Source: Marchantia polymorpha subsp. ruderalis
Lineage: Eukaryota > Streptophyta > Marchantiopsida > Marchantiales > Marchantiaceae
Direction: 5' to 3'
DNA: 64,000 bases
Assembly (NCBI GenBank): GCA_037833965.1
Contig: AP031354.1
Coordinates: 9,774,001 to 9,838,000 of the forward strand
Positions 1 to 64,000 of the stretch are shown here, piece after piece. Numbering within the stretch: the stretch's first letter is position 1; every line of letters starts with the position of its first letter. The position numbers were made by a program, and so were the translations under genes. The notes beneath the pieces are model-generated. The model made no database searches and was not told the DNA's origin. It was given only the letters and a program-made list of their open reading frames with translations.

Positions 1-950
1 ATAAAAAAAATTCATGTCTAAATTGATTTCAAAAAATTGATTGACAAGAATTAATTGCAGAGCATGCCATGAGTTATTTTATGCAACAATTTTTTAACAT
101 CACTATGTATTGTTATTTTAAAACTTCAAACTCAATTTTGACTCAAGATGATTGCGTAGGTTGTAACTGAATGCAAAAAAAGTTAATCTTATTTTTAAAA
201 AATTAAAATCTTTTTGAAATTTCATTTGAAAAAAATAATCCTTTTTTCAGATGAGTTTTTTTATATATATATTTGTATGAATTTTTTAAGCAATGATTAG
301 TTTGGTTTTGATGATTGAGTTCGGATCAATAACATCTTTACAAAATATCTGCCAGAAGCTTTCTATGACATCAATTAAACTTTGAATTTCATAATCATGT
401 AATGAATGTCAAACTCATAGACTTGTTCATTGCATCAAATTTTTAATAGTCGACTTTTGTGAAAAGTTTTCAATGTGACAATAATGTTCACAAACTATTA
501 TCACCATCATACTTTCTCTTCATTTGATATCTGGGAAAAGTGTAGTGAAGAAATATCAATTGACCATAAATGATTTTTCCTAGCCCGATGGCAATATTTA
601 TTATATTCTACCAGAAGATCACAAATTTTTGACTTCGTGCAAACTCCGTCATCCTCATGAATGTCTTTTCTCGAGACCTAGCCTTTGCTTCATCTTTGAA
701 CACCGTGATGGGATCTTCTTATCTTTTTGGCTATCCACTTGTCTCTCTTTCGTAGTTTTCATACCCATGTTCTTGGCCTCTGGTTTTAGTTTTATTCCTT
801 GTCATCTCTCAGAGTTATCAAATCATAAGTCTCATAGAATATTTGGGTAATATACCATATATTTTACGGAAGTGTGGCATGAACTTAAAGCTCTTCATTA
901 CCATCGATAATGTGAATATTTGTTCATTGACTCAGACATTTGATGCCAGC
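1..950. other. AT-rich intergenic DNA, no gene seen
   Basis: Strongly AT-rich sequence with many short homopolymer runs and stops in all frames. A 73-codon open stretch near 629-850 has no ATG at its start and no recognisable motif. Nothing can be assigned. Confidence 0.6.
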
Positions 951-2300
951 TAGAATTAGTCATGTTAGATGATTCGTTGGGCTGACATCTAAGAAACGAA
1001 GATACAATATACATAACTCTAGTGTTTTAGAAGGTATCCCGATTATGAAGTGAAATTCTAGAAATGAGGCATATAATGAGAGGGGAAAATACCAGAAGCA
1101 GGTTCGCTGACAACTTTTGGCCTCCTGTGGAGAAGAGGGCAGCCCTGTCAATATATTGGCTACTACATGACCACAAGGGTTGAGTGCGAACACCGGAGAC
1201 TTCCCCACAAACTGATGGTGAACCAAGTTGCACCTCAAAGTTCCATGCTCCCACTTCTTTACCTTCTCGTTCCATGGATGGGATATTCTGCAGCCAAATT
1301 CCATGACCAAGAACTTGTCACAGTTCTTTAGAACTCCAAAGCCACTGACAAAGAAGGCAACCCAGTTCTTGGTCCGTCACTTCAGAGTCGACTTGGCACA
1401 ACGTCAGCACGCCAGAATGTAGGAAAATCCCAATTCTTTTCAAAGAGCTTTTGGGGATACCATTTCCTTACAGAAGAATCGTTAATAAATCAGGTCCGCC
1501 GTGACCGCTACATGTTCCTAGACCTTGGAATGATATTTTTCTTTGTCTACCGAAAGAGATAAAGGAGATGAACATCGATCAGCTCCCTCTGCTTTTTCTT
1601 TTCAACTCTCGGTCGAGCTGGTTTTGCAGATGTGAACATGTGTACCCCTTTTAGAATCGAATCAACTCTTTGAAACGATCGACGCTTGACCCAGGACGTG
1701 CTGATGCGAACTATATGTGGAGTCTAGCAAACCAGTTGTCACATAACTGTCAAAATGTAGATAAAAATAATCGCAAAGAATGGCAATCGGTGCTCTGCGG
1801 CTAGACTGCCTGTGGACCAGGTTCATCGGGTTCACGGGGAAGAAACCGATCCAGTACAACCATCTAAAGACAGGTAAAGGCGAAGGCGAAGGAGTCTAGA
1901 CGTGCTGCGCCGGATCAGTGGCAGTTGAGGTTTCCCTCGTAGTTTGGAGCTGAATCAAGTGGGAGGAATCTCTCTAACCGACCGTAAGAGGGCGTAGCCC
2001 ACACGTCAGTGGAGTTAGCACCAACCATGACTGTGAAGTGAAAGAAGCGATCCATGTGATTGCATGGACAGAATGTCACTGCCATAGAGATCCAAAGAAA
2101 ATATATCTGTTGCCACGGGAAGCCCATCGTTAGGTACGTACACATGAAGAATACACTATCCAAATAGTCCTATAATATAACAAATTACCCAGTTATGTAG
2201 GACAAAGAGGATGGGAAGAACCATTCGGTTCTACAAGGTTGAAAGAAGAAGCATTAGGCTAGGCCTTATATCATCATGATTGAGAAATTGGTTATTGCAT
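951..2300. other. GC-richer island without an identifiable gene
   Basis: Base composition rises relative to both flanks, and several open frames of 60-116 codons occur on both strands. The longest is on the minus strand at 960-1310. None shows a recognisable domain, and frames on the two strands overlap. It may be a non-coding transcript or a decayed gene; I cannot tell which. Confidence 0.4.
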
Positions 2301-4000
2301 GTACCGTGATTTTTGTTCATTCATATGTAAAGGTTGGAGCTTAAGAACTGATCCGGAATAAGATTACTCTTGTTGTTATCGCCGGTTGGGGCCTATGGTT
2401 CATTATTAGTCTCATTATTCTTTTAATTATTTTTTCATATATATATAATTCTTCTAAGCATTGAGATTTTGAAGATGTGTATAGATCTCGAATTTGAAGG
2501 TGGAATTCTATTCAAAATTTGATTTTATGGATTCTCTAAGCATTGTAGCTTAAAAGTAGTGCAACCAAAACTTAAAAATAATAGTACTTTCCAGACCCAC
2601 AAAGTTCAGCGCGAGCCGTTTTTACTTAGCTATATAACATCAACGCATCCATTATGTTGGTTTGTTAGTGTTGTAAAGATTGTAAGGAAAACGACTACTG
2701 TTTCAAAATAAAATAAAAACACAAATTTTTTCTTTTTTTATCTTTATATATTTTTATTCAATTTTTCATCTAAGTATTTCTAATTATACACAATCCCTTC
2801 ATCATGACTCTCATGTTTAACAATAACATGCATATACGTAAGTTTTATATCAAAATAACGTGCCTAGAAAAATAGGTTCTCCCAATGGTATTTAGCTATC
2901 TAATATACAGATACAACGTTGGATACAAATAAATTAAAAACCTTTTTTTTCAAATAGCTTCGGAATTTTTGGAAATTTCGTATGACAACCGATTGCATCT
3001 GCAATTCTGTTTCTACTACTGTATGGAAAAAAGATTCTTCCAAAAAATTAGTGATCCATGCTTTTTTATTCTTAAAGTCCTCGCCAAAGCCCTAGAATTT
3101 GTGAAATATCTTCGATCGATGGTAACTTTAAACATATTCATATAAGAAGGCTCTGATGTGTTATAAGATCCATGTAAATCGAAAAGATTTTCTCTGTTTT
3201 TTGAACTGAAAATTGATTTTCCATTTTCATATTATTAATCTCTCCTGCTCACAGCATTTTTTCATTTAATTTTTTTTTCATTATTTGAGTAAATATCTTT
3301 TTTAATTCTTTTTATTGATAAAGGTGTGAATTGTTTTAAAATTTCTTATTTCCTGATTATGATTATGAACTTCTAAACTACATGTTCACTAGGTTTCTGA
3401 TTTGATTATTTCTAACAATGATAAAAAAGGAGAAATAAAACTTAAAGTTGCAGAGATTTTCCTTGAGAAAGGTTATTAATGCTTCTAATAAGTATTGTAG
3501 AGAACGAATATAGCAAGCTGGAAAAGAATGAAGATGTTAGCGGCGATGTCAAGTAGCCGAGACTTTGAGATGAGAGGGTCCAGAGAAGATATCAGTGTAA
3601 TAGATATACACGCAATGTCATTTATTTTAATTGTATCCTACTGCTTTGACCCTTCGTTATTTCGAAATAGTTGAAGATAATTTGGAAGAGAATAATGAAA
3701 TTGATATTGCTTTACTTAATCTGGTCTCATGAAAGTTAAATATGTACATTAAAGCAATAGTACTATCATTGATCTATATGTTCAAAATATTGATAAGATA
3801 AATAATCAAGTGATTATGAATAAAATTGATTTAAAATCGGGATGATATTCTAAATAAACGAATAGAACCGGCTTGAGAAGAATGTAATTTAGCATGATTT
3901 GTATTTAGCTGAAAATGTCAAAGTCCCAAGAAATCACTCTACGTACTATTTATAAACCACTGATTAACACGACGGAAGGTTCCTTCTAATGATGATCTCG
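2301..4000. other. AT-rich desert
   Basis: AT-rich sequence with no open frame of 60 codons or more and no recognisable element. It is probably decayed repeat DNA, by analogy with the other deserts in the window. Confidence 0.5.
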
Positions 4001-5255
4001 TCAAAAATTACGTTGCTTCCAGGCAAAAACGTACACAGCGCATTTCAGAGCCAAGCAGATGAAGACCCCAGCAAGCAAGCAGACAACTATTGTATCTTAT
4101 CTTTCAACCCATCCGATGTTTCGCGTTCAGTTGCCTCTCTTCCATTTTGATTTGTCCTCATATTCAGCCATAATGTAAAACAAATTTGCGAATCTGTTAT
4201 GTGAGCCGAGGATTATTCGTTCTCTGATGAGATGCAAGCAATTTGAAGGAAATTTTGAATTCATTCTCCAGCACTCTTAAAATAACATCAGTTTTTTTGT
4301 TTTAACTCTATGATAGGAGTGAAGCAGTTGGTGGACCATCCAACACCTCTATGTGATTTCCACTACCGTAAACTCACGTGCCATTGGTGTGAGCCATAAA
4401 TGGTTTCAGATTGGCGAATCCAGGGTGCCATATACAGAACTCTTGCGAGTACGTTGCATGATCTATCAAATCCCCTCTTTAGCAACAGCGGGTATAAAGG
4501 TTAACAAGGTTACACCAAAAAGTACGGAAGATCCATCCAGCGTGAAACCAAAGGTTTAATTTCATCTAGCTCTATGGAAATGTTCAATAAATCAAAGTTA
4601 TCTAATTAGACAACACATCCAACAAAATATACAGAAAAGCATGAATCTATGAATCTATCAAAGAATTAAACACCTTGACTAAAATATCCAATGTATGCAA
4701 AAGAATGACAATGATATGTTCTCATGTCGGGATCGTCATCCGAAACTACGATAACGAACAGGTTAAACATGTTTAAAATTAAATTATTGCTTTGAGTCTC
4801 GTTACGTTATTGCAAGTTCCATTCTGTAAGGCTGGAATTGGGACCAACCAGAGGTTCATGACACTAAATTATGTTCATGAATATGTAACACGAGAAGCAG
4901 CCGCTTACATGAAAAGGCACGAATTCCATTTTGTTCGCAGGGACTTCAGCATAAAATTCGGGCACTTGAAGACGACGAGTGGAAGTCCGTGGCAAATTTG
5001 GAGATGCAGCCCCGGCGGCCTCAGATGAGAACTCTCAGCCACCGGCTGAGCCTGAAGTCCTGTGACGGAGAGGAGGCGGGGTCCAGGAGCTTAAAGACCA
5101 TCAGATGGTCAGTCCTACAGATGCACGTCGACTACCATCATTTTCGACAAATACAAGAGCAGATTTTAGAGACCGAACCATCGTAATGTTCGTGCACTCT
5201 TGACTGCTCACTGTAACGGGTTACTCGAAATTCAATCCGTGGATTGAGTTTTAGA
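4001..5255 (+). promoter_or_regulatory. Upstream region and leader of the TauE/SafE-like gene
   Basis: The 1.25 kb before the transporter start becomes GC-richer toward the gene. A TATA-like motif (TATAAAGG) lies at 4493-4500, about 760 bp before the ATG. If used, it implies a long leader or a spliced one. Short open frames at 4353-4559, 4792-5028 and 4989-5186 have no recognisable motif and are more likely upstream ORFs than genes. The promoter assignment is inference. Confidence 0.3.
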
Positions 5256-6692
5256 ATGGAGTCTCGTATCAATGTACAGATTTTAGTCGTGATTATTTCG
5301 ACAATTTTTGTGGTCTGTCATTCGTCTCCAGCAGAGGACGATGTCGCTACCTCGGCCTTCTTGAAATCAAGCAGCAGCAGAGTGAGCTTCTGGAAAGAGA
5401 ACGAGCAGTGGCTTAAGTCGTTCGTGGGTGCAATCGATGACGATGAAGATCTCGGCGACAAGTGGCCCAAGCTTGAGCTCAGCTGGCGCCTGTTTATGGG
5501 CACTTTGGTGGGATTCGCTGGATCCGCATTGGGTAGCGCAGCTGGAGTGGGAGGCGGGGGATTTTACTTAACAATGCTCAATTTGTTCATCGGCTTCGAC
5601 GCCAAGACATCAACCGCTCTCTCCAAAGCGATGGTGATGGGGGCTGCCGTCGCGTCTACGCTTTTCAATCTCAGAGAGAGGCACCCTACGGAGAAGAATA
5701 AGCCTGTCATCGATTATTCCATGGCAGTTCTGTTTCAGCCCTTACTGCTCGTGGGAATCAGTATCGGAGTTATTTTTAACGTAATGCTGCCTGAGTGGCT
5801 GATCACCGTGTTCCTGTGCGTTCTATTCTTTCAAATAAGCTCGGGGGCCATCTCCAGAGCGAATGAATTGTCGCGGCGAGAGAAAATGCTGCGGAAGACC
5901 GAGCAATGTGCAACCGCGGAAGGCGAATGCGGAAGCGGAGAGTACGTTGCCATCAGCTCGGGAGATGAATCACCAGCGGAAGCTGAAGAAAATGTTCCGA
6001 CACCTTTCAAGCTCATGATCGTGTGGAGCAAGACGGCAATGTTGTTGGTCACCTGGGCCATCTTTCTCTTACTGCAAATCACCAAATTGTACGTCCCAGA
6101 CTGCTCCGCCTGGTACTGGATTCTGAATGCCGTACAGATTCCTGTGGCGCTAGGAGTCACATGTTATGAGGCGTGGAACCAAAAGCGGAATCAGAGACAC
6201 CAACTTCATTCAGAATTGGGCGTGCCAGACGAGAGGAAGGCTCCATCGGGATTATGGAAGTATTTTCTGTACGCAACTTACGGCCTCGGAGGTGGGATCA
6301 TTGGTGGCCTTCTCGGAGTAGGCGGGGGTGCGATCATGGGACCTGCGTATTTAGAGCTGGGATTGCCTCCTCAGGTCGCCAGTTCCACTGCCAGCTTCGT
6401 CATGGTCTTCTCTTCATCCCTGTCTGTGATGGAATACTGGCTTCTGGATCGACTCCCTGGGGCCTACGGAGTTTATTGCGTATCGCTGGCGGTGGTGGCA
6501 TCTCTGTGCGGCCAGGTTATCATCAAGAGAGTCGTTCAAGCAACTGGCAGGGCTTCCTTGATAGTGTACACATTAGCTTTCAGTGTCTTGGCCTCTGGAA
6601 TTGTACTCACCATCTTGGGAGCGATCAGAATCTACATCACATGGACCTCAGGAGGCTACATGGGATTTAACAGCGTATGCGCAGCTCCGTGA
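5256..6692 (+). CDS. TauE/SafE-family sulfite/sulfur-anion exporter-like membrane protein, intronless
   Basis: A single uninterrupted frame encodes 478 aa. I chose the ATG at 5256; a TTG four codons upstream is in frame but is not a plausible plant start. The protein has an N-terminal hydrophobic segment (about residues 8-20) compatible with a signal peptide. Two homologous membrane halves follow, each opening with the glycine-rich signature of the family: AGVGGGGF near residue 96 and GGIIGGLLGVGGG near 345. A hydrophilic acidic loop (about 205-255) separates them. The second half contains ASSTASFVMVFSSSLSVMEY, very typical of plant TauE proteins. Family members are polytopic anion transporters. 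Bacterial ones export sulfite, sulfoacetate or taurine-derived compounds, but the plant substrates are mostly unknown, so substrate and membrane location are inference. Length matches plant homologues and there are no breaks. The absence of introns is noteworthy but not abnormal. Confidence 0.93.
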   Translation: MESRINVQILVVIISTIFVVCHSSPAEDDVATSAFLKSSSSRVSFWKENEQWLKSFVGAIDDDEDLGDKWPKLELSWRLFMGTLVGFAGSALGSAAGVGGGGFYLTMLNLFIGFDAKTSTALSKAMVMGAAVASTLFNLRERHPTEKNKPVIDYSMAVLFQPLLLVGISIGVIFNVMLPEWLITVFLCVLFFQISSGAISRANELSRREKMLRKTEQCATAEGECGSGEYVAISSGDESPAEAEENVPTPFKLMIVWSKTAMLLVTWAIFLLLQITKLYVPDCSAWYWILNAVQIPVALGVTCYEAWNQKRNQRHQLHSELGVPDERKAPSGLWKYFLYATYGLGGGIIGGLLGVGGGAIMGPAYLELGLPPQVASSTASFVMVFSSSLSVMEYWLLDRLPGAYGVYCVSLAVVASLCGQVIIKRVVQATGRASLIVYTLAFSVLASGIVLTILGAIRIYITWTSGGYMGFNSVCAAP

Positions 6693-7430
6693 CGAGAGCT
6701 TTAAGAGCAAAGCTCATATTAGAATTGGGGAAGGAGGCAGAGACCGATGCAGTCGCTCCACCATAGTCGAAGCGCATGGTGGTGCATGCACCGTAACTGC
6801 CCTCGATCCGTCAGCTGCAGCTGTCACAGTCGAGAAGCGAATCGGGGTCCACGATCACACCCAACTGCCTTCCCTTTGTTCCCTACGTACAAGCTTCAGC
6901 AGCCTTAGAAGTGCCTTGATCACCAACAAAGTATACCACGTACGCACACCTGCTGCAGAGATTCGACACATGGATGGTACTGTGCAGCTTTTCACTGGAC
7001 TTCTTCTTGGAACTACTCCATGCGTCCTGATGCAAACTGATTTTGGCTCACACATTGGAAGTAAGCATAAAGACTGGAGATCGGTCAAGTAGAGGGCAGC
7101 AGCTTTCAGCTTTTGTCGTAATTGAAGGTTGTTGGGGAGGACGACATGTGCTCCTTTCCTCCACCAGTGTTTTTTGGTGACGCCTTTTCTGTTATAATCG
7201 AGTAGTGTATATGAATCATACATAACGCGGAAGGCCTTCACCCCGTGGAAGAGGTAGTTTCAAGTAGCTGTGTACAACATTTTTTGGCCTCGATATTTCT
7301 CTTTCCTTCAAGAATATGCGAGGGGTTGCCGTGAATAGAAATACGACCCCCTTATTGCAACAATTGGTTCACGTTACGTGAACTTTGTGAAGCATATATC
7401 GCATTTTCTACCATAAACCTGGAACCAACA
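6693..7430 (+). other. Probable 3' untranslated and downstream region of the TauE/SafE-like gene
   Basis: GC content stays close to that of the gene for about 500 bp after the stop codon and falls after about 7250. Open frames here (6583-7092 plus, 6855-7241 minus) overlap on opposite strands and show no domain. I read this as 3' UTR and flank; the cleavage site was not located. Confidence 0.4.
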
Positions 7431-7589
7431 AAATGACTTTTGGTGTTCCTTTCACGAGATCCGCGTTGTGGGGATAGCTTGGACCTTCAAACTGAAGCAG
7501 AAAGCTTCACACCGGATGCTTTCGAAATTTTGTGCTTGCGTGTGGCGTGGGCCTTTACTCTCTTGCTCAACTCATCTCCAGTCAACACA

Positions 7590-7946
7590 ATGACTTCGCG
7601 TAGCACAGAAGAACTCATCGACGTGGGAAGGTTATGTAGACCTATAAAATCTCTTGAGTCGCTTTACTGTCTGATTACTTTGTGCCTTCTATATACACAA
7701 GTTGTAAACTGCACGAAAGACCATTGGAATCTTTTGGATGAAATAATCAATATGGTTGCAAAGAATATAAGAAATTTATACAAAATGTACAAAGAATCTT
7801 CCAAAATGTTTGAACTGGTTCAAAAGGACACATGCACGGCCGATCTTAGAATCTTAAAGATTGATTGTAGTTTGTACACTCTCCATCAACGAGGTTGTGT
7901 TTGTGACTTAATAGATAATCATCTAGGACATGTTCCATCACTGTAG
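7590..7946 (+). CDS. Hypothetical open reading frame, function unknown
   Basis: An ATG at 7590 opens a 118-codon frame, and the frame is open back to 7440 without another ATG. The protein has one hydrophobic stretch (LYCLITLCLLYTQVV) followed by a lysine- and cysteine-containing tail. I recognise no domain. It lies about 900 bp downstream of the transporter gene on the same strand. The length is unusual for AT-rich sequence, but codon use is not clearly coding. It could be an exon, a decayed gene or chance. Confidence 0.2.
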   Translation: MTSRSTEELIDVGRLCRPIKSLESLYCLITLCLLYTQVVNCTKDHWNLLDEIINMVAKNIRNLYKMYKESSKMFELVQKDTCTADLRILKIDCSLYTLHQRGCVCDLIDNHLGHVPSL

Positions 7947-8298
7947 TTATTCATGGAATAAGACACGTGATTAAACACCATTCACAAGACTAGATAAAGA
8001 TTCAACCAAAACGGAAGAGAGGTTGAAGCGTGCTAATCTCTTTTGTGATAGATCAATATGTTTCAAACTCACATGCAAATCATCGTCTCGATGCTCAATA
8101 CATGAGTAGTGAAATTCGATGTATTAATTGTAATTAATTCTGCTCTTGTTGAGTATAATATATTGGATATCACTTCATGTTGTACAAGGAAAATTATCTA
8201 GAATATTCTTCTCTTTTATTTTGTAACTCTAAACTTGAGAATGTACATTTTCAATTAATATCAATCTTATCGATCCCAAGTGACAATGATATTGAACA
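7947..8298. other. AT-rich spacer, nothing recognised
   Basis: Short AT-rich stretch with no open frame and no repeat that I can see. Confidence 0.5.
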
Positions 8299-8299
8299 C

Positions 8300-8590
8300 A
8301 AAAAGTATAACATGTTATTATTGCTTGCCAAATAAACAAAGAACTGTTATGTAGATTCTAGATACAAAAAATAAATATTTATTTAATAAGCTTCGTCAGT
8401 CTTATAAAATGATTTAACTTTCATTATATATAAAAAAAGTATGACATGTTATTATTGCTTGCCAAAAAAACAAAGAACTGTTATGTCAATTTTAGATACA
8501 AATATATATATATATATATATATACATACATACATACATCAATTATATAACCTTCATCAATCTTATAAAATTACTTAACTTTCAGAATAT
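8300..8590. repeat. Tandem duplication of an about 134-bp AT-rich unit
   Basis: Two adjacent copies share the blocks CATGTTATTATTGCTTGCCA, ACAAAGAACTGTTATGT and TCTTATAAAAT in the same order. The first copy starts near 8300 and the second near 8434 (offset 134 bp at the AAAAAGTAT landmark). The second copy is longer because it has acquired an (AT)n/(CATA)n microsatellite at 8502-8539. This is direct sequence evidence. The function is unknown and probably neutral. Confidence 0.8.
8502..8539. repeat. Compound (AT)n-(CATA)n microsatellite
   Basis: About 23 bp of alternating AT is followed by about 15 bp of CATA repeats, inside the second copy of the 134-bp duplication. It is absent at the corresponding place in the first copy. 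Confidence 0.9.
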
Positions 8591-8982
8591 AATATTGCAT
8601 AAATGTGTGATTGAATCATAATAGAACACTTTGCAATTAAAAAAAAGACCATTTTTCTTGCAATCAACCCATCAAAATTAATTATAGATCTTATAGAAAC
8701 TACTGCACATTAAACTTATATTTTAAGTTTGAAAATTTTATTGTATGAACTCATGGATGTGAATTTTGGAAAGAGAGATAATTGTAGTGGCTTATTCTTC
8801 ATGCCAAATGAAAAAACTTTGAAGCTTATATTTATTACTGAAATTGGAATACCTCATAAGAAGAGTCTCAATCTATTAAAAAAACACACTTATTTTACAC
8901 GAATGTAGACTCATAAAGATATTTCATGAGCTTACGTTTAAACTTCAAGATACACTTTTTGTAGCATTTTTACAATAGTTGA

Positions 8983-8990
8983 TTTATTTT
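8983..8990. repeat. Left target-site duplication of the 9-kb DNA transposon
   Basis: TTTATTTT here is repeated exactly at 9585-9592, immediately outside the other terminal inverted repeat. The motif is low in complexity, so the match alone would be weak. It gains weight from sitting exactly at both ends of the inverted repeats. Confidence 0.65.
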
Positions 8991-9584
8991 GGGAACGGCT
9001 AGTTATCCTGGGTTTAGGCTATTTATCCTCACCCTGCTATACTCTACATAAGAAATGTTTGTGATTGGTGATAGAAAGACAAAAATATTTTTGGAACCGT
9101 GCAAAGACGAAAACTAGACGGTGAATATAGTCTTTGCGGGATACCGCGACTAATATCATCTAGTATCAAATGGGTGAAATAGGAAAATTTCCTCATTGCA
9201 TTTGCATGGAACTCATGAATTCCTCACACGCCTGAACTAATGCTTCTAGGAATTCGCAAGGGAGCACCTCCACTAACATTGGACCTGAGAAAATCATTCT
9301 ATAGATCGAATCTTGCATTTAGTGATTGGATCAACATTCAGTTTGATGCACATTCAAATAGGTTTATAAGATTTCATTTCAGAATACACGCAGCAGACAC
9401 TTGCAATGGACATGCAAAAAGGGATGAAATCGAAGTAACATATGGTACGACAAAATGTTGCGATACCAATCGTGGTAATCTACCCACTCATAATTTTTAT
9501 TTACTAATCACATAACTCTCTTTATGTAAAGTATAGTAGTATGAGATATAATTAACCTAAACTGAGTGATAACTAGTAGTTACC
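8991..9584. mobile_element. Non-autonomous DNA transposon (MITE-like) with long terminal inverted repeats
   Basis: The first about 83 bp (8991-9073) and the reverse complement of the last about 87 bp (9498-9584) align over their whole length at roughly three-quarters identity. Shared blocks include CTAGTTATC, GTTTAGG, CTATACT, TACATAA and GTGATT. The ends read GGGAAC and, on the opposite strand, GGTAAC. The element is 594 bp and flanked by an identical 8-bp duplication. An 8-bp duplication suits hAT-like elements; long inverted repeats are more usual in Mutator-like ones. I leave the superfamily open. The interior has a 91-codon open frame (9240-9515) without ATG or transposase motifs, so the element is judged non-autonomous. 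Divergence between the arms implies an old insertion. Confidence 0.78.
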
Positions 9585-9592
9585 TTTATTTT
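9585..9592. repeat. Right target-site duplication of the 9-kb DNA transposon
   Basis: TTTATTTT is identical to 8983-8990 and directly abuts the outer end of the right inverted repeat. Confidence 0.65.
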
Positions 9593-10670
9593 TAATATAC
9601 ATGAAAGAGTCATGAATTTATTAAAGAAAAAAGTAGTTGAGCACAAACGAGTCAATTTTCATTCATTGCACAAAATTGTAAATCGTACATTTTTCTAGTA
9701 ATCTATATATATTTATAAAATTTAACTTTATAGAAGCATACAGAGCTGCTTTAGACATGTACACAAATAACTTGTTAAGTTGGACTAATGTCTTAGGATG
9801 TCACAATATTTTAACATTTCACGAACATCAAATTATATTTTACGGTCTTATAGGGTCTCTGGATATTGAGTAAACCTGTTGTTGATTTGAAAATGTTGGC
9901 ACTCAATGGTTTCATACGTAAAGTAAAAAAAAAAAACCTTGATATTCTATCACATGTGCTTCTTTATATCCCTATGATAAATTTGGCACAAATTTGATTC
10001 AAGCCACATATGTGTGTTGTGATTCATTATGTAATAAGAAAATGAGGCATGTACACAACTTGAAAGTGAGTTGATAGTGAATGTGCCTACGCCTTAAAGA
10101 TATTTGAGAGAGTATTTTCCAAACCTCCTATGATGTTTTTGATTCCAAGAAATTGGGCTTTATTCATGATGAAGGCCGATGGGGATTTGCGAAGGCCACC
10201 AAAGCGCAAAAGGCCTTTTGTACTCACACTTTGCTTGGAAGAAGTTTGAAGACCGAAAGCCAATGACTGAAAAAAAATGAGAAGAGATATGGGTCAGAGA
10301 TATTTATAAATCAAAAGTTAAAAAATGCACTGAAAACCACCCATGTACTAGCAGCGCTTTCTCTTCACGCCTTTTGCAATATGATGGCTCCATCACTTGA
10401 ACCAGCTCCTTGCAAGATCCGAGCACCAATGGAGATGCCCTGCAGTAGTAAATTGCAAGAGGACAACTTTTCATGGCGATGCCATGTACTAGAGTGGTGG
10501 CACAAGAACATGAGCAGAGGGGTCATCGAAGATGGCCTTTACAGGTCCAGTTCCGATTACGCGTCTAAGATAGGGACGGTTCAAGGAAATTCCTAAGATA
10601 AAAGTCAGAAGCAAAACAAAACAAAAGCACCTAAAACAGAGGGAGGAATCCTTAACTTGTTGGCATCAGT
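9593..10670. other. AT-rich intergenic DNA with one short ATG frame
   Basis: Mostly AT-rich. Composition rises at 10130-10640, where an ATG at 10381 opens a 71-codon frame (stop ends at 10596) rich in Cys, Met and Trp. I recognise nothing in it. It may be a decayed exon. Confidence 0.35.
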
Positions 10671-10673
10671 TAG

Positions 10674-11012
10674 ATGCACATTTTTCGCAAGAGATCTTTA
10701 GTATTCAGTAGAATCTCGCTCAGAGTAGTGCTCAAGGGCAAACCAAATATTTATGCGATATTTTTCGTTATCATAAGCGTTATGGTAGGTGGGTTCCTCG
10801 AGATCAACTGTTTAATGCAAAGTTTAAGTTTACGATGGACAACGAACTTCCTCCGGTACCGCAATCATATACATCTTCTGTATCCCAACGATCCTTTCAT
10901 GTCTATCATTATTCATACAACGGGACACAAGGAACATAACAAAGAGGATGGGAAGGCCCATCAAGTCGAACAAGGAACGAACCATACAATCATAATGTAC
11001 ATCATGATTTAG
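10674..11012 (+). pseudogene. Possible remnant of a membrane-protein exon, frameshifted
   Basis: One plus frame gives a convincing hydrophobic helix (NIYAIFFVIISVMVGGFLEI) followed by a polar stretch. A neighbouring frame then gives a second one (TAIIYIFCIPTILSCLSLFI, near 10856-10915) followed by basic residues. Joined by a frameshift near 10835-10850, the two would form consecutive transmembrane helices. The spacing faintly recalls NIPA-type magnesium transporters, but the resemblance is weak and made by eye. A 93-codon minus-strand frame (10830-11111) overlaps and is probably a shadow. Confidence is low. Confidence 0.22.
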
Positions 11013-11112
11013 AAGTGTAGATGTCCATGGGGAATCTTGGATTTCCCCCTTTGGAAATGTATCCGCAATACAGAAAGCTAATTTGAAAACTCCGTTCGAA
11101 TATGGATGCATT

Positions 11113-13850
11113 TTATTTGTAACTGAAACTTAGTTAAAAACCCTCGAGCTACTTGCAACTCATTTGAAACAAGGAAAGTGAAGTGTTTGACTCTCTTATC
11201 AACGCCGTAGTTGAGACTACTACAGGAAGAAGTCTTAAAAGCCCGTCAATAGCCCAAGAAGCCTCTCTACAAGAACATCAGTTCTTCTACTGGCAAGGCC
11301 TTGTGAACATGAGATGTTCGCACTTTAAGGATGAGTCCGGCTAATGAAATTATTTTTGTACACCAAAAGAAAGTACCAAAGTTTTGAATTTGGGAGATGC
11401 AACTAGTTCTTCCTTTGAAAATATCCCCTTAAATCACTAGTTGAAATATTCCTACTATTACAAATGCTCTTGCTGATGAACTGATTTTCCGCCTACAACT
11501 AGACATGAGAAAATATGTCTCCCCTACTCTAGGATTCTGTTTTGTTTTCTTTGTGAGGACTGCACAATACTAATTTGGTATCTAGCGTCCTTCGCTCGAT
11601 GAATATACAACCCAGTCAAATGACCTTCGACAATGTCAACCACATTACTCTTTAGCAGCGAGCAGAACCTTCGGTACAGTCCGAGCTACTTTCAAACAAA
11701 CAAAAATCAGTTAATGATTTTTGATATCATTAACTAATTATCAAATACTCCTCCAGTTTACGTGGGAATATAGAAAATTGTGCAAGTTAATTAAGAAGAA
11801 AAAACACTAGGTTCGAAAAAATCGTCGCAAGTAGATATCGAAAATGAAATGAAAACCAAGTAGGTATTCTTAAATGCATTCCGAAATCAGGATCATCCCG
11901 GTGTTGAAGTGCCTCCTGCCTGCCTTCCACTCTTCATAGGACCCACGTAACATCATCACGCCTTTTACAATGATGGCATGGAGTGTCCAATTCCAATCCT
12001 GCATGAAGAGGGATGTGTACTCTGCTCCTGCATTTCTACTTCAATAATATGAACATTTACCATCCTTGCTATCCTTGTCAAAGTCACAGAATGATAAATG
12101 ACATATTAGCAACAGACAAAATGCATAAAATAAGTTAAGTTGAAGACCGTTTCATAATCCAATAACCTGTCTTAACATTGCAGTCATATTTCTTCAAGAG
12201 TAGCATTGAGATTTTCGGATTTATGTGTTGGTTTATTTCATGTCTGACTTGTATGAGTGGATCAAGACATCAGAGTCAAAAGGATTCATTTTCATCACAC
12301 AAAAAACATTTCACGTAAAATAATGGAATCATAATGATTCACACATATGAACTGAAAATACAGAAGAAAAGTAACGAATTTTAATTTCAGAAAGAAGAAG
12401 TCATTTACATCGATTAACCCAGTTAATGTCAATATTGTACATATTCTGTGATTAAGAGTTATTTTACTTACGAGTAAGAAAATACAAACATTTTTTATAG
12501 CTACAAATATATGTTCTAAATGTATCGTTAAGTTTTCATCTTATCTGACTATTTTACAAATATATTGTATTTAAATGGGTATTTTAATAATATAATGGTC
12601 ATTATCAGTAGACAATTATACTTGGAAAAAAATTCCCAGAATTTTTGTAGAATTATTTATAAAAAATAATAAATTCTTGATTTTATTACTGAATATAAGA
12701 TTTTGGAATTAACTGGATCTAACTTTTTATCACTATACAAAAATATTTCAAAATCTCAATTTCATAAAAAATAGTATTTTTTTATCTTATCAATAAATTT
12801 ATTTAATCAAATAAATATAGTTAAGATTATTTGTATTATGAAATATATATTATCTAATTAATATTAGAAAATCTAAATCGTTCATGTATCAAATGAGTAT
12901 AAAAATTCAGAATGCACTTAAAGTATTCAGACATTCTTTTGTTTGCATGAATTATTTGAATGATTTTTTTTCAATTCAAGTTTTTATGGCATTTTAGAAA
13001 CATGTGTTCAAATCACATGATGCATTTTTAAAACTAAACACTGCTTTTTTATATATTTTACTAAAAAACATGAAGTTTTCATGAAAGATCATGATGTCTT
13101 CAAATCATTAATTGAAAACATGTATGTGTAATCAAAGTGATAGCACATGCATGTTATGTATACATGTAGTATGTATAACAAAATATGCATACTTTTAATC
13201 TCAAAGATTTATATATGAAACTAAGTTCATTAATGAGAATGATACTTTGAAAATATATTTGGTATAAGATATAGTTCTAAAGATATCAACATTCAATGCT
13301 TTGCTGTTAATTTGAAAAGCTTGTTAGTTTATTTTTAGAATCTTTTTCACAATCAATCTTAGCATTCAAAGGACTGTTGAGATAAAGATTGATCTTTGTT
13401 CATCTAACGATAAGTTTTGATAATTTTTATGTAAATTTTTTTATGCATATTCTTATTTTGAATCTAGATGATGATGATTTTGAGAATCTTTTCATGTAAA
13501 TTTTAATCGTGTAAAAAAAATGATCTATCTATCTTATGGTGTATTAAGAATAATGCTTATAACTATTTAAATAGGACTAAGGATATAACTATCTAAGGAT
13601 AATGCAATTTTATTGCTTCCTTTTCTATGCATTTCATTAACACTTCAGTGAAATTGAATTACTTATTCTTTTCAATTTTATTTTTGAAATGGTTTTAAAA
13701 TTATAGTTAATATGTTGGTGTGGAGAATATAGATATTCATCATTGACATGTCATCACTAAACACATAATATATATCTCAATCTTGGTTGCATGATTTGTA
13801 AAATATGTATTAATTTGAAAAAAAAAGGATTAAGATTGGTTTGTTGCATC
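11113..13850. other. Intergenic DNA, increasingly AT-rich, no gene seen
   Basis: From 11113 to about 12100 composition is moderate but no open frame reaches 60 codons. From 12100 to 13850 the sequence is very AT-rich with homopolymer runs. No element ends were recognised. Confidence 0.5.
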
Positions 13851-15950
13851 ATTCACAGATGTGTTGGGATGAATGTGTTGTCTGCTTGGTGTGAGACAAA
13901 AATGATACACTATCTGAGGGAAATCAAGACATGTTGTTGTAGATTATATATGCAAGAGTAGATTTTTCTATGATTTAGAACTTTTGATGATCCATATTCG
14001 CTTGATGTATCGATTGTGATTTGAGCCTGATTGTGAGTAGATGTACGTATGTACAGTAGTTCATTTGCTTAATCTGTCGATAAGGGTTGTAATGTCTATA
14101 GAAATGGTCCCACGAGTTGAGATGGGTGCATGCTGTTGTTCTAAAAAATGTATTGTTTCAATGCAAACAAGTTCTCTCGAGAAGAATACATCCCAAGAAT
14201 ATAAAGATATATGTATATCTCCTGAAATATAGAAAATCTTGAGGTCATTAAAGTGCATGTAACGTAAGTCTTCGCTATAAGCAAGTGAGACTTGTTTTCG
14301 TTCTCTAAAACATGGACAAGTGTATCGTTAGCCAGTTTGGATAGATTTTCCTTGCAAAGGAAGCAGAAGGTTGAAAGCTTATAATTCTTGTATTTATTGA
14401 AGATGAAGGTTCTGGCGGGGAGTACTAACACATCGATAAGGCTCGTGCAATCATGAATCCACGAAACCCTAGTAAGTGGTTCATTATGTATCTTTAAGAT
14501 TCCTAACAAATCATTCTTTATACGTCATAGGTACGAGTTGAAGGTGAAAGTCGTGGAAAACACGGAGAATTGATCGGAAATCATTCATGTGGTTCCCACT
14601 TGCATTTGTATGTACAATTACGATAGTGTGTACAAATCTAATAATAGAGCTCGAAGTATCAAATTGTAAATTATCTGTTGTGATGCTTAGATTTCACAAC
14701 GGCGTAAGGAAGCGAGTTAGTGTGAACTCAGTTGCAAGTGAAATTTGCTTCAACCGATGTATCATAGCAACACAACACAACACAGCTGTATCAGAAGAAA
14801 GCTAGTCTTGATGTTCAGTGATATTTGTTTTCAATAATATTATTCCCATCCATATTTGTATTTGAATCAGTTTGTTTGTTTGACTCCAGATATGGATTGC
14901 TAGTTGTAATGGTCTACTATCAACAGTTTTAGTAAAAGTGTATAGTTTCTAGCTCAATCCGACTTTACATGCAATTTCTAAAATATTGGATACGACCTCA
15001 ATCCAGTTTGACCATGTAGCTTTAGTGTAGTAAACGCAAAGTGTTACAGTAAAGGTATCTTCCCTGTCTGCTTTGGAGAGAGTATTAGCTCGTTTTAAGT
15101 TCAACCATGTCGCAACACTCCACCCCGGTCCCTTACGTTGTTCTCTTTCTATGATTAGAGAGGTTATTCTAATCGAAGACTTGTGAAGCTTTTCCCATGT
15201 TTTCTCGTCATATATTATCTTACTAATATAAGGAAGAAATGTGAAACAAAATCTAGCAAAACTCCTGGTCGGGGGCAAGGAGCTGCTGAAATTCTGAATT
15301 TAGTTCAACACTCCACAGATGCACGTTTGGTTGCATCCGTCCAGTTATATGACACTATGTGCAGAAGTATCATGAGTGTAATGTATAAATTCTTTCTTCA
15401 GATATCTTGTGAAGTAATTATCCGCATTGCACGGAGATCCAGAACATTTGTTTACATGCCGAATTTTGTTGAGTAGAAAAAAAGGAGGTTATCCCTAAAT
15501 TATGATAGCAGAAATCGTGCTTACCTCTTAAGTATCCCAATAATCATTATCAGATAAATGATTCCACAATCCACTCACGGAAGAAGTCGAGAAAGCATTG
15601 GACGGTGAGTTTATACCATTCCTAACCATTGTAATGATAGTGCTTTCCCTCTGTTTACTGACAGAATATTTCATGTACATCATCATGTTAGATTAATGTC
15701 CATCATTTCGCTATATTGAGATAACACAGTTCCACAACCATTAATTTGCAATCTTGGACCCCCTAAGGTCCCGACCAAATTTCCACAGCTCATTAATAAT
15801 GATACCCAAAATTTTCCTTTCGTGTCAGAACCAACCATAAATTCGTCCGGCTCCATAAAATTCACGTGCTGTTCAATTTCCCCCGCTCTCGAAAGTGTAG
15901 GCTTAGATCCTGCAACTTTCAGGTCCACATGGGGTACCTATTTTCTCCTT
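13851..15950. other. GC-richer island with several short open frames, no assigned gene
   Basis: Open frames of 60-122 codons occur on both strands (minus 14141-14509 and 14949-15278; plus 14587-14805 and 15183-15476; minus 15683-15928). They overlap in opposite directions and none carries a domain I recognise. The island could be a non-coding transcript or decayed gene sequence. Confidence 0.35.
14122..14232 (+). CDS. Very short ORF with a myristoylation-like N-terminus, doubtful
   Basis: An ATG at 14122 with GAG-ATG-G context opens a 36-codon frame beginning MGACCCSKKC. Gly2 followed by clustered Cys and Lys is the classical dual-lipidation pattern (N-myristoyl plus palmitoyl). The frame is also open upstream to 14041 with an earlier ATG. 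No downstream exon continuing the protein was found. It could be a first exon, a micropeptide or coincidence. Confidence 0.18.
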   Translation: MGACCCSKKCIVSMQTSSLEKNTSQEYKDICISPEI

Positions 15951-17230
15951 CGCGAGTTGACGTGTAAATCCTCGATGTGCTGGCGTGTGATGATCGGGCT
16001 AACCGAACCAAAGTCTATTCCTACCGGGCGCTCGGGGTCATCGTTGCTAGGTCATGGAAGGAATTCTGGCAATCCACGGAAGTAAGGGAATAAACATTCC
16101 GCTTTGAGATTTGCAGCCAGCGTCCACCTGCTTTTCGGAATAGGTTAGAACCTGTTATTTGCGCTTTACTTCAACATTTGTCCGAGGCTGAAGCTGTTCG
16201 TGAAGCTTTTCAGAGCCTAAGTTGACTGCCGAGCGGATCACCGCGCCTTCCGGTCAGAGCGTCGCGGTCCCGATCTTGACTTCCGCGACGATCGGGCTTT
16301 GGAATGCGAGAGTCACGACGGCAGCGACCAGCGGGGAGAGGATCCGCGGATCTTCGGGTCCTCGGGTCCTTCCTTTTTATGAAAGATACCGCATCTTCTG
16401 TCACCGGGATCCGATGTGGGGGAAACCCGAGTTCCATGCTATTCCGAAAATCGTTCGGCCAGATATATCTCCGACGAAGGCCGAGGTGGCAGCGCGGCCA
16501 GGGTTCGACATGTCGGCATTCTCCTCCCTGGAGGGTTCGTCCAAATCCACTTGGAAGGTTGCAAGTTGACCCGAGTGCGGCTGTCCAGTCAACTGACGAG
16601 CCGCACCTCGGGTCAACTTGCGAGCTTTCTTTAAGCCGCAGATCTCACAATTTCGGGCTGCACGGAAAAGAAGCCCCGAGGATAAGGGGGAGCGATCGGA
16701 AGTAAATGCCGGATCGCGAAGCAAATGGATCGGGGCAAATGGTCGAATTGGTGAGCGTTCTTTTTCTGACCGGGACGAGGCATGCTTCGGGACCGGCGGC
16801 CACGAAGCACAAAGTGGGTAATAATCCGGACAAGGACCACCCAATCCAAGACAAAGTTAAAGGATCGACGTACGGCGTTCTTGCGGGTTTCTACTTTATC
16901 CGTAAAGCGAACAGAGAGCGGAAGTTCTTGTCGCCGTTCGAACGTCGGGGCTGCGGCATCTGACCGGACCCGATCGACGGGGCGACCGCAAGAAAGGGTG
17001 GCCTCGCGGGGGTCCACTGCGCTGCGTACTGCGTAAATCCTCAATCCTACCTGTCCGGAGTCCGGAATTCCAAGCGGATGAGCCACATTCCCATCCGCGA
17101 CAACGCGACAGGTCACATGGTCATCCGCCATGCATACGCCTAGATGCGGTGACAGGCCCCGCGGGTAGGGACTCGGGGCCCTCGAAAATCTGTCCCCCAC
17201 AACCACATTCGGACTTATTTAAGCGCATGG
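15951..17230 (+). promoter_or_regulatory. GC-rich upstream region of the RING-H2 gene
   Basis: Composition rises sharply to GC-rich with many CpG dinucleotides, in contrast with the deserts. Open frames up to 191 codons (minus 16631-17206) occur in nearly every frame on both strands, as expected in GC-rich DNA with few stops. None shows a domain. I read the block as promoter and proximal regulatory DNA of the downstream gene, though an unrecognised divergent transcript cannot be excluded. Confidence 0.35.
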
Positions 17231-17240
17231 TATAAATAAA
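17231..17240 (+). promoter_or_regulatory. Putative TATA box of the RING-H2 gene
   Basis: TATAAATAAA stands alone in otherwise GC-rich sequence, at the boundary before the purine-rich leader. A start site about 30 bp downstream (near 17262-17270) would follow. This fits the consensus and position but is not proven; the coding exons begin 2.3 kb further on. Confidence 0.5.
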
Positions 17241-17599
17241 ATGTACGCCATTCCGAGCTAATCCCGGGCTCATTCGCGGGTTCCTCTCCTCCTGACCTGC
17301 CACGGGCATGACAGGTGGGCGCTCGAGGGCAGAAGACGGGCCGGCGAAGCCAAGCAGGTCCTCTGGCTCGGCTGCTGGCGCGGGGGAGGAGGAGGTGGTG
17401 GCCAAGAAGACGGGCAGGCAGTGAAGGAATGGGCAGGGCAGGGAAGGGAATGGAAGGGCAGGAGTGGGGGCGGGGCGGGGAGCGCGAGTCAGAGCTCCGG
17501 TGGGGGAGGGGGGCAGTGATTCCAGAGTCAGCGATGGGGTAAATTCGACGGGAGGAGTGCTCGACGTACGCGGAGGTGGAGGAGGAGGCGAGAGCGGCT

Positions 17600-17622
17600 G
17601 ATTGATTGATTGATTGATTGAT
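17600..17622 (+). repeat. (GATT)n microsatellite in the RING-H2 gene leader
   Basis: More than five GATT units in a row. The end of the repeat supplies the ATG of the 97-codon upstream ORF at 17621. Confidence 0.9.
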
Positions 17623-17914
17623 GCGAGGGGCGGCCTCTACAGAGGCCTCGTTGTCAGGAGCGAGGGGCGGAAAGATCGAACGAACGAGGCGAGGGAGGAA
17701 GGAGGGCAGAAGGAGGGCAGTGGATCGAGCGGAGGCGAGTGGAGTCGGGAACTCGGGGCTGGAGCGAGTCGGGCTGAGGGCGGCACTCCACTCCGTTGGA
17801 GGTTCTGTTGGCAGGCAAGGCAGGCAGGCACCCCGAGGGCCCGGGGAGGTTTTTGTTCGCATGCGCGGATGGTTGTTGCTGTCGTTGTTAGTGAGCGGAG
17901 ATGGCGCTGATTAG
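17621..17914 (+). other. Upstream ORF of 97 codons in the RING-H2 gene leader
   Basis: It starts at ATG 17621 and stops at 17914 well before the main coding exons. The product is Arg/Gly/Ser-rich and looks like translated purine-rich leader, not a protein family. If retained in the mRNA it would be expected to depress translation of the main frame. Confidence 0.4.
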
Positions 17915-17974
17915 TCCTTAAATGAAGGTGGACCGAATGATGCTGCGGTGACGAGCATCGGTGGAGCTTTTCGG

Positions 17975-17991
17975 GCGAGCGAGCGAGCGAG
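17975..17991 (+). repeat. (GAGC)n microsatellite in the RING-H2 gene leader
   Basis: About four consecutive GAGC units. Similar GAGC runs recur near 27974-27990 and 56537-56550 in the window. Confidence 0.8.
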
Positions 17992-19615
17992 TCGTAACTC
18001 CACTGCTCGACGTCGGGGTTCATGTAGGTCCGAGAGTGGACTGTATAGGCACACCTTTTCCCGTTCGCATTGCTTCTTGCCACGCGCTGGTGGTCCCGAG
18101 TGCGGTTATCTCTATTGGACGCTGGGAGAAGAGTGTTATGGCCGCAGTGATGGGTTGAAGCCGGAGGCCGAGAGACCTAGCGCGCTCATTGCGGCATTCA
18201 TACTCCCTCGTCAACACTATCTTCTCCTTTTCCCGTCCCTGCCATCTTTTTCCTCTCTCCGTGGGACTGGTCGTCTTGGCTTCGGCTGCCCCCGCCGCGG
18301 GATCTCCTCGCCTCTCTGATCTCTCTTCGCAGAGAAGGCACATTTCGAAGGTTTGGGTGGTGCTCTGCCAATAAGAGCCGGTTCGTTCTCTGTAACGCTC
18401 GCCGAGTCCTCGGGCGCAAAACTCTCAAGCGTGCGTGTGTTTCTCGGTGGACGCCTCGTGTACGAGCTTTCTCGCTCTTGGGCCGCTACGGTTTCCGGAG
18501 CGCCGAGGTGTCATCTTTGGCACGGGTTGCCCCACTGCGAAGTTCGTGTCGCTGCACACCGACGACGACGACTACCCTTTTGAAACGCCCGTCTCAGTCG
18601 CTTCGTTTACCGCTTCTTCGGTCGTACGATCACTAAGTTGCTCCGCTTTAGGTCACGGATGCTCATGAAGTGCTTTCAGCCCGAAAATATTTCCCGGGTC
18701 ACAGACCAAGAACCGCAGTCGAGGCCTGGAGGATCGAATGATTTGTTTCTGAACTGAAGCAGGCGGCGACTGATTCGGAAACCTTATCTTAAACCTTTCC
18801 GGTCGACGAGCCACGTTTGTAGCCTCAAACGTTTCACCTCTACCGCGAACACGAAGAGGAATTCTGACAGTAATTTCCAAGGCTTTGAGGCGGGAGGGCT
18901 GCTCTCCTCAGATCTGGAGGTTTTCTCAGTGCAATTCGCCGAGATATCTCAGGAGGTTACATTCCTGGATTTGTTCCAACTGTGCTTTTCAACCGGCCTG
19001 TTGTCTCGATGATACCTTGGTCTCGGATGATTTCTTGAGACGCCGCGTGGTCCGACGATTGCGAATTTGTTCACGGCGGGTTCAATCAAAGAGCTACAGA
19101 TCTGAAGACCATGTAGTAGTTGGACGATTGAGAATTTGATGCGACGATGGCTCAAAATTCACAGAGTTTTTGTCTTGCGCAAACCTGTGTCTCATGAAGA
19201 CTGGAGGTCAGTAGTCTGTCGGACAGGGGCGAGGTGGACAGGAAGCGGTTCTCTAATGTCGGCGATGTCGGTTGTGTATTATGACCTATGTGGTCTGGTT
19301 GGACTGGACTACACTGGATGCGGTAGTACCATGAAAGACAGTTGCAGGTGCTCTCGTGCCTGATTTTCTCCACTGTCGAAGATCGTATGAACTTGACAGT
19401 CGGAGGAGAAACAGACTACAGTGCTCGATGAAGAGATGTCGGTTTCTTGACCTAGCGGGTGTGTCTCCATGACGGGAAGCATTTCGATGGGGAAATGATA
19501 AAAATCGATTGACGAGACGAGACTGTGAAACTAGAGAAACTCCGGGTCTATACAGCGAGTCAAAATAGGTTGCTCAACTTCTAAGGTTTTAGGCTGCAAC
19601 CAAAAGTCAGCCAAA

Positions 19616-22276
19616 ACGGGGTCCCTCTGTTGTGTGGCCGCAAGGCCACACGGATCCGCTGTCAGCAACGACAACTGGTCTAATGGGGCTCGTGAGCCGC
19701 ACTGGCGCACCAACGGCGGGTTTTCACCTCCTCTCAATAGTCGATGGGAAAATAAATCGCAGCCCGAGGAATTGGCTGCAGCCGCGAGCGCTCTTCAGCT
19801 GCAAAGGCAGTCGTTCTCATCCAGTAGCCGGGGAAGTAGGAGCAACAGTCGAGCGGGTAGTGCAAGATTCCTCGGCCATCAGCGAAACATCTCTGGGAGC
19901 ATGTTCTCTCACAGTGGAAGCCCTTCCGAAAGCTTCCGTGCTCCTCACTGGAATCCACTTTCTTCGTCGAGTGGCCACATGGAAAACTATATAGCTGCTG
20001 CTTCAGGTACTACAAAGCTACTAATGAGTTTGAAAAGTCCGCTGTCTAGGAGCTATCACGCTTTACATCTAGTATATCATTGTGTAATACTGACTGGGGT
20101 CAGGTTGAATGCTTACTTCCAGGAATCCTTATTTTGCCTGGGTTGTAGTTTTTCCCAATATGTCACTTTTAACCCCGTCGAGATGTAGGCGAGAAGTTAG
20201 AGGGGATGTGACAGTGTTTCTCACAGTCATGCGATAGATAAATGCTGCAGATTGGCGCATTAGGAATTGCTACTCTCTCCTGTTATTTGGCTGCTTTGTG
20301 CTATCGACCCTCGTAGCATCTACGATACTCGTTTGATCAGTCACTTTGCAAGCGGCCAATAGCAGTCACGTTCAACTATCAAAACCGTGCTGTATGACTC
20401 ATGATGCAACATTGGATGGTATCGTCTGTCTATTGATCGGTGCAAGCCTTCCATCTACAGGTCTCACTAGTATAGAAATCACCATGATACGTGCACTTCA
20501 AGGGAGATGTATATCCACGCTTGCTTCTTAAAGTTGTTGTCATGCATTTTTTGAATTTTGCGGTCCTAATTTGAAATTTGGGCTATCTGAAAACTGCTCG
20601 AGAGGAGTCAGTGTCAGATTCTGTTGTTGTTACGTTATCTTTTTTGTTTCAAACAATTTTTGTTAAAAAAGCAACCATTGTTTCTAGACAATTACGAGTA
20701 GTGACCCATTGGGATCTGGTTGTGGCTGCAGATTCGATTTCCAGTCCGTCAATAACCATCATTTCTTCCAAGGAGGTACGTAACTCTATCCGAGCTCGCA
20801 CATCAAAATGGATTAGTCAACCGACTTTATTGTTTTTCCTGCGCTCTGTTCATTTTACCTTATGGTTACACGTTTGAGGGTCGGTCCCTCTAGCTGAAGG
20901 TTGAAGTTTATGATCGTGAATCTCACTCTGCCTAGTTTCGTATTTCTAAATAGTTCGATACTTCTGTAGAGAATCTTGTGCAATCTGTCATTGGCTTCTC
21001 CGTTGACATGAGCTTTCAATTGTGTGGGTTGTAAGAGATGGAAATTGGTGGAACCTTTTTTCTTTGTAGGAGCCCACTATGCCCATTTTCGCCAGAGGTG
21101 TTGAAATCTGTTCTGTGATGTGTGTTGGTGCAGGGTTGTCTTTCTGGCAATTTCTCGACCGTGTCAAATACACCAGAGTCTACCCCATCCTCCTACGTCG
21201 GCGAATACTCTCACGCATCAGCTGCGTGTCAGCCGTCTTCCTCTCAGCGACAGCAGCCAGGCAGTCATTGTTTCCTGTCAAAGTCAGCATTTTCCATGGG
21301 TTCGCATCCTCATCTAACGAGGCAAACGTCCGACAGCAGAATCCATGGGGTTGGTAGCAGTCGAACGGCTGAGGGCCGGCACGAAGGAAGACATTCTTTC
21401 CGATGGTCCGGGAGCAGCGGAGGGGAGTCTAGTGTGGGCTCGCTTGGTGGTGCTTCGGATTGGTGGTCTATGCAAACGTTTTCCGAGCTTGTTGCCTCCT
21501 CCCGTAGAGAGCGACTCCGGTGGACAAGTGCCAGTAGTCCATCGGATTTCGGTTGGGGATCAACTCGGGAAAGCTTTGATCGTGGCTTGCTGGTCATGGA
21601 CAGAATTCGTGCAGGGACCACTCAAGCGACTTCATCTTCTCCTCGCGCTGAAGCTCAAGCATGTGGTGTGTGCTCACGACTTCTATCTCAACGATCTCCC
21701 TGGAGCTCCTACAGGATGGTGGGAAGCAGTGATTGTACAGTAGTGGGTGTTCTAGTTTGTGGTCATGTATATCATGGTGAGTGCTTGGAGCAGGCCACTC
21801 CCGAGGCCAAACGACAAGATCCTCCTTGTCCTCGTTGCGGAGCAGCAGAGAAGGCAGCCCAAAAGTCAACGAATAGCGTAGAGCCCGCGCAGTTGGCTAA
21901 AGGAAGTGGCTCGAAGACGAGCAGTGTGCAGAGTCAGTCATCATCCAGGAACAAACTCTCTAGGATTGGCGTTGCAACAGACGATATTTCTGGACCTGAA
22001 TTTTCTTCAAGGCATTCATTCAGTGAGGGAGGAAAATCAGTGTTGCCGACATCATTAAGCGAGAAGTTATCTCTTGGGAAATCCCTGTCCAGACGACAAT
22101 TCTCGTTCAGAAACAGGTCTGCGAAAGAATCTAGTGGTGGGGATGCTGTGTCCAAGAAACCTGGTTCTCCTGCCCGAGTGTCTCCTGACAGCTCATCAGA
22201 AGACCAATCGACCTCGACCGTTTCCCAACTCAAAAAACTTCGTTCCAACTCTTTCAGATATTTGAAGAAAAGGTAA
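19616..22276 (+). CDS. RING-H2 finger protein of the plant MGSxCCVAA family (probable E3 ubiquitin ligase), three coding exons, ACG at the start position
   Basis: Coding exons are 19616-20006, 20732-20775 and 21134-22276, with GT-AG introns of phase 1 and phase 0. The frame closes exactly and gives 525 aa. The N-terminus reads TGSLCCVAAR where the plant family has MGSxCCVAAR, so the initiator Met position holds ACG (19616-19618). The frame has no ATG back to a TAG at 19532. A low-complexity Ser-rich region follows, then the family signature SDWWSMQTFSELVASSRRER (about residues 252-271). The RING-H2 domain spans about 322-380, with CGVC, then CGHVYH and ECLE, then CPRC as zinc ligands. The C-terminus has SRRQFSF, also shared with the family. 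Such proteins are expected to transfer ubiquitin with an E2. Gly2 and two Cys suggest lipid anchoring at a membrane. Substrates are unknown. Alternative: an upstream exon supplies the Met. Confidence 0.85.
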
Positions 22277-25200
22277 TATAAAGACATGTTTTTTCTCTCT
22301 TTTCTCTTCTACCCAAGTAAGCCGCGCTAGGGTGAAGAATTGTACATTCCAGCCATTCTTCTACCATTCCTTGCAGTTTTTTCTTGTATACCATAAGCTG
22401 AGGGTTACGGAAAAGATTGCATTAGACCACATTAACGAGCAAGCTCGATAGGCATCTGAAAAGCACAACCCAGGTCAAGAGAAGTAGACGCAAACAAACT
22501 ATTGATTTTTGTAACAAGAAGTTCGTGCGAGACTGTCGTCTGCAGCCGCTTCCAACTAGTACCAATCCTTTAGAAATTTTGATCCGTATCTTTAAGGGTT
22601 GGCACTGGAACGAGCTCTTCCAGGAAGTCTCGAAGGTCACGTGTTGGACACCCTCCGTCTAGAGGGAAACAACGAGACTTGTACATGTTGATTCAAGTTA
22701 AGATCTTCGTTCTTCCAAGAATTTAGAAGAGCTGGACTCTGGAAGAAGTTCGAGAATTTCTGGAAGTGCTTGTTGAAGATCAATCCTGGATGAATCTGCT
22801 AGTTGATGGGGATGCTGCTCACGTTCATTATGAAGGTAATTGTTGGCGATGGTGTACCGTTATCTTCGCGTCGGAAGCTGTTGTATGTGTCCCTTGTTTT
22901 TTTATTGTAAGGGACACCAAACTGTCCTCCAAGCCTTCTCACAATCTAATTGTACCTTCACAGTCATTGAACTCATTATCGTGGATGAGTGTAGTGTGTA
23001 GTTCATGCTTTCCCTCAATCACTGGCTGGAGGCGCAAGCATGCTGTATTTTGCAAGCTGCCATACATTTGAATGGTACGACTGAGGCTAGCCCTTGGCAA
23101 ACAGAAATTGTGGCCACTTGCATTGGCTTGATCGGTCTCCTTTCTGGAACTCTGTTGTTTGTATGTGGAAGTCGAGAACGAGTGGCAGTTTCCTGTAATG
23201 AAAATATGACATGCAAGCAAAGACTTCAAGTTTTGCTGAGAAATGTTTACAGAGAGTGTGCTCCCAAATATAAGTAGGAAATCGGTGTCGTGTTTTCTGG
23301 TAATCATGTGGGTTGAGGAATTGGATCACCAAGACTCGGATTAGCTAGTGAAGTGATGATGCCCTAGTGGAGTCGTTTTCATACAGCTGTGGTATTACTG
23401 CAACCCCACTGGATATATTTTTAACAACTTCCTGCTGTGGAGCCAAAACTGAAGAAACCATTGGTGCATGTCATCAGCATGATGCGTTGATTGTGTAGTC
23501 TGCTGGCCGACCTTAATATGTCTTAGGTGTATGCCTTAAAGATTCCGTTTGTTGACCGCGGGTGTGAGAATACATATCATGCCTTGGAAAATAGTGTTTT
23601 TTGGCCACAGCTTTACGAATAGGTGTCATAGTATGTGAGATGAAATAAAATCGTATGGCCTTAGCTAGCAAAATGTTGGTGCGTTTGCAGGTGTCACGCG
23701 CAGTTGGCCGGTATATCTTGAAAACCAGCGTCTCGTTTTTTTTGCTCTAGTATTATATGTATGCTCTTCCATACCGACCGTGTTGCGTTTAATCTAGAAT
23801 GGGGAGTTTCATGAGAAAATTAGTGGCTTCCGAGACGGTGGGGCACAAATGAGATATTTTGTGGCAAAGTAGACACGCTATTCGACGCCTCCATGGCAGC
23901 TGGCACTTGCCCTGGTTTGTGCGAAGTAGGCCCACTGTATCCATGGCTAGATGCAGACGGGTTTGGGCCAGGTGACTGAGGGTAGCAGGAGTATAATTTG
24001 TTCTTCGTAGCAGACTGGCCGATGCCAACAAATTTCACTCTTCTGCAACCTTCTTACCTCATGGATACTCACAGGTTTGTTTATCTAACGTTGGAAGAAT
24101 TGTGAACTTCCAAACGAGCGCTTGTGCGTTGTTATACTTTTCTGGATGTATGGGCAGGTTCGCAGTTATACAGTCCATAATAAATAAATCGTTTGGCATT
24201 CGACGGAGTAAATGATAGAGAATGGAGAAGAATATGGCAGTCACAAACCAAGTGAAACTTTCGCATCAAGGAGTTCAGGACTGTTGAGAAGGACAGGCTT
24301 TAACAATGACTGCCTACAGTGAAGAGGCCAGTGAGAAGGATATCTATTCCAAAGGGGTTCGGGGCAAATATCCGCCCAACACGAGTTTGAAGTGATGAAT
24401 ATTTACCCTTGGAACGGTAAATTGAACGATTTGCAACCTTTCAATTCTGAGCAGTGCGAAACTCCGGAGTCTAGCGGTCACAAGAGTCCAAATTGACATG
24501 GCCACTTGTCCAGAGCGGAGTTGAAACAAGTGGGAGTTGTACATCCTTCACGACCCAACGGAGTCCAAGATAGAGGGGCGAAGGGAATGTGCATCGTATA
24601 CAGAGAAGAACTACAAGCTACTCAAGAGATTTGGCAGTATGGTGTACCTATTGTTCCGAAAGAAGAACATGCACAGGTTCTAAACAGATTGTTCTGATCA
24701 TCTCGCGCAACTTCAACCTTGCACGTGTTGATAGGTTTCCAAACAGGAGGAGTCTCGGAGATTATGGCAGATACTGAAAGCATGGTACCTTTGGGATATA
24801 AATTCACGTAACGCTGGGGTTCTGGAACTTCTGACACTCTTCAACTGCACTTGACGTTAGATTTGCAAAGCACACGAGAAAGTGATCAAGCTGAACCGTT
24901 CGATGGCTTGCCAGCTTGTGAGAAGTGGCTGCCGAGCGTCGACTGGGCAAACGCTCGACAAGATGGGAGCGTGCGAACTAGAAACCAAAGGCGAACGTCG
25001 CGAAGTTCAGTGCTTTTCCTTTTCCTGTTCAGTGCAGAGCGGCCATGGCTCCTGATGAAACTCATGAGTGGAGTGTAGTCAGTTTCTCTCTAGTCATGGG
25101 TTATAGAAGGGACATCAAGCCCAGTGATGTGTATTTTCTGGTGAGCCGCTCGAGATTCGGAACATTTTTGTTAGCACACAGCTTTATGGAAGATTTTAGT

Positions 25201-25700
25201 CGTTGTCACCTCATCATCATGGGGAGATAAGTGTGACACGTAGAGGGATGGACAAACTCAAAGGTACTTATTAGATCCGAAGAAGTTATGCCATCGATAA
25301 AAGCAGTCCTGATAATTGAGCCTCTGGAATCATATAAGCAACTACTGGCCCTCACTCACAAGTACCTGGTGCAACTATCATCAGCTCTGTGGAAAGTGGA
25401 TCAAACATGAAACGAAAAAGGTTAGAGAGATGCACGCTGATTGAAGCTCCATGACTCTTACAGGGATGATGACTGTCCATTGAAAAAAACTTTGACCTGA
25501 ACCAGTTCTTACGTTGATTGCCACTTCGCGCATGCTATCACTCAGATCGCAGAAAGGCTGCGTAAAGGCAAACGTCCACTCCAGCCACCTCCAACTTCAA
25601 ATTAGTAGGGGTTGAGCAGCTCAAATCCGACGAGCAGCACTTCAAGTGTAAGATTGAATCTCCGTGACCAGAATCCGTTTCAAAGTCCAAACTTTCGTAG
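22277..25700. other. 3' UTR and intergenic DNA downstream of the RING-H2 gene
   Basis: Sequence after the TAA at 22274 has moderate GC content and no frame longer than 122 codons. Frames overlap on both strands (for example plus 22766-23071 against minus 22939-23307). The first several hundred bases are probably 3' UTR. Nothing else was recognised. Confidence 0.4.
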
Positions 25701-25893
25701 CTTATTAATTCTGAACTGAGGGGAGGCAGATGAAACTTTAAACGTCAAAGTTTAATAGCTTATGCAAGAAGTCGCCCGAGCTTTCTTCCGAGGAAGGTCG
25801 TCAGCCTCTGTGACAGCAGGTGAGAGCAGAAGGACGGCCTGCCATTGGGGCAAAACCCGGGACACGTACCATTGTAAGAGCTCGAACATACAG

Positions 25894-25911
25894 GGTCGGT
25901 CGGTCGGTCGG
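25894..25911. repeat. (GGTC)n microsatellite
   Basis: Four and a half perfect tetranucleotide units. Confidence 0.9.
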
Positions 25912-26093
25912 CGGTCTATCAGGGCCTACGAAATATCTGGACTACGGAATCCAGAGCATGGGGAAAAAAATAAGTGGAAGCCAATGGGGGCGAACTGGGA
26001 GCTCGATGCTTGAAGTACTGCGGCCACAGCCGAGGCCATGAGATACATGCACACGTCGTGGCAAAAGACGCTCACCATCTGCAAAGCTCAACT

Positions 26094-26125
26094 CTCCCTC
26101 CCCCTCCCTCCCTCACTCCCTCCCT
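26094..26125. repeat. Pyrimidine (CCCT)n-type microsatellite
   Basis: Imperfect CCCT repeats form about 32 bp of uninterrupted or nearly uninterrupted pyrimidine on the plus strand. Confidence 0.85.
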
Positions 26126-27973
26126 TTACGTTGATAGTCCCGAAGCGCTCAGCAGGCTGTCCTTCGAGTCTGCAGCGTCTGCAGACACCAAGGACAGCCT
26201 GGTAGAGGTCAACAACCAGTAGAGCTTTGAGATGGTCTTCCATTGGCTCCGGTCAGCGGGAACGAGACCTTTTCCAGGTCACTTGAACTCTCTTCCCCAC
26301 TCGGCACCGGCCGTTCCACCGTTCCCCTCCCGCCTGTCTCCCGTAACTAGACACGTTAACTGCCGGACGCAAAGTTCGGTCCGACACCGCACCTGAGGCT
26401 GGCAGTTCGAACCGAGTTCCACTTGCGGTTAAGTTGTCTCCCCACACGAGTCCCTCGTTAAACTCGACTTGCGGTAATCAATGAACCTGACTCCGTACCT
26501 CAGTCAAATCCAAAGCATGGGTTGCCCTGCGGTGGTTGGTTTGTCTGGCACCGAAGTGATGCGGCACAGGCTTTATTAATCCTCCCCTTGGAGAGAGGGG
26601 CCGAGGCCTCACCGGGAGTTCCAGAGGAGGACTTACGGCGGCTCTTGTCCACTTTCCGCTGTCCACCGAGTCGGCAGTCCCGGGAAGTGTGGGATGACGG
26701 TGACGGTATCATGCAAAGACGCTTGTCCCCTTCCTCCAAACCAGCCGTCTGGCCAGTTGTATACTCGAGACTCTCCTCTAGCTTCGTGAGGGTCAGACTC
26801 TCTCTATGTGGTTAACGGGGAGAGTCTTCAACTCAACTCTCTACGTCAGTCAAAGTTGAACATCCTGCGTGTTCTTTCATGTTCTTCTTCGTGTTTCTTC
26901 ATTTCTTACTTCAGTCTGAAATATGTCAGTTGAGTCTTTATTCTTGTCTGTGAACTTGGAGTTCACTTCTAGCCAAAACGAGCAAAATTTAAGTTGTAGT
27001 AAATTATTGATCACCCCGTACATGTAGACAAAAAAGTCTCAATTCAGTTGAGGAATTGTGTAGAAACAATTACTTTTTTACAATACATTCTTATCACGAT
27101 TGTGAATCTAACGAGGAATGATATTTTACAACAGGTATTAAATAATCAAATTTATAGCGTACTTGTGTAAAAATTTTAATATAATTCAATTTTCGAAAAA
27201 AAAAAAATCATCTTATTACATACCGTTGGAATTTATTATGATCGTCATTTAAGGTCTAAAGTAACCATCATTAAGTGTCATGTAAGTGTATGAAGCAATA
27301 AACTATTAGTTTCCAATTAAATTTTCTTTTGTAATCTATATATTTATAATGCATACATAACTTTTCTTCATGCGAGACGTAATTTTAAATGTTTGTACAC
27401 GTATTTTTCATTAATTTTTTTCTGCTCAATAAAATAGAACAAAATTAAAATGTGAGTTCAATGTTTCCTTGATAATCATCACTATTTATTTCATTCCGAA
27501 TCGGACCTCTCAGGAATTCACTTAACTTTGCAGTGCTACGGTGGAACTCCTCGCATGGTTCAGGTCTCTTATCGTGGGCATGGTTTCGATGCGTAAGCAA
27601 TGTTCTCATGATCCCAAATGTGGTTAACTCACCTTCGTTAGCTTCACTGGACAGATCGTAAACTTGTCCCGGGTGGATAAGTACACTCGAGTCAGCTGCT
27701 ACGGTCAAAGCTAAACTCTAGCCGCGGTCTTAAATGGAGAGTCATAATTGAGCGCTTTCGGTAAGAGGACGGGCAACTTCGGAACTCTGCGGGCCCTTAA
27801 TTACCTGGGAGGGAGGGGCAAGAGCGGCAAGTGGGTGTCAACGACATTCAAGGCTAATGAAAAGAGGTTTAAGCGAGGACTGCTTCTTCCACTGCCGTAC
27901 GACAGAGGGGGCACTGGGACCAGAAAGGGATTACAGGTAAACAAGTACTCATGAAGTCAATTACGAGTCCCGA

Positions 27974-27990
27974 GAGAGCGAGCGAGCGAG
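27974..27990. repeat. (GAGC)n microsatellite
   Basis: Short run of GAGC units like that in the RING-H2 gene leader. Confidence 0.75.
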
Positions 27991-28620
27991 GGATGGAGTT
28001 TCACGAGTTCCAAGAGAGAGCCGGCCTTTCAGAAGGGGCCTCGAGGAGCAAGGACAAGATTCTCTCAGCTTTCATCTTCCATCATGCGATTTGAATATCA
28101 TTTGTCCTCAGGGCGGACGAGGACGAGGACTCGCTTTTGCACGAGGAATATGCACTTTCCTTCGGCCGGACCTTTGTTTAGGAATTTCTCATTAAGGATG
28201 GGGATAAAGTGCTGTACATTGCTGGCCAAATGACTCAGACCGAGGGCATGAGGGGATTTAAATGCTGCCACTGATTTGATCGAATAGAACTTTTGCATTC
28301 GAGAGAACAGGGCCACGGGGAGAATGGAATGCTGACAGGAAGAATGGCATCGCGTTCCAGAGTTGCCGAGTCATGGTGCTCTTTTGGGACCGGTCAAGCT
28401 CTTGGCTGTGCCTAAATTTGGGCATGGATCAGTCACCAGCCTCGTCCCCCAGAGGCCTGATGACGTTCTCCGTTTCAGACATCCTGAATGAATGCATGCA
28501 TGAATGAGCTTTAGACCCTGTGATCTACCGTCATCCATGGCTTCTATTGCCACCCCCCAACCCTCGAGCCACAAATGATTACCCTGAGGTTCATGTCCAG
28601 TCACACTGTAGTCTTTCGAC

Positions 28621-29356
28621 ATTAAATAATTATAATAGTTCTTTCCCCATACCGTTTAGAGTTTAAGTAATTTTCTATGACACGAGATTGATCGGCTTCC
28701 CACATGACAACGTTCCTAGTGTCAGTGCATAATACACTTGGATAAGGTTTTGCAATTTTTTACAAAGCTGAGGCTCTGATTGCAATTAGGAGTGTGAGTA
28801 CAGTCCATGGAAAGAACACCAGGATACTTCGATGTCATGACGGAGTAGGTTCATAATTGTGTGTGGAATTTGCACAAGAAAATGCATTTTCATAATATTC
28901 TCGCACAATCGCAAAAGGTTTTCATGTGTTGAGAGAAGAAGTAATGAACCATAGGACGATACATGATTCGGTTAAGAGTTTTTTTGACTTATTTGAAATT
29001 CCAGATTTAATTATGCAACTTGTGTATCAAATATCTATCTAGCCTGATAAACTCTACCCTGATATATTACGATGTACGCAAAAGATTTGATTTTTGCAAA
29101 ATGTAGAGATCAAACCTAGACTTTACCAAACACAACGATGCAACAGGTTCAAAGGAAAATATGTGGTTCATCTGCCCAGAATTTAATTTTACATAATAAC
29201 ATACTAATCCTAATCCAACCCAACTAATTGAAGTTACACTAACATGAGTTCAACTTCAAACATCTCGCCCTTGCCTCATGCCTCACTATGCTTCTTTATG
29301 AACTAGATCAAAGCAAAATACCATATAGAGTAAAGATTTGAATCTCAAATCTTCAA
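28621..29356. other. AT-rich spacer before the LINE insertion
   Basis: No open frame and no element ends. It ends at the left target duplication of the LINE. Confidence 0.5.
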
Positions 29357-29368
29357 ACTATTAATCTT
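29357..29368. repeat. Left target-site duplication of the LINE
   Basis: ACTATTAATCTT is repeated exactly at 30801-30812, immediately after the element's poly-A tail. Confidence 0.9.
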
Positions 29369-29853
29369 CTTTGTTTCAGTATCTATGGCGTGACAACGCC
29401 ATGACTCTCCGCCCTTGGCCTGACCTCCAGCAGCGATTTGCCCTGAAGGATGAAGAGCGACGCCAGATCAACTTGATCCAGTCGAAGGTACCGGCCGTCT
29501 GGTTTACACATGCTCGTCAAACCCAAAATGTTCCTAAGTTGGGTGATGGCTAGGTGTCTTTTCAGTCTCAAAAGGCACGCCTCTGATCGTGTTTCAAGCC
29601 GCTCACAACGTCAGCCCTCGCTTATGGAGACTACTCAAGACACCCTGATTCCTACCAGACATGCCACCTTCATGGTCGGACCACTATCTCAGTCTCTTCT
29701 AAGTCATGCCCCGATGAGGAGAGCTCATCGAGACATGCAGACGCGCCATTGTGCAAACCCCGCGGTTAGCATCCCATAAGTACTCACCAGGTATCTTCAA
29801 ATTCTTGGAGTCCGTCGCGAATCTTATCTTTGACCCGGGACGCTAGAAATGAC

Positions 29854-29935
29854 CGTCCGGAAAGCTGCTATATGCCTACACTGCGCAGCAAGGGCGTCCG
29901 GAAAGCTGCTATATGCCTACACTGCGCAGCAAGGG
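29854..29935 (+). repeat. Perfect 41-bp tandem duplication inside the LINE
   Basis: The units 29854-29894 and 29895-29935 are identical, and the first four bases of a third copy follow. Since 41 is not a multiple of three, the duplication shifts the reading frame, and the same DNA is read in two different frames in succession. Confidence 0.93.
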
Positions 29936-29979
29936 CGTCATTGGTGTCGTTCAGATTGAGTCTGTCCATTCCCATCAGC

Positions 29980-30380
29980 ATTAAATGGAAGGGCATGGTA
30001 CCGGCCTCGTACAATCCGAATTGGATGGCACTGTGGAACCTTGGCCGCCCTCGCAAGGAGTTAATCTTCTTGTGGAGTATATACTACAAGGCCATCGCGG
30101 TGAACCACTGGCGTAGCGTATGCACTCTAGGTATATTTGATCGCTACCCGTGCTGCTTTCATGATGTGATAGAGACCATACACCATGCCTTCTTTGAATG
30201 TGAGGCAGCCCAATCAGCATGGGATTTCGCCAGTACGATACTTCATCTGCTCGCAGAGAGTTCTTGCACTTCCATGCCGTGGGATCGGCTTGCGATGGAT
30301 AACGTTTCTTTGGCATGGATTTGCCAGCTCATTTGCTTGAGCTCCAGCGAACGTGGTTCCTACTTTGTGGCTAGGTACTA
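29980..30380 (+). pseudogene. Reverse-transcriptase zinc-binding (zf-RVT) domain remnant of the LINE
   Basis: The domain is normally found at the C-terminal end of LINE polyproteins and in related gene copies. Visible landmarks are W-x(2)-LW near its start, FLW, the Cys-containing segment RYPCCF, then H-x(4)-C in HAFFEC and a Trp after AQSA. The open frame runs on to 30447 but leaves the domain frame near 30360. Confidence 0.75.
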
Positions 30381-30800
30381 TGGAACTTATGGCTCAGAAA
30401 GAATGAGCGCATTTTCACCAATGTCACCTGACCAACACAGCAGCTAGAATGCGCTATCTGGGACGGAGCGCTGAATCTTGCCTGCATGGCCTGGAAGTGC
30501 TCCATCTTGCTTGGCCGTCAGCAGGCTCAAGCGGGGCAAAATGCCAACCTGATTTTCTTCACTTACTAGACTCCCAACGACACCCTCTATTCTCTCCATG
30601 AGTACTCTGTTCGGTGGAACTACACCTGTCTAATGTGTGGGGTGTTTGTGTAATTGGTTTTATAATAGATATTGTCATCAAGTAGAAAAATTCAAAAAAT
30701 AGGTTTCGCCAACGAGTATCCTTCTTACTTGGTTTTGCGGCGGTGATGTATTTTTACTCTTGTAATGGAAATCTCACCATTTGTTTCCAAAAAAAAAAAC

Positions 30801-30812
30801 ACTATTAATCTT
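30801..30812. repeat. Right target-site duplication of the LINE
   Basis: ACTATTAATCTT, identical to 29357-29368, directly follows the poly-A tail and one C. Confidence 0.9.
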
Positions 30813-31850
30813 GAAGTATCTACTTCCTCTACTTTACAACTTCTTCTTGAATTGCATCTCCAATTCATAATCATCAATCTACTCCTCAAGAATATTTATG
30901 AATGCACATTTCTACTTTTCAATAAGAGTAGATTATAAACTATTCATCTCTTTGAATAATATAGATGTTTAAAATACATATTTTAACTTATACATGATTG
31001 CATAGACTCATATCCTTTATTTCATTAACACATCCAAGAAAATGATTTTTTTTTATTGTAATATCTAACTTTGTTTCATTATGTTTAGTTTTGAAACCTT
31101 GCACCATACAACTAAATATCATCAAATAATCATTTAAAAAAATATTTAGTTCATAAATTCAAACTGCTTTTAAACATTTTTTTCATTTGTAATTATCTTC
31201 AGTAGAGTTTATTCAAAATGAAATTATAATGAACTTGTAGTGCACTATTCATAATTTTCACGTGAGCGATACATGTGCTTGATAAATAAAGAGTAAATAT
31301 GTTAGTTGACAACAACAAGTTACCAATCTATGTGATTCTTAGAATTATCCATCATATCATGTATACACTAGTAGTGCAATGGATAGTGTAGATGATATCT
31401 TATACTCTTGTACTTGTTGATATGATCTATATAAGAAAGAAGAAAATGATTTCAGGAACCTTTCATTCTCAAAGTTGTTTTTCATCTTTGACAAAGCTAT
31501 TCTCTTGAGTCATAGTGTTACAATGGCATAAGAATTATTTTAGTATTTTTTTAGTGTGGATTAAATCTCATGAAATAATTATAGTAATTAGTGCTTGAAG
31601 TTATATAGTGGCTCTTAGAGATCATTGATTTGCACATGGAGTGAATAGAAGGAAAAAAATTTGAAAAAATTTTCCTTTCAAATCTTAACATTATAAAAAG
31701 AATGGAAAGCTTGTGGTTTGCAGATATGGATGTGCTTGGAAAAAATCTAATATCACAATGGCCTATTTTTACACTCTTTTATATTCATCTATGTTTTATG
31801 GTTTGATATGATTTGTGAATGTAAATTGTGATATATTGGGGTGTAAATAT
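30813..31850. other. AT-rich DNA, possibly an old LTR
   Basis: Very AT-rich, without open frames. A TATATAAG motif near 31426-31436, followed by a T-rich stretch and then the primer-binding-like site at 31851, has the order expected in a long terminal repeat. No second copy was found in the window, so this remains a suggestion. Confidence 0.25.
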
Positions 31851-31866
31851 TATGATTAGAGCGATG
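31851..31866 (+). other. Possible decayed primer-binding site of a Ty3/Gypsy element
   Basis: TATGATTAGAGCGATG resembles the TGGTATCAGAGC motif, complementary to an initiator-tRNA 3' end, that follows the 5' LTR in many plant LTR retrotransposons. There are two or three mismatches. It lies 1.5 kb before the reverse-transcriptase remnant on the same strand. That spacing is short for an intact element and would imply an internal deletion. Confidence 0.3.
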
Positions 31867-33370
31867 AATTCAAGAATGTTGTTCATATCACCGATCGTGA
31901 GATATAGAATGACATAAAGTTGTATCATCTATTATTTATATTGAATATTGGATGAATTTGAATTGTGAATCACTCGATCTAGTTTGATTCAATACAAATA
32001 TAGAAAAAAGAATTAAAATAAAATAAAATAAAATAATTTTAAAACTATTTTGTTAAAAAAACTTGTCAGAATAAACAAATGTAGACAAATAGATACGTAT
32101 AGAAGTTTTCTTGTAAAAAGGTTTGGTGAAAAATATTAAAAAGTTGTCATAGAAGCAATTTTACTTTTTGTGACTCTTTTGATGAGAGATTGGATAGTCA
32201 TCATACTTAGCTTGTATTAAAGTGAACGAGAGAAATCATAAGTACATCACTTGACATGAATGATGTCTTAAATGCTATCATGACTGGGTTGAAAGAGTTA
32301 AAAAAACAATAGTAGAAGGACATACAAAGGAGCAAATCTTGAACAAAACATTTTTGTGTTTTGGATTGAAAAAGTGAAGATAGAACAAGTTGGAGGTTTG
32401 GAGATTGAAACTTCACTATCAGATATTCTAGTTCAACAAGAATCAAATATTATTGACGTTGTAGATGCAAATATGAAACAAATTCAAAAGATTGAAGATC
32501 AAATCAATTTCTTGTTTTGAATGAAAAAGTTATGTAAAGTGGAAACATATGAACTAAATAGAACAACTTAGATAGGGTTGGATCATATGGATGAATATAC
32601 TTTTTGGTTTCAATTTTATGTTTTTTATTTTATTGCATAAATGTTACGAGATTTAATCTCATGGATAAAAGATTCATATAGTAGATTATATAGAAACAAA
32701 TGCGGTTAAAATAAGATGCTTCATTTTTGTGAAGTGAAATGTAGGAGTAATTTTTGCAAAACTTTCAAGTACTGATTCTATTCAAATAGCATAACTAAGT
32801 TGTTGATGTTAAATCAAAAAGGTATTATTGACAAATATTTAAAAAAGCTGAGAATACTTGATCTTTAAAATCTTGTTTGAACAAATGCAAAATTTTTACA
32901 ACACTCATATCTATAATGAATACTTGATAATAACAATTCTAAACCAATGAAGTTGAAAATACAGATGTATAAGAAGTTTATGCACCATCACAAGTACCAG
33001 CATCAAAACTTGGAGATGAAATGTGGCGATAATTGATTTTGAATTTGTAAGGAAGGTTTACAAATAATGAAATGATTCGAGGAGTATAAAAAATTTTGTG
33101 ATAGTTGTCAATGTTATACATGCATTAAAACAAATTCAACCAACCTCAATCATGATCACAAGGGGTTAGTTTAATGCAGTGACGACTTTTTCAACAACAT
33201 AGAAGTTGAAGAAGTAGCTTTGGGGAAAAAAATCACCAATATAAATGTCTTGCAATCTTATTGGTTCCACAAAACCAAAAAAAAAATGAGGTTGGAAGAA
33301 AAATTGGTTGGGAACTCATTGAAGGAGCAAAAAAAAAGTCTAATTGATTGTCAGTAATGGATGTACACAA
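31867..33370 (+). other. AT-rich DNA between the possible primer site and the reverse-transcriptase remnant
   Basis: The expected place for gag and protease of a Ty3/Gypsy element. Reading frames are broken throughout, and I see no convincing motif such as a zinc knuckle or protease active site. A minus-strand open frame (32207-32446) is probably a shadow. Confidence 0.3.
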
Positions 33371-33900
33371 AGATGCATTGATTACTCTACATTGAATCAA
33401 CAAACATTGTAAAACATGCATACATTACTTCTTATGAATGACTTGTTTGATCAACTTCAAGGAGGAAAGTACTTCACAAATTAAATCTAACTAACAGCTA
33501 CGAGATATCCCATGGATAGCCAGACAAGGGTCATCCACAAGTATACTTTTTGTACTATGTATGACTACTTTGAATATCTAATGATGTCTTTTGATTACAC
33601 AAATGAGTCTCTTACATTCATGTGATTGATAACCCATTTTTTTAGATTTTATCTATACAAATTTTTTTTTTTCCTATATGATATTTTGATATATAGCAAA
33701 ATCTTGAATGATCATGTGTATCATTCACGAGAGTTACATTTACATTTTGAGAGACAATGAATTGTATACCAAAGTTTCAAAATGTGAGTTTGGCAAATAA
33801 AAAAGTAAATTACTTAGATTATAGAGTTATAACAACAAACATTCAAACAAGAAATAAGAAGCTAAAAGCTATTCAGAACTATCTTATAATTTGTTACACG
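33371..33900 (+). pseudogene. Heavily decayed Ty3/Gypsy reverse transcriptase
   Basis: Reading through many stops in one frame gives RCIDYSTLN, then NDLFDQLQGGKYFTN, then YTFCTMYDYFEYLMMSFDYTNESLTFM. A frameshift in a T-run (near 33640-33675) leads to LYDILIYSKILNDHVYH and, from 33757, KFQNVSLANKKVNYLDY. These match, in order, the conserved blocks of Ty3/Gypsy reverse transcriptase: the CxDYRxLN block, the DDLxDxLxGAxxFS block, the FxVMPFGLxNAPxTFM block, the YLDDILIYS active-site block, and the KCxFxxxxVxYLGH block. One active-site Asp has been lost. The stop codons are largely explained by C-to-T changes. The element is dead. Confidence 0.85.
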
Positions 33901-35830
33901 CACCTCTATATATTTATTTATTTATTTAATGTGTTAATCACAATAAATGCACAATTTTAAACAATTCTTTTAGAACATAATAAAAAGTATGCCACACTAA
34001 AAAAAAATTGTAATAAAAAAAAGTATCAAAAGCTAGAATTTTTCATATGTGAATGATTTTATCTTGCACAATAAAATAGTTTTTAAAGAATTCTGTATTT
34101 AAAACCTCATTGTATGTTTAGTGTTTTACAGGAGTTTTAAAATATTTTTGGTTCCGTCATAAAATAAAGTTAAAGTGTAATGGTCAAACATCTAGAGATA
34201 AATTTTTCTTGATTGTCATAATATAACTTATACAATGTCTTATGATTCTTAGCTTTTCTTTCTTTTCTTAGCTTTGATGTTGATTGTATATTAAAGTTGA
34301 AATAATAAATACTGAAACTTAGTCTAGAATTTTTGAACACATATTTTTTGAATTTGCTATTTTAAATCAAATATTAGAATCTTAACAAATTTTTTATAAA
34401 AAATTTGACATGACTTTTAAAATTATTAAAAGTTTAAATATTTTCATCAAATAAATAGATTAAAAATTAAATTTATCACTTAAATTATTCACATCCATAA
34501 ATTACTTTTTGGAGTATACAACTATACATTATACAGGATATGAAAGAATACTTTATTAATTAAATAGAGTATTTCAATTTAAATTATATAATCATGATAT
34601 TCAATATTTGAAAAAATTACTATTATGTTATCTAAGTATCTGAAATTCATATAAAGTTACTCTAGTTTTCAAGATGACAGATATGGAATATAGTAATGCA
34701 TATATCATTTTAATAACTTGAATTGATTATACTAAGTGATCTTATTACATGCATTATTTCAAGGTGATAATTTTCATATATTATGATGTTTTCCAAAGTT
34801 ATTCGAAATTTACACTAGAAGTAAAATTAATTTCAATCATATTATTCTTAAAATCCTTGGTTTAGATTTTTGGATATTAGAAATTAAAATGAAGAATAAA
34901 AATCTAAGTATATGGTTATTGAAAATATTTTTTGCAAATTATTCAACATCGAATCTAGAATGTTGATTCACTTTGATATAAAAATTTTATTACATTAAAT
35001 TTGGTTTATTGATGTTGGGCATTAGTAAAATATAAACATTGAACACAGCAAAATGATATGAAATTTATAAATTTGTTGTAATCAAAAATTATATGTTGAT
35101 TTCAATACTAATTAAAAGTCTGAATCAATATTATTAGAATAAACTGATTCTTTTTCAGTCTGAAATTAAAATTAACTGATATATATTAATTTTTTGAAAA
35201 AAATCATATTATTTATAAAATAGAATTAATTAAAATATATCGATACATATCATACATGGGAATCTTAAATTGATATTTCAATAAAAACTAATCATGTTCA
35301 CAATTATCGAGATGAAAATTTCAAATATTTATTTGTAGAATTTGGAATATCAAATATATATTGGAGCAAAACTTGTTCAGATAGCACTAAAGCTTTTACA
35401 AAAATTCTAACTGATGGTGAAACTCACATGTAGGGCTGAAAATATTATTATTTTTTTGTTTGATTATAGTAAGTTTTACATTGGAAGCTTTACTCTGAAT
35501 TTTTTGCATTTACATCATTGCCAACTTGACTAAATAATTAATTTATTCAGAAATGTGAATTAGTAGATATGGACTGTTATTTCCATGTTGATTATATATT
35601 ATATTTGAAAAGATACAAGATTTATGTGTAAGGTCCTACTCAATGTCATCTTGATTCAATATAGTTGGTATTATATATTGAGCATAGAAGTAAATTAATC
35701 AGGTAAGTCTAAACTCAACATGAGCAAGCTGAATATCATGATGAAGAGAAGGGTTAATCTTACATGGGATACATAATACTGGAAACAATCAAAGGCAACA
35801 AGTTGTCTAGGACTCAAACAGAACATGAAG
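33901..35830. other. AT-rich desert, probably retroelement debris
   Basis: Continuous AT-rich sequence after the reverse-transcriptase remnant, where RNase H and integrase would be expected. I could not recognise either. No open frame reaches 60 codons. Confidence 0.4.
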
Positions 35831-38800
35831 TAAAAAATTCTACATAACATGGAAGGTTATTATTTGCATCCATTTATATGAAGATTTGATTTGTGAAGTA
35901 TGGCTTGGCTTTGAAGGTTCCATTCTCAATACAGTTGAGTTGGGAATAATCGATGAACGTTTTTTCAGATTCCGCGCCGTTAGTCTCTGAGGCCGAGCAT
36001 CATAGTGAAAATAGTCATCCATTGATATTGAATTTCAGTCAAGATCGACCTTCATTCAAAAGAAAAATAGTGAATATTTGCCTATCTATGATTGCCTAGA
36101 GCTCATATCACATATCTTCTTTACACGTTTCAATTGCACAGTTTATAAAAGGCCATCATTAGCTTTGCTTAGTCACCAGGCCTCCGGAGTCCACAATCCA
36201 GAGCACATTTGCATGTAGGTTTGGCTTTTCTAAATTCCACTGCCTTCCCTTATCCACAGTTTTTGTCCCTAGATTCAGGGGCGTTTCTCCAAAGTATTCG
36301 CCAAAAAGGTGCTTCGAAGGTTGTGCCTGAGTAAGGTGGAGAAGCTCACTTGTACCCCAAATGACGCGCTAATGGTGCCCCGGTATAATTGGCAGAAGAC
36401 GTAACTGGGAAGAGATTTGACAACTGAGAAATCATGCATCTCCTTACTAATAAAGGACTGTTGGGCAGATTTTTCGGCATCGTATGTGGAAAAGTAAGGA
36501 GTGATTCTCACCCTGAGGTCATGCACTCCTCGTCTCACGTCTACATTGTTCCAGTTCAGGTGGACTCCATGTATTGGACTTGTTTACTACAAGAGTTCAA
36601 TCATTCCACAAGTTGCACGAAGTGAGCATCAAGCGATGGGGACACGGGGCATTCTCTAACCCGTATCTGCCCGTCATGTATTACACCAATCTTCTTTCTT
36701 CATGTAAGCACTACCTTGCTACTGGAGATCTTTATATCTATCGTGGAAGCTAGCTTCAAATTTTTACTTACTATTCCACTTTACACATTTCCACTTTTAA
36801 GCTGCAGAAAACACACATGTAGCGATTTTTGGACTTTCAGGATGAAGCCCCAATTGGAGGTTTCAAAACTCCCGTAGCCTCATTGGCAGTCCCTTATCAC
36901 AAGGAGAACTTTCTATGAAATTCATAAAAGGTATATACTAGGGGCAAGTTTACGCTACTTTATAAAAAGGACGAATCTTTCAAGTGTCAACCTTTTTCTT
37001 ATTTTTTTCTCTCGAGGTTTTGGTTTGTTTCGGTTAGACTTTGTTTACTGGATCTACCCGTAATTATTCTTCCATCCAACATAATTTTACGGGTGTAGAA
37101 AGTGAGTTTTGATCTCAAAGATTCCATCCTCTTAGGTTTTGTCTATCGATCTATGACGATACTAACTAGCAAAGCTATATATATGTTTTGAGGCCGGATA
37201 AGCAAACTTAAAGCAAACAGTTTAGTTGTACAGTGTGGTTACATATCACTTAGCACATACATGTATGTCTTTTACATAAAAGACATATTTCCTATGGCCA
37301 AACTTTCCTTTTCCTTGGAATTTTGGGTGATCTTTTTCATTGACTTCTTTTCTTGACGCAAGTCCCTCGTCAACTTTAACTTTTCATGCTATCTCCGGAA
37401 GCGATCTTCATTTGTGGGTTGCATGCATGGAAACGTTAGATGTCTGGTGTCTTTTCTGGCTTCCGTTACTCGGCGGTGACACCATTAATTACGGAGTCCA
37501 TGCATGTGATTGGAATTACATCATGCTTTGGCATTTTAGATAACCATAAAGTGCACCAGTCTGAAATTCCTGCTTTCTTCTATTGTTGATCTGGTGCCTA
37601 CTTGATTTCCAAATAATCAAGGAACCCAGGTAGATTCTGTAAGATCATCACATGGCCCTTGGCCTCGCCATATCAGAGTAGTTCGCTGTATTTTCTCTCT
37701 TGTTTGAAGAGTTTTATTCACGTCTACACATTCTTCGCTCACCTGCGAATCTCAAGAACTGTAGAAAAGAAATTCAAAACGTTATGGCATCATACTTTCC
37801 TCAACCTTCCCGAGCTCAGAAACACTGTTCTACTAAATGCGGCGATCATCACCATCATATATTATTCTGTTGCACAAGAATCCATTTCTTTTCCAGTATA
37901 GTAGATCGGGTATCTGAGTACAGTGAAGAGAACACATACATTAACACATAAGAAATAGTTGTGTCGTATCTACTATCTAATAAAGTTGATCCCAACAGTA
38001 CTCACCAGAAAGTGGTGAATAGTGCTTGGGTTGCAATTCCGTTTGCATATTCGGAACATCATCTATTCCGTTCACTTTTAATGAGAAATGTTTTCATCCC
38101 TAGCTTGTGGACAGCTTAAAGCTTTGTAGCTGAAATTGGAAAAAGATCTCTTTTTGATACAGCCATGAGCACACACACAATGAGCTCCATTTTTAGCTTA
38201 GTCCAAATCTCATCTTCATCCCAACTCTCGAACTGAGAGCTTCGCAGCGTCGATCCAAACAAAAATGCTTTCTGGATTCTTAAGAGTCAAATTTCATACA
38301 GTTTTTCCCAACTTCTGACATTTGGGGGTGCTTGGACTTGCCTGGCGCAACAGAAGAAGCTGTCGATCCTTCGGAAGGTTTACTCCTCGTTCCCACTTAA
38401 GACAAACAACCACAGCGATCTCTATCTTCGTAATTTGGTAAGTTTCATTATGAGGTTACAGAGACCAGGTACTTAAACGTGAAGTACTAATTAAATTTGC
38501 CAGTTTAGAAAGATGAGAGAGAACAATCATACTGACTTGAGCACCAATCGACAGAATAGAAGGAGTAAAACTGTGTAGCGTTTGACCACCAGATTGTGTA
38601 GCCTTGTACTGGACCGAGATAGAAAACTTGCATGGAGTACGTTCTGACTACTGTTCAGACAGCTCAACTTTAACCCTGCTGGCCATAATTACCCCGTCCC
38701 AGATCTTTCTATTCTCACTCATGACATCTTAGCCGCCGGTCTAGGATCTCGATGGAAAAACTGATGGACACGTGTAGGCTAGGCTGGCACAGCTGAAATC

Positions 38801-39905
38801 CCGAGCCCCGAGAGTTAAAAGTCTAACGTGAATCATACGTGGACTTACTCCAGGGACTCCTTACAGGCCCTCTCGGTACGTCGCTTGCAGAAGCTGTACT
38901 TCGAAGCATGATAAACATTCGGTGTTTTATGACTTGTTTCCGATGGAAGCTCATGCCCAGGTCCTCGTTTCCTGGTTAGGTGGAAGAGGAGGTTGTGGAG
39001 AGTTTGAGACCGATAGAGCCAGCCACCTTACCTGTCAGTTGCTGAAGACTTGTTTCGACAACCTCCCGTAGAACATCCCTCCCCTCTCAGGTGATTACTG
39101 CTCTCCCTGTTGTCGTGTGGGTAGCCACTAGATGTCTCGTTCTAGACAAAGGTCCAGCAACTCCTTGGATTCGTACTGCGTTGCAATAGATTTTCTTAGG
39201 CAAATCTTTAACCTTCGATGATTCCCAGAAAAGTATACGAGTCGCGTTCACACTGTCATACACCAGTCAAAATAGTGTGGTGGCTGCTTATGTAAAAAAT
39301 CGGGTTGACCATCAGATGAGAACAAACAAGATGGCGAAGATGGCAAGCAATAGACCAAATTTCTGGGCCCCAGGAAAGGAGAGAAGTCCAGTGAATTTGT
39401 AAGTAATTGTCTCACTGCTCGCGTAATTTCTCGTGCATGCAACTTGAATCATTTCCGAGAAATATTCCAGCAAGCTCGAACTCTCATCACCTTACACTCT
39501 ATGGATGAAGGTAGTGCAGAAGGTGAGGCGTTGTTCACGGTTGTTAGGACCAATTCCCCCCAAAAATACGTGTGGCCAAATCTTGAGGCTGTTGTGAACA
39601 GAGTTGCAAGCAGTAGTGCCTAAAGCTTGGCAAGTAGTGGACAAAGGTGATACATCATGCGGGTTTTCACTGAGTAGTGGATTATTCCCAGACAGTGATA
39701 AATGTACTACATGTGCACCACCCCTTGGTAAGGGGAGTAAAAAGATTGAGGATTATCCAATCCAAAAGGTTGAAACTTTTATCTCTTGACATGAATTTGC
39801 ACATTATTGACGTATATATGAATTTCTTCTGGATGAGATATCGTAGGTTCAAAGTTGGAATGGTAACTATCCCGAGGAGGAACCCGCCGTGGAAGGGGTG
39901 GTATC
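35831..39905. other. Moderate-GC island without an identifiable gene
   Basis: About 4 kb with clearly higher GC than either flank. Open frames of 60-87 codons occur on both strands and none has a recognisable domain. A near-consensus TATA box lies at 36144 and another TATAAAAAGG at 36961, both reading plus. The island could produce a non-coding transcript or be a decayed gene. Confidence 0.35.
36144..36152 (+). promoter_or_regulatory. TATA-box-like motif without a downstream gene
   Basis: TATAAAAGG is a near-perfect core TATA consensus at the start of a GC-richer island. No coding frame of note follows within several kb, so any transcript would be non-coding or spliced from exons I cannot see. 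Confidence 0.3.
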
Positions 39906-41350
39906 TCTGATTTTGATATCACCGAATATAAAATATTTGATTATCTTCACTTTTTGGAAGAATTTTAATCGCAAATATCAAAATAAAAATATATGTTTGC
40001 AATTGTTTAAATTGAAAGGATGTAGTAAGTATCATTTTTTGGATATATCTTGATAGAAAAGCAAAATATTTATTTTGTATTTTTTTATTAAGATTTTTTC
40101 CAAAAATTTCGAAAAAGATGACAAATATATTTGAAAAGAAATTGTGAACAAGATATTTATTTAAATACCAATTTGCATTATATTAAGTATGAAAAAAATG
40201 TATCTAAGCATAAGAACTTGCTGATGAAGATATATGATTGAAATCTAGTAATATGTTGTAATCGACTTTATTAACTTATAATAATTGAAATAAAGTAATA
40301 ATATTGATTTCAAATTTTTTATCAAACTCTTTTGGACTTTTATATGCGTACTGTGCAATCAAATTCAATCTGTGTATAAAAATTTTATTAAATAATTCTT
40401 AAAATATTTTTTAAGTTAAAAAAAAATATTTTTGCAGTTTATTTTAAAAATGAATTGAATTATGTAAAATTCAAATAAAGAATAACATAATATATAATAA
40501 GTAAATTATCATATTCATAAAAATGTATTTTAAGCTTATGAAACATACATGATTGAATTGAGTGATTCTAAACTTAGTTATAAAAGATCCAATACATACA
40601 TTTGTTCCATTTATTACAAATAAAGTGTACTTTTTCATGATATTGGACCAATATTTAATATTTGTTACAATAATATTGAGAACCATCATTCACAACCAGC
40701 ATTGTGTTCAGTGAGCTCTTGGCTTGATTTTTCAAAATTTTTTCGTTTAAATACGCTTCATTAGTTGATGACGTTTTGGTTGCGTTCAAAAATTCTATCA
40801 AAACACATTTTTTGTATTGTCTCCGGATGTTGAGCACAACATTTTTCATCATATCGAGAAGTTATTGTGAATTTTATTCTAAAAGACATGTTTAATTCCA
40901 AATATCAAGATGATTGTGATGCAAACAATGATGCGGATGCGAAGATTGTGTTTGATATACTTTTTGGACATCATCAAGCAGCAACAAAGGCAAAAAAAAG
41001 ACACTTCTATGTTCAACACTAGCGTGTTGAAGAAAGTATGATGTTACGATTTATACTTATTTTGTGATAATTTTGAAGACAAAAATTGCTTAATTTTGCT
41101 TGGTTGTGGGTTACTTGTCTTGTGGAACATGACTTCATATGGCTTCATTTGGCCCTGCCTAAATTTATTATTCATGATGCTTCCAAATCAAGTTAATTTA
41201 GTTAATTCATGTGATGCATCTATATTAAAGTAATTTAGATAGTTCAAACAATTGCCGAGGTATTTACTTAATGGTACCCCATTGTAATGAAAATTGCTTG
41301 ATAGAATCCATCAAGTTTTGTTTTATCGATGGCACACTGTCAGTGAGTTA
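39906..41350. other. AT-rich desert
   Basis: Very AT-rich. Minus-strand open frames at 40471-40689 and 40655-40852 are Lys/Asn/Ile-rich, as expected from AT-rich sequence. No motif was recognised. Confidence 0.45.
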
Positions 41351-42130
41351 TAATATGTGTTCTTGTACAAATATGTGCATGTTTTGACATTTACGTATAT
41401 TTATATTATTACGTATATTTGCATGTTTTGTTTCTATTTTGATGTTCCCCATGTCCGAGTTGGTCGACAGCGTTCCAGATTTGGCAGTAAGCAAGCAAGA
41501 CATGCCTATATTGCTCGTCAATGTCTAGTGGCAAAGCGGACAGATGATCTTGGACTTCAGGTTTGTTGCCCGAGAGCAATCTCGATAAGAATTTGAAGTA
41601 ATATATTTTCTAAAGCAAATACGAATGTCGAGCGAGGATTTGCGTTTGTTCAAACAATATCCTTGGTTTTTGGTGATGTATGTTGTCAGAGTCACTCGGT
41701 CTTCAACATATCTCCCCAATTCCAAATAGTAATCATCAATAACGTCGATGATGGGTGTGCATAAAAGCTCAAGAATTGAACTTTACGAGTTACTCCAGCG
41801 CTAAACGTCGAGAGTTTAAGAATAGTCGTGTGTGATAATCGGAGAACTATCTCTCAAGCTCGCGAAGCAGAGCAACATCATTCAATTTAGGTGCAGATTC
41901 CAAGTTCTTGCACACGTTTATCAATTGATTCCATCAAATTCAGCAACGATTGTAGCACGAATTCACAGTTAGAGCTCTGCGTTGATCAGAGAGTCTAACA
42001 TCGAGGGTTGCGAGCTCCACTGCGCTGCGGCTATGCTTCACTGCATTGCAACAGAGTCACTACACCGTCTGTTCATACTGGAATAGTTGTGGCGTGTATA
42101 CTATCGGTCATATCGTATCGGATAAAACGA
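41351..42130. other. Small GC-richer island, no gene recognised
   Basis: CpG-containing stretch of about 700 bp in AT-rich surroundings. Short frames (plus 41357-41596, minus 41525-41725) carry no domain. Confidence 0.35.
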
Positions 42131-43800
42131 AACTTGATAGATTACATCTAGCTTTTTATTTTCTGATGTGGTACTATCAAGTAAATATCTCAACAATTGC
42201 TTAATATAAACATGTCTAGTTATGATTAATAGATAATAAGTAATAGTTCTTATATGATATATGTATTCATCATAATGTTTTATGAATATATTTTTATATA
42301 GAAAAAATTAAAATTATTCATATGTATATAATATAGTTAAAAAAATTATTTCTTTTTTTAAAGAAAGTTGGATTCTATTTTTCATATCTAAATGATGAAC
42401 ATATAATCATAAATTGTTTATGGAACAATTTTTCATGTTAATTTTTGTGTGATTTATTTTTATTTTATTCTAAAAAATTCATTATATCCAGAAAATCAAT
42501 TATTATTTCGCTGTATTATTTCATAAAAATATTAATAATAATTCCATCACAGCTTCAAAAGAATCATGTAATCAATTTTCAGACAATAACGAGTTTTTAA
42601 ATGTTACAATTATCACATAAAATGATATTTTTCACTTGATATGCTATTTTTATTTTATTTTTAAAAAAATCCAATATAAATATATATTTTACTTTTAAAT
42701 GGTTATTTTGATTTTAAAATAAAAATTTTCAAAATAAAAATGATTCTTTTAAGCAATATCAAAATAAAATAAGAAGCTTAAATAAATTTTTATAAATAAA
42801 AGGGTAAAGATAATCATCTTCAAACATTACTTTGGTCCTCAACATGATTGATATACAGTTTTACATATTAATATTTTTTTCAAACCTAGCTCATCAATAC
42901 ATTATTCAATAGACATGATTTTTAATCCTTAAAAATTTTTCTTGAATTTTTATTTTCAATGCATAAAAATTAATGTATATTTTTTTTAAATGGAAAAAAA
43001 AGACCACATTGTTATATATCCAGCCAATATTTGGTTTTGAGTGTAATTGAGGACATAAGAAATATATAAACATCACTATAAAATTCAATTTTAATCAATT
43101 TCATTGCTAGTTTTATAAAGTAAGAATTTTTTATTTATAAAAAAAATTATTCAAAAAATTTCTTAGAAAGATTTGAATTATTTTTAATAATCATAACAAT
43201 TGCTATTTTATCATTTAAAAAAAATTAGCTAAAAATTAAAATTATTAGCTAAAAACATTCTAATAACTTCTGGTTGAACATCATGTTTGCTTTGTGCATT
43301 TGAGCAGTTTTTGTGGTTGTTTCAAACATGAAGTTTGATGATATGAAAAGAAGGAAACAAATTACTTCAATTAAATGTTATAAAATTGTGAACAATCTTG
43401 ATGGAAAAGACTACTATAATTTTTTTAAATCCAAAAATAATTTATACTTTTCCTTTTGTGTTGAAGTTACTATGAATATCTTGATTTTTTTTTGTTAGGA
43501 TTTAACTCAAGTCTTGATTACTTTTAATTATTTTAACCATGCTAAGAAAAGACTTATTATACTACTAAATTTATAGGAGAGTTGATTGAATCTCTTTATG
43601 ATACATAACCAGTGAAATTTTTCTAGAAATTTGTGTTGTTTTGTACGTGTCTTCACTTAATTATGATGTAGAATCTCTTTTTGAATTTTATGAAGGTGAC
43701 ATTTGAAATTGGTTTTTCAAACTAAAACTTTTGGTAATATTGTCAACTCTTAGATTCAAGCATTGAACAAAAATACAACCAACTCAAAAAAAATAAAATT
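42131..43800. other. AT-rich desert
   Basis: Extreme AT content with long A and T runs. Short frames at 42906-43088 (minus) and 43313-43498 (plus) are low in complexity. Nothing recognised. Confidence 0.45.
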
Positions 43801-45600
43801 TATGTAAATAAATGACAGACAGCTTGAGGCTGCACAAGAACGCACTATTTTCTCCCTACGAAGTTGTCTCTCCAATTAGTGAAATTCAAACCACTTTTGG
43901 AAATGTGATTCGTGCTTGCGTATGAATTTATTAGTCTAGTCTGAAAATGTTTGATATCTGGAGTTAGTTTTTATTTCCTGAGTACTGAGCATCGTATGCA
44001 CCTTCCTGCTCGTGCTACAATATAAAGAACAACATGTAGACTCTTAGATTGAATCAAAGCTAATGTTCAGATTGACAATGTGGAGGAGCTTTGCTGGAAG
44101 TCTCTTCCAACTCGAAGATGTTATACAGTTGTCTTCCAGCCATGTGGGGTTTGTGATTGAAATAATTTAATCAATTCGACTGTCTGGGAATCTCAACTAC
44201 TTCGAAGCATTTTCGAAAAATCAACGAACAATCCAAATCCATCCAAAGTCCCGAGTTCCATGCGGATGGTTGTTACGACATGTAAGCAGGTTGTACCAAG
44301 AAAATTACAGATATTGTCCAGAGAATTTTCAGTTCTCCTCACGCCAAATTAAAAAATAGTGAAAAGAAAAAATTTAAATACTTGGTCTCCGCATAGATAA
44401 CAAAATTAGGTTACTGAGCTTTTAGATGGCTTTCCAACCAGCTTCAAACTTTTCCAAATGGGACGAACACAGGAGTGAATGTTTGACATTCGATCGGGAT
44501 CAACATCTCATGGCAGGATAAATTGTCGCTGGAAAAAGGTCAAAATATTGCATAGATGAAAACCTCCTTTGCCTTGGTGTCGGTGGATATCTATGAAGGG
44601 AGATTTTCCTCGTAACCCCTCCTTGACGAATGCAAACTATATCTGTGAGCATGAGGGACTGAGAAAACAACGCACTCTTCTCGTGAGCCGATAATGACGT
44701 TGTCCCAGAATCCTTCCAAACTTGTCAAACATGCGTGTGACATATGACTGCAGTCATTCTTGCTACTGTGCTGTAACCACTGAAGGAAGCCGTAGATGCG
44801 ATTGCTACACTGAATCTACCGAGCAATCACATTCGATGAGATCCGATCTGCTGATTTGACAAAATGTTGATGTCTCTTCGACACATGATTAAGATTCTCT
44901 GAATGGTAGGAAGACATAAATAGCAAAAAGATGAGGAGACCCCAGCAACTCGCATACGGATTAAATCAAAGGAGTAAGCTACGAATAGTTCCCAGTAGCA
45001 TCACAATGAGAAAAATGTACGGTGACCAGATCAACAGGCTTCAAGCTTCTCGTTTGGTGGCTTGTACATGATGGACACTCGTTGTCCCAAACCGTTGACA
45101 TGCTTTGGCCGAAGTTCTTTCTGTCCCCAAGATACTGTTCTTAAGATTTATTTTTTTCCCTTGGCATGGATGATCTGCTTCTATATGTATTTTTATTTAA
45201 TGGGCACATTTTCTCTTGCATCAGATTACGTTTAGCTGAAAAATATCATGTGAAATTAGTAAATATACCTCTTGATAAATAAATCTTATAATATTGACTG
45301 GAAATGAGGATCACTATTTGTGGTATGAAAATATGAGATCGGAATGTTTGGGCCTCTATGCCAGAAATTCGTGATTCGGTGAGACCTAAGAACAAAATAC
45401 AGGAGTGGGGACAAGAAAGTACTATACCTTAATGAAAGACACACGATAATCAATGTCCGATGCGAGATTCGAATGGTCTCTACCAAAGGTTTTTTCAAGA
45501 GATCAAGAAGTTTTGCTGAAAAATGCTTGGCCTGGTTAGAATCTGAGAAAAATTCTTCTACATTAACGACGAACAATCTTTACACAAGATGACATTCTCA
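43801..45600. other. Moderate-GC island without an identifiable gene
   Basis: Composition rises between 43820 and about 45130 but there is no open frame of 60 codons. A 96-codon minus frame (45286-45576) near the edge has no known motif. Confidence 0.35.
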
Positions 45601-46398
45601 GTCAGAAATATGCTTTTACATTGACAGAAATATAGCTGTACATCGTATAATTCTTCAACTTATTGCCATGTGTTGCTGTATGTTATATATTATGTAGGGT
45701 GTGTGTGCGTTTGCCTCCTACCAATGATACGTAGCCGTAAATTTTGATCCTTGTTTAGAGAGAACAAATTATCTAGTTTTCTTCCAATTTCAATCCCACA
45801 GTGATCCAAGTTGAAGATTATGGAAAATTGTGTAGAGCTATAGTCGTGAATGTATAATTATTATTATCAGAGTGATTTTTTCTCAAATAAGATTGGGAAT
45901 TTTTTTAAATAAAAATCTTACTTACTATGCATTTATTTCATTGTAATCTAGTCGAGAAATGATGAAATTGTAAATATGAAATCTAAATGGTTTTAGTACT
46001 AAAGATTTTGATAGTTCGCATGTATTCATGGTGAGATTTCAAGAATTGTGGCTTTGTAAATGGTAGATAGACGTGAGAAGTATAATATATCTTTGCTATA
46101 TAAATTTCATTGTCTTAGCTATAGCTTTGCTTTTATTCACAAAGTTGTCTATCCTGGACTTTAATTTACATGGAATAAAACTCGATGTGAAAAAATCCAT
46201 AAACATTACAATAGAATCACTTGGATTTCACATTAAAAGCAAATTATCACATCTACTAATTAAACTTAGTGTCATTAAAAAAACTATATTGATACTTTTT
46301 TGAATTTTTTTGGTTCCATTGATCAGAAAATTTAGTGTTTTGCACACAATTTAGGATTCATTTTAGAGCTTTTTAAAACTAGTGCTTTATGTTTATTT

Positions 46399-46440
<42 letters not shown>

Positions 46441-49400
46441 TCTTTGTGTGTTGCACGATTATGCTAGATGTAATCCTGTATCCCATGGATGACAAGTCAT
46501 GATAATATTCACAATTAAAAGAAATAAAGTAGGTTATAACTAATAAACTGAATTCCGATTTTCAAGGTAATAAAAGAAAAAATTAACTTGAAAAAAATTA
46601 TAATGTTAAAATAAATATCTATAACATAATATGAATCACACAATAATTTTTACTTTGATTGCTTGAAAGATGTACAAAAATAAAAAAAATGTAGTTTCGT
46701 CCTCTTTACCAATTATAAAAATATCTCCAATAATTATTTTTTTCAATAATTTTTTAACAATTTCTAATCTATTAAAAGATTATTTTTTTGAAAATCATGG
46801 ATTATTTTCAAATTTAATCCAACACAAAAATTTCAAATATTTTCCAAGACTAAATCATATGTAACCTGAAAATTGATCTACATATAATTTGTCTTATTGT
46901 TTTATTTTGGTTTGTTTTAGATGGCATCAACAGTTCAAAAATAAAAAGTGATTATTGATCATAGAGCTTGTAGAGTCTACCTAGCATGTTGATCATAAAT
47001 TCATATGAAAAACCGAATATTAGATTCGTTTATAATTTCAAGATAAAATTATTATCACTTTAATTATATAAAATTCACTACATTTTTTTTGGAAAAATTT
47101 TATTCTTTGTGATCCATCATAAAACTAAAATTTATCAAAATTAATTTTTTTTTCCACGTAATACATATAAATAGACTATTATTTGAAATTGTTACTCTAT
47201 TTTCATGTTGAAATTTTAATTTTTAATATTGGATCTATTTTAATGTGTTTCATATATAAATGATAATTATATTTGCAGAAATGTGATAATTGAAAATAAT
47301 TTTAAAAAATATCAAAGTAAAAGACATTTATTTGATATGATTACTTTTTTTCAAAAAACTTGTTTTTGAAAAAATATATTTTCACTAATATAGACACATA
47401 TCATGTTTTATATACTTACACATTTAATATAAAATTTTTATTACAATTGAAAAAATTCTATTTTTTTTCATTTAATATGTACATTGAATTTTTAATTTTA
47501 TTTACTTACTTATTATTGATAATTAATCATTGTTGATTGCTAGCTAGATATTGGAATTATCAAGAATAAATAAATTAAAAATATAAATAATCACACATAG
47601 TATATCATCAAGTTAATTTTAATATGACTTTGTAAACATATAATCACATACAAAGATCAAAGTCATGGAAAATTTTAATTTAAATTTGGTAAAGAAAATA
47701 TATTTAATCCAGAAAATATTATTATCATTTTTGAAGTCAAGGAAAAAATGTTTTATTCAATAAGAAACAAAAGTTAAAAATTTTGTGCTAGAATTATTTA
47801 TTAAAAAATTATATATTTATTTTTTTCATAAATTAATGTAACTTTTTCAAAATTTAGTATCTTTATTTCATAAAAGATTTCTCATTTTTTGGTTGAAAAT
47901 CATTCAGGTCCAATCAAGATAGCAATTCTGCGCGTCAAGAAACTACTTCCTAGTCTAACTTCTCAAATTAACATCTAGACGTTACTTAGATCGTAGTCGC
48001 TCTTACACGAAATCACGTTCCTTACTGTTTATAAAAACTGATTAATTTCATCTCTTAATATTCTTTGATTTTTGGAAAAATCAAAAGTTTAAAATGATTC
48101 AATAGTATGAATGTAAATAGCTTTTTTTATTTTGTAATAAATTTACAATTTATAATAGTAATTGTGATACAAGGAAATTCATAAGAAAATCAAAAGAAAC
48201 TATCGTACTTCTTTGTGCGCTTGCCCCGCTTGCGCTTAAAGTAGCTTGCTGCTGACTACTATTGTGTTATTGTTGTGGTAGCACGCACAGATGGAAGGAG
48301 AATAAAGCATGCAAAAAGGTAGCGTAGGATAAACAAAATACCCAGTAGCATGCATGGGGAAAGGAGTGAGGAGTGAATGTGGATCAATCCGCGAGCCGAC
48401 GCACGTGGTACTTCATTTATGAGTTGCAATGGTGATTCATTTATTCTTCAACACCAAAAATATGTGGATTACTTCAACCAAGTTTAAGTGAATATAACAA
48501 TGTGTTGTCAAAAACTAAGACAATGTTAGGTTCGGACAACATCTCACTTTCATAAGTCGTATGAAGCTGATTGCTTAGAATCCGGATGTTGCGGATTACA
48601 AAGACAATGTGAGCTAACAATTAGTATTGTATATTAAAATTTTATTTAGAATATAATAATATCATTTAGGTTTCATGCATTGATTAACATTTTATTTATA
48701 CTTTTTTAGAAAATTATTCATTATTTTAATATAAAGTAATTTCATTTAATTGAAATAAATATTTTTTGGTGATAATAATCATATTCAATTTGATCTTGTA
48801 GACTTTAACGAGAAAATAAAAATATTTTTTATGATATTTTGTTAATTGTAAATATTTAATTACAATTATTTGTATACAATTATTTATGAAAGACTTAAAA
48901 ATTTGTAATAAAATTTTTATTAAAAAATAAAGCTTAATTTTTAATTTAATAACAAAAAGTAATAATATTAAAAATTTTAATACATTTTATGTAATCACAT
49001 ATCTACAAAAAATAATTTATTTATATGAGATTAACCAATTTATTTTTTCTGCACCTTTTTATATATTGTACGTTCGATAATTTTAATTTTTCATATCAAT
49101 TTTTCATAATAACAATCAGTATTCAGAGTTTTAGCTTGTCAAATGCAAGTGTTATTTGGATTTCTTGTAAATATCAAGAATACATCAATCATGAAGGTGG
49201 TTATAAGAATATTTATGGATGATAATTGTTTATTGTAAGTATCTTCACTGAGCTCGCTATTGATTTTTTTTGTTATTAAAAAATGCGTTGATATGAAAGA
49301 ATTTGACATGTTTTTTAATTTAAAATTAAGTATTACACAGATTGGGTTTAGACTTGTATGGTCTGAGGTGGCAAAATTCAAGTGGTTGTTGTATGGATGA

Positions 49401-49600
49401 GCTAAGACAAGAAAGTTTGAATGTAACCAAGCTAGGAGAAAGACAAACATTTGTCACTATATGACAAGAATATTATAGCAAGACTAGACGGAAAGTAGAG
49501 TACTTCATTGATCCATCAACTCGTGTTGATGTGCAAAAGTATATGATAGTATCAGCTTCTCTTTATACTTTGAGCTGTTATATTAATCTAGTCTAGATGA
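45601..49600. other. AT-rich desert with a small GC-richer patch
   Basis: Mostly very AT-rich DNA. A patch at about 48200-48440 is GC-richer and contains CpG but no frame. Short frames at 46073-46303, 46670-46864 and 49025-49222 (plus) and 49139-49450 (minus) are consistent with chance. Confidence 0.45.
46401..46437. repeat. (TA)n microsatellite
   Basis: About 37 bp of uninterrupted alternating TA, the longest dinucleotide run in the window. Confidence 0.95.
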
Positions 49601-50078
49601 GCTAAATCTAGAATTCCGAGGTTCTGAGAAGAGATTGCGACGTCAAAATACCAAGACGTGGTCAAATTGCCGAGATGTCCGCATTGCAGAATTGCCGAGA
49701 CGTGACTGCGTTAAAGCTCTGTACTTACCTTTCCATATTTTGATTATGGGTGCGGCCGTAACAGTTGTATGTATAATTTTAAGACTTAATTATTGTATCA
49801 ATTATAAAATAAAATAAAATAAATATAATTATTTACTTTTTTGAATTTACTACAGTGCTTACTTGAAGTATACTCTGATACCTAGAAAATTGACAGCTCG
49901 GTAAGAAGAAGCTGCAGAGATGTGTAGCCCATTCGTGTACTCCATCCACGAGGTGTTTGCTGAGATACTCCAAGGGACCAATGTTGGCCAGGCGATGTTT
50001 CGTCCGAGGCATGAGTTCGTCTTGGTCAACGAGAAGACCCACCCGAAGATGTATGAAATATGGCAGAAGAGACAATAA
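49601..50078 (+). pseudogene. Unidentified coding-like fragment in an AT-rich desert
   Basis: Two GC-richer patches sit in AT-rich DNA. The second holds an ATG at 49920 that opens a 52-codon frame to a TAA at 50078. Its composition is balanced and protein-like (for example HEVFAEILQGTNVGQAMF and FVLVNEKTHPKMYEIW), unlike the Lys/Asn/Ile-rich frames around it. A CTGCAG immediately before the ATG region could be a splice acceptor. The first patch (about 49620-49740) also has short open segments. I do not recognise the protein. It may be a captured gene fragment or an old exon. Confidence 0.3.
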
Positions 50079-50100
50079 TGTCATGGATTAGAAATGGTGA

Positions 50101-51342
50101 TGGGTATGAACACCCAGCCCATCGCGTTCTAATAACTTTATATTAATTATTAAAGTATATATATGTAGTTTCTAAAATAATATTTATACTAAAAAATAAA
50201 ATTAAGATACACAAGAAAAAAATAATCATAATGAAAATATGATTTTAAGTCATTTTTATCATTTAATCAACTTTTTTTATGAATATATAAGTTTTCAATC
50301 ATATTTAATGAAAATTAAAAATTAAAAATAATTTATAAAGTTAATCCAGTTGATTATATTATTATGAATTTTAAGATTAAAATCAAAAATATTAATTGTG
50401 CAATATTAAAAAATAAGGTCATTTTTAAATATAATAAAATGTGAAATATCAATGAAATATAATACTATAATAAAATTAATAAATAAAAATTTCTTTGATT
50501 TAAAAAAAAATTGAATACACATAATTTTTAAAATTATCATTATGAATGAAATAATAAATAATTTTTAATCAATTAGAAAATTTTAAAATTTTTTTGAATA
50601 AATTATGATTTAATTTTTATAATTTAATAAAAACAATAAAAGAGTATCAAATTTAGTTTTTAAAATTTCTAAAAATAATTCACTTGTTCTTAAATGAAGA
50701 TATTTTAATGTTTTCATTCAAAATATCAATATGACATGATTGAAATACAATAGAAATTAAAATAATAAAAAAACTCATACATTTTTTTGATGATAATTAG
50801 ATATTTGATGCTATGTGGTAAAGTATCTAACTTGGATCTTATTAAAATGATTTTCAGTGTTGTATAGTAATTACAAATGAGTATGTAAGTTATGTTTGCA
50901 ATTTATATTATATTTTCACGTAATGAATTTGAGTTGTATCATGGAAAAGAAGTGTGAACTGAAAGTTGACAATTATATAATATTGTAGATGATGTTTCAC
51001 AAAGCACAATTGAAACTCTGAGTCAATTATACATAAATCTCTTAATTTTTGTACAAAAAATTAATCATGATGATTAAGAATATCAATCAATTATTGTGTT
51101 CTCCATCAAACAAAAAATTTATATAAATATCATAAATACATTAAAATATATCATCAAATATATTTAAAAAATATATCAGTAAATAAAAAATAAATTATAT
51201 ATACTTTTTGAAATAGCCTTAGTTCAACCATATATTAATTAAGTGTTTTATTCATAAATTTATTTTTATAGAGAAATGTTAATTTCAGGTAGCTTGATAA
51301 TTTTATTTTATTTTTGCAATAAAAAAATAAAATTATATAAAA
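50101..51342. other. AT-rich desert
   Basis: Very AT-rich with no coding frame that is not low-complexity. Nothing recognised. Confidence 0.5.
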
Positions 51343-51438
51343 AGTTAAATTTAAAATTATATCAATAATTAAATTCAAATTTTCATAGATAATTAAATTC
51401 AAAATTTCATAGATAATTAAATTCAAAATTATATCATA
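51343..51438. repeat. Tandem array of about four 24-bp units
   Basis: Units at 51367-51390 and 51391-51414 differ by one base. Flanking units at 51343-51366 and 51415-51438 are more diverged. Each begins with AATTAAATTCAAA or a close variant. Because 24 is a multiple of three, the minus-strand frame across it reads as a repetitive Leu/Asn/Ile peptide that is only the repeat translated. Confidence 0.8.
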
Positions 51439-52860
51439 TATTGTTGCAAAATTAAAAAATAAATTTAGAATATAGTAAAAAAATAAAACCAAAAAACATA
51501 AAACTAGTAGAAAATTTTACATTTAAAGGTTAATTGTACTCAAATTCATGAGCTTATGGATGATCTTATGTAAATGTTATTTTTATCAAAATTTAGGAGA
51601 AAAATTTTGCTTGTACAACTACATTCACATATAGTTTATACTTAAAATTATAAAAATGTGTAATGTATTTAAATAAACATCAAAATTTAAAAAATTTGAT
51701 GTATATCAATTGATGGAGATGCACTCCTAAATCCTCTCACAGATAGACCTTGATTACTTGAACGCAACCCCCAATTCAAGATACTCTTGCAGATTGTACT
51801 CGAACGATAAAAAATTCTAACGCGACCCAAAATTCCGACATGGCAACTGGCAAGCGGGTCACACGGTGGCGGATAGGGTTGCACGTGGCCGGTGAAGATG
51901 GAGAAGTATGACGTTGGAGCTTTGATACAACAAAAATAATGAAATGAATGAAATTATTCAATATAATATATTGATTCAATGGATGAATTACAAGAAAATA
52001 AATAATAAAGAGAGTACCAAAACTAATATACTCAATGCTTTTTGGATAAATTTTTGAAAATCTTTAAATTAAAAGATTAGTGTTTGATTCAAAAATAATT
52101 AAGTTGTTTATTAATTTTTAGAAAAAATAATAAAAATTAAAAAATTTGATTAACTACTTAAAATCAAGAATTTTATGGTGTTTTGACATAAATGAAGCTG
52201 CATATTAATCACATTTATAAGTTTATAATCATGAAAATTGGGAAAAAAATTTAAATAACTTATCTAACAAGATTAAAAATTTTCAAAATAAGACAATTTC
52301 AAAATTTCCTCCTATAAATTATCTTTTGCATTAGAATGTATGTAAATGCTGCATCTTAATGTATGAAAGCAACGATGTGTCAAGTGATTCTGATTGTGAT
52401 ATTATTGAGTATAAAATGGACTTTTGTGCTATATTGGTTACATAGGACAATGGATGCAATTTGATAATTGGTAGAAATGTGTGTATGGTTGAATTCAATT
52501 TATCATAGTGTTAATTTACATTAACACTACGATATTTGGTTTAGCCTAAATAATCAACTTATGTAAAGGAGTGAGATGAACCTAGAAGTGAAAAGCTTCA
52601 TAGTAGAGATATGCAACATTGGAATTAAACTCACCCAACTCTCTAGACAAAGTGTCTAAGTGGTGCACGAGCAAACGGAGAATTACCACTTAACATAATT
52701 ACTTTCATGTGGATAGCTTCACCTTTTGCAGTGTAGTGTAATGGACGCATTACACCACAATGGATCGATGCAATGGATACACATCTACTAAAACATACTA
52801 TTAGATATGTCACATGATATGGTAGGACTTTTATAGTTCACTAGAGCCTAGAGCCGTATG
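51439..52860. other. AT-rich DNA with a small GC-richer patch
   Basis: AT-rich except for about 51710-51920, where short minus-strand frames (51687-51884, 51776-51979) overlap. No domain was seen. Composition becomes less extreme after 52350. Confidence 0.4.
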
Positions 52861-54050
52861 TAGATAAATGGATGCATCGTGATCTAAGCCAAAAATTACA
52901 CTGTGCTGTAACTAGGGATAGATGTATAGATGGGGGGCTCGAGCAAGCCAGCCATCGATGCGCGTTTCTGACCAGGATATCGACATTTTGGCAGTGCAAG
53001 GAATCTGATCACCATCCAGATTATGACTGCGCGAGGCAAAGAGTAACAGTGACAGTCTTCGTCGTCTGTAGCAGCGCCGCTAGCACAAGCTACGGTACAG
53101 TACAATTTTGCACTAGTACGTACGCAGTAAAGTTTCGTAGAGTTTCGTCCGTGTCAAACCACAGATTCAACGGTCTATTAAGAAGGTATTTTGCACCGAA
53201 AGTTTGGAACAGGTCAATTATTTTAACTGACTAATTGCAGGTCTTTCTGAACCGTACTCAAATGTTACAGAAGCGAGTTTGTGTTTATTATAAGAGACAC
53301 GAAGTTTCACCCCGATGCGAGGTTCGAACCCCAGTGAGGTTGACACTCCCACACCTTATCTCAACTTCTCAAGAGAACTATGATTTCAGTTATGATCAGG
53401 AGCTAGAAGTCAAAACCGATGTCGATGGACGCGAACTGCATGAGAAGCAGCAGTATGATAATATACTTGGCGAGTTGGTTCTGTCCAGTAAACGGATGTT
53501 GGTGGGACGAAGATTTCATGGGAAGCAGAAGTTTGCCTTCCACAGAGAGATATGCGTGCATGGCGAGGGACAATGCTGCTGTGGGGAATATTTATTGAGG
53601 AGCTTATCAAGCAGGTCGGTGCTAAACAAGTCCACTGTAGGTTGTGGCTGGAGGCTGGCATTACTTCATTTACACAAGTGGGAGCAATTCCACTTACTGT
53701 ACTACGAACTTCCGAAGGGATCGATTCTCTATCTACTATTAGAAGCTGACAATCATATTCTGATACTGAAGATCGGAGGATGTTGCAGTCTTCTCCTGCC
53801 GTACCGCCATAATCTCTTCACTCATTGACGTGAGACCGACTACAGCAGATGACCAAGCACCAAACTCAAACGTCAAAAACATCATCTGCATTGGACAGCT
53901 TCTCTCCCCTACTCTCTCTCTCTCTCTCTACTTACCTCCCCTTTTGTACCGAGACTGTGCAAGAGTTTATCAGCTAAAGACATGGATCAGATAGAGTTTT
54001 GTCAATTTGCACTACTTGTTTACCTACGTAAGTAAGTAGAGGTTGAAATC
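52861..54050. other. GC-richer DNA with open frames of uncertain status
   Basis: Plus-strand frames 52872-53234 (120 codons) and 53235-53828 (197 codons) run head to tail and are long for the region. A minus-strand frame overlaps the second. None has a recognisable domain, and the 197-codon frame lacks an early ATG. They may be decayed exons. A (CT)n run lies at 53912-53929. Confidence 0.3.
53912..53929. repeat. (CT)n microsatellite
   Basis: Nine perfect CT units on the plus strand. Confidence 0.92.
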
Positions 54051-54075
54051 ATACAGGTATGGAAGATGATAACTC

Positions 54076-54807
54076 CTATGGGGTTGTTTCTTCAGGTGCC
54101 CCCACTGCTGCTGGGGCCTGGGGTTCATCATCATTAATTTTTTTGGATACTTGTGTAGGAATCAGAGGTGGGAGAGTTATCTTTACATTACGGGAAAGAT
54201 TAGCAATCCCCAGTGTTGTCTTTGGCTCAAAGGGGTTGGGGTTGGGCTGGTTTGGCACTCTTGGAAGTTCTCCTTCGAAGGTTCGATGGTGTTTCCTTGT
54301 CAACATTGTCCCCTTTCTTTTCTTGTATTGTGCCCGTCGTTTTTCTTTTCGTGACAGTGGAAGGACGAGGCCATTGGGCCTTGTCTGTGATGAATCTTTC
54401 CCTCACGAGTATGCGCTTATGAACATACTATAAAATACCAGTAAAAGGACTGCGTCAAAATGGCCATTGCCCACATGATGAGAACATTTTCGTCATCATT
54501 GGGGAAGTCTTATTCTGCCAGCCCATACGCTCCCCTCATGATACAGTGCGCACGGGCCGAGTAAGAACTCCTTTGCCATGTTGGTGATTTCCCGTGTAGG
54601 GAAGACTTGACTCGATCAGCAACTTCAACCGGCAATGTGAGGGGCAGGTTCTCCCTTGATGCCAAGCGGTTCTGCATAATGAAACTCTTCATTTGCGCCA
54701 CTAGTAGCAGAATTACTAGAACCATTTAATGTAACCTCACATTGGACTGGGGTCCCAGACATTGAAATTCTTTGCTCCAGCATAAGAATGCTGGAGCAAA
54801 GAGGCAT
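54076..54807 (-). pseudogene. Possible decayed protein-coding remnant on the minus strand, unidentified
   Basis: Minus-strand frames in succession look more protein-like than chance. From 54807 downward come MSGTPVQCEVTLNG and EEFHYAEPLGIKGE. After a frame change comes NLPLTLPVEVADRVKSSLHG, ending at 54510. Past a stop, DFPNDDENVLIMWAMAILTQ follows in the same frame. A frame at 54306-54076 then ends in a Pro-rich tail (NPNPFEPKTTLG, later PPLIPTQVSKKINDDEPQAP). Stops and frame changes between them argue for a pseudogene or a degraded retroelement protein. I do not recognise the family. A plus-strand frame (54059-54433) overlaps and is taken as a shadow. Confidence 0.3.
54769..54802. repeat. 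Perfect 15-bp inverted repeat with a 4-nt loop
   Basis: TCTTTGCTCCAGCAT, then AAGA, then ATGCTGGAGCAAAGA. The arms are exactly complementary, so a stable hairpin could form in DNA or RNA. It lies at the start of the possible minus-strand coding remnant. Function is unknown. Confidence 0.92.
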
Positions 54808-54809
54808 TT

Positions 54810-55660
54810 GCCTTTTTGTGAGGAGGAGTAAATTAGGAAAGTGTTACTTTTCCTTCGGATCTGGCCACTGGAGGTAAAACCGTGAAGTGGGGAGTAAAAT
54901 ACCGAAATATCTGCTCGAAAGAAAGGCGATAAAATTAAAGGGGGGAAAGAAAATCTCTTATTCGATCCCACTCTTGCGAACGAGGTCAAGTTACCGTCAC
55001 AGAAGTACGGAAGCTTCATCAGTACGTCCCTCCAGTCCCTTGCGCCCTTTAGGCCCCCTCGTTCACAAGATGAACGTTCGGGTTTGAAGTCCAGGACAGA
55101 AAGTGTCGGTTTTACTGCTCTGGCCCCCAGGGATTAACTGCCACACTGGCCCCCCCTCCGCATCACTACAGCGCACGCGGAAGAAAAGATTTGCGCTCAC
55201 TTGCAACTGCCAGTCGGCCCCCGCCCCACCCCCTGATCAGCCAGTCTCCACCGGTCAGGACAAGGCGGTGAACGCGCCAGTAGACGGAAGCCCCTCGCTG
55301 TCCGCATCTGCCGGACTATCCGCTGCTGCCGGTGAGATGTGCATCATCCGGTTCTACGGATCCAGCCACCCGGTCCCCTCCGACGAAAGCGGAGAGAATC
55401 CCACCACAGCGCACGAAGTTCATGGGAACCGGGCGCCCGGGCATGGCACCGGTACGGACAACCGGGAGGGAGGTGCTCGCGAGGGCCGGGCCGGGCCTAC
55501 TCGCCCACCGGAGGCGCGGTTCCTCTCCAGATGGGAGATATGGCGGCAGTCGAGTCCGCGTGCGATGAAGGCGAGCAATGCCCGTCTCATCCGGGCAGCA
55601 AAATCGCTCCGGATCGGCAACCCCAACAGGACCCGATCCGAGGTGACTCTCAGGTCAGCT
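54810..55660. other. GC-rich upstream region of the U-box gene
   Basis: GC content climbs across this stretch. Overlapping open frames up to 191 codons (plus 55103-55678) exist in several frames, as expected for GC-rich DNA with few stops. No domain was recognised. It probably holds promoter elements of the U-box gene. Confidence 0.35.
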
Positions 55661-55670
55661 CAGCCTCGAG

Positions 55671-55690
55671 TAGAGTAGAGTAGAGTAGAG
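55671..55690 (+). repeat. (TAGAG)n microsatellite
   Basis: Four perfect five-base units in succession. Confidence 0.9.
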
Positions 55691-56072
55691 TGGTGCTCGT
55701 AGGGTTGGAGTACAGTAGAGCGAATGAATAGATCGCGGGAGCGCGGGGAGAGCCTAGCGCTCGAACGGTCGGCCTGGGTCGGGATCGTCGAGTCCAGCTC
55801 GGATCGGACGAGAGCGATGGGCTATAATTATTTCGTCGCAGGCAGGCGGTAGAGTGACTACTTGGAACGGTAACTCGGGACATCGATAACCGAGGTGCCT
55901 GAGACGATGGGAGACAGGTAACCTGTTGGAGCAGGTCGCGGGCGATGTAGAAAACTTAGCGGTGATGTTGAGAAGTGTCGCGGAGTCGATTATTTTGGGG
56001 TGCAAACTGGCAACGGTGAAGTACAGGAGATCAAAAAGGCGAAGAAGGGGGAGACGGCCCCGGTCGTCAGAT

Positions 56073-56098
56073 TGATGGATGGATGGATAGATGGATGG
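56073..56098 (+). repeat. (GGAT)n microsatellite
   Basis: About six tetranucleotide units with one substitution (GATA for GATG). Confidence 0.9.
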
Positions 56099-56552
56099 AC
56101 GATACCGAGCCTCCATCCATCCGGATCTCTTTCCGCGCGGCCCGGGCTGGCAGACGGAGAAGAAACGTGTACGGTGCTTGCGCATCAGGAACAGCGTTTC
56201 GGAGCGCTGGCGCGGATGTGACTGACCATGTACGTTCCTGCAGCGGAGCATGGGACCAGACCAGGTCCGACGGACAGAAGCCGACGGAAAGGGAGGGAGC
56301 CGGGCAGGGCCAGGATTGTTTCATGACCCGGTGACAGGCAACGGGACTCGCGAGAGAAAGAGAGACACAGAGAGATTGAATGAAGGGGGAGGAGGAGACG
56401 ATGTGGTGGAAAAAGGGGGTTTTGGTTTGGGTTGGGGTCTGGCTCGCGTCTCGGGAACAGTTACAGCGACCTTCATTGATGATGTGAACATGCTGATGAG
56501 TGCGTATTAGAAGAAAGGCCGCGAGAGAAGCGAGTGCGCGAGCGAGCGAGGG

Positions 56553-56580
56553 ACGAGGAGGAGGAGGAGGAGGAGGACGA
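56553..56580 (+). repeat. (GGA)n repeat in the U-box gene leader
   Basis: Uninterrupted GAG/GGA triplets. On the minus strand they read as a Ser-rich run in an otherwise unsupported open frame. Confidence 0.88.
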
Positions 56581-56814
56581 GGCAAGCGCTCTTGTGCTCT
56601 GGTCTGGTCTCACTGCGATCGACTGGCTGGCTGCCTGGCGGTCGCGCGGTTGTTGGTCAGTCAAAGCAAAACCCCGAGGCAACGCACGGCACGCCAAGAG
56701 CCGAGACGAGCCGAGACGAGGACCAGGGTCGACTTCAGAGACAGCGAGAGATCGAGGACGGAAGAGGGAGAAGCCGCAGCGACGCTTGTGTAGGCTGCGG
56801 AACTCATGATCCAG

Positions 56815-56873
56815 CTGCAGCAGCAGCAGCAGTAGAGTCTTCGGAGGACGGTGCAGCAGCAGCAGCAGCAGCT
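56815..56873 (+). repeat. Two (CAG)n runs in the U-box gene leader
   Basis: Runs of about five and six CAG triplets (56818-56832 and 56853-56872) are separated by 20 bp. They lie in the presumed untranslated first exon, just before the leader intron donor. Confidence 0.9.
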
Positions 56874-56986
56874 GGCTGATTTGATCGCTTGATCTCGGAA
56901 GGGAAGGGAGGGGAGGGGAGGGGTGGGTGAGACGAGTCGAGCAGGAGCAGGAGGAACCAGACCGGAGGAGTGGCTCGGTGGAAGAG

Positions 56987-58457
56987 GTGAGTCCCGGGCG
57001 GGTCGAAGTGTATGGGACCTCGGACTTAGTTGTTGATTGATCCGGATGAGTGAGTGGTAGCAGAGGTTGCTTGCTGGGATGGGAAGTCGCGTCGGGTGTT
57101 TTCGCGCTCGGTCGATCGAGTGTCAGTATCACCGGGAGGGGCTGATTGAGGAGCATTTATGTTCTGCGGATAGCGCTGGGTGGGCATAGTCCGTGCGCAT
57201 CTAGGGCTGTGTCTGTGTTTGATCGACGACTGACTCGCGGGTTGCTTTCAGGACTTTTTCCGTTGAAGAGCCAGCTGTCGGAGGAGGAGCTCTGACGATA
57301 TATAGCCCATCTGGATTGAATTACTTGGGGGCTGAAGGATTCGGAACGCACGAAGACACCAACTAACAACTTTATGCGCGGACAGAATTCAGTGGAATCA
57401 TGCTATGAAGATGGTGAAGAATGGAGGAGATGCTTATCATCGACTCTCCTGCAAATGCGCTCATGCGTCGACGTTTTCAGCTCCTCTGACATACCTGTGC
57501 TTCCTTCGGGGCGCCTGGAGCATGACATAGATGTAGATTTACCCGAACAATGTCCTAATTGGACGCCAGTCGCTGCAGAGGGGTCGCCTTAAATCTGGAT
57601 CCTCGGAGGATTGGATTCCCTTTCAGCTGGACCAAATGGAGTAGTGTGGCTAGTTTGGCAACAGGTGCTGAAGTTTTATCTTGAGCGCTGCAGGTATAGC
57701 TTGGCTAGTTGCGAAGGACAGGATTGGGGGCAGATGGGAACCGCCTGTTTAGTGAGTTGGTGGATTGAATGACCATAGTGATGCGGTTCAGGGATATTTT
57801 CAGGGGTTTGGATGAAGTATTCCTGAGGTGCAGAAGTCGCAATCTCGAACTTTAAGGTGAGATTGTGTGATCACATTCAGTGTGATTTTGACCAGTCTGG
57901 ATGGATCTTTGACCTCGCGTTCTCGTACCTTCTTATGATTATGGTGAGGACTTTTCTCTGCCTACTGCGGGTTGAGTAAAGAAGGTCTTCAAGTCCCAGA
58001 TGCTGACAGCTCGGCTGGGAGTTCAGGAGGTGTTACCAGTATTCTAGCAATTTCACACACTGCCAAATAGAGGCTGTAGTTGTCGAACATCGATTTTTGT
58101 GTCCTGCTACGACCCTTCACATTTTCCTGCCTACTCAGCGGATCGGGAAGAGCTGAAGGTAGGCTTTTCGAGATCTTGGGAGCAGAGATTGCTGTCTCAT
58201 CTCGCTTACGAACGCTACTATGCAAACATCTCGAGTTTGTTGAGTCTCGAGTCGGACGTGACAGTTGGCCACCTGTAGCTTTGGGAACTTGATTAGTAAA
58301 CGGTATCTTCTTGTATGCAGGGTTTGCTGAGTCAATTGATCCAGCTTCATTTTCTACCTGATCCAGATTGTGATTTGATCAAATCACTTTCAGCCCGTGT
58401 GCAGAGTATCAGTGCCAACTTTTCTGCAGCATATCTGACGGGTAATATAAACTGCAG
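56987..58457 (+). other. Probable intron in the 5' leader of the U-box gene
   Basis: The donor-like GTGAGT at 56987 and an acceptor-like ACTGCAG ending at 58457 bound a T-richer segment, in contrast to the purine-rich exon before it. The acceptor is 44 nt before the start codon. An ATG-initiated 72-codon frame at 57374-57592 lies inside and has no recognisable motif. An alternative acceptor (TTCTGCAG) lies about 25 bp upstream. Confidence 0.45.
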
Positions 58458-58501
58458 GTGAACATCGGGAAAGGTGGAGCGATAATCTGTTAAGCTCAGC
58501 T

Positions 58502-61500
58502 ATGGATCCTGTTACAATGCTGGCCAATATAGCACAGCTGATACAAATGGTCGTTATGTTGGGAGATAAGGCAAAGAGTCAAAAGATCAATTGCCAAAAT
58601 CTGGCCTCCAGAATCAAGCTCCTGAAACCACTGCTCGATGAAGTTCGTGACACGAAGATTCCCCTGAACAATCCCGCCATTGTTTCACTGGAAGCTTTGG
58701 AGGGTGCTATTTTGAAGGCAAAAGCGTTATTTGAGAAATGTGGAGGAAAGAGTAGCAAACTTTACATGGTGAGACCTAGATGGCAGTTCACAGAACGTCA
58801 GTTGATCTTCATTTGAGCATTGAAATGTAATGGAGGTGGGTAGAGCTGAAGCTTGTTGTTGAGTTTCTAAAGTCTAAACTGTGGTAGGGTAACTGAAGGA
58901 ATGGAGGAATCTTGAGGAAGACTTCTCAAGCACCGGCTCTTCCTTTTGTTGCTTTGACCGACTTATGTCATCACGTCTTACCGGAGAGGGAATGCGGGTA
59001 GCTGTAGTTGCTTGTAGCTGGGTTCGACATGTAGACAGAAAGCCTGGAATTTTTGTATAGACGCTAACCTCTCCCGAGCTGTCTACAGGTGCTGCGATGT
59101 CAAGTTTTCGTCAACAAGTTTCAAGATGTCACGGCAGAGATCGATCGATCTCTGACATCAATGCCACTTATGACTCTGAGGATTTCTGATCAGATTCGCG
59201 CCCAGGTATGTGCCCAAGGCGTTTGTGGTCTACATGAAACCTGGAAACGCTGCTTTTCTTCCCATAGGAATGATTTAGTTGACACGAGAAAGAGATGAGA
59301 CAGTTTATGCAACTCGCAGCGGTCGCCCTTTTGTTTGAACTGTCATAAACCTGAACGTATACAAGACTTTGAATGGGCGCTTCTTGGTTGAATCAGGTCG
59401 AACGTCTGACGCACGAGCTGAGGCGAACAAGATATCTGGTGGATGCATCTGATGAGCGAATTTCGCAGCAGATAGAAACCCTTCTGAGGGATCAAAGGGA
59501 AGGGAAAAAAGCGAGCTTCGAGATGCTGTGCAAGCTCGCTGATTGGTTGGAGATTGGATCAAAGGAGTTCATGGTGAAAGAAATTTGCGCGTTGGAGCTG
59601 GAGAAAGAAGAGGCCAAAGTAGAAGGAGACAAGCTGGAGGAGGAATACATCAACCAAATGAAGTCCTTGCTAGAACTAATGGTAGAAGAAATCGGCGAAC
59701 ACAAGGCTGGGGGCCTGCAGATTCCTCCTGATTTTCGGTGTCCACTCTCTTTGGAACTGATGTCCGATCCGGTCATAGTTGCTTCAGGGCAAACCTATGA
59801 ACGCTTGTATATACAACAATGGCTAGACCAAGGAAACACGACCTGTCCTAAGACCCGTCAAACTCTCTCCCATACTAATCTTATTCCAAATTACACTGTA
59901 AAGGCTCTAATCGCCAACTGGTGCGAGGCGAATAATGTGCCTCTTCCAGAGCCTGCAAAGATCGATATGCTGAATACATTCCTAAGGCCTCTTGTGCCTC
60001 TGATAAGTCCCAAGCATGAACCTGAGGAGCACAGAAACACAGAATCGCCTCCCAGGCCCATTCTGCAGCAGCCCGTTATTCTGCAACAGGTCCCAGAGCG
60101 AGGAATGTCTGGAATCGGCAGTCGTCCACCTGTGAAGTCGAAACGCACGTTCCACCCTCCCAGATTAGCCGATGAACGTGATGGGGAGCGGAGCAACGGG
60201 TTCCAGAACGGCGGGTCTGGGGAGGACCATGGAGAAGCGTCTCAAGCTGCTACTCGAAACACTTCCACCAACTCTGATGGAGAAATTACTCAACGTCGCA
60301 TTTCCTTGTTGAAAGATAAGTATGATGCCGATTCCGGCAATGAATCATCCTCCCCACTGCATCACCACCGTTCCGGTTCAGGTTCAAGTGTTGCCTCTAG
60401 TGTTGAAGATGGACAGGGATCGACCGTCACTCAAGAGAATGCTGCCAAAGAGGACAATTGTCAAGCAGTTCCTGAGTCGTCTCCATATCCGAGTGATGTC
60501 TCAGGCGAGTTGGACAGGCCTGTGGCTCCGACACCAGCGGAAGACAGCGGCTCTCCTTCACGCCCTCCAGACTCTGCTCGGATGGGTGGTGCACCATGGA
60601 GAAGACGCGGCGATGAACGAGATCAGGGTATGCCTAGAATTGTGCCCACTCCTTTACAAGATACCCTAGGATCGGATGCCAATGCTCATCTGGTGGTCGA
60701 TGGCCTAGTACTGGATCTGCATTCAGAGGATGTAGACGTACATAGGCATGCTGCCGCTGAATTGAGACTTCTCGCAAAATTCAACATGGAGAACCGAATT
60801 ATTATAGCAAACGCAGGTGCCATTAAACCTTTAGTTACGTTGTTGAAGTCGTCAGATGCAAAGACGCAGGAGAATGCTGTGACTGCTCTGCTCAACTTGT
60901 CAATCAATGACAACAACAAATCTGAAATCGCTTCTGCTGGAGCTATCGACCCTTTGGTGAATGTGCTCAAGGTGGGCAATGCACAGGCCATGGAAAATGC
61001 GGCGGCTACTCTTTTTAGCTTGTCGGTGATGGACGATAACAAAGTGACGATTGGCGCCTCGGGTGCTATTCCGCCATTAGTACATCTGCTCATAAACGGG
61101 ACACCCCGAGGGAAGAAAGATGCAGCAACTGCGCTGTTTAACCTGTCCATTTTTCGTGAAAACAAAGCTCGTATTGTCCACGCTGGAGCTATCAAACCTC
61201 TCGTGGAGCTTATGGCAGACCCTGCAGCTGGAATGGTGGACAAAGCCGTGGCAGTCCTGGCCAACCTTGCGACCATATCTGAAGGCAGAGTTGCAATCGG
61301 AGACGAAGGTGGCATTCCCGCTTTGGTTGAGGTTGTCGAGGCTGGTTCCCAAAGAGGAAAAGAAAATGCTGCAGCAGCTTTGTTGCAGCTGTGTATGAAT
61401 AGCAACAAACATCGAGCTCTTGTTTTGCAAGAAGGAGCCATTCCTCCTCTCGTTGCCCTCTCCCAGTCTGGAACAGCACGTGCCAAAGAGAAGGTACCTT

Positions 61501-61807
61501 CAGTTTTGAGAGTTGCACAAACCTCCTCATAAAACATTTTGGTTGTACGAGAATGTCTTCTAAAATTTTGCATCTTACAGAAAATGCCTGTCATTGACGT
61601 GTGTCGGAGAGTAGATGATAAAAGACCGTAGATGAGAAATTTAACCCTACATACAGTATTGACTGGTAGATATCACACGGTGATGGTCTTTTAGCAAGAT
61701 CTAACGATTCTCCGTGTAATCTGCAGGCATCTGCTTTACTCCGCCACTTCAGAGAGCAACGGCACCAGGGCTCAGGGCCACGGGCTGGTTCTGATAGACA
61801 TCTATGA
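58502..61807 (+). CDS. U-box/ARM-repeat E3 ubiquitin ligase of the plant PUB2/PUB4 type, four coding exons
   Basis: Exons are 58502-58768, 59089-59205, 59397-61493 and 61727-61807. All three introns are GT-AG and phase 0, and the frame gives 853 aa, close to the plant family's length. Domains in order: an N-terminal helical U-box-associated domain (about 1-235); a U-box (about 237-310) with IPPDFRCPLSLELMSDPVIV and ASGQTYERLYIQQWLDQG; a disordered Ser/Pro/charged linker (about 320-560); and ARM repeats (about 562-845) with recurring units such as NAGAIKPLVTLL, ENAVTALLNLSI and EKASALLRHFREQRH at the end. The last exon completes the conserved final helix, so the exon-3 frame running past 61493 is intron. 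The U-box recruits an E2 and the ARM repeats bind substrates or receptors. Relatives act in growth and receptor-kinase signalling; the partner here is unknown. Confidence 0.93.
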
Positions 61808-63100
61808 TGTGACGGGTACTAAATTACGGATCCGTTGAAATTTTCTAACTGGAGTACTTAACGACGACCTGATTTGGAGATCCTCTGGATGTGTAGTCGA
61901 AGGTCGTCATTTACTTACTCACCACAGGCTTGCCAGCAACGGACAGAAGAAGACGCTGTGCATGCAGTGCAAAACTGCGGTCTCTAACGACAAGCCGACT
62001 GAAAGGTTCTAAGTACAACTGGACCCAGGATGGATGTGTTCACCTTGTGGGTTGTTTTGATACGGGTCATTACGTTGGACTAGTAAGGAAATTCTGCGCT
62101 GTACTATGTTCTCCCTGGGAGGCCCCAATAGACCTTGGGGCCTAATTGATTGTAAATTTCCATGTTCTTACACGAGTCCTAGCGGTTGATGTGAACGGGT
62201 GTGCCATTTTCCACGTATCCAACGATATGGTTGCTTTTTGGGCTCTCTATTTTTGCCCTCTCGTTCTTGTCATTCTTGTATGCTAGTCCTAGGAATCTCC
62301 TTGAGTCTTGTTGAGAAATCATTGTCTAGGAAGCCAAAGGAGTTGAAGTAATCTATGATCGTGTCGATTTCGCCTAATCGATCATGTCGGTCATTTTGTA
62401 CCATGAAGAGATTGTTAAATTTTTGTAAGGAAGTTACTTATATCAGTATATCACAGACAACTGGTGTCCTGATACGTAGTCACTTGCGAATCTGAGCGCC
62501 ATTAACGCTGTAGCGCTCGACTTTGGATGGCTCTTTCTTAAGAAGAAGGCTTGTCCAAACTTGTGCACATGTTGTATCTGTTTGCCTCGGATGAAGATCC
62601 CTCTAATGGAAGCATACCTTTGTCTGAAAGTACACTCGTCTCGCAGAATTTTTTCATTTGCATTTGTATCCTATAAGATGCTTGAGCTCATTGATTTGAC
62701 CAACCAGGTCGTTTACCACTAGAAAGACAGAATGCTTCTTGATATATCATTAGGGTTTGAAGTCCCAGAACTTGGGTCTGTCGATTAGCCGGCCCCTCCT
62801 AGCTTGTCAACCTTAATTTAAAGGTTTCTGGAAATATTTGTGTTCCGCGAGTGTTTCCAACATTAACAACTCTGGGGTGCTCAGAGAGGGCGGGAAGGTA
62901 TGTCTCTGCATCTTGTGAACTCAGGCTCATGTACTCGTAGTACAATTTCAGTTTTCATGAACTGACATACAAACATTATGGAGCATGTTTTTATGTATTG
63001 AGAGTGGGTGAATCCACGGAAATTTTCTTCGATACTACTTATCTCTGTATTAGTGAAGGACATGAATGTTATCTGATAATTGATGCGCTTGTCGCGGGGT
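61808..63100 (+). other. 3' UTR and downstream DNA of the U-box gene
   Basis: Moderate composition and no coding frame with a recognisable motif (an unremarkable 71-codon frame lies at 61930-62145). The first several hundred bases are probably 3' UTR. The polyadenylation site was not located. Confidence 0.4.
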
Positions 63101-64000
63101 TGTATGATGGAGGATATTCTCAGATGCTGTCAGAGCCATGAAGGCGATCAAGAAGTAAAACCTTGCTGCACTACGTTCAAATACAATGAACCGTGATGTA
63201 ATCTGAAATGAGGGTGAAATGAACCGTGAAATGTGAATAGTAGTCTGGTGCTGCGGTATCCTAAAAAAGGGATAGATGTGTTTTAGAACCATGTTCAAAT
63301 AATGTTTATTCCATAGGTAATAATCTCATGATAAAGAAGATATAATTTATATAGACATGTTGGAAAATAGCTAAAATGTCAAACTCAACTCACCTTTGAA
63401 TACCACGTTCTTTTATACAAATTACAACTGACAATCACATAATCAAAACTGAGTCATTACACATGTGATGAGATATCTTTTTGCGATGTGTTGAATATAT
63501 GTCATGCCATTTTATATTGAACAATTTTAAATCTAGGATTTGAAATATTAAGTATTTCTCAGATAAAGAAATGTATGTTTTATCAATTAAATTGTTCAAA
63601 ATTTTACAATTTAACAAAAAGAAAACTATGTAAGTAAAGTTTGCTGTAAAAGTATGATAAATATTAATCGGATTTATAATAAGTTTTAATATTTTAGGAA
63701 ATAAAATAACAATTCAAGATGTGAAAATTATCAAAGTGAAATGATCTGTATAATTGTACATAAATATCCAAATATAATTTTTAGATTTAAATATATTTAT
63801 TTAATTAGAAAATAACAAACTGACATATTTTAAGATCGTAGTGAGCGATTTAACTTAAAATCCTCTCCATATTTCAATTCGAAACAAATTTGTATGTATA
63901 TGGTCTGTTAAAAAAATTCATCTAGGAAATACATGATAATATGAAAAAGGTTAAGGAGCATGCATCCAAAATATAATTTCAAATATTTATAAACGTTATT
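63101..64000. other. AT-rich intergenic DNA at the window end
   Basis: AT-rich sequence with short minus-strand frames (63050-63298, 63435-63617) typical of chance. No element was recognised. Confidence 0.5.

Follow-up and report, generated by a model that had tools for sequence, protein, structure and literature searches.

A candidate ACG start codon and a well-placed predicted hairpin in a RING-H2 gene of Marchantia polymorpha

The window analysed here, a 64-kb stretch of M. polymorpha DNA at 9,774,001-9,838,000 of contig 5, taken as a whole, carries a RING-H2 gene on its + strand whose expected start codon reads ACG. Spliced across two introns with GT/AG borders, the gene's frame (19616-20006 + 20732-20775 + 21134-22276) spans 525 codons in three exons and has zero internal stops, as the sequence-only reading had proposed when it called the remainder of the RING-H2 protein intact. 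The features of the gene are as follows.

17231 to 17238, + strand: the string TATAAATA, which may be the TATA box of the gene
19616 to 19618, + strand: ACG, where the RING-H2 protein should begin (codon read from the sequence; its conservation as a start presumed)
19616 to 20006, + strand: coding exon 1, codons 1-130 plus one base, ending at donor CAG/GTACTA
20732 to 20775, + strand: coding exon 2
21134 to 22276, + strand: coding exon 3, holding the RING-H2 finger and ending in TAA

If TATAAATA is a TATA box, transcription would start at about 17262. The RING finger occupies approximately residues 320-381, where eight zinc ligands were recognised by eye with C3H2C3 spacing. Pfam RING models match it below their cut-offs, with zf-RING_Vps41 as the best row (E = 4.5e-4) and zf-rbx1 at E = 5.7e-4; the solved structures yielded four weak matches to the protein (E of 0.0068 or worse). 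A glycine directly follows the ACG, and its position as a Gly-2 for N-myristoylation depends on initiation at that codon. From the look of this motif, the product is a putative lipid-anchored RING-H2 E3 ligase.

Elsewhere in the window, positions 5217-6692 hold an open single-frame gene for a TauE/SafE-type membrane protein, and positions 59373-61532 hold an open 719-aa frame with a U-box and ARM repeats (PUB type), whose product is likely a second ubiquitin ligase. At 29854-29939, a 41-base unit occurs in two head-to-tail copies (TRF: 2.1 copies, 100% match); the 225-aa frame around this repeat scores slightly above the cut-off for zf-RVT, so a retroelement remnant is probable here. Searches for RNA families at gathering score and for tRNAs found none in the 64-kb window, and a scan for bacterial-type promoters was discarded as not applicable to a plant gene.

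The codons from the ACG read TGSLCCVAAR, with GSLCCVAAR following the ACG itself. We take the family of the Arabidopsis At4g39140/At2g21500 type to begin MGSxCCVAAR, which the residues after the ACG still match; this presumed start is the weakest link of the premise. The sequence bears out the earlier claims about the codon and its surroundings: positions 19616-19618 on the + strand are ACG and not ATG; the context is strong (GCCAAA-ACG-GGGT, with A at -3 and G at +4); and no ATG lies between the in-frame TAG at 19532-19534 and the ACG, the interval 19535-19615 being without an ATG in all frames. As in a non-AUG main ORF, a near-cognate codon is preceded here by an open stretch with no in-frame AUG, and the start of the protein is presumed to be conserved. 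A purine at -3 together with G at +4 places ACG 19616 in a favourable context; the plant start consensus is given as A/GNNAUGG in the available excerpt of PMC11062462.

Downstream of the ACG, ribosomes would meet an AUG in another frame.

19683 to 19685, + strand: the first AUG past the ACG, out of frame and opening 103 codons (frame scan)

Within the RING frame, the earliest ATG is that of residue 96, at 19901. Because AUG 19683 is out of frame and opens 103 codons, little RING protein is expected without either the ACG or an upstream Met, and ribosomes passing the ACG would seldom yield RING protein. The 103-codon frame itself (19683-19994) overlaps coding exon 1 and would engage ribosomes that had bypassed the ACG; as an ORF, it probably arose by chance.

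A second copy or paralogue of the gene was not found in the genome (nine contigs, 241,466,482 bases) by a degenerate ATG pattern, by a protein search, or by a DNA search with 19194-19700; the third match of the protein search (E = 3.46) was rejected as noise. The PsaD protein encoded in this genome is identical to PDB chain 9lut_D across its full 215 residues, and a primer used in the M. polymorpha literature has one exact match. Pattern searches for relatives returned 45 stretches from the bacterial and archaeal DNA collection and 9 from the viral collection, none of which was confirmed, and a literature search with strings from the N-terminus gave no match.

The coding sequence immediately after the ACG is predicted to fold into two nested structures.

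19632 to 19651, + strand: a perfect 8-bp stem, GTGTGGCC paired with GGCCACAC, capped by a GCAA tetraloop (predicted fold)
19619 to 19657, + strand: an outer 6-bp stem, 19619-19624 paired with 19652-19657, enclosing the hairpin (predicted fold)

Taking the A of the ACG as nucleotide 1, the hairpin has its 5′ border at nucleotide 17. Its calculated folding energy is -15.3 kcal/mol, with z = -4.59, and none of 200 shuffles of the 20-mer reached this value; counting two more pairs that include G-U, the stem extends to 10 bp, begins at nucleotide 15 and reaches -16.7 kcal/mol. On the 5′ side, a 7-nt unpaired stretch separates the outer stem from the hairpin, and the combined fold of 19619-19659 has an energy of -24.3 kcal/mol (0 of 200 shuffles). 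A longer stretch around the hairpin gave a z of -4.13 (0 of 200 shuffles), and the signal weakened as longer stretches were folded, to z = -3.09 for 19616-19676 (1 of 200) and z = -2.72 for 19593-19676 (2 of 200). In Kozak's experiments, as described in the available text of PMC2001202, a hairpin at 17 nt enhanced initiation, one at 11 nt did so less, and those at 5 and 35 nt did not; the same text sets the critical range at nucleotides 12-18 and reports that the hairpin also raised initiation at non-AUG codons in optimal context. The predicted stem border here falls within nucleotides 12-18 of the CDS. The hairpin, which the sequence-only reading did not mention, would thus be well placed for the ACG, and as a predicted structure it adds support for non-AUG initiation.

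The hairpin test followed the sighting of the inverted repeat; the position rule came from earlier literature. A first test, which scored whole enclosed structures in place of simple hairpins, was abandoned as the wrong measure, with 1991 of 5000 synonymous recodings passing -15.3 kcal/mol; in the same test, a stem of at least 8 bp appeared in 174 of 5000 recodings. It shows that synonymous recodings of this peptide are prone to structure generally. When simple hairpins beginning at nucleotides 12-18 were counted, energies of -15.3 kcal/mol or lower arose in 200 of 20,000 synonymous recodings and in 26 of 20,000 dinucleotide shuffles. At the stricter threshold of -16.7 kcal/mol or lower, the count was 103 of 20,000 recodings, and 18 of 20,000 when GSLCCVAAR was kept and the next two residues were drawn randomly. 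The peptide is therefore itself conducive to a hairpin of this kind, which 1 in 100 to 1 in 200 of its synonymous coding sequences would carry. Along the CDS, codons 1 and 2 are the only ones among 501 with such a hairpin at nucleotides 12-18, and none of the 51 starts of ATG-initiated ORFs reached -10 kcal/mol at these positions, the 51 being mechanical ORFs of at least 120 aa in which real and spurious genes are mixed. A density scan returned 12 rows at -15.3 kcal/mol or lower in 342,894 nt (both strands), corresponding to four distinct places; these rows include the target as well as mirror rows and nested rows, and the gene-overlapping loci L001, L002, L003 and L036 were excluded. Within that scan, very stable perfect hairpins were also seen on the + strand at 54774 (-16.9 kcal/mol) and 62120 (-16.1 kcal/mol). 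Two of the upstream ATGs, those at 17621 and 19331, are likewise followed by a hairpin at nucleotides 12-18, though a weaker one (-9.9 and -8.0 kcal/mol).

A Met may also be supplied from further upstream by splicing, for which the following features were located.

19194 to 19206, + strand: a rival start, ATG AAG ACT GGA G, then donor GTCAGT (score 3.49), adding 12 residues, MKTGGCNQKSAK
17308 to 17314, + strand: another rival start, ATG ACA G with donor GTGGGC directly after it, in frame when joined to 19593 and adding 10 residues
19593 to 19615, + strand: a possible 5′-leader end of the ACG exon, following acceptor ...GGTTTTAG/GCTGC (score 2.13)

An upstream exon would join most readily through 19206/19593, giving MKTGGCNQKSAK-TGSLCCVAAR, and second through 17314/19593. 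The resulting extension of 12 or 10 residues would bury Gly-2 and leave the old start codon free to become ACG (Thr). We judge this account rather unlikely, although it merits serious weight. Its donor at 19206 has the highest score within 17200-19560 (3.49, beside 3.04 and 5.31 for the gene's own donors), and its acceptor at 19592/19593 scores close to the gene's own first (2.13 and 2.15; the second scores 4.73), lies 23 bases before the ACG and alone exceeds 2 within 19535-19615. In the window, 5.5% of AGs score as well as this acceptor, and within 19000-19620 it is outscored by the acceptor at 19227 (2.38). These scores come from approximate splice matrices, and every modelled leader has a single intron. 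ATG 19194 is in frame through the junction 19206/19593, with an intron of 386 nt; the tables of M. polymorpha v7.1/v6.1, as far as they appear in the excerpt of PMC13078153, give a mean intron of 348-386 bp. The leader with donor 17314 contains one ATG, and it is in frame. In-frame ATGs that splicing might connect with 19593 lie at 19194, 17308, 19428 and 19288.

Against the upstream exon, an in-frame ATG comes with 4 of 18 donors whose score exceeds 0, close to the 1 in 4 that chance predicts. ATG 19194 sits in a weak context, lacking both a purine at -3 and a G at +4. In the two modelled leaders that use donor 19206, 8 or 22 other ATGs come before it. One of those earlier ATGs, at 19147, opens a uORF in strong context whose stop overlaps ATG 19194. 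Further, the old site has kept both its favourable context and its GSxCC motif, which free drift would not preserve for long. The uORF itself (19147-19197) has 16 codons, with A at -3 and G at +4, and its TGA shares the sequence ATGA with ATG 19194, an arrangement associated with termination-reinitiation. Of the four options it named, the sequence-only reading preferred a fresh allele and non-AUG initiation; the latter gains from the hairpin, but an upstream exon has proved a stronger competitor than that reading suggested.

The fresh allele would be a loss- or low-function variant of the strain, with its start changed from T to C and the rest of the gene still intact because the change is recent. 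We consider it improbable, while noting that all else in the gene is intact, that one transition suffices, and that a single assembly was seen. It leaves the well-placed hairpin unexplained, though the hairpin could predate the change. Marchantia polymorpha is haploid-dominant, and the searches above gave no second copy, so that nothing would be expected to mask a null allele if the gene were needed.

An error of sequencing or assembly draws on the same single assembly and on the fact that one base decides the case; it is nonetheless unlikely if the assembly is of v7.1 grade, for which the excerpt of PMC13078153 gives a HiFi quality value of 82.9. Among the matches listed, 11 of 11 histone starts identified by motif in this assembly are ATG (30 loci were scanned and 12 matches listed, of which one, a chance match on the wrong strand at L014, was dropped). 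Internal stops are also absent from TauE, RING and U-box/ARM, the three gene-like frames studied in the window, and this argues against indels more than against substitutions. Finally, C-to-U RNA editing could restore the AUG, as in chloroplast ndhD, and organelles are known to edit ACG into AUG (excerpt of PMC5295000). The RING-H2 gene, however, sits on a 33-Mb nuclear contig, and the same excerpt gives M. polymorpha 0 C-to-U sites even in its organelles; with a nuclear gene and no such organelle sites, editing is very unlikely, to the point that we regard it as the most far-fetched of the accounts.

The best explanation is that ACG 19616 is the start codon in use, aided by its context and by the well-placed hairpin, a proposal to which we give about as much credence as doubt. 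On this proposal, a scanning 43S complex with initiator Met-tRNA would meet the ACG in a near-ideal context (AAA before it and G after it). The leading edge of the complex would then run into the predicted hairpin, a stable structure capped by a GNRA loop and with its stem starting at nucleotide 17, and the complex would be held at the ACG. Met would be put in at the ACG and later removed, so that Gly-2, adjoining Ser-Leu-Cys-Cys, would become the N-terminus. The sequence itself gives the codon, its context, the intact frame, the out-of-frame next AUG and the predicted hairpin with its position; we infer the transcript structure, initiation at the ACG, the hairpin's effect, the lipidation and the ligase activity. 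Several points count against an ACG start: the codon is a rare initiator, the hairpin is favoured by the peptide, the outer stem begins at nucleotide 4, and there is a plausible rival upstream. In addition, the modelled leaders carry 9 to 32 upstream ATGs in six of eight cases, and 1 and 4 in the remaining two; where they are many, less scanning would reach the ACG unless they are spliced out. ACG starts are normally inefficient and, as a result, a low or regulated output would be expected from the gene.

Both starts might also be used, yielding two N-termini by start choice: an AUG in the upstream exon would produce an extended, non-lipidated ligase, and the ACG with its hairpin would produce a form anchored by a lipid at Gly-2. 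This combined arrangement is doubtful; if true, the balance between the two forms could be adjusted through the stringency of scanning. Should the ACG prove to be the start, the gene would be a natural plant main ORF that joins an ACG in optimal context to a hairpin placed at the optimum found in vitro. The ACG, the strong context and the hairpin at the best in vitro distance would together offer a small natural system for testing how a hairpin assists start selection, in a haploid-dominant host in which single-base edits are practical. The locus would also call for caution in gene prediction, where a putative lipidation motif could be cut off or a false exon added.

To our knowledge, few plant main ORFs with a non-AUG start have been described. 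The likeness of the present gene to the At4g39140/At2g21500 type lies in the RING-H2 finger and, presumably, in the N-terminal GSxCCVAAR; the difference is the start, taken to be ATG there and found as ACG here. At4g39140 is classed as RING type H2 in the excerpt of PMC4641371, where its table row reads No/No/nd under headings that lie outside the excerpt; ligase activity may have gone undetected there. Like the present candidate, the uORF of plant GGP/VTC2 has an ACG initiation codon in a nuclear mRNA (excerpts of PMC11066809 and PMC6878703), but it is a regulatory uORF and the ACG considered here opens a main ORF. The rarity of the codon is evident in Arabidopsis, where ACG was used by 1 of 68 peptide-supported downstream N-termini according to the available text of PMC8770321.

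The closest parallels are AGAMOUS and Kozak's hairpin. The study behind ACG initiation in AGAMOUS is reportedly that of Riechmann (1999). According to the excerpt of PMC2001202, the Arabidopsis AGAMOUS mRNA has a main ORF initiated at ACG and a predicted hairpin at nucleotide 30 with an energy of -19.9 kcal/mol. The two genes are alike as plant nuclear genes with a main ORF ascribed to an ACG start ahead of a stable predicted hairpin; the AGAMOUS hairpin, however, lies outside nucleotides 12-18, whereas the one here, at nucleotide 17, is closer to the in vitro optimum. Kozak's hairpin shares with the present one a stem border at nucleotide 17, an optimal context and a non-AUG codon, but it was designed and tested in vitro (excerpt of PMC2001202), and the effect of the hairpin here is a prediction only. 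A further difference concerns the outer stem, which here starts at nucleotide 4: in the same excerpt, a continuous structure from nucleotide 5 was unhelpful, whereas in the M. polymorpha fold a 7-nt gap intervenes before the hairpin.
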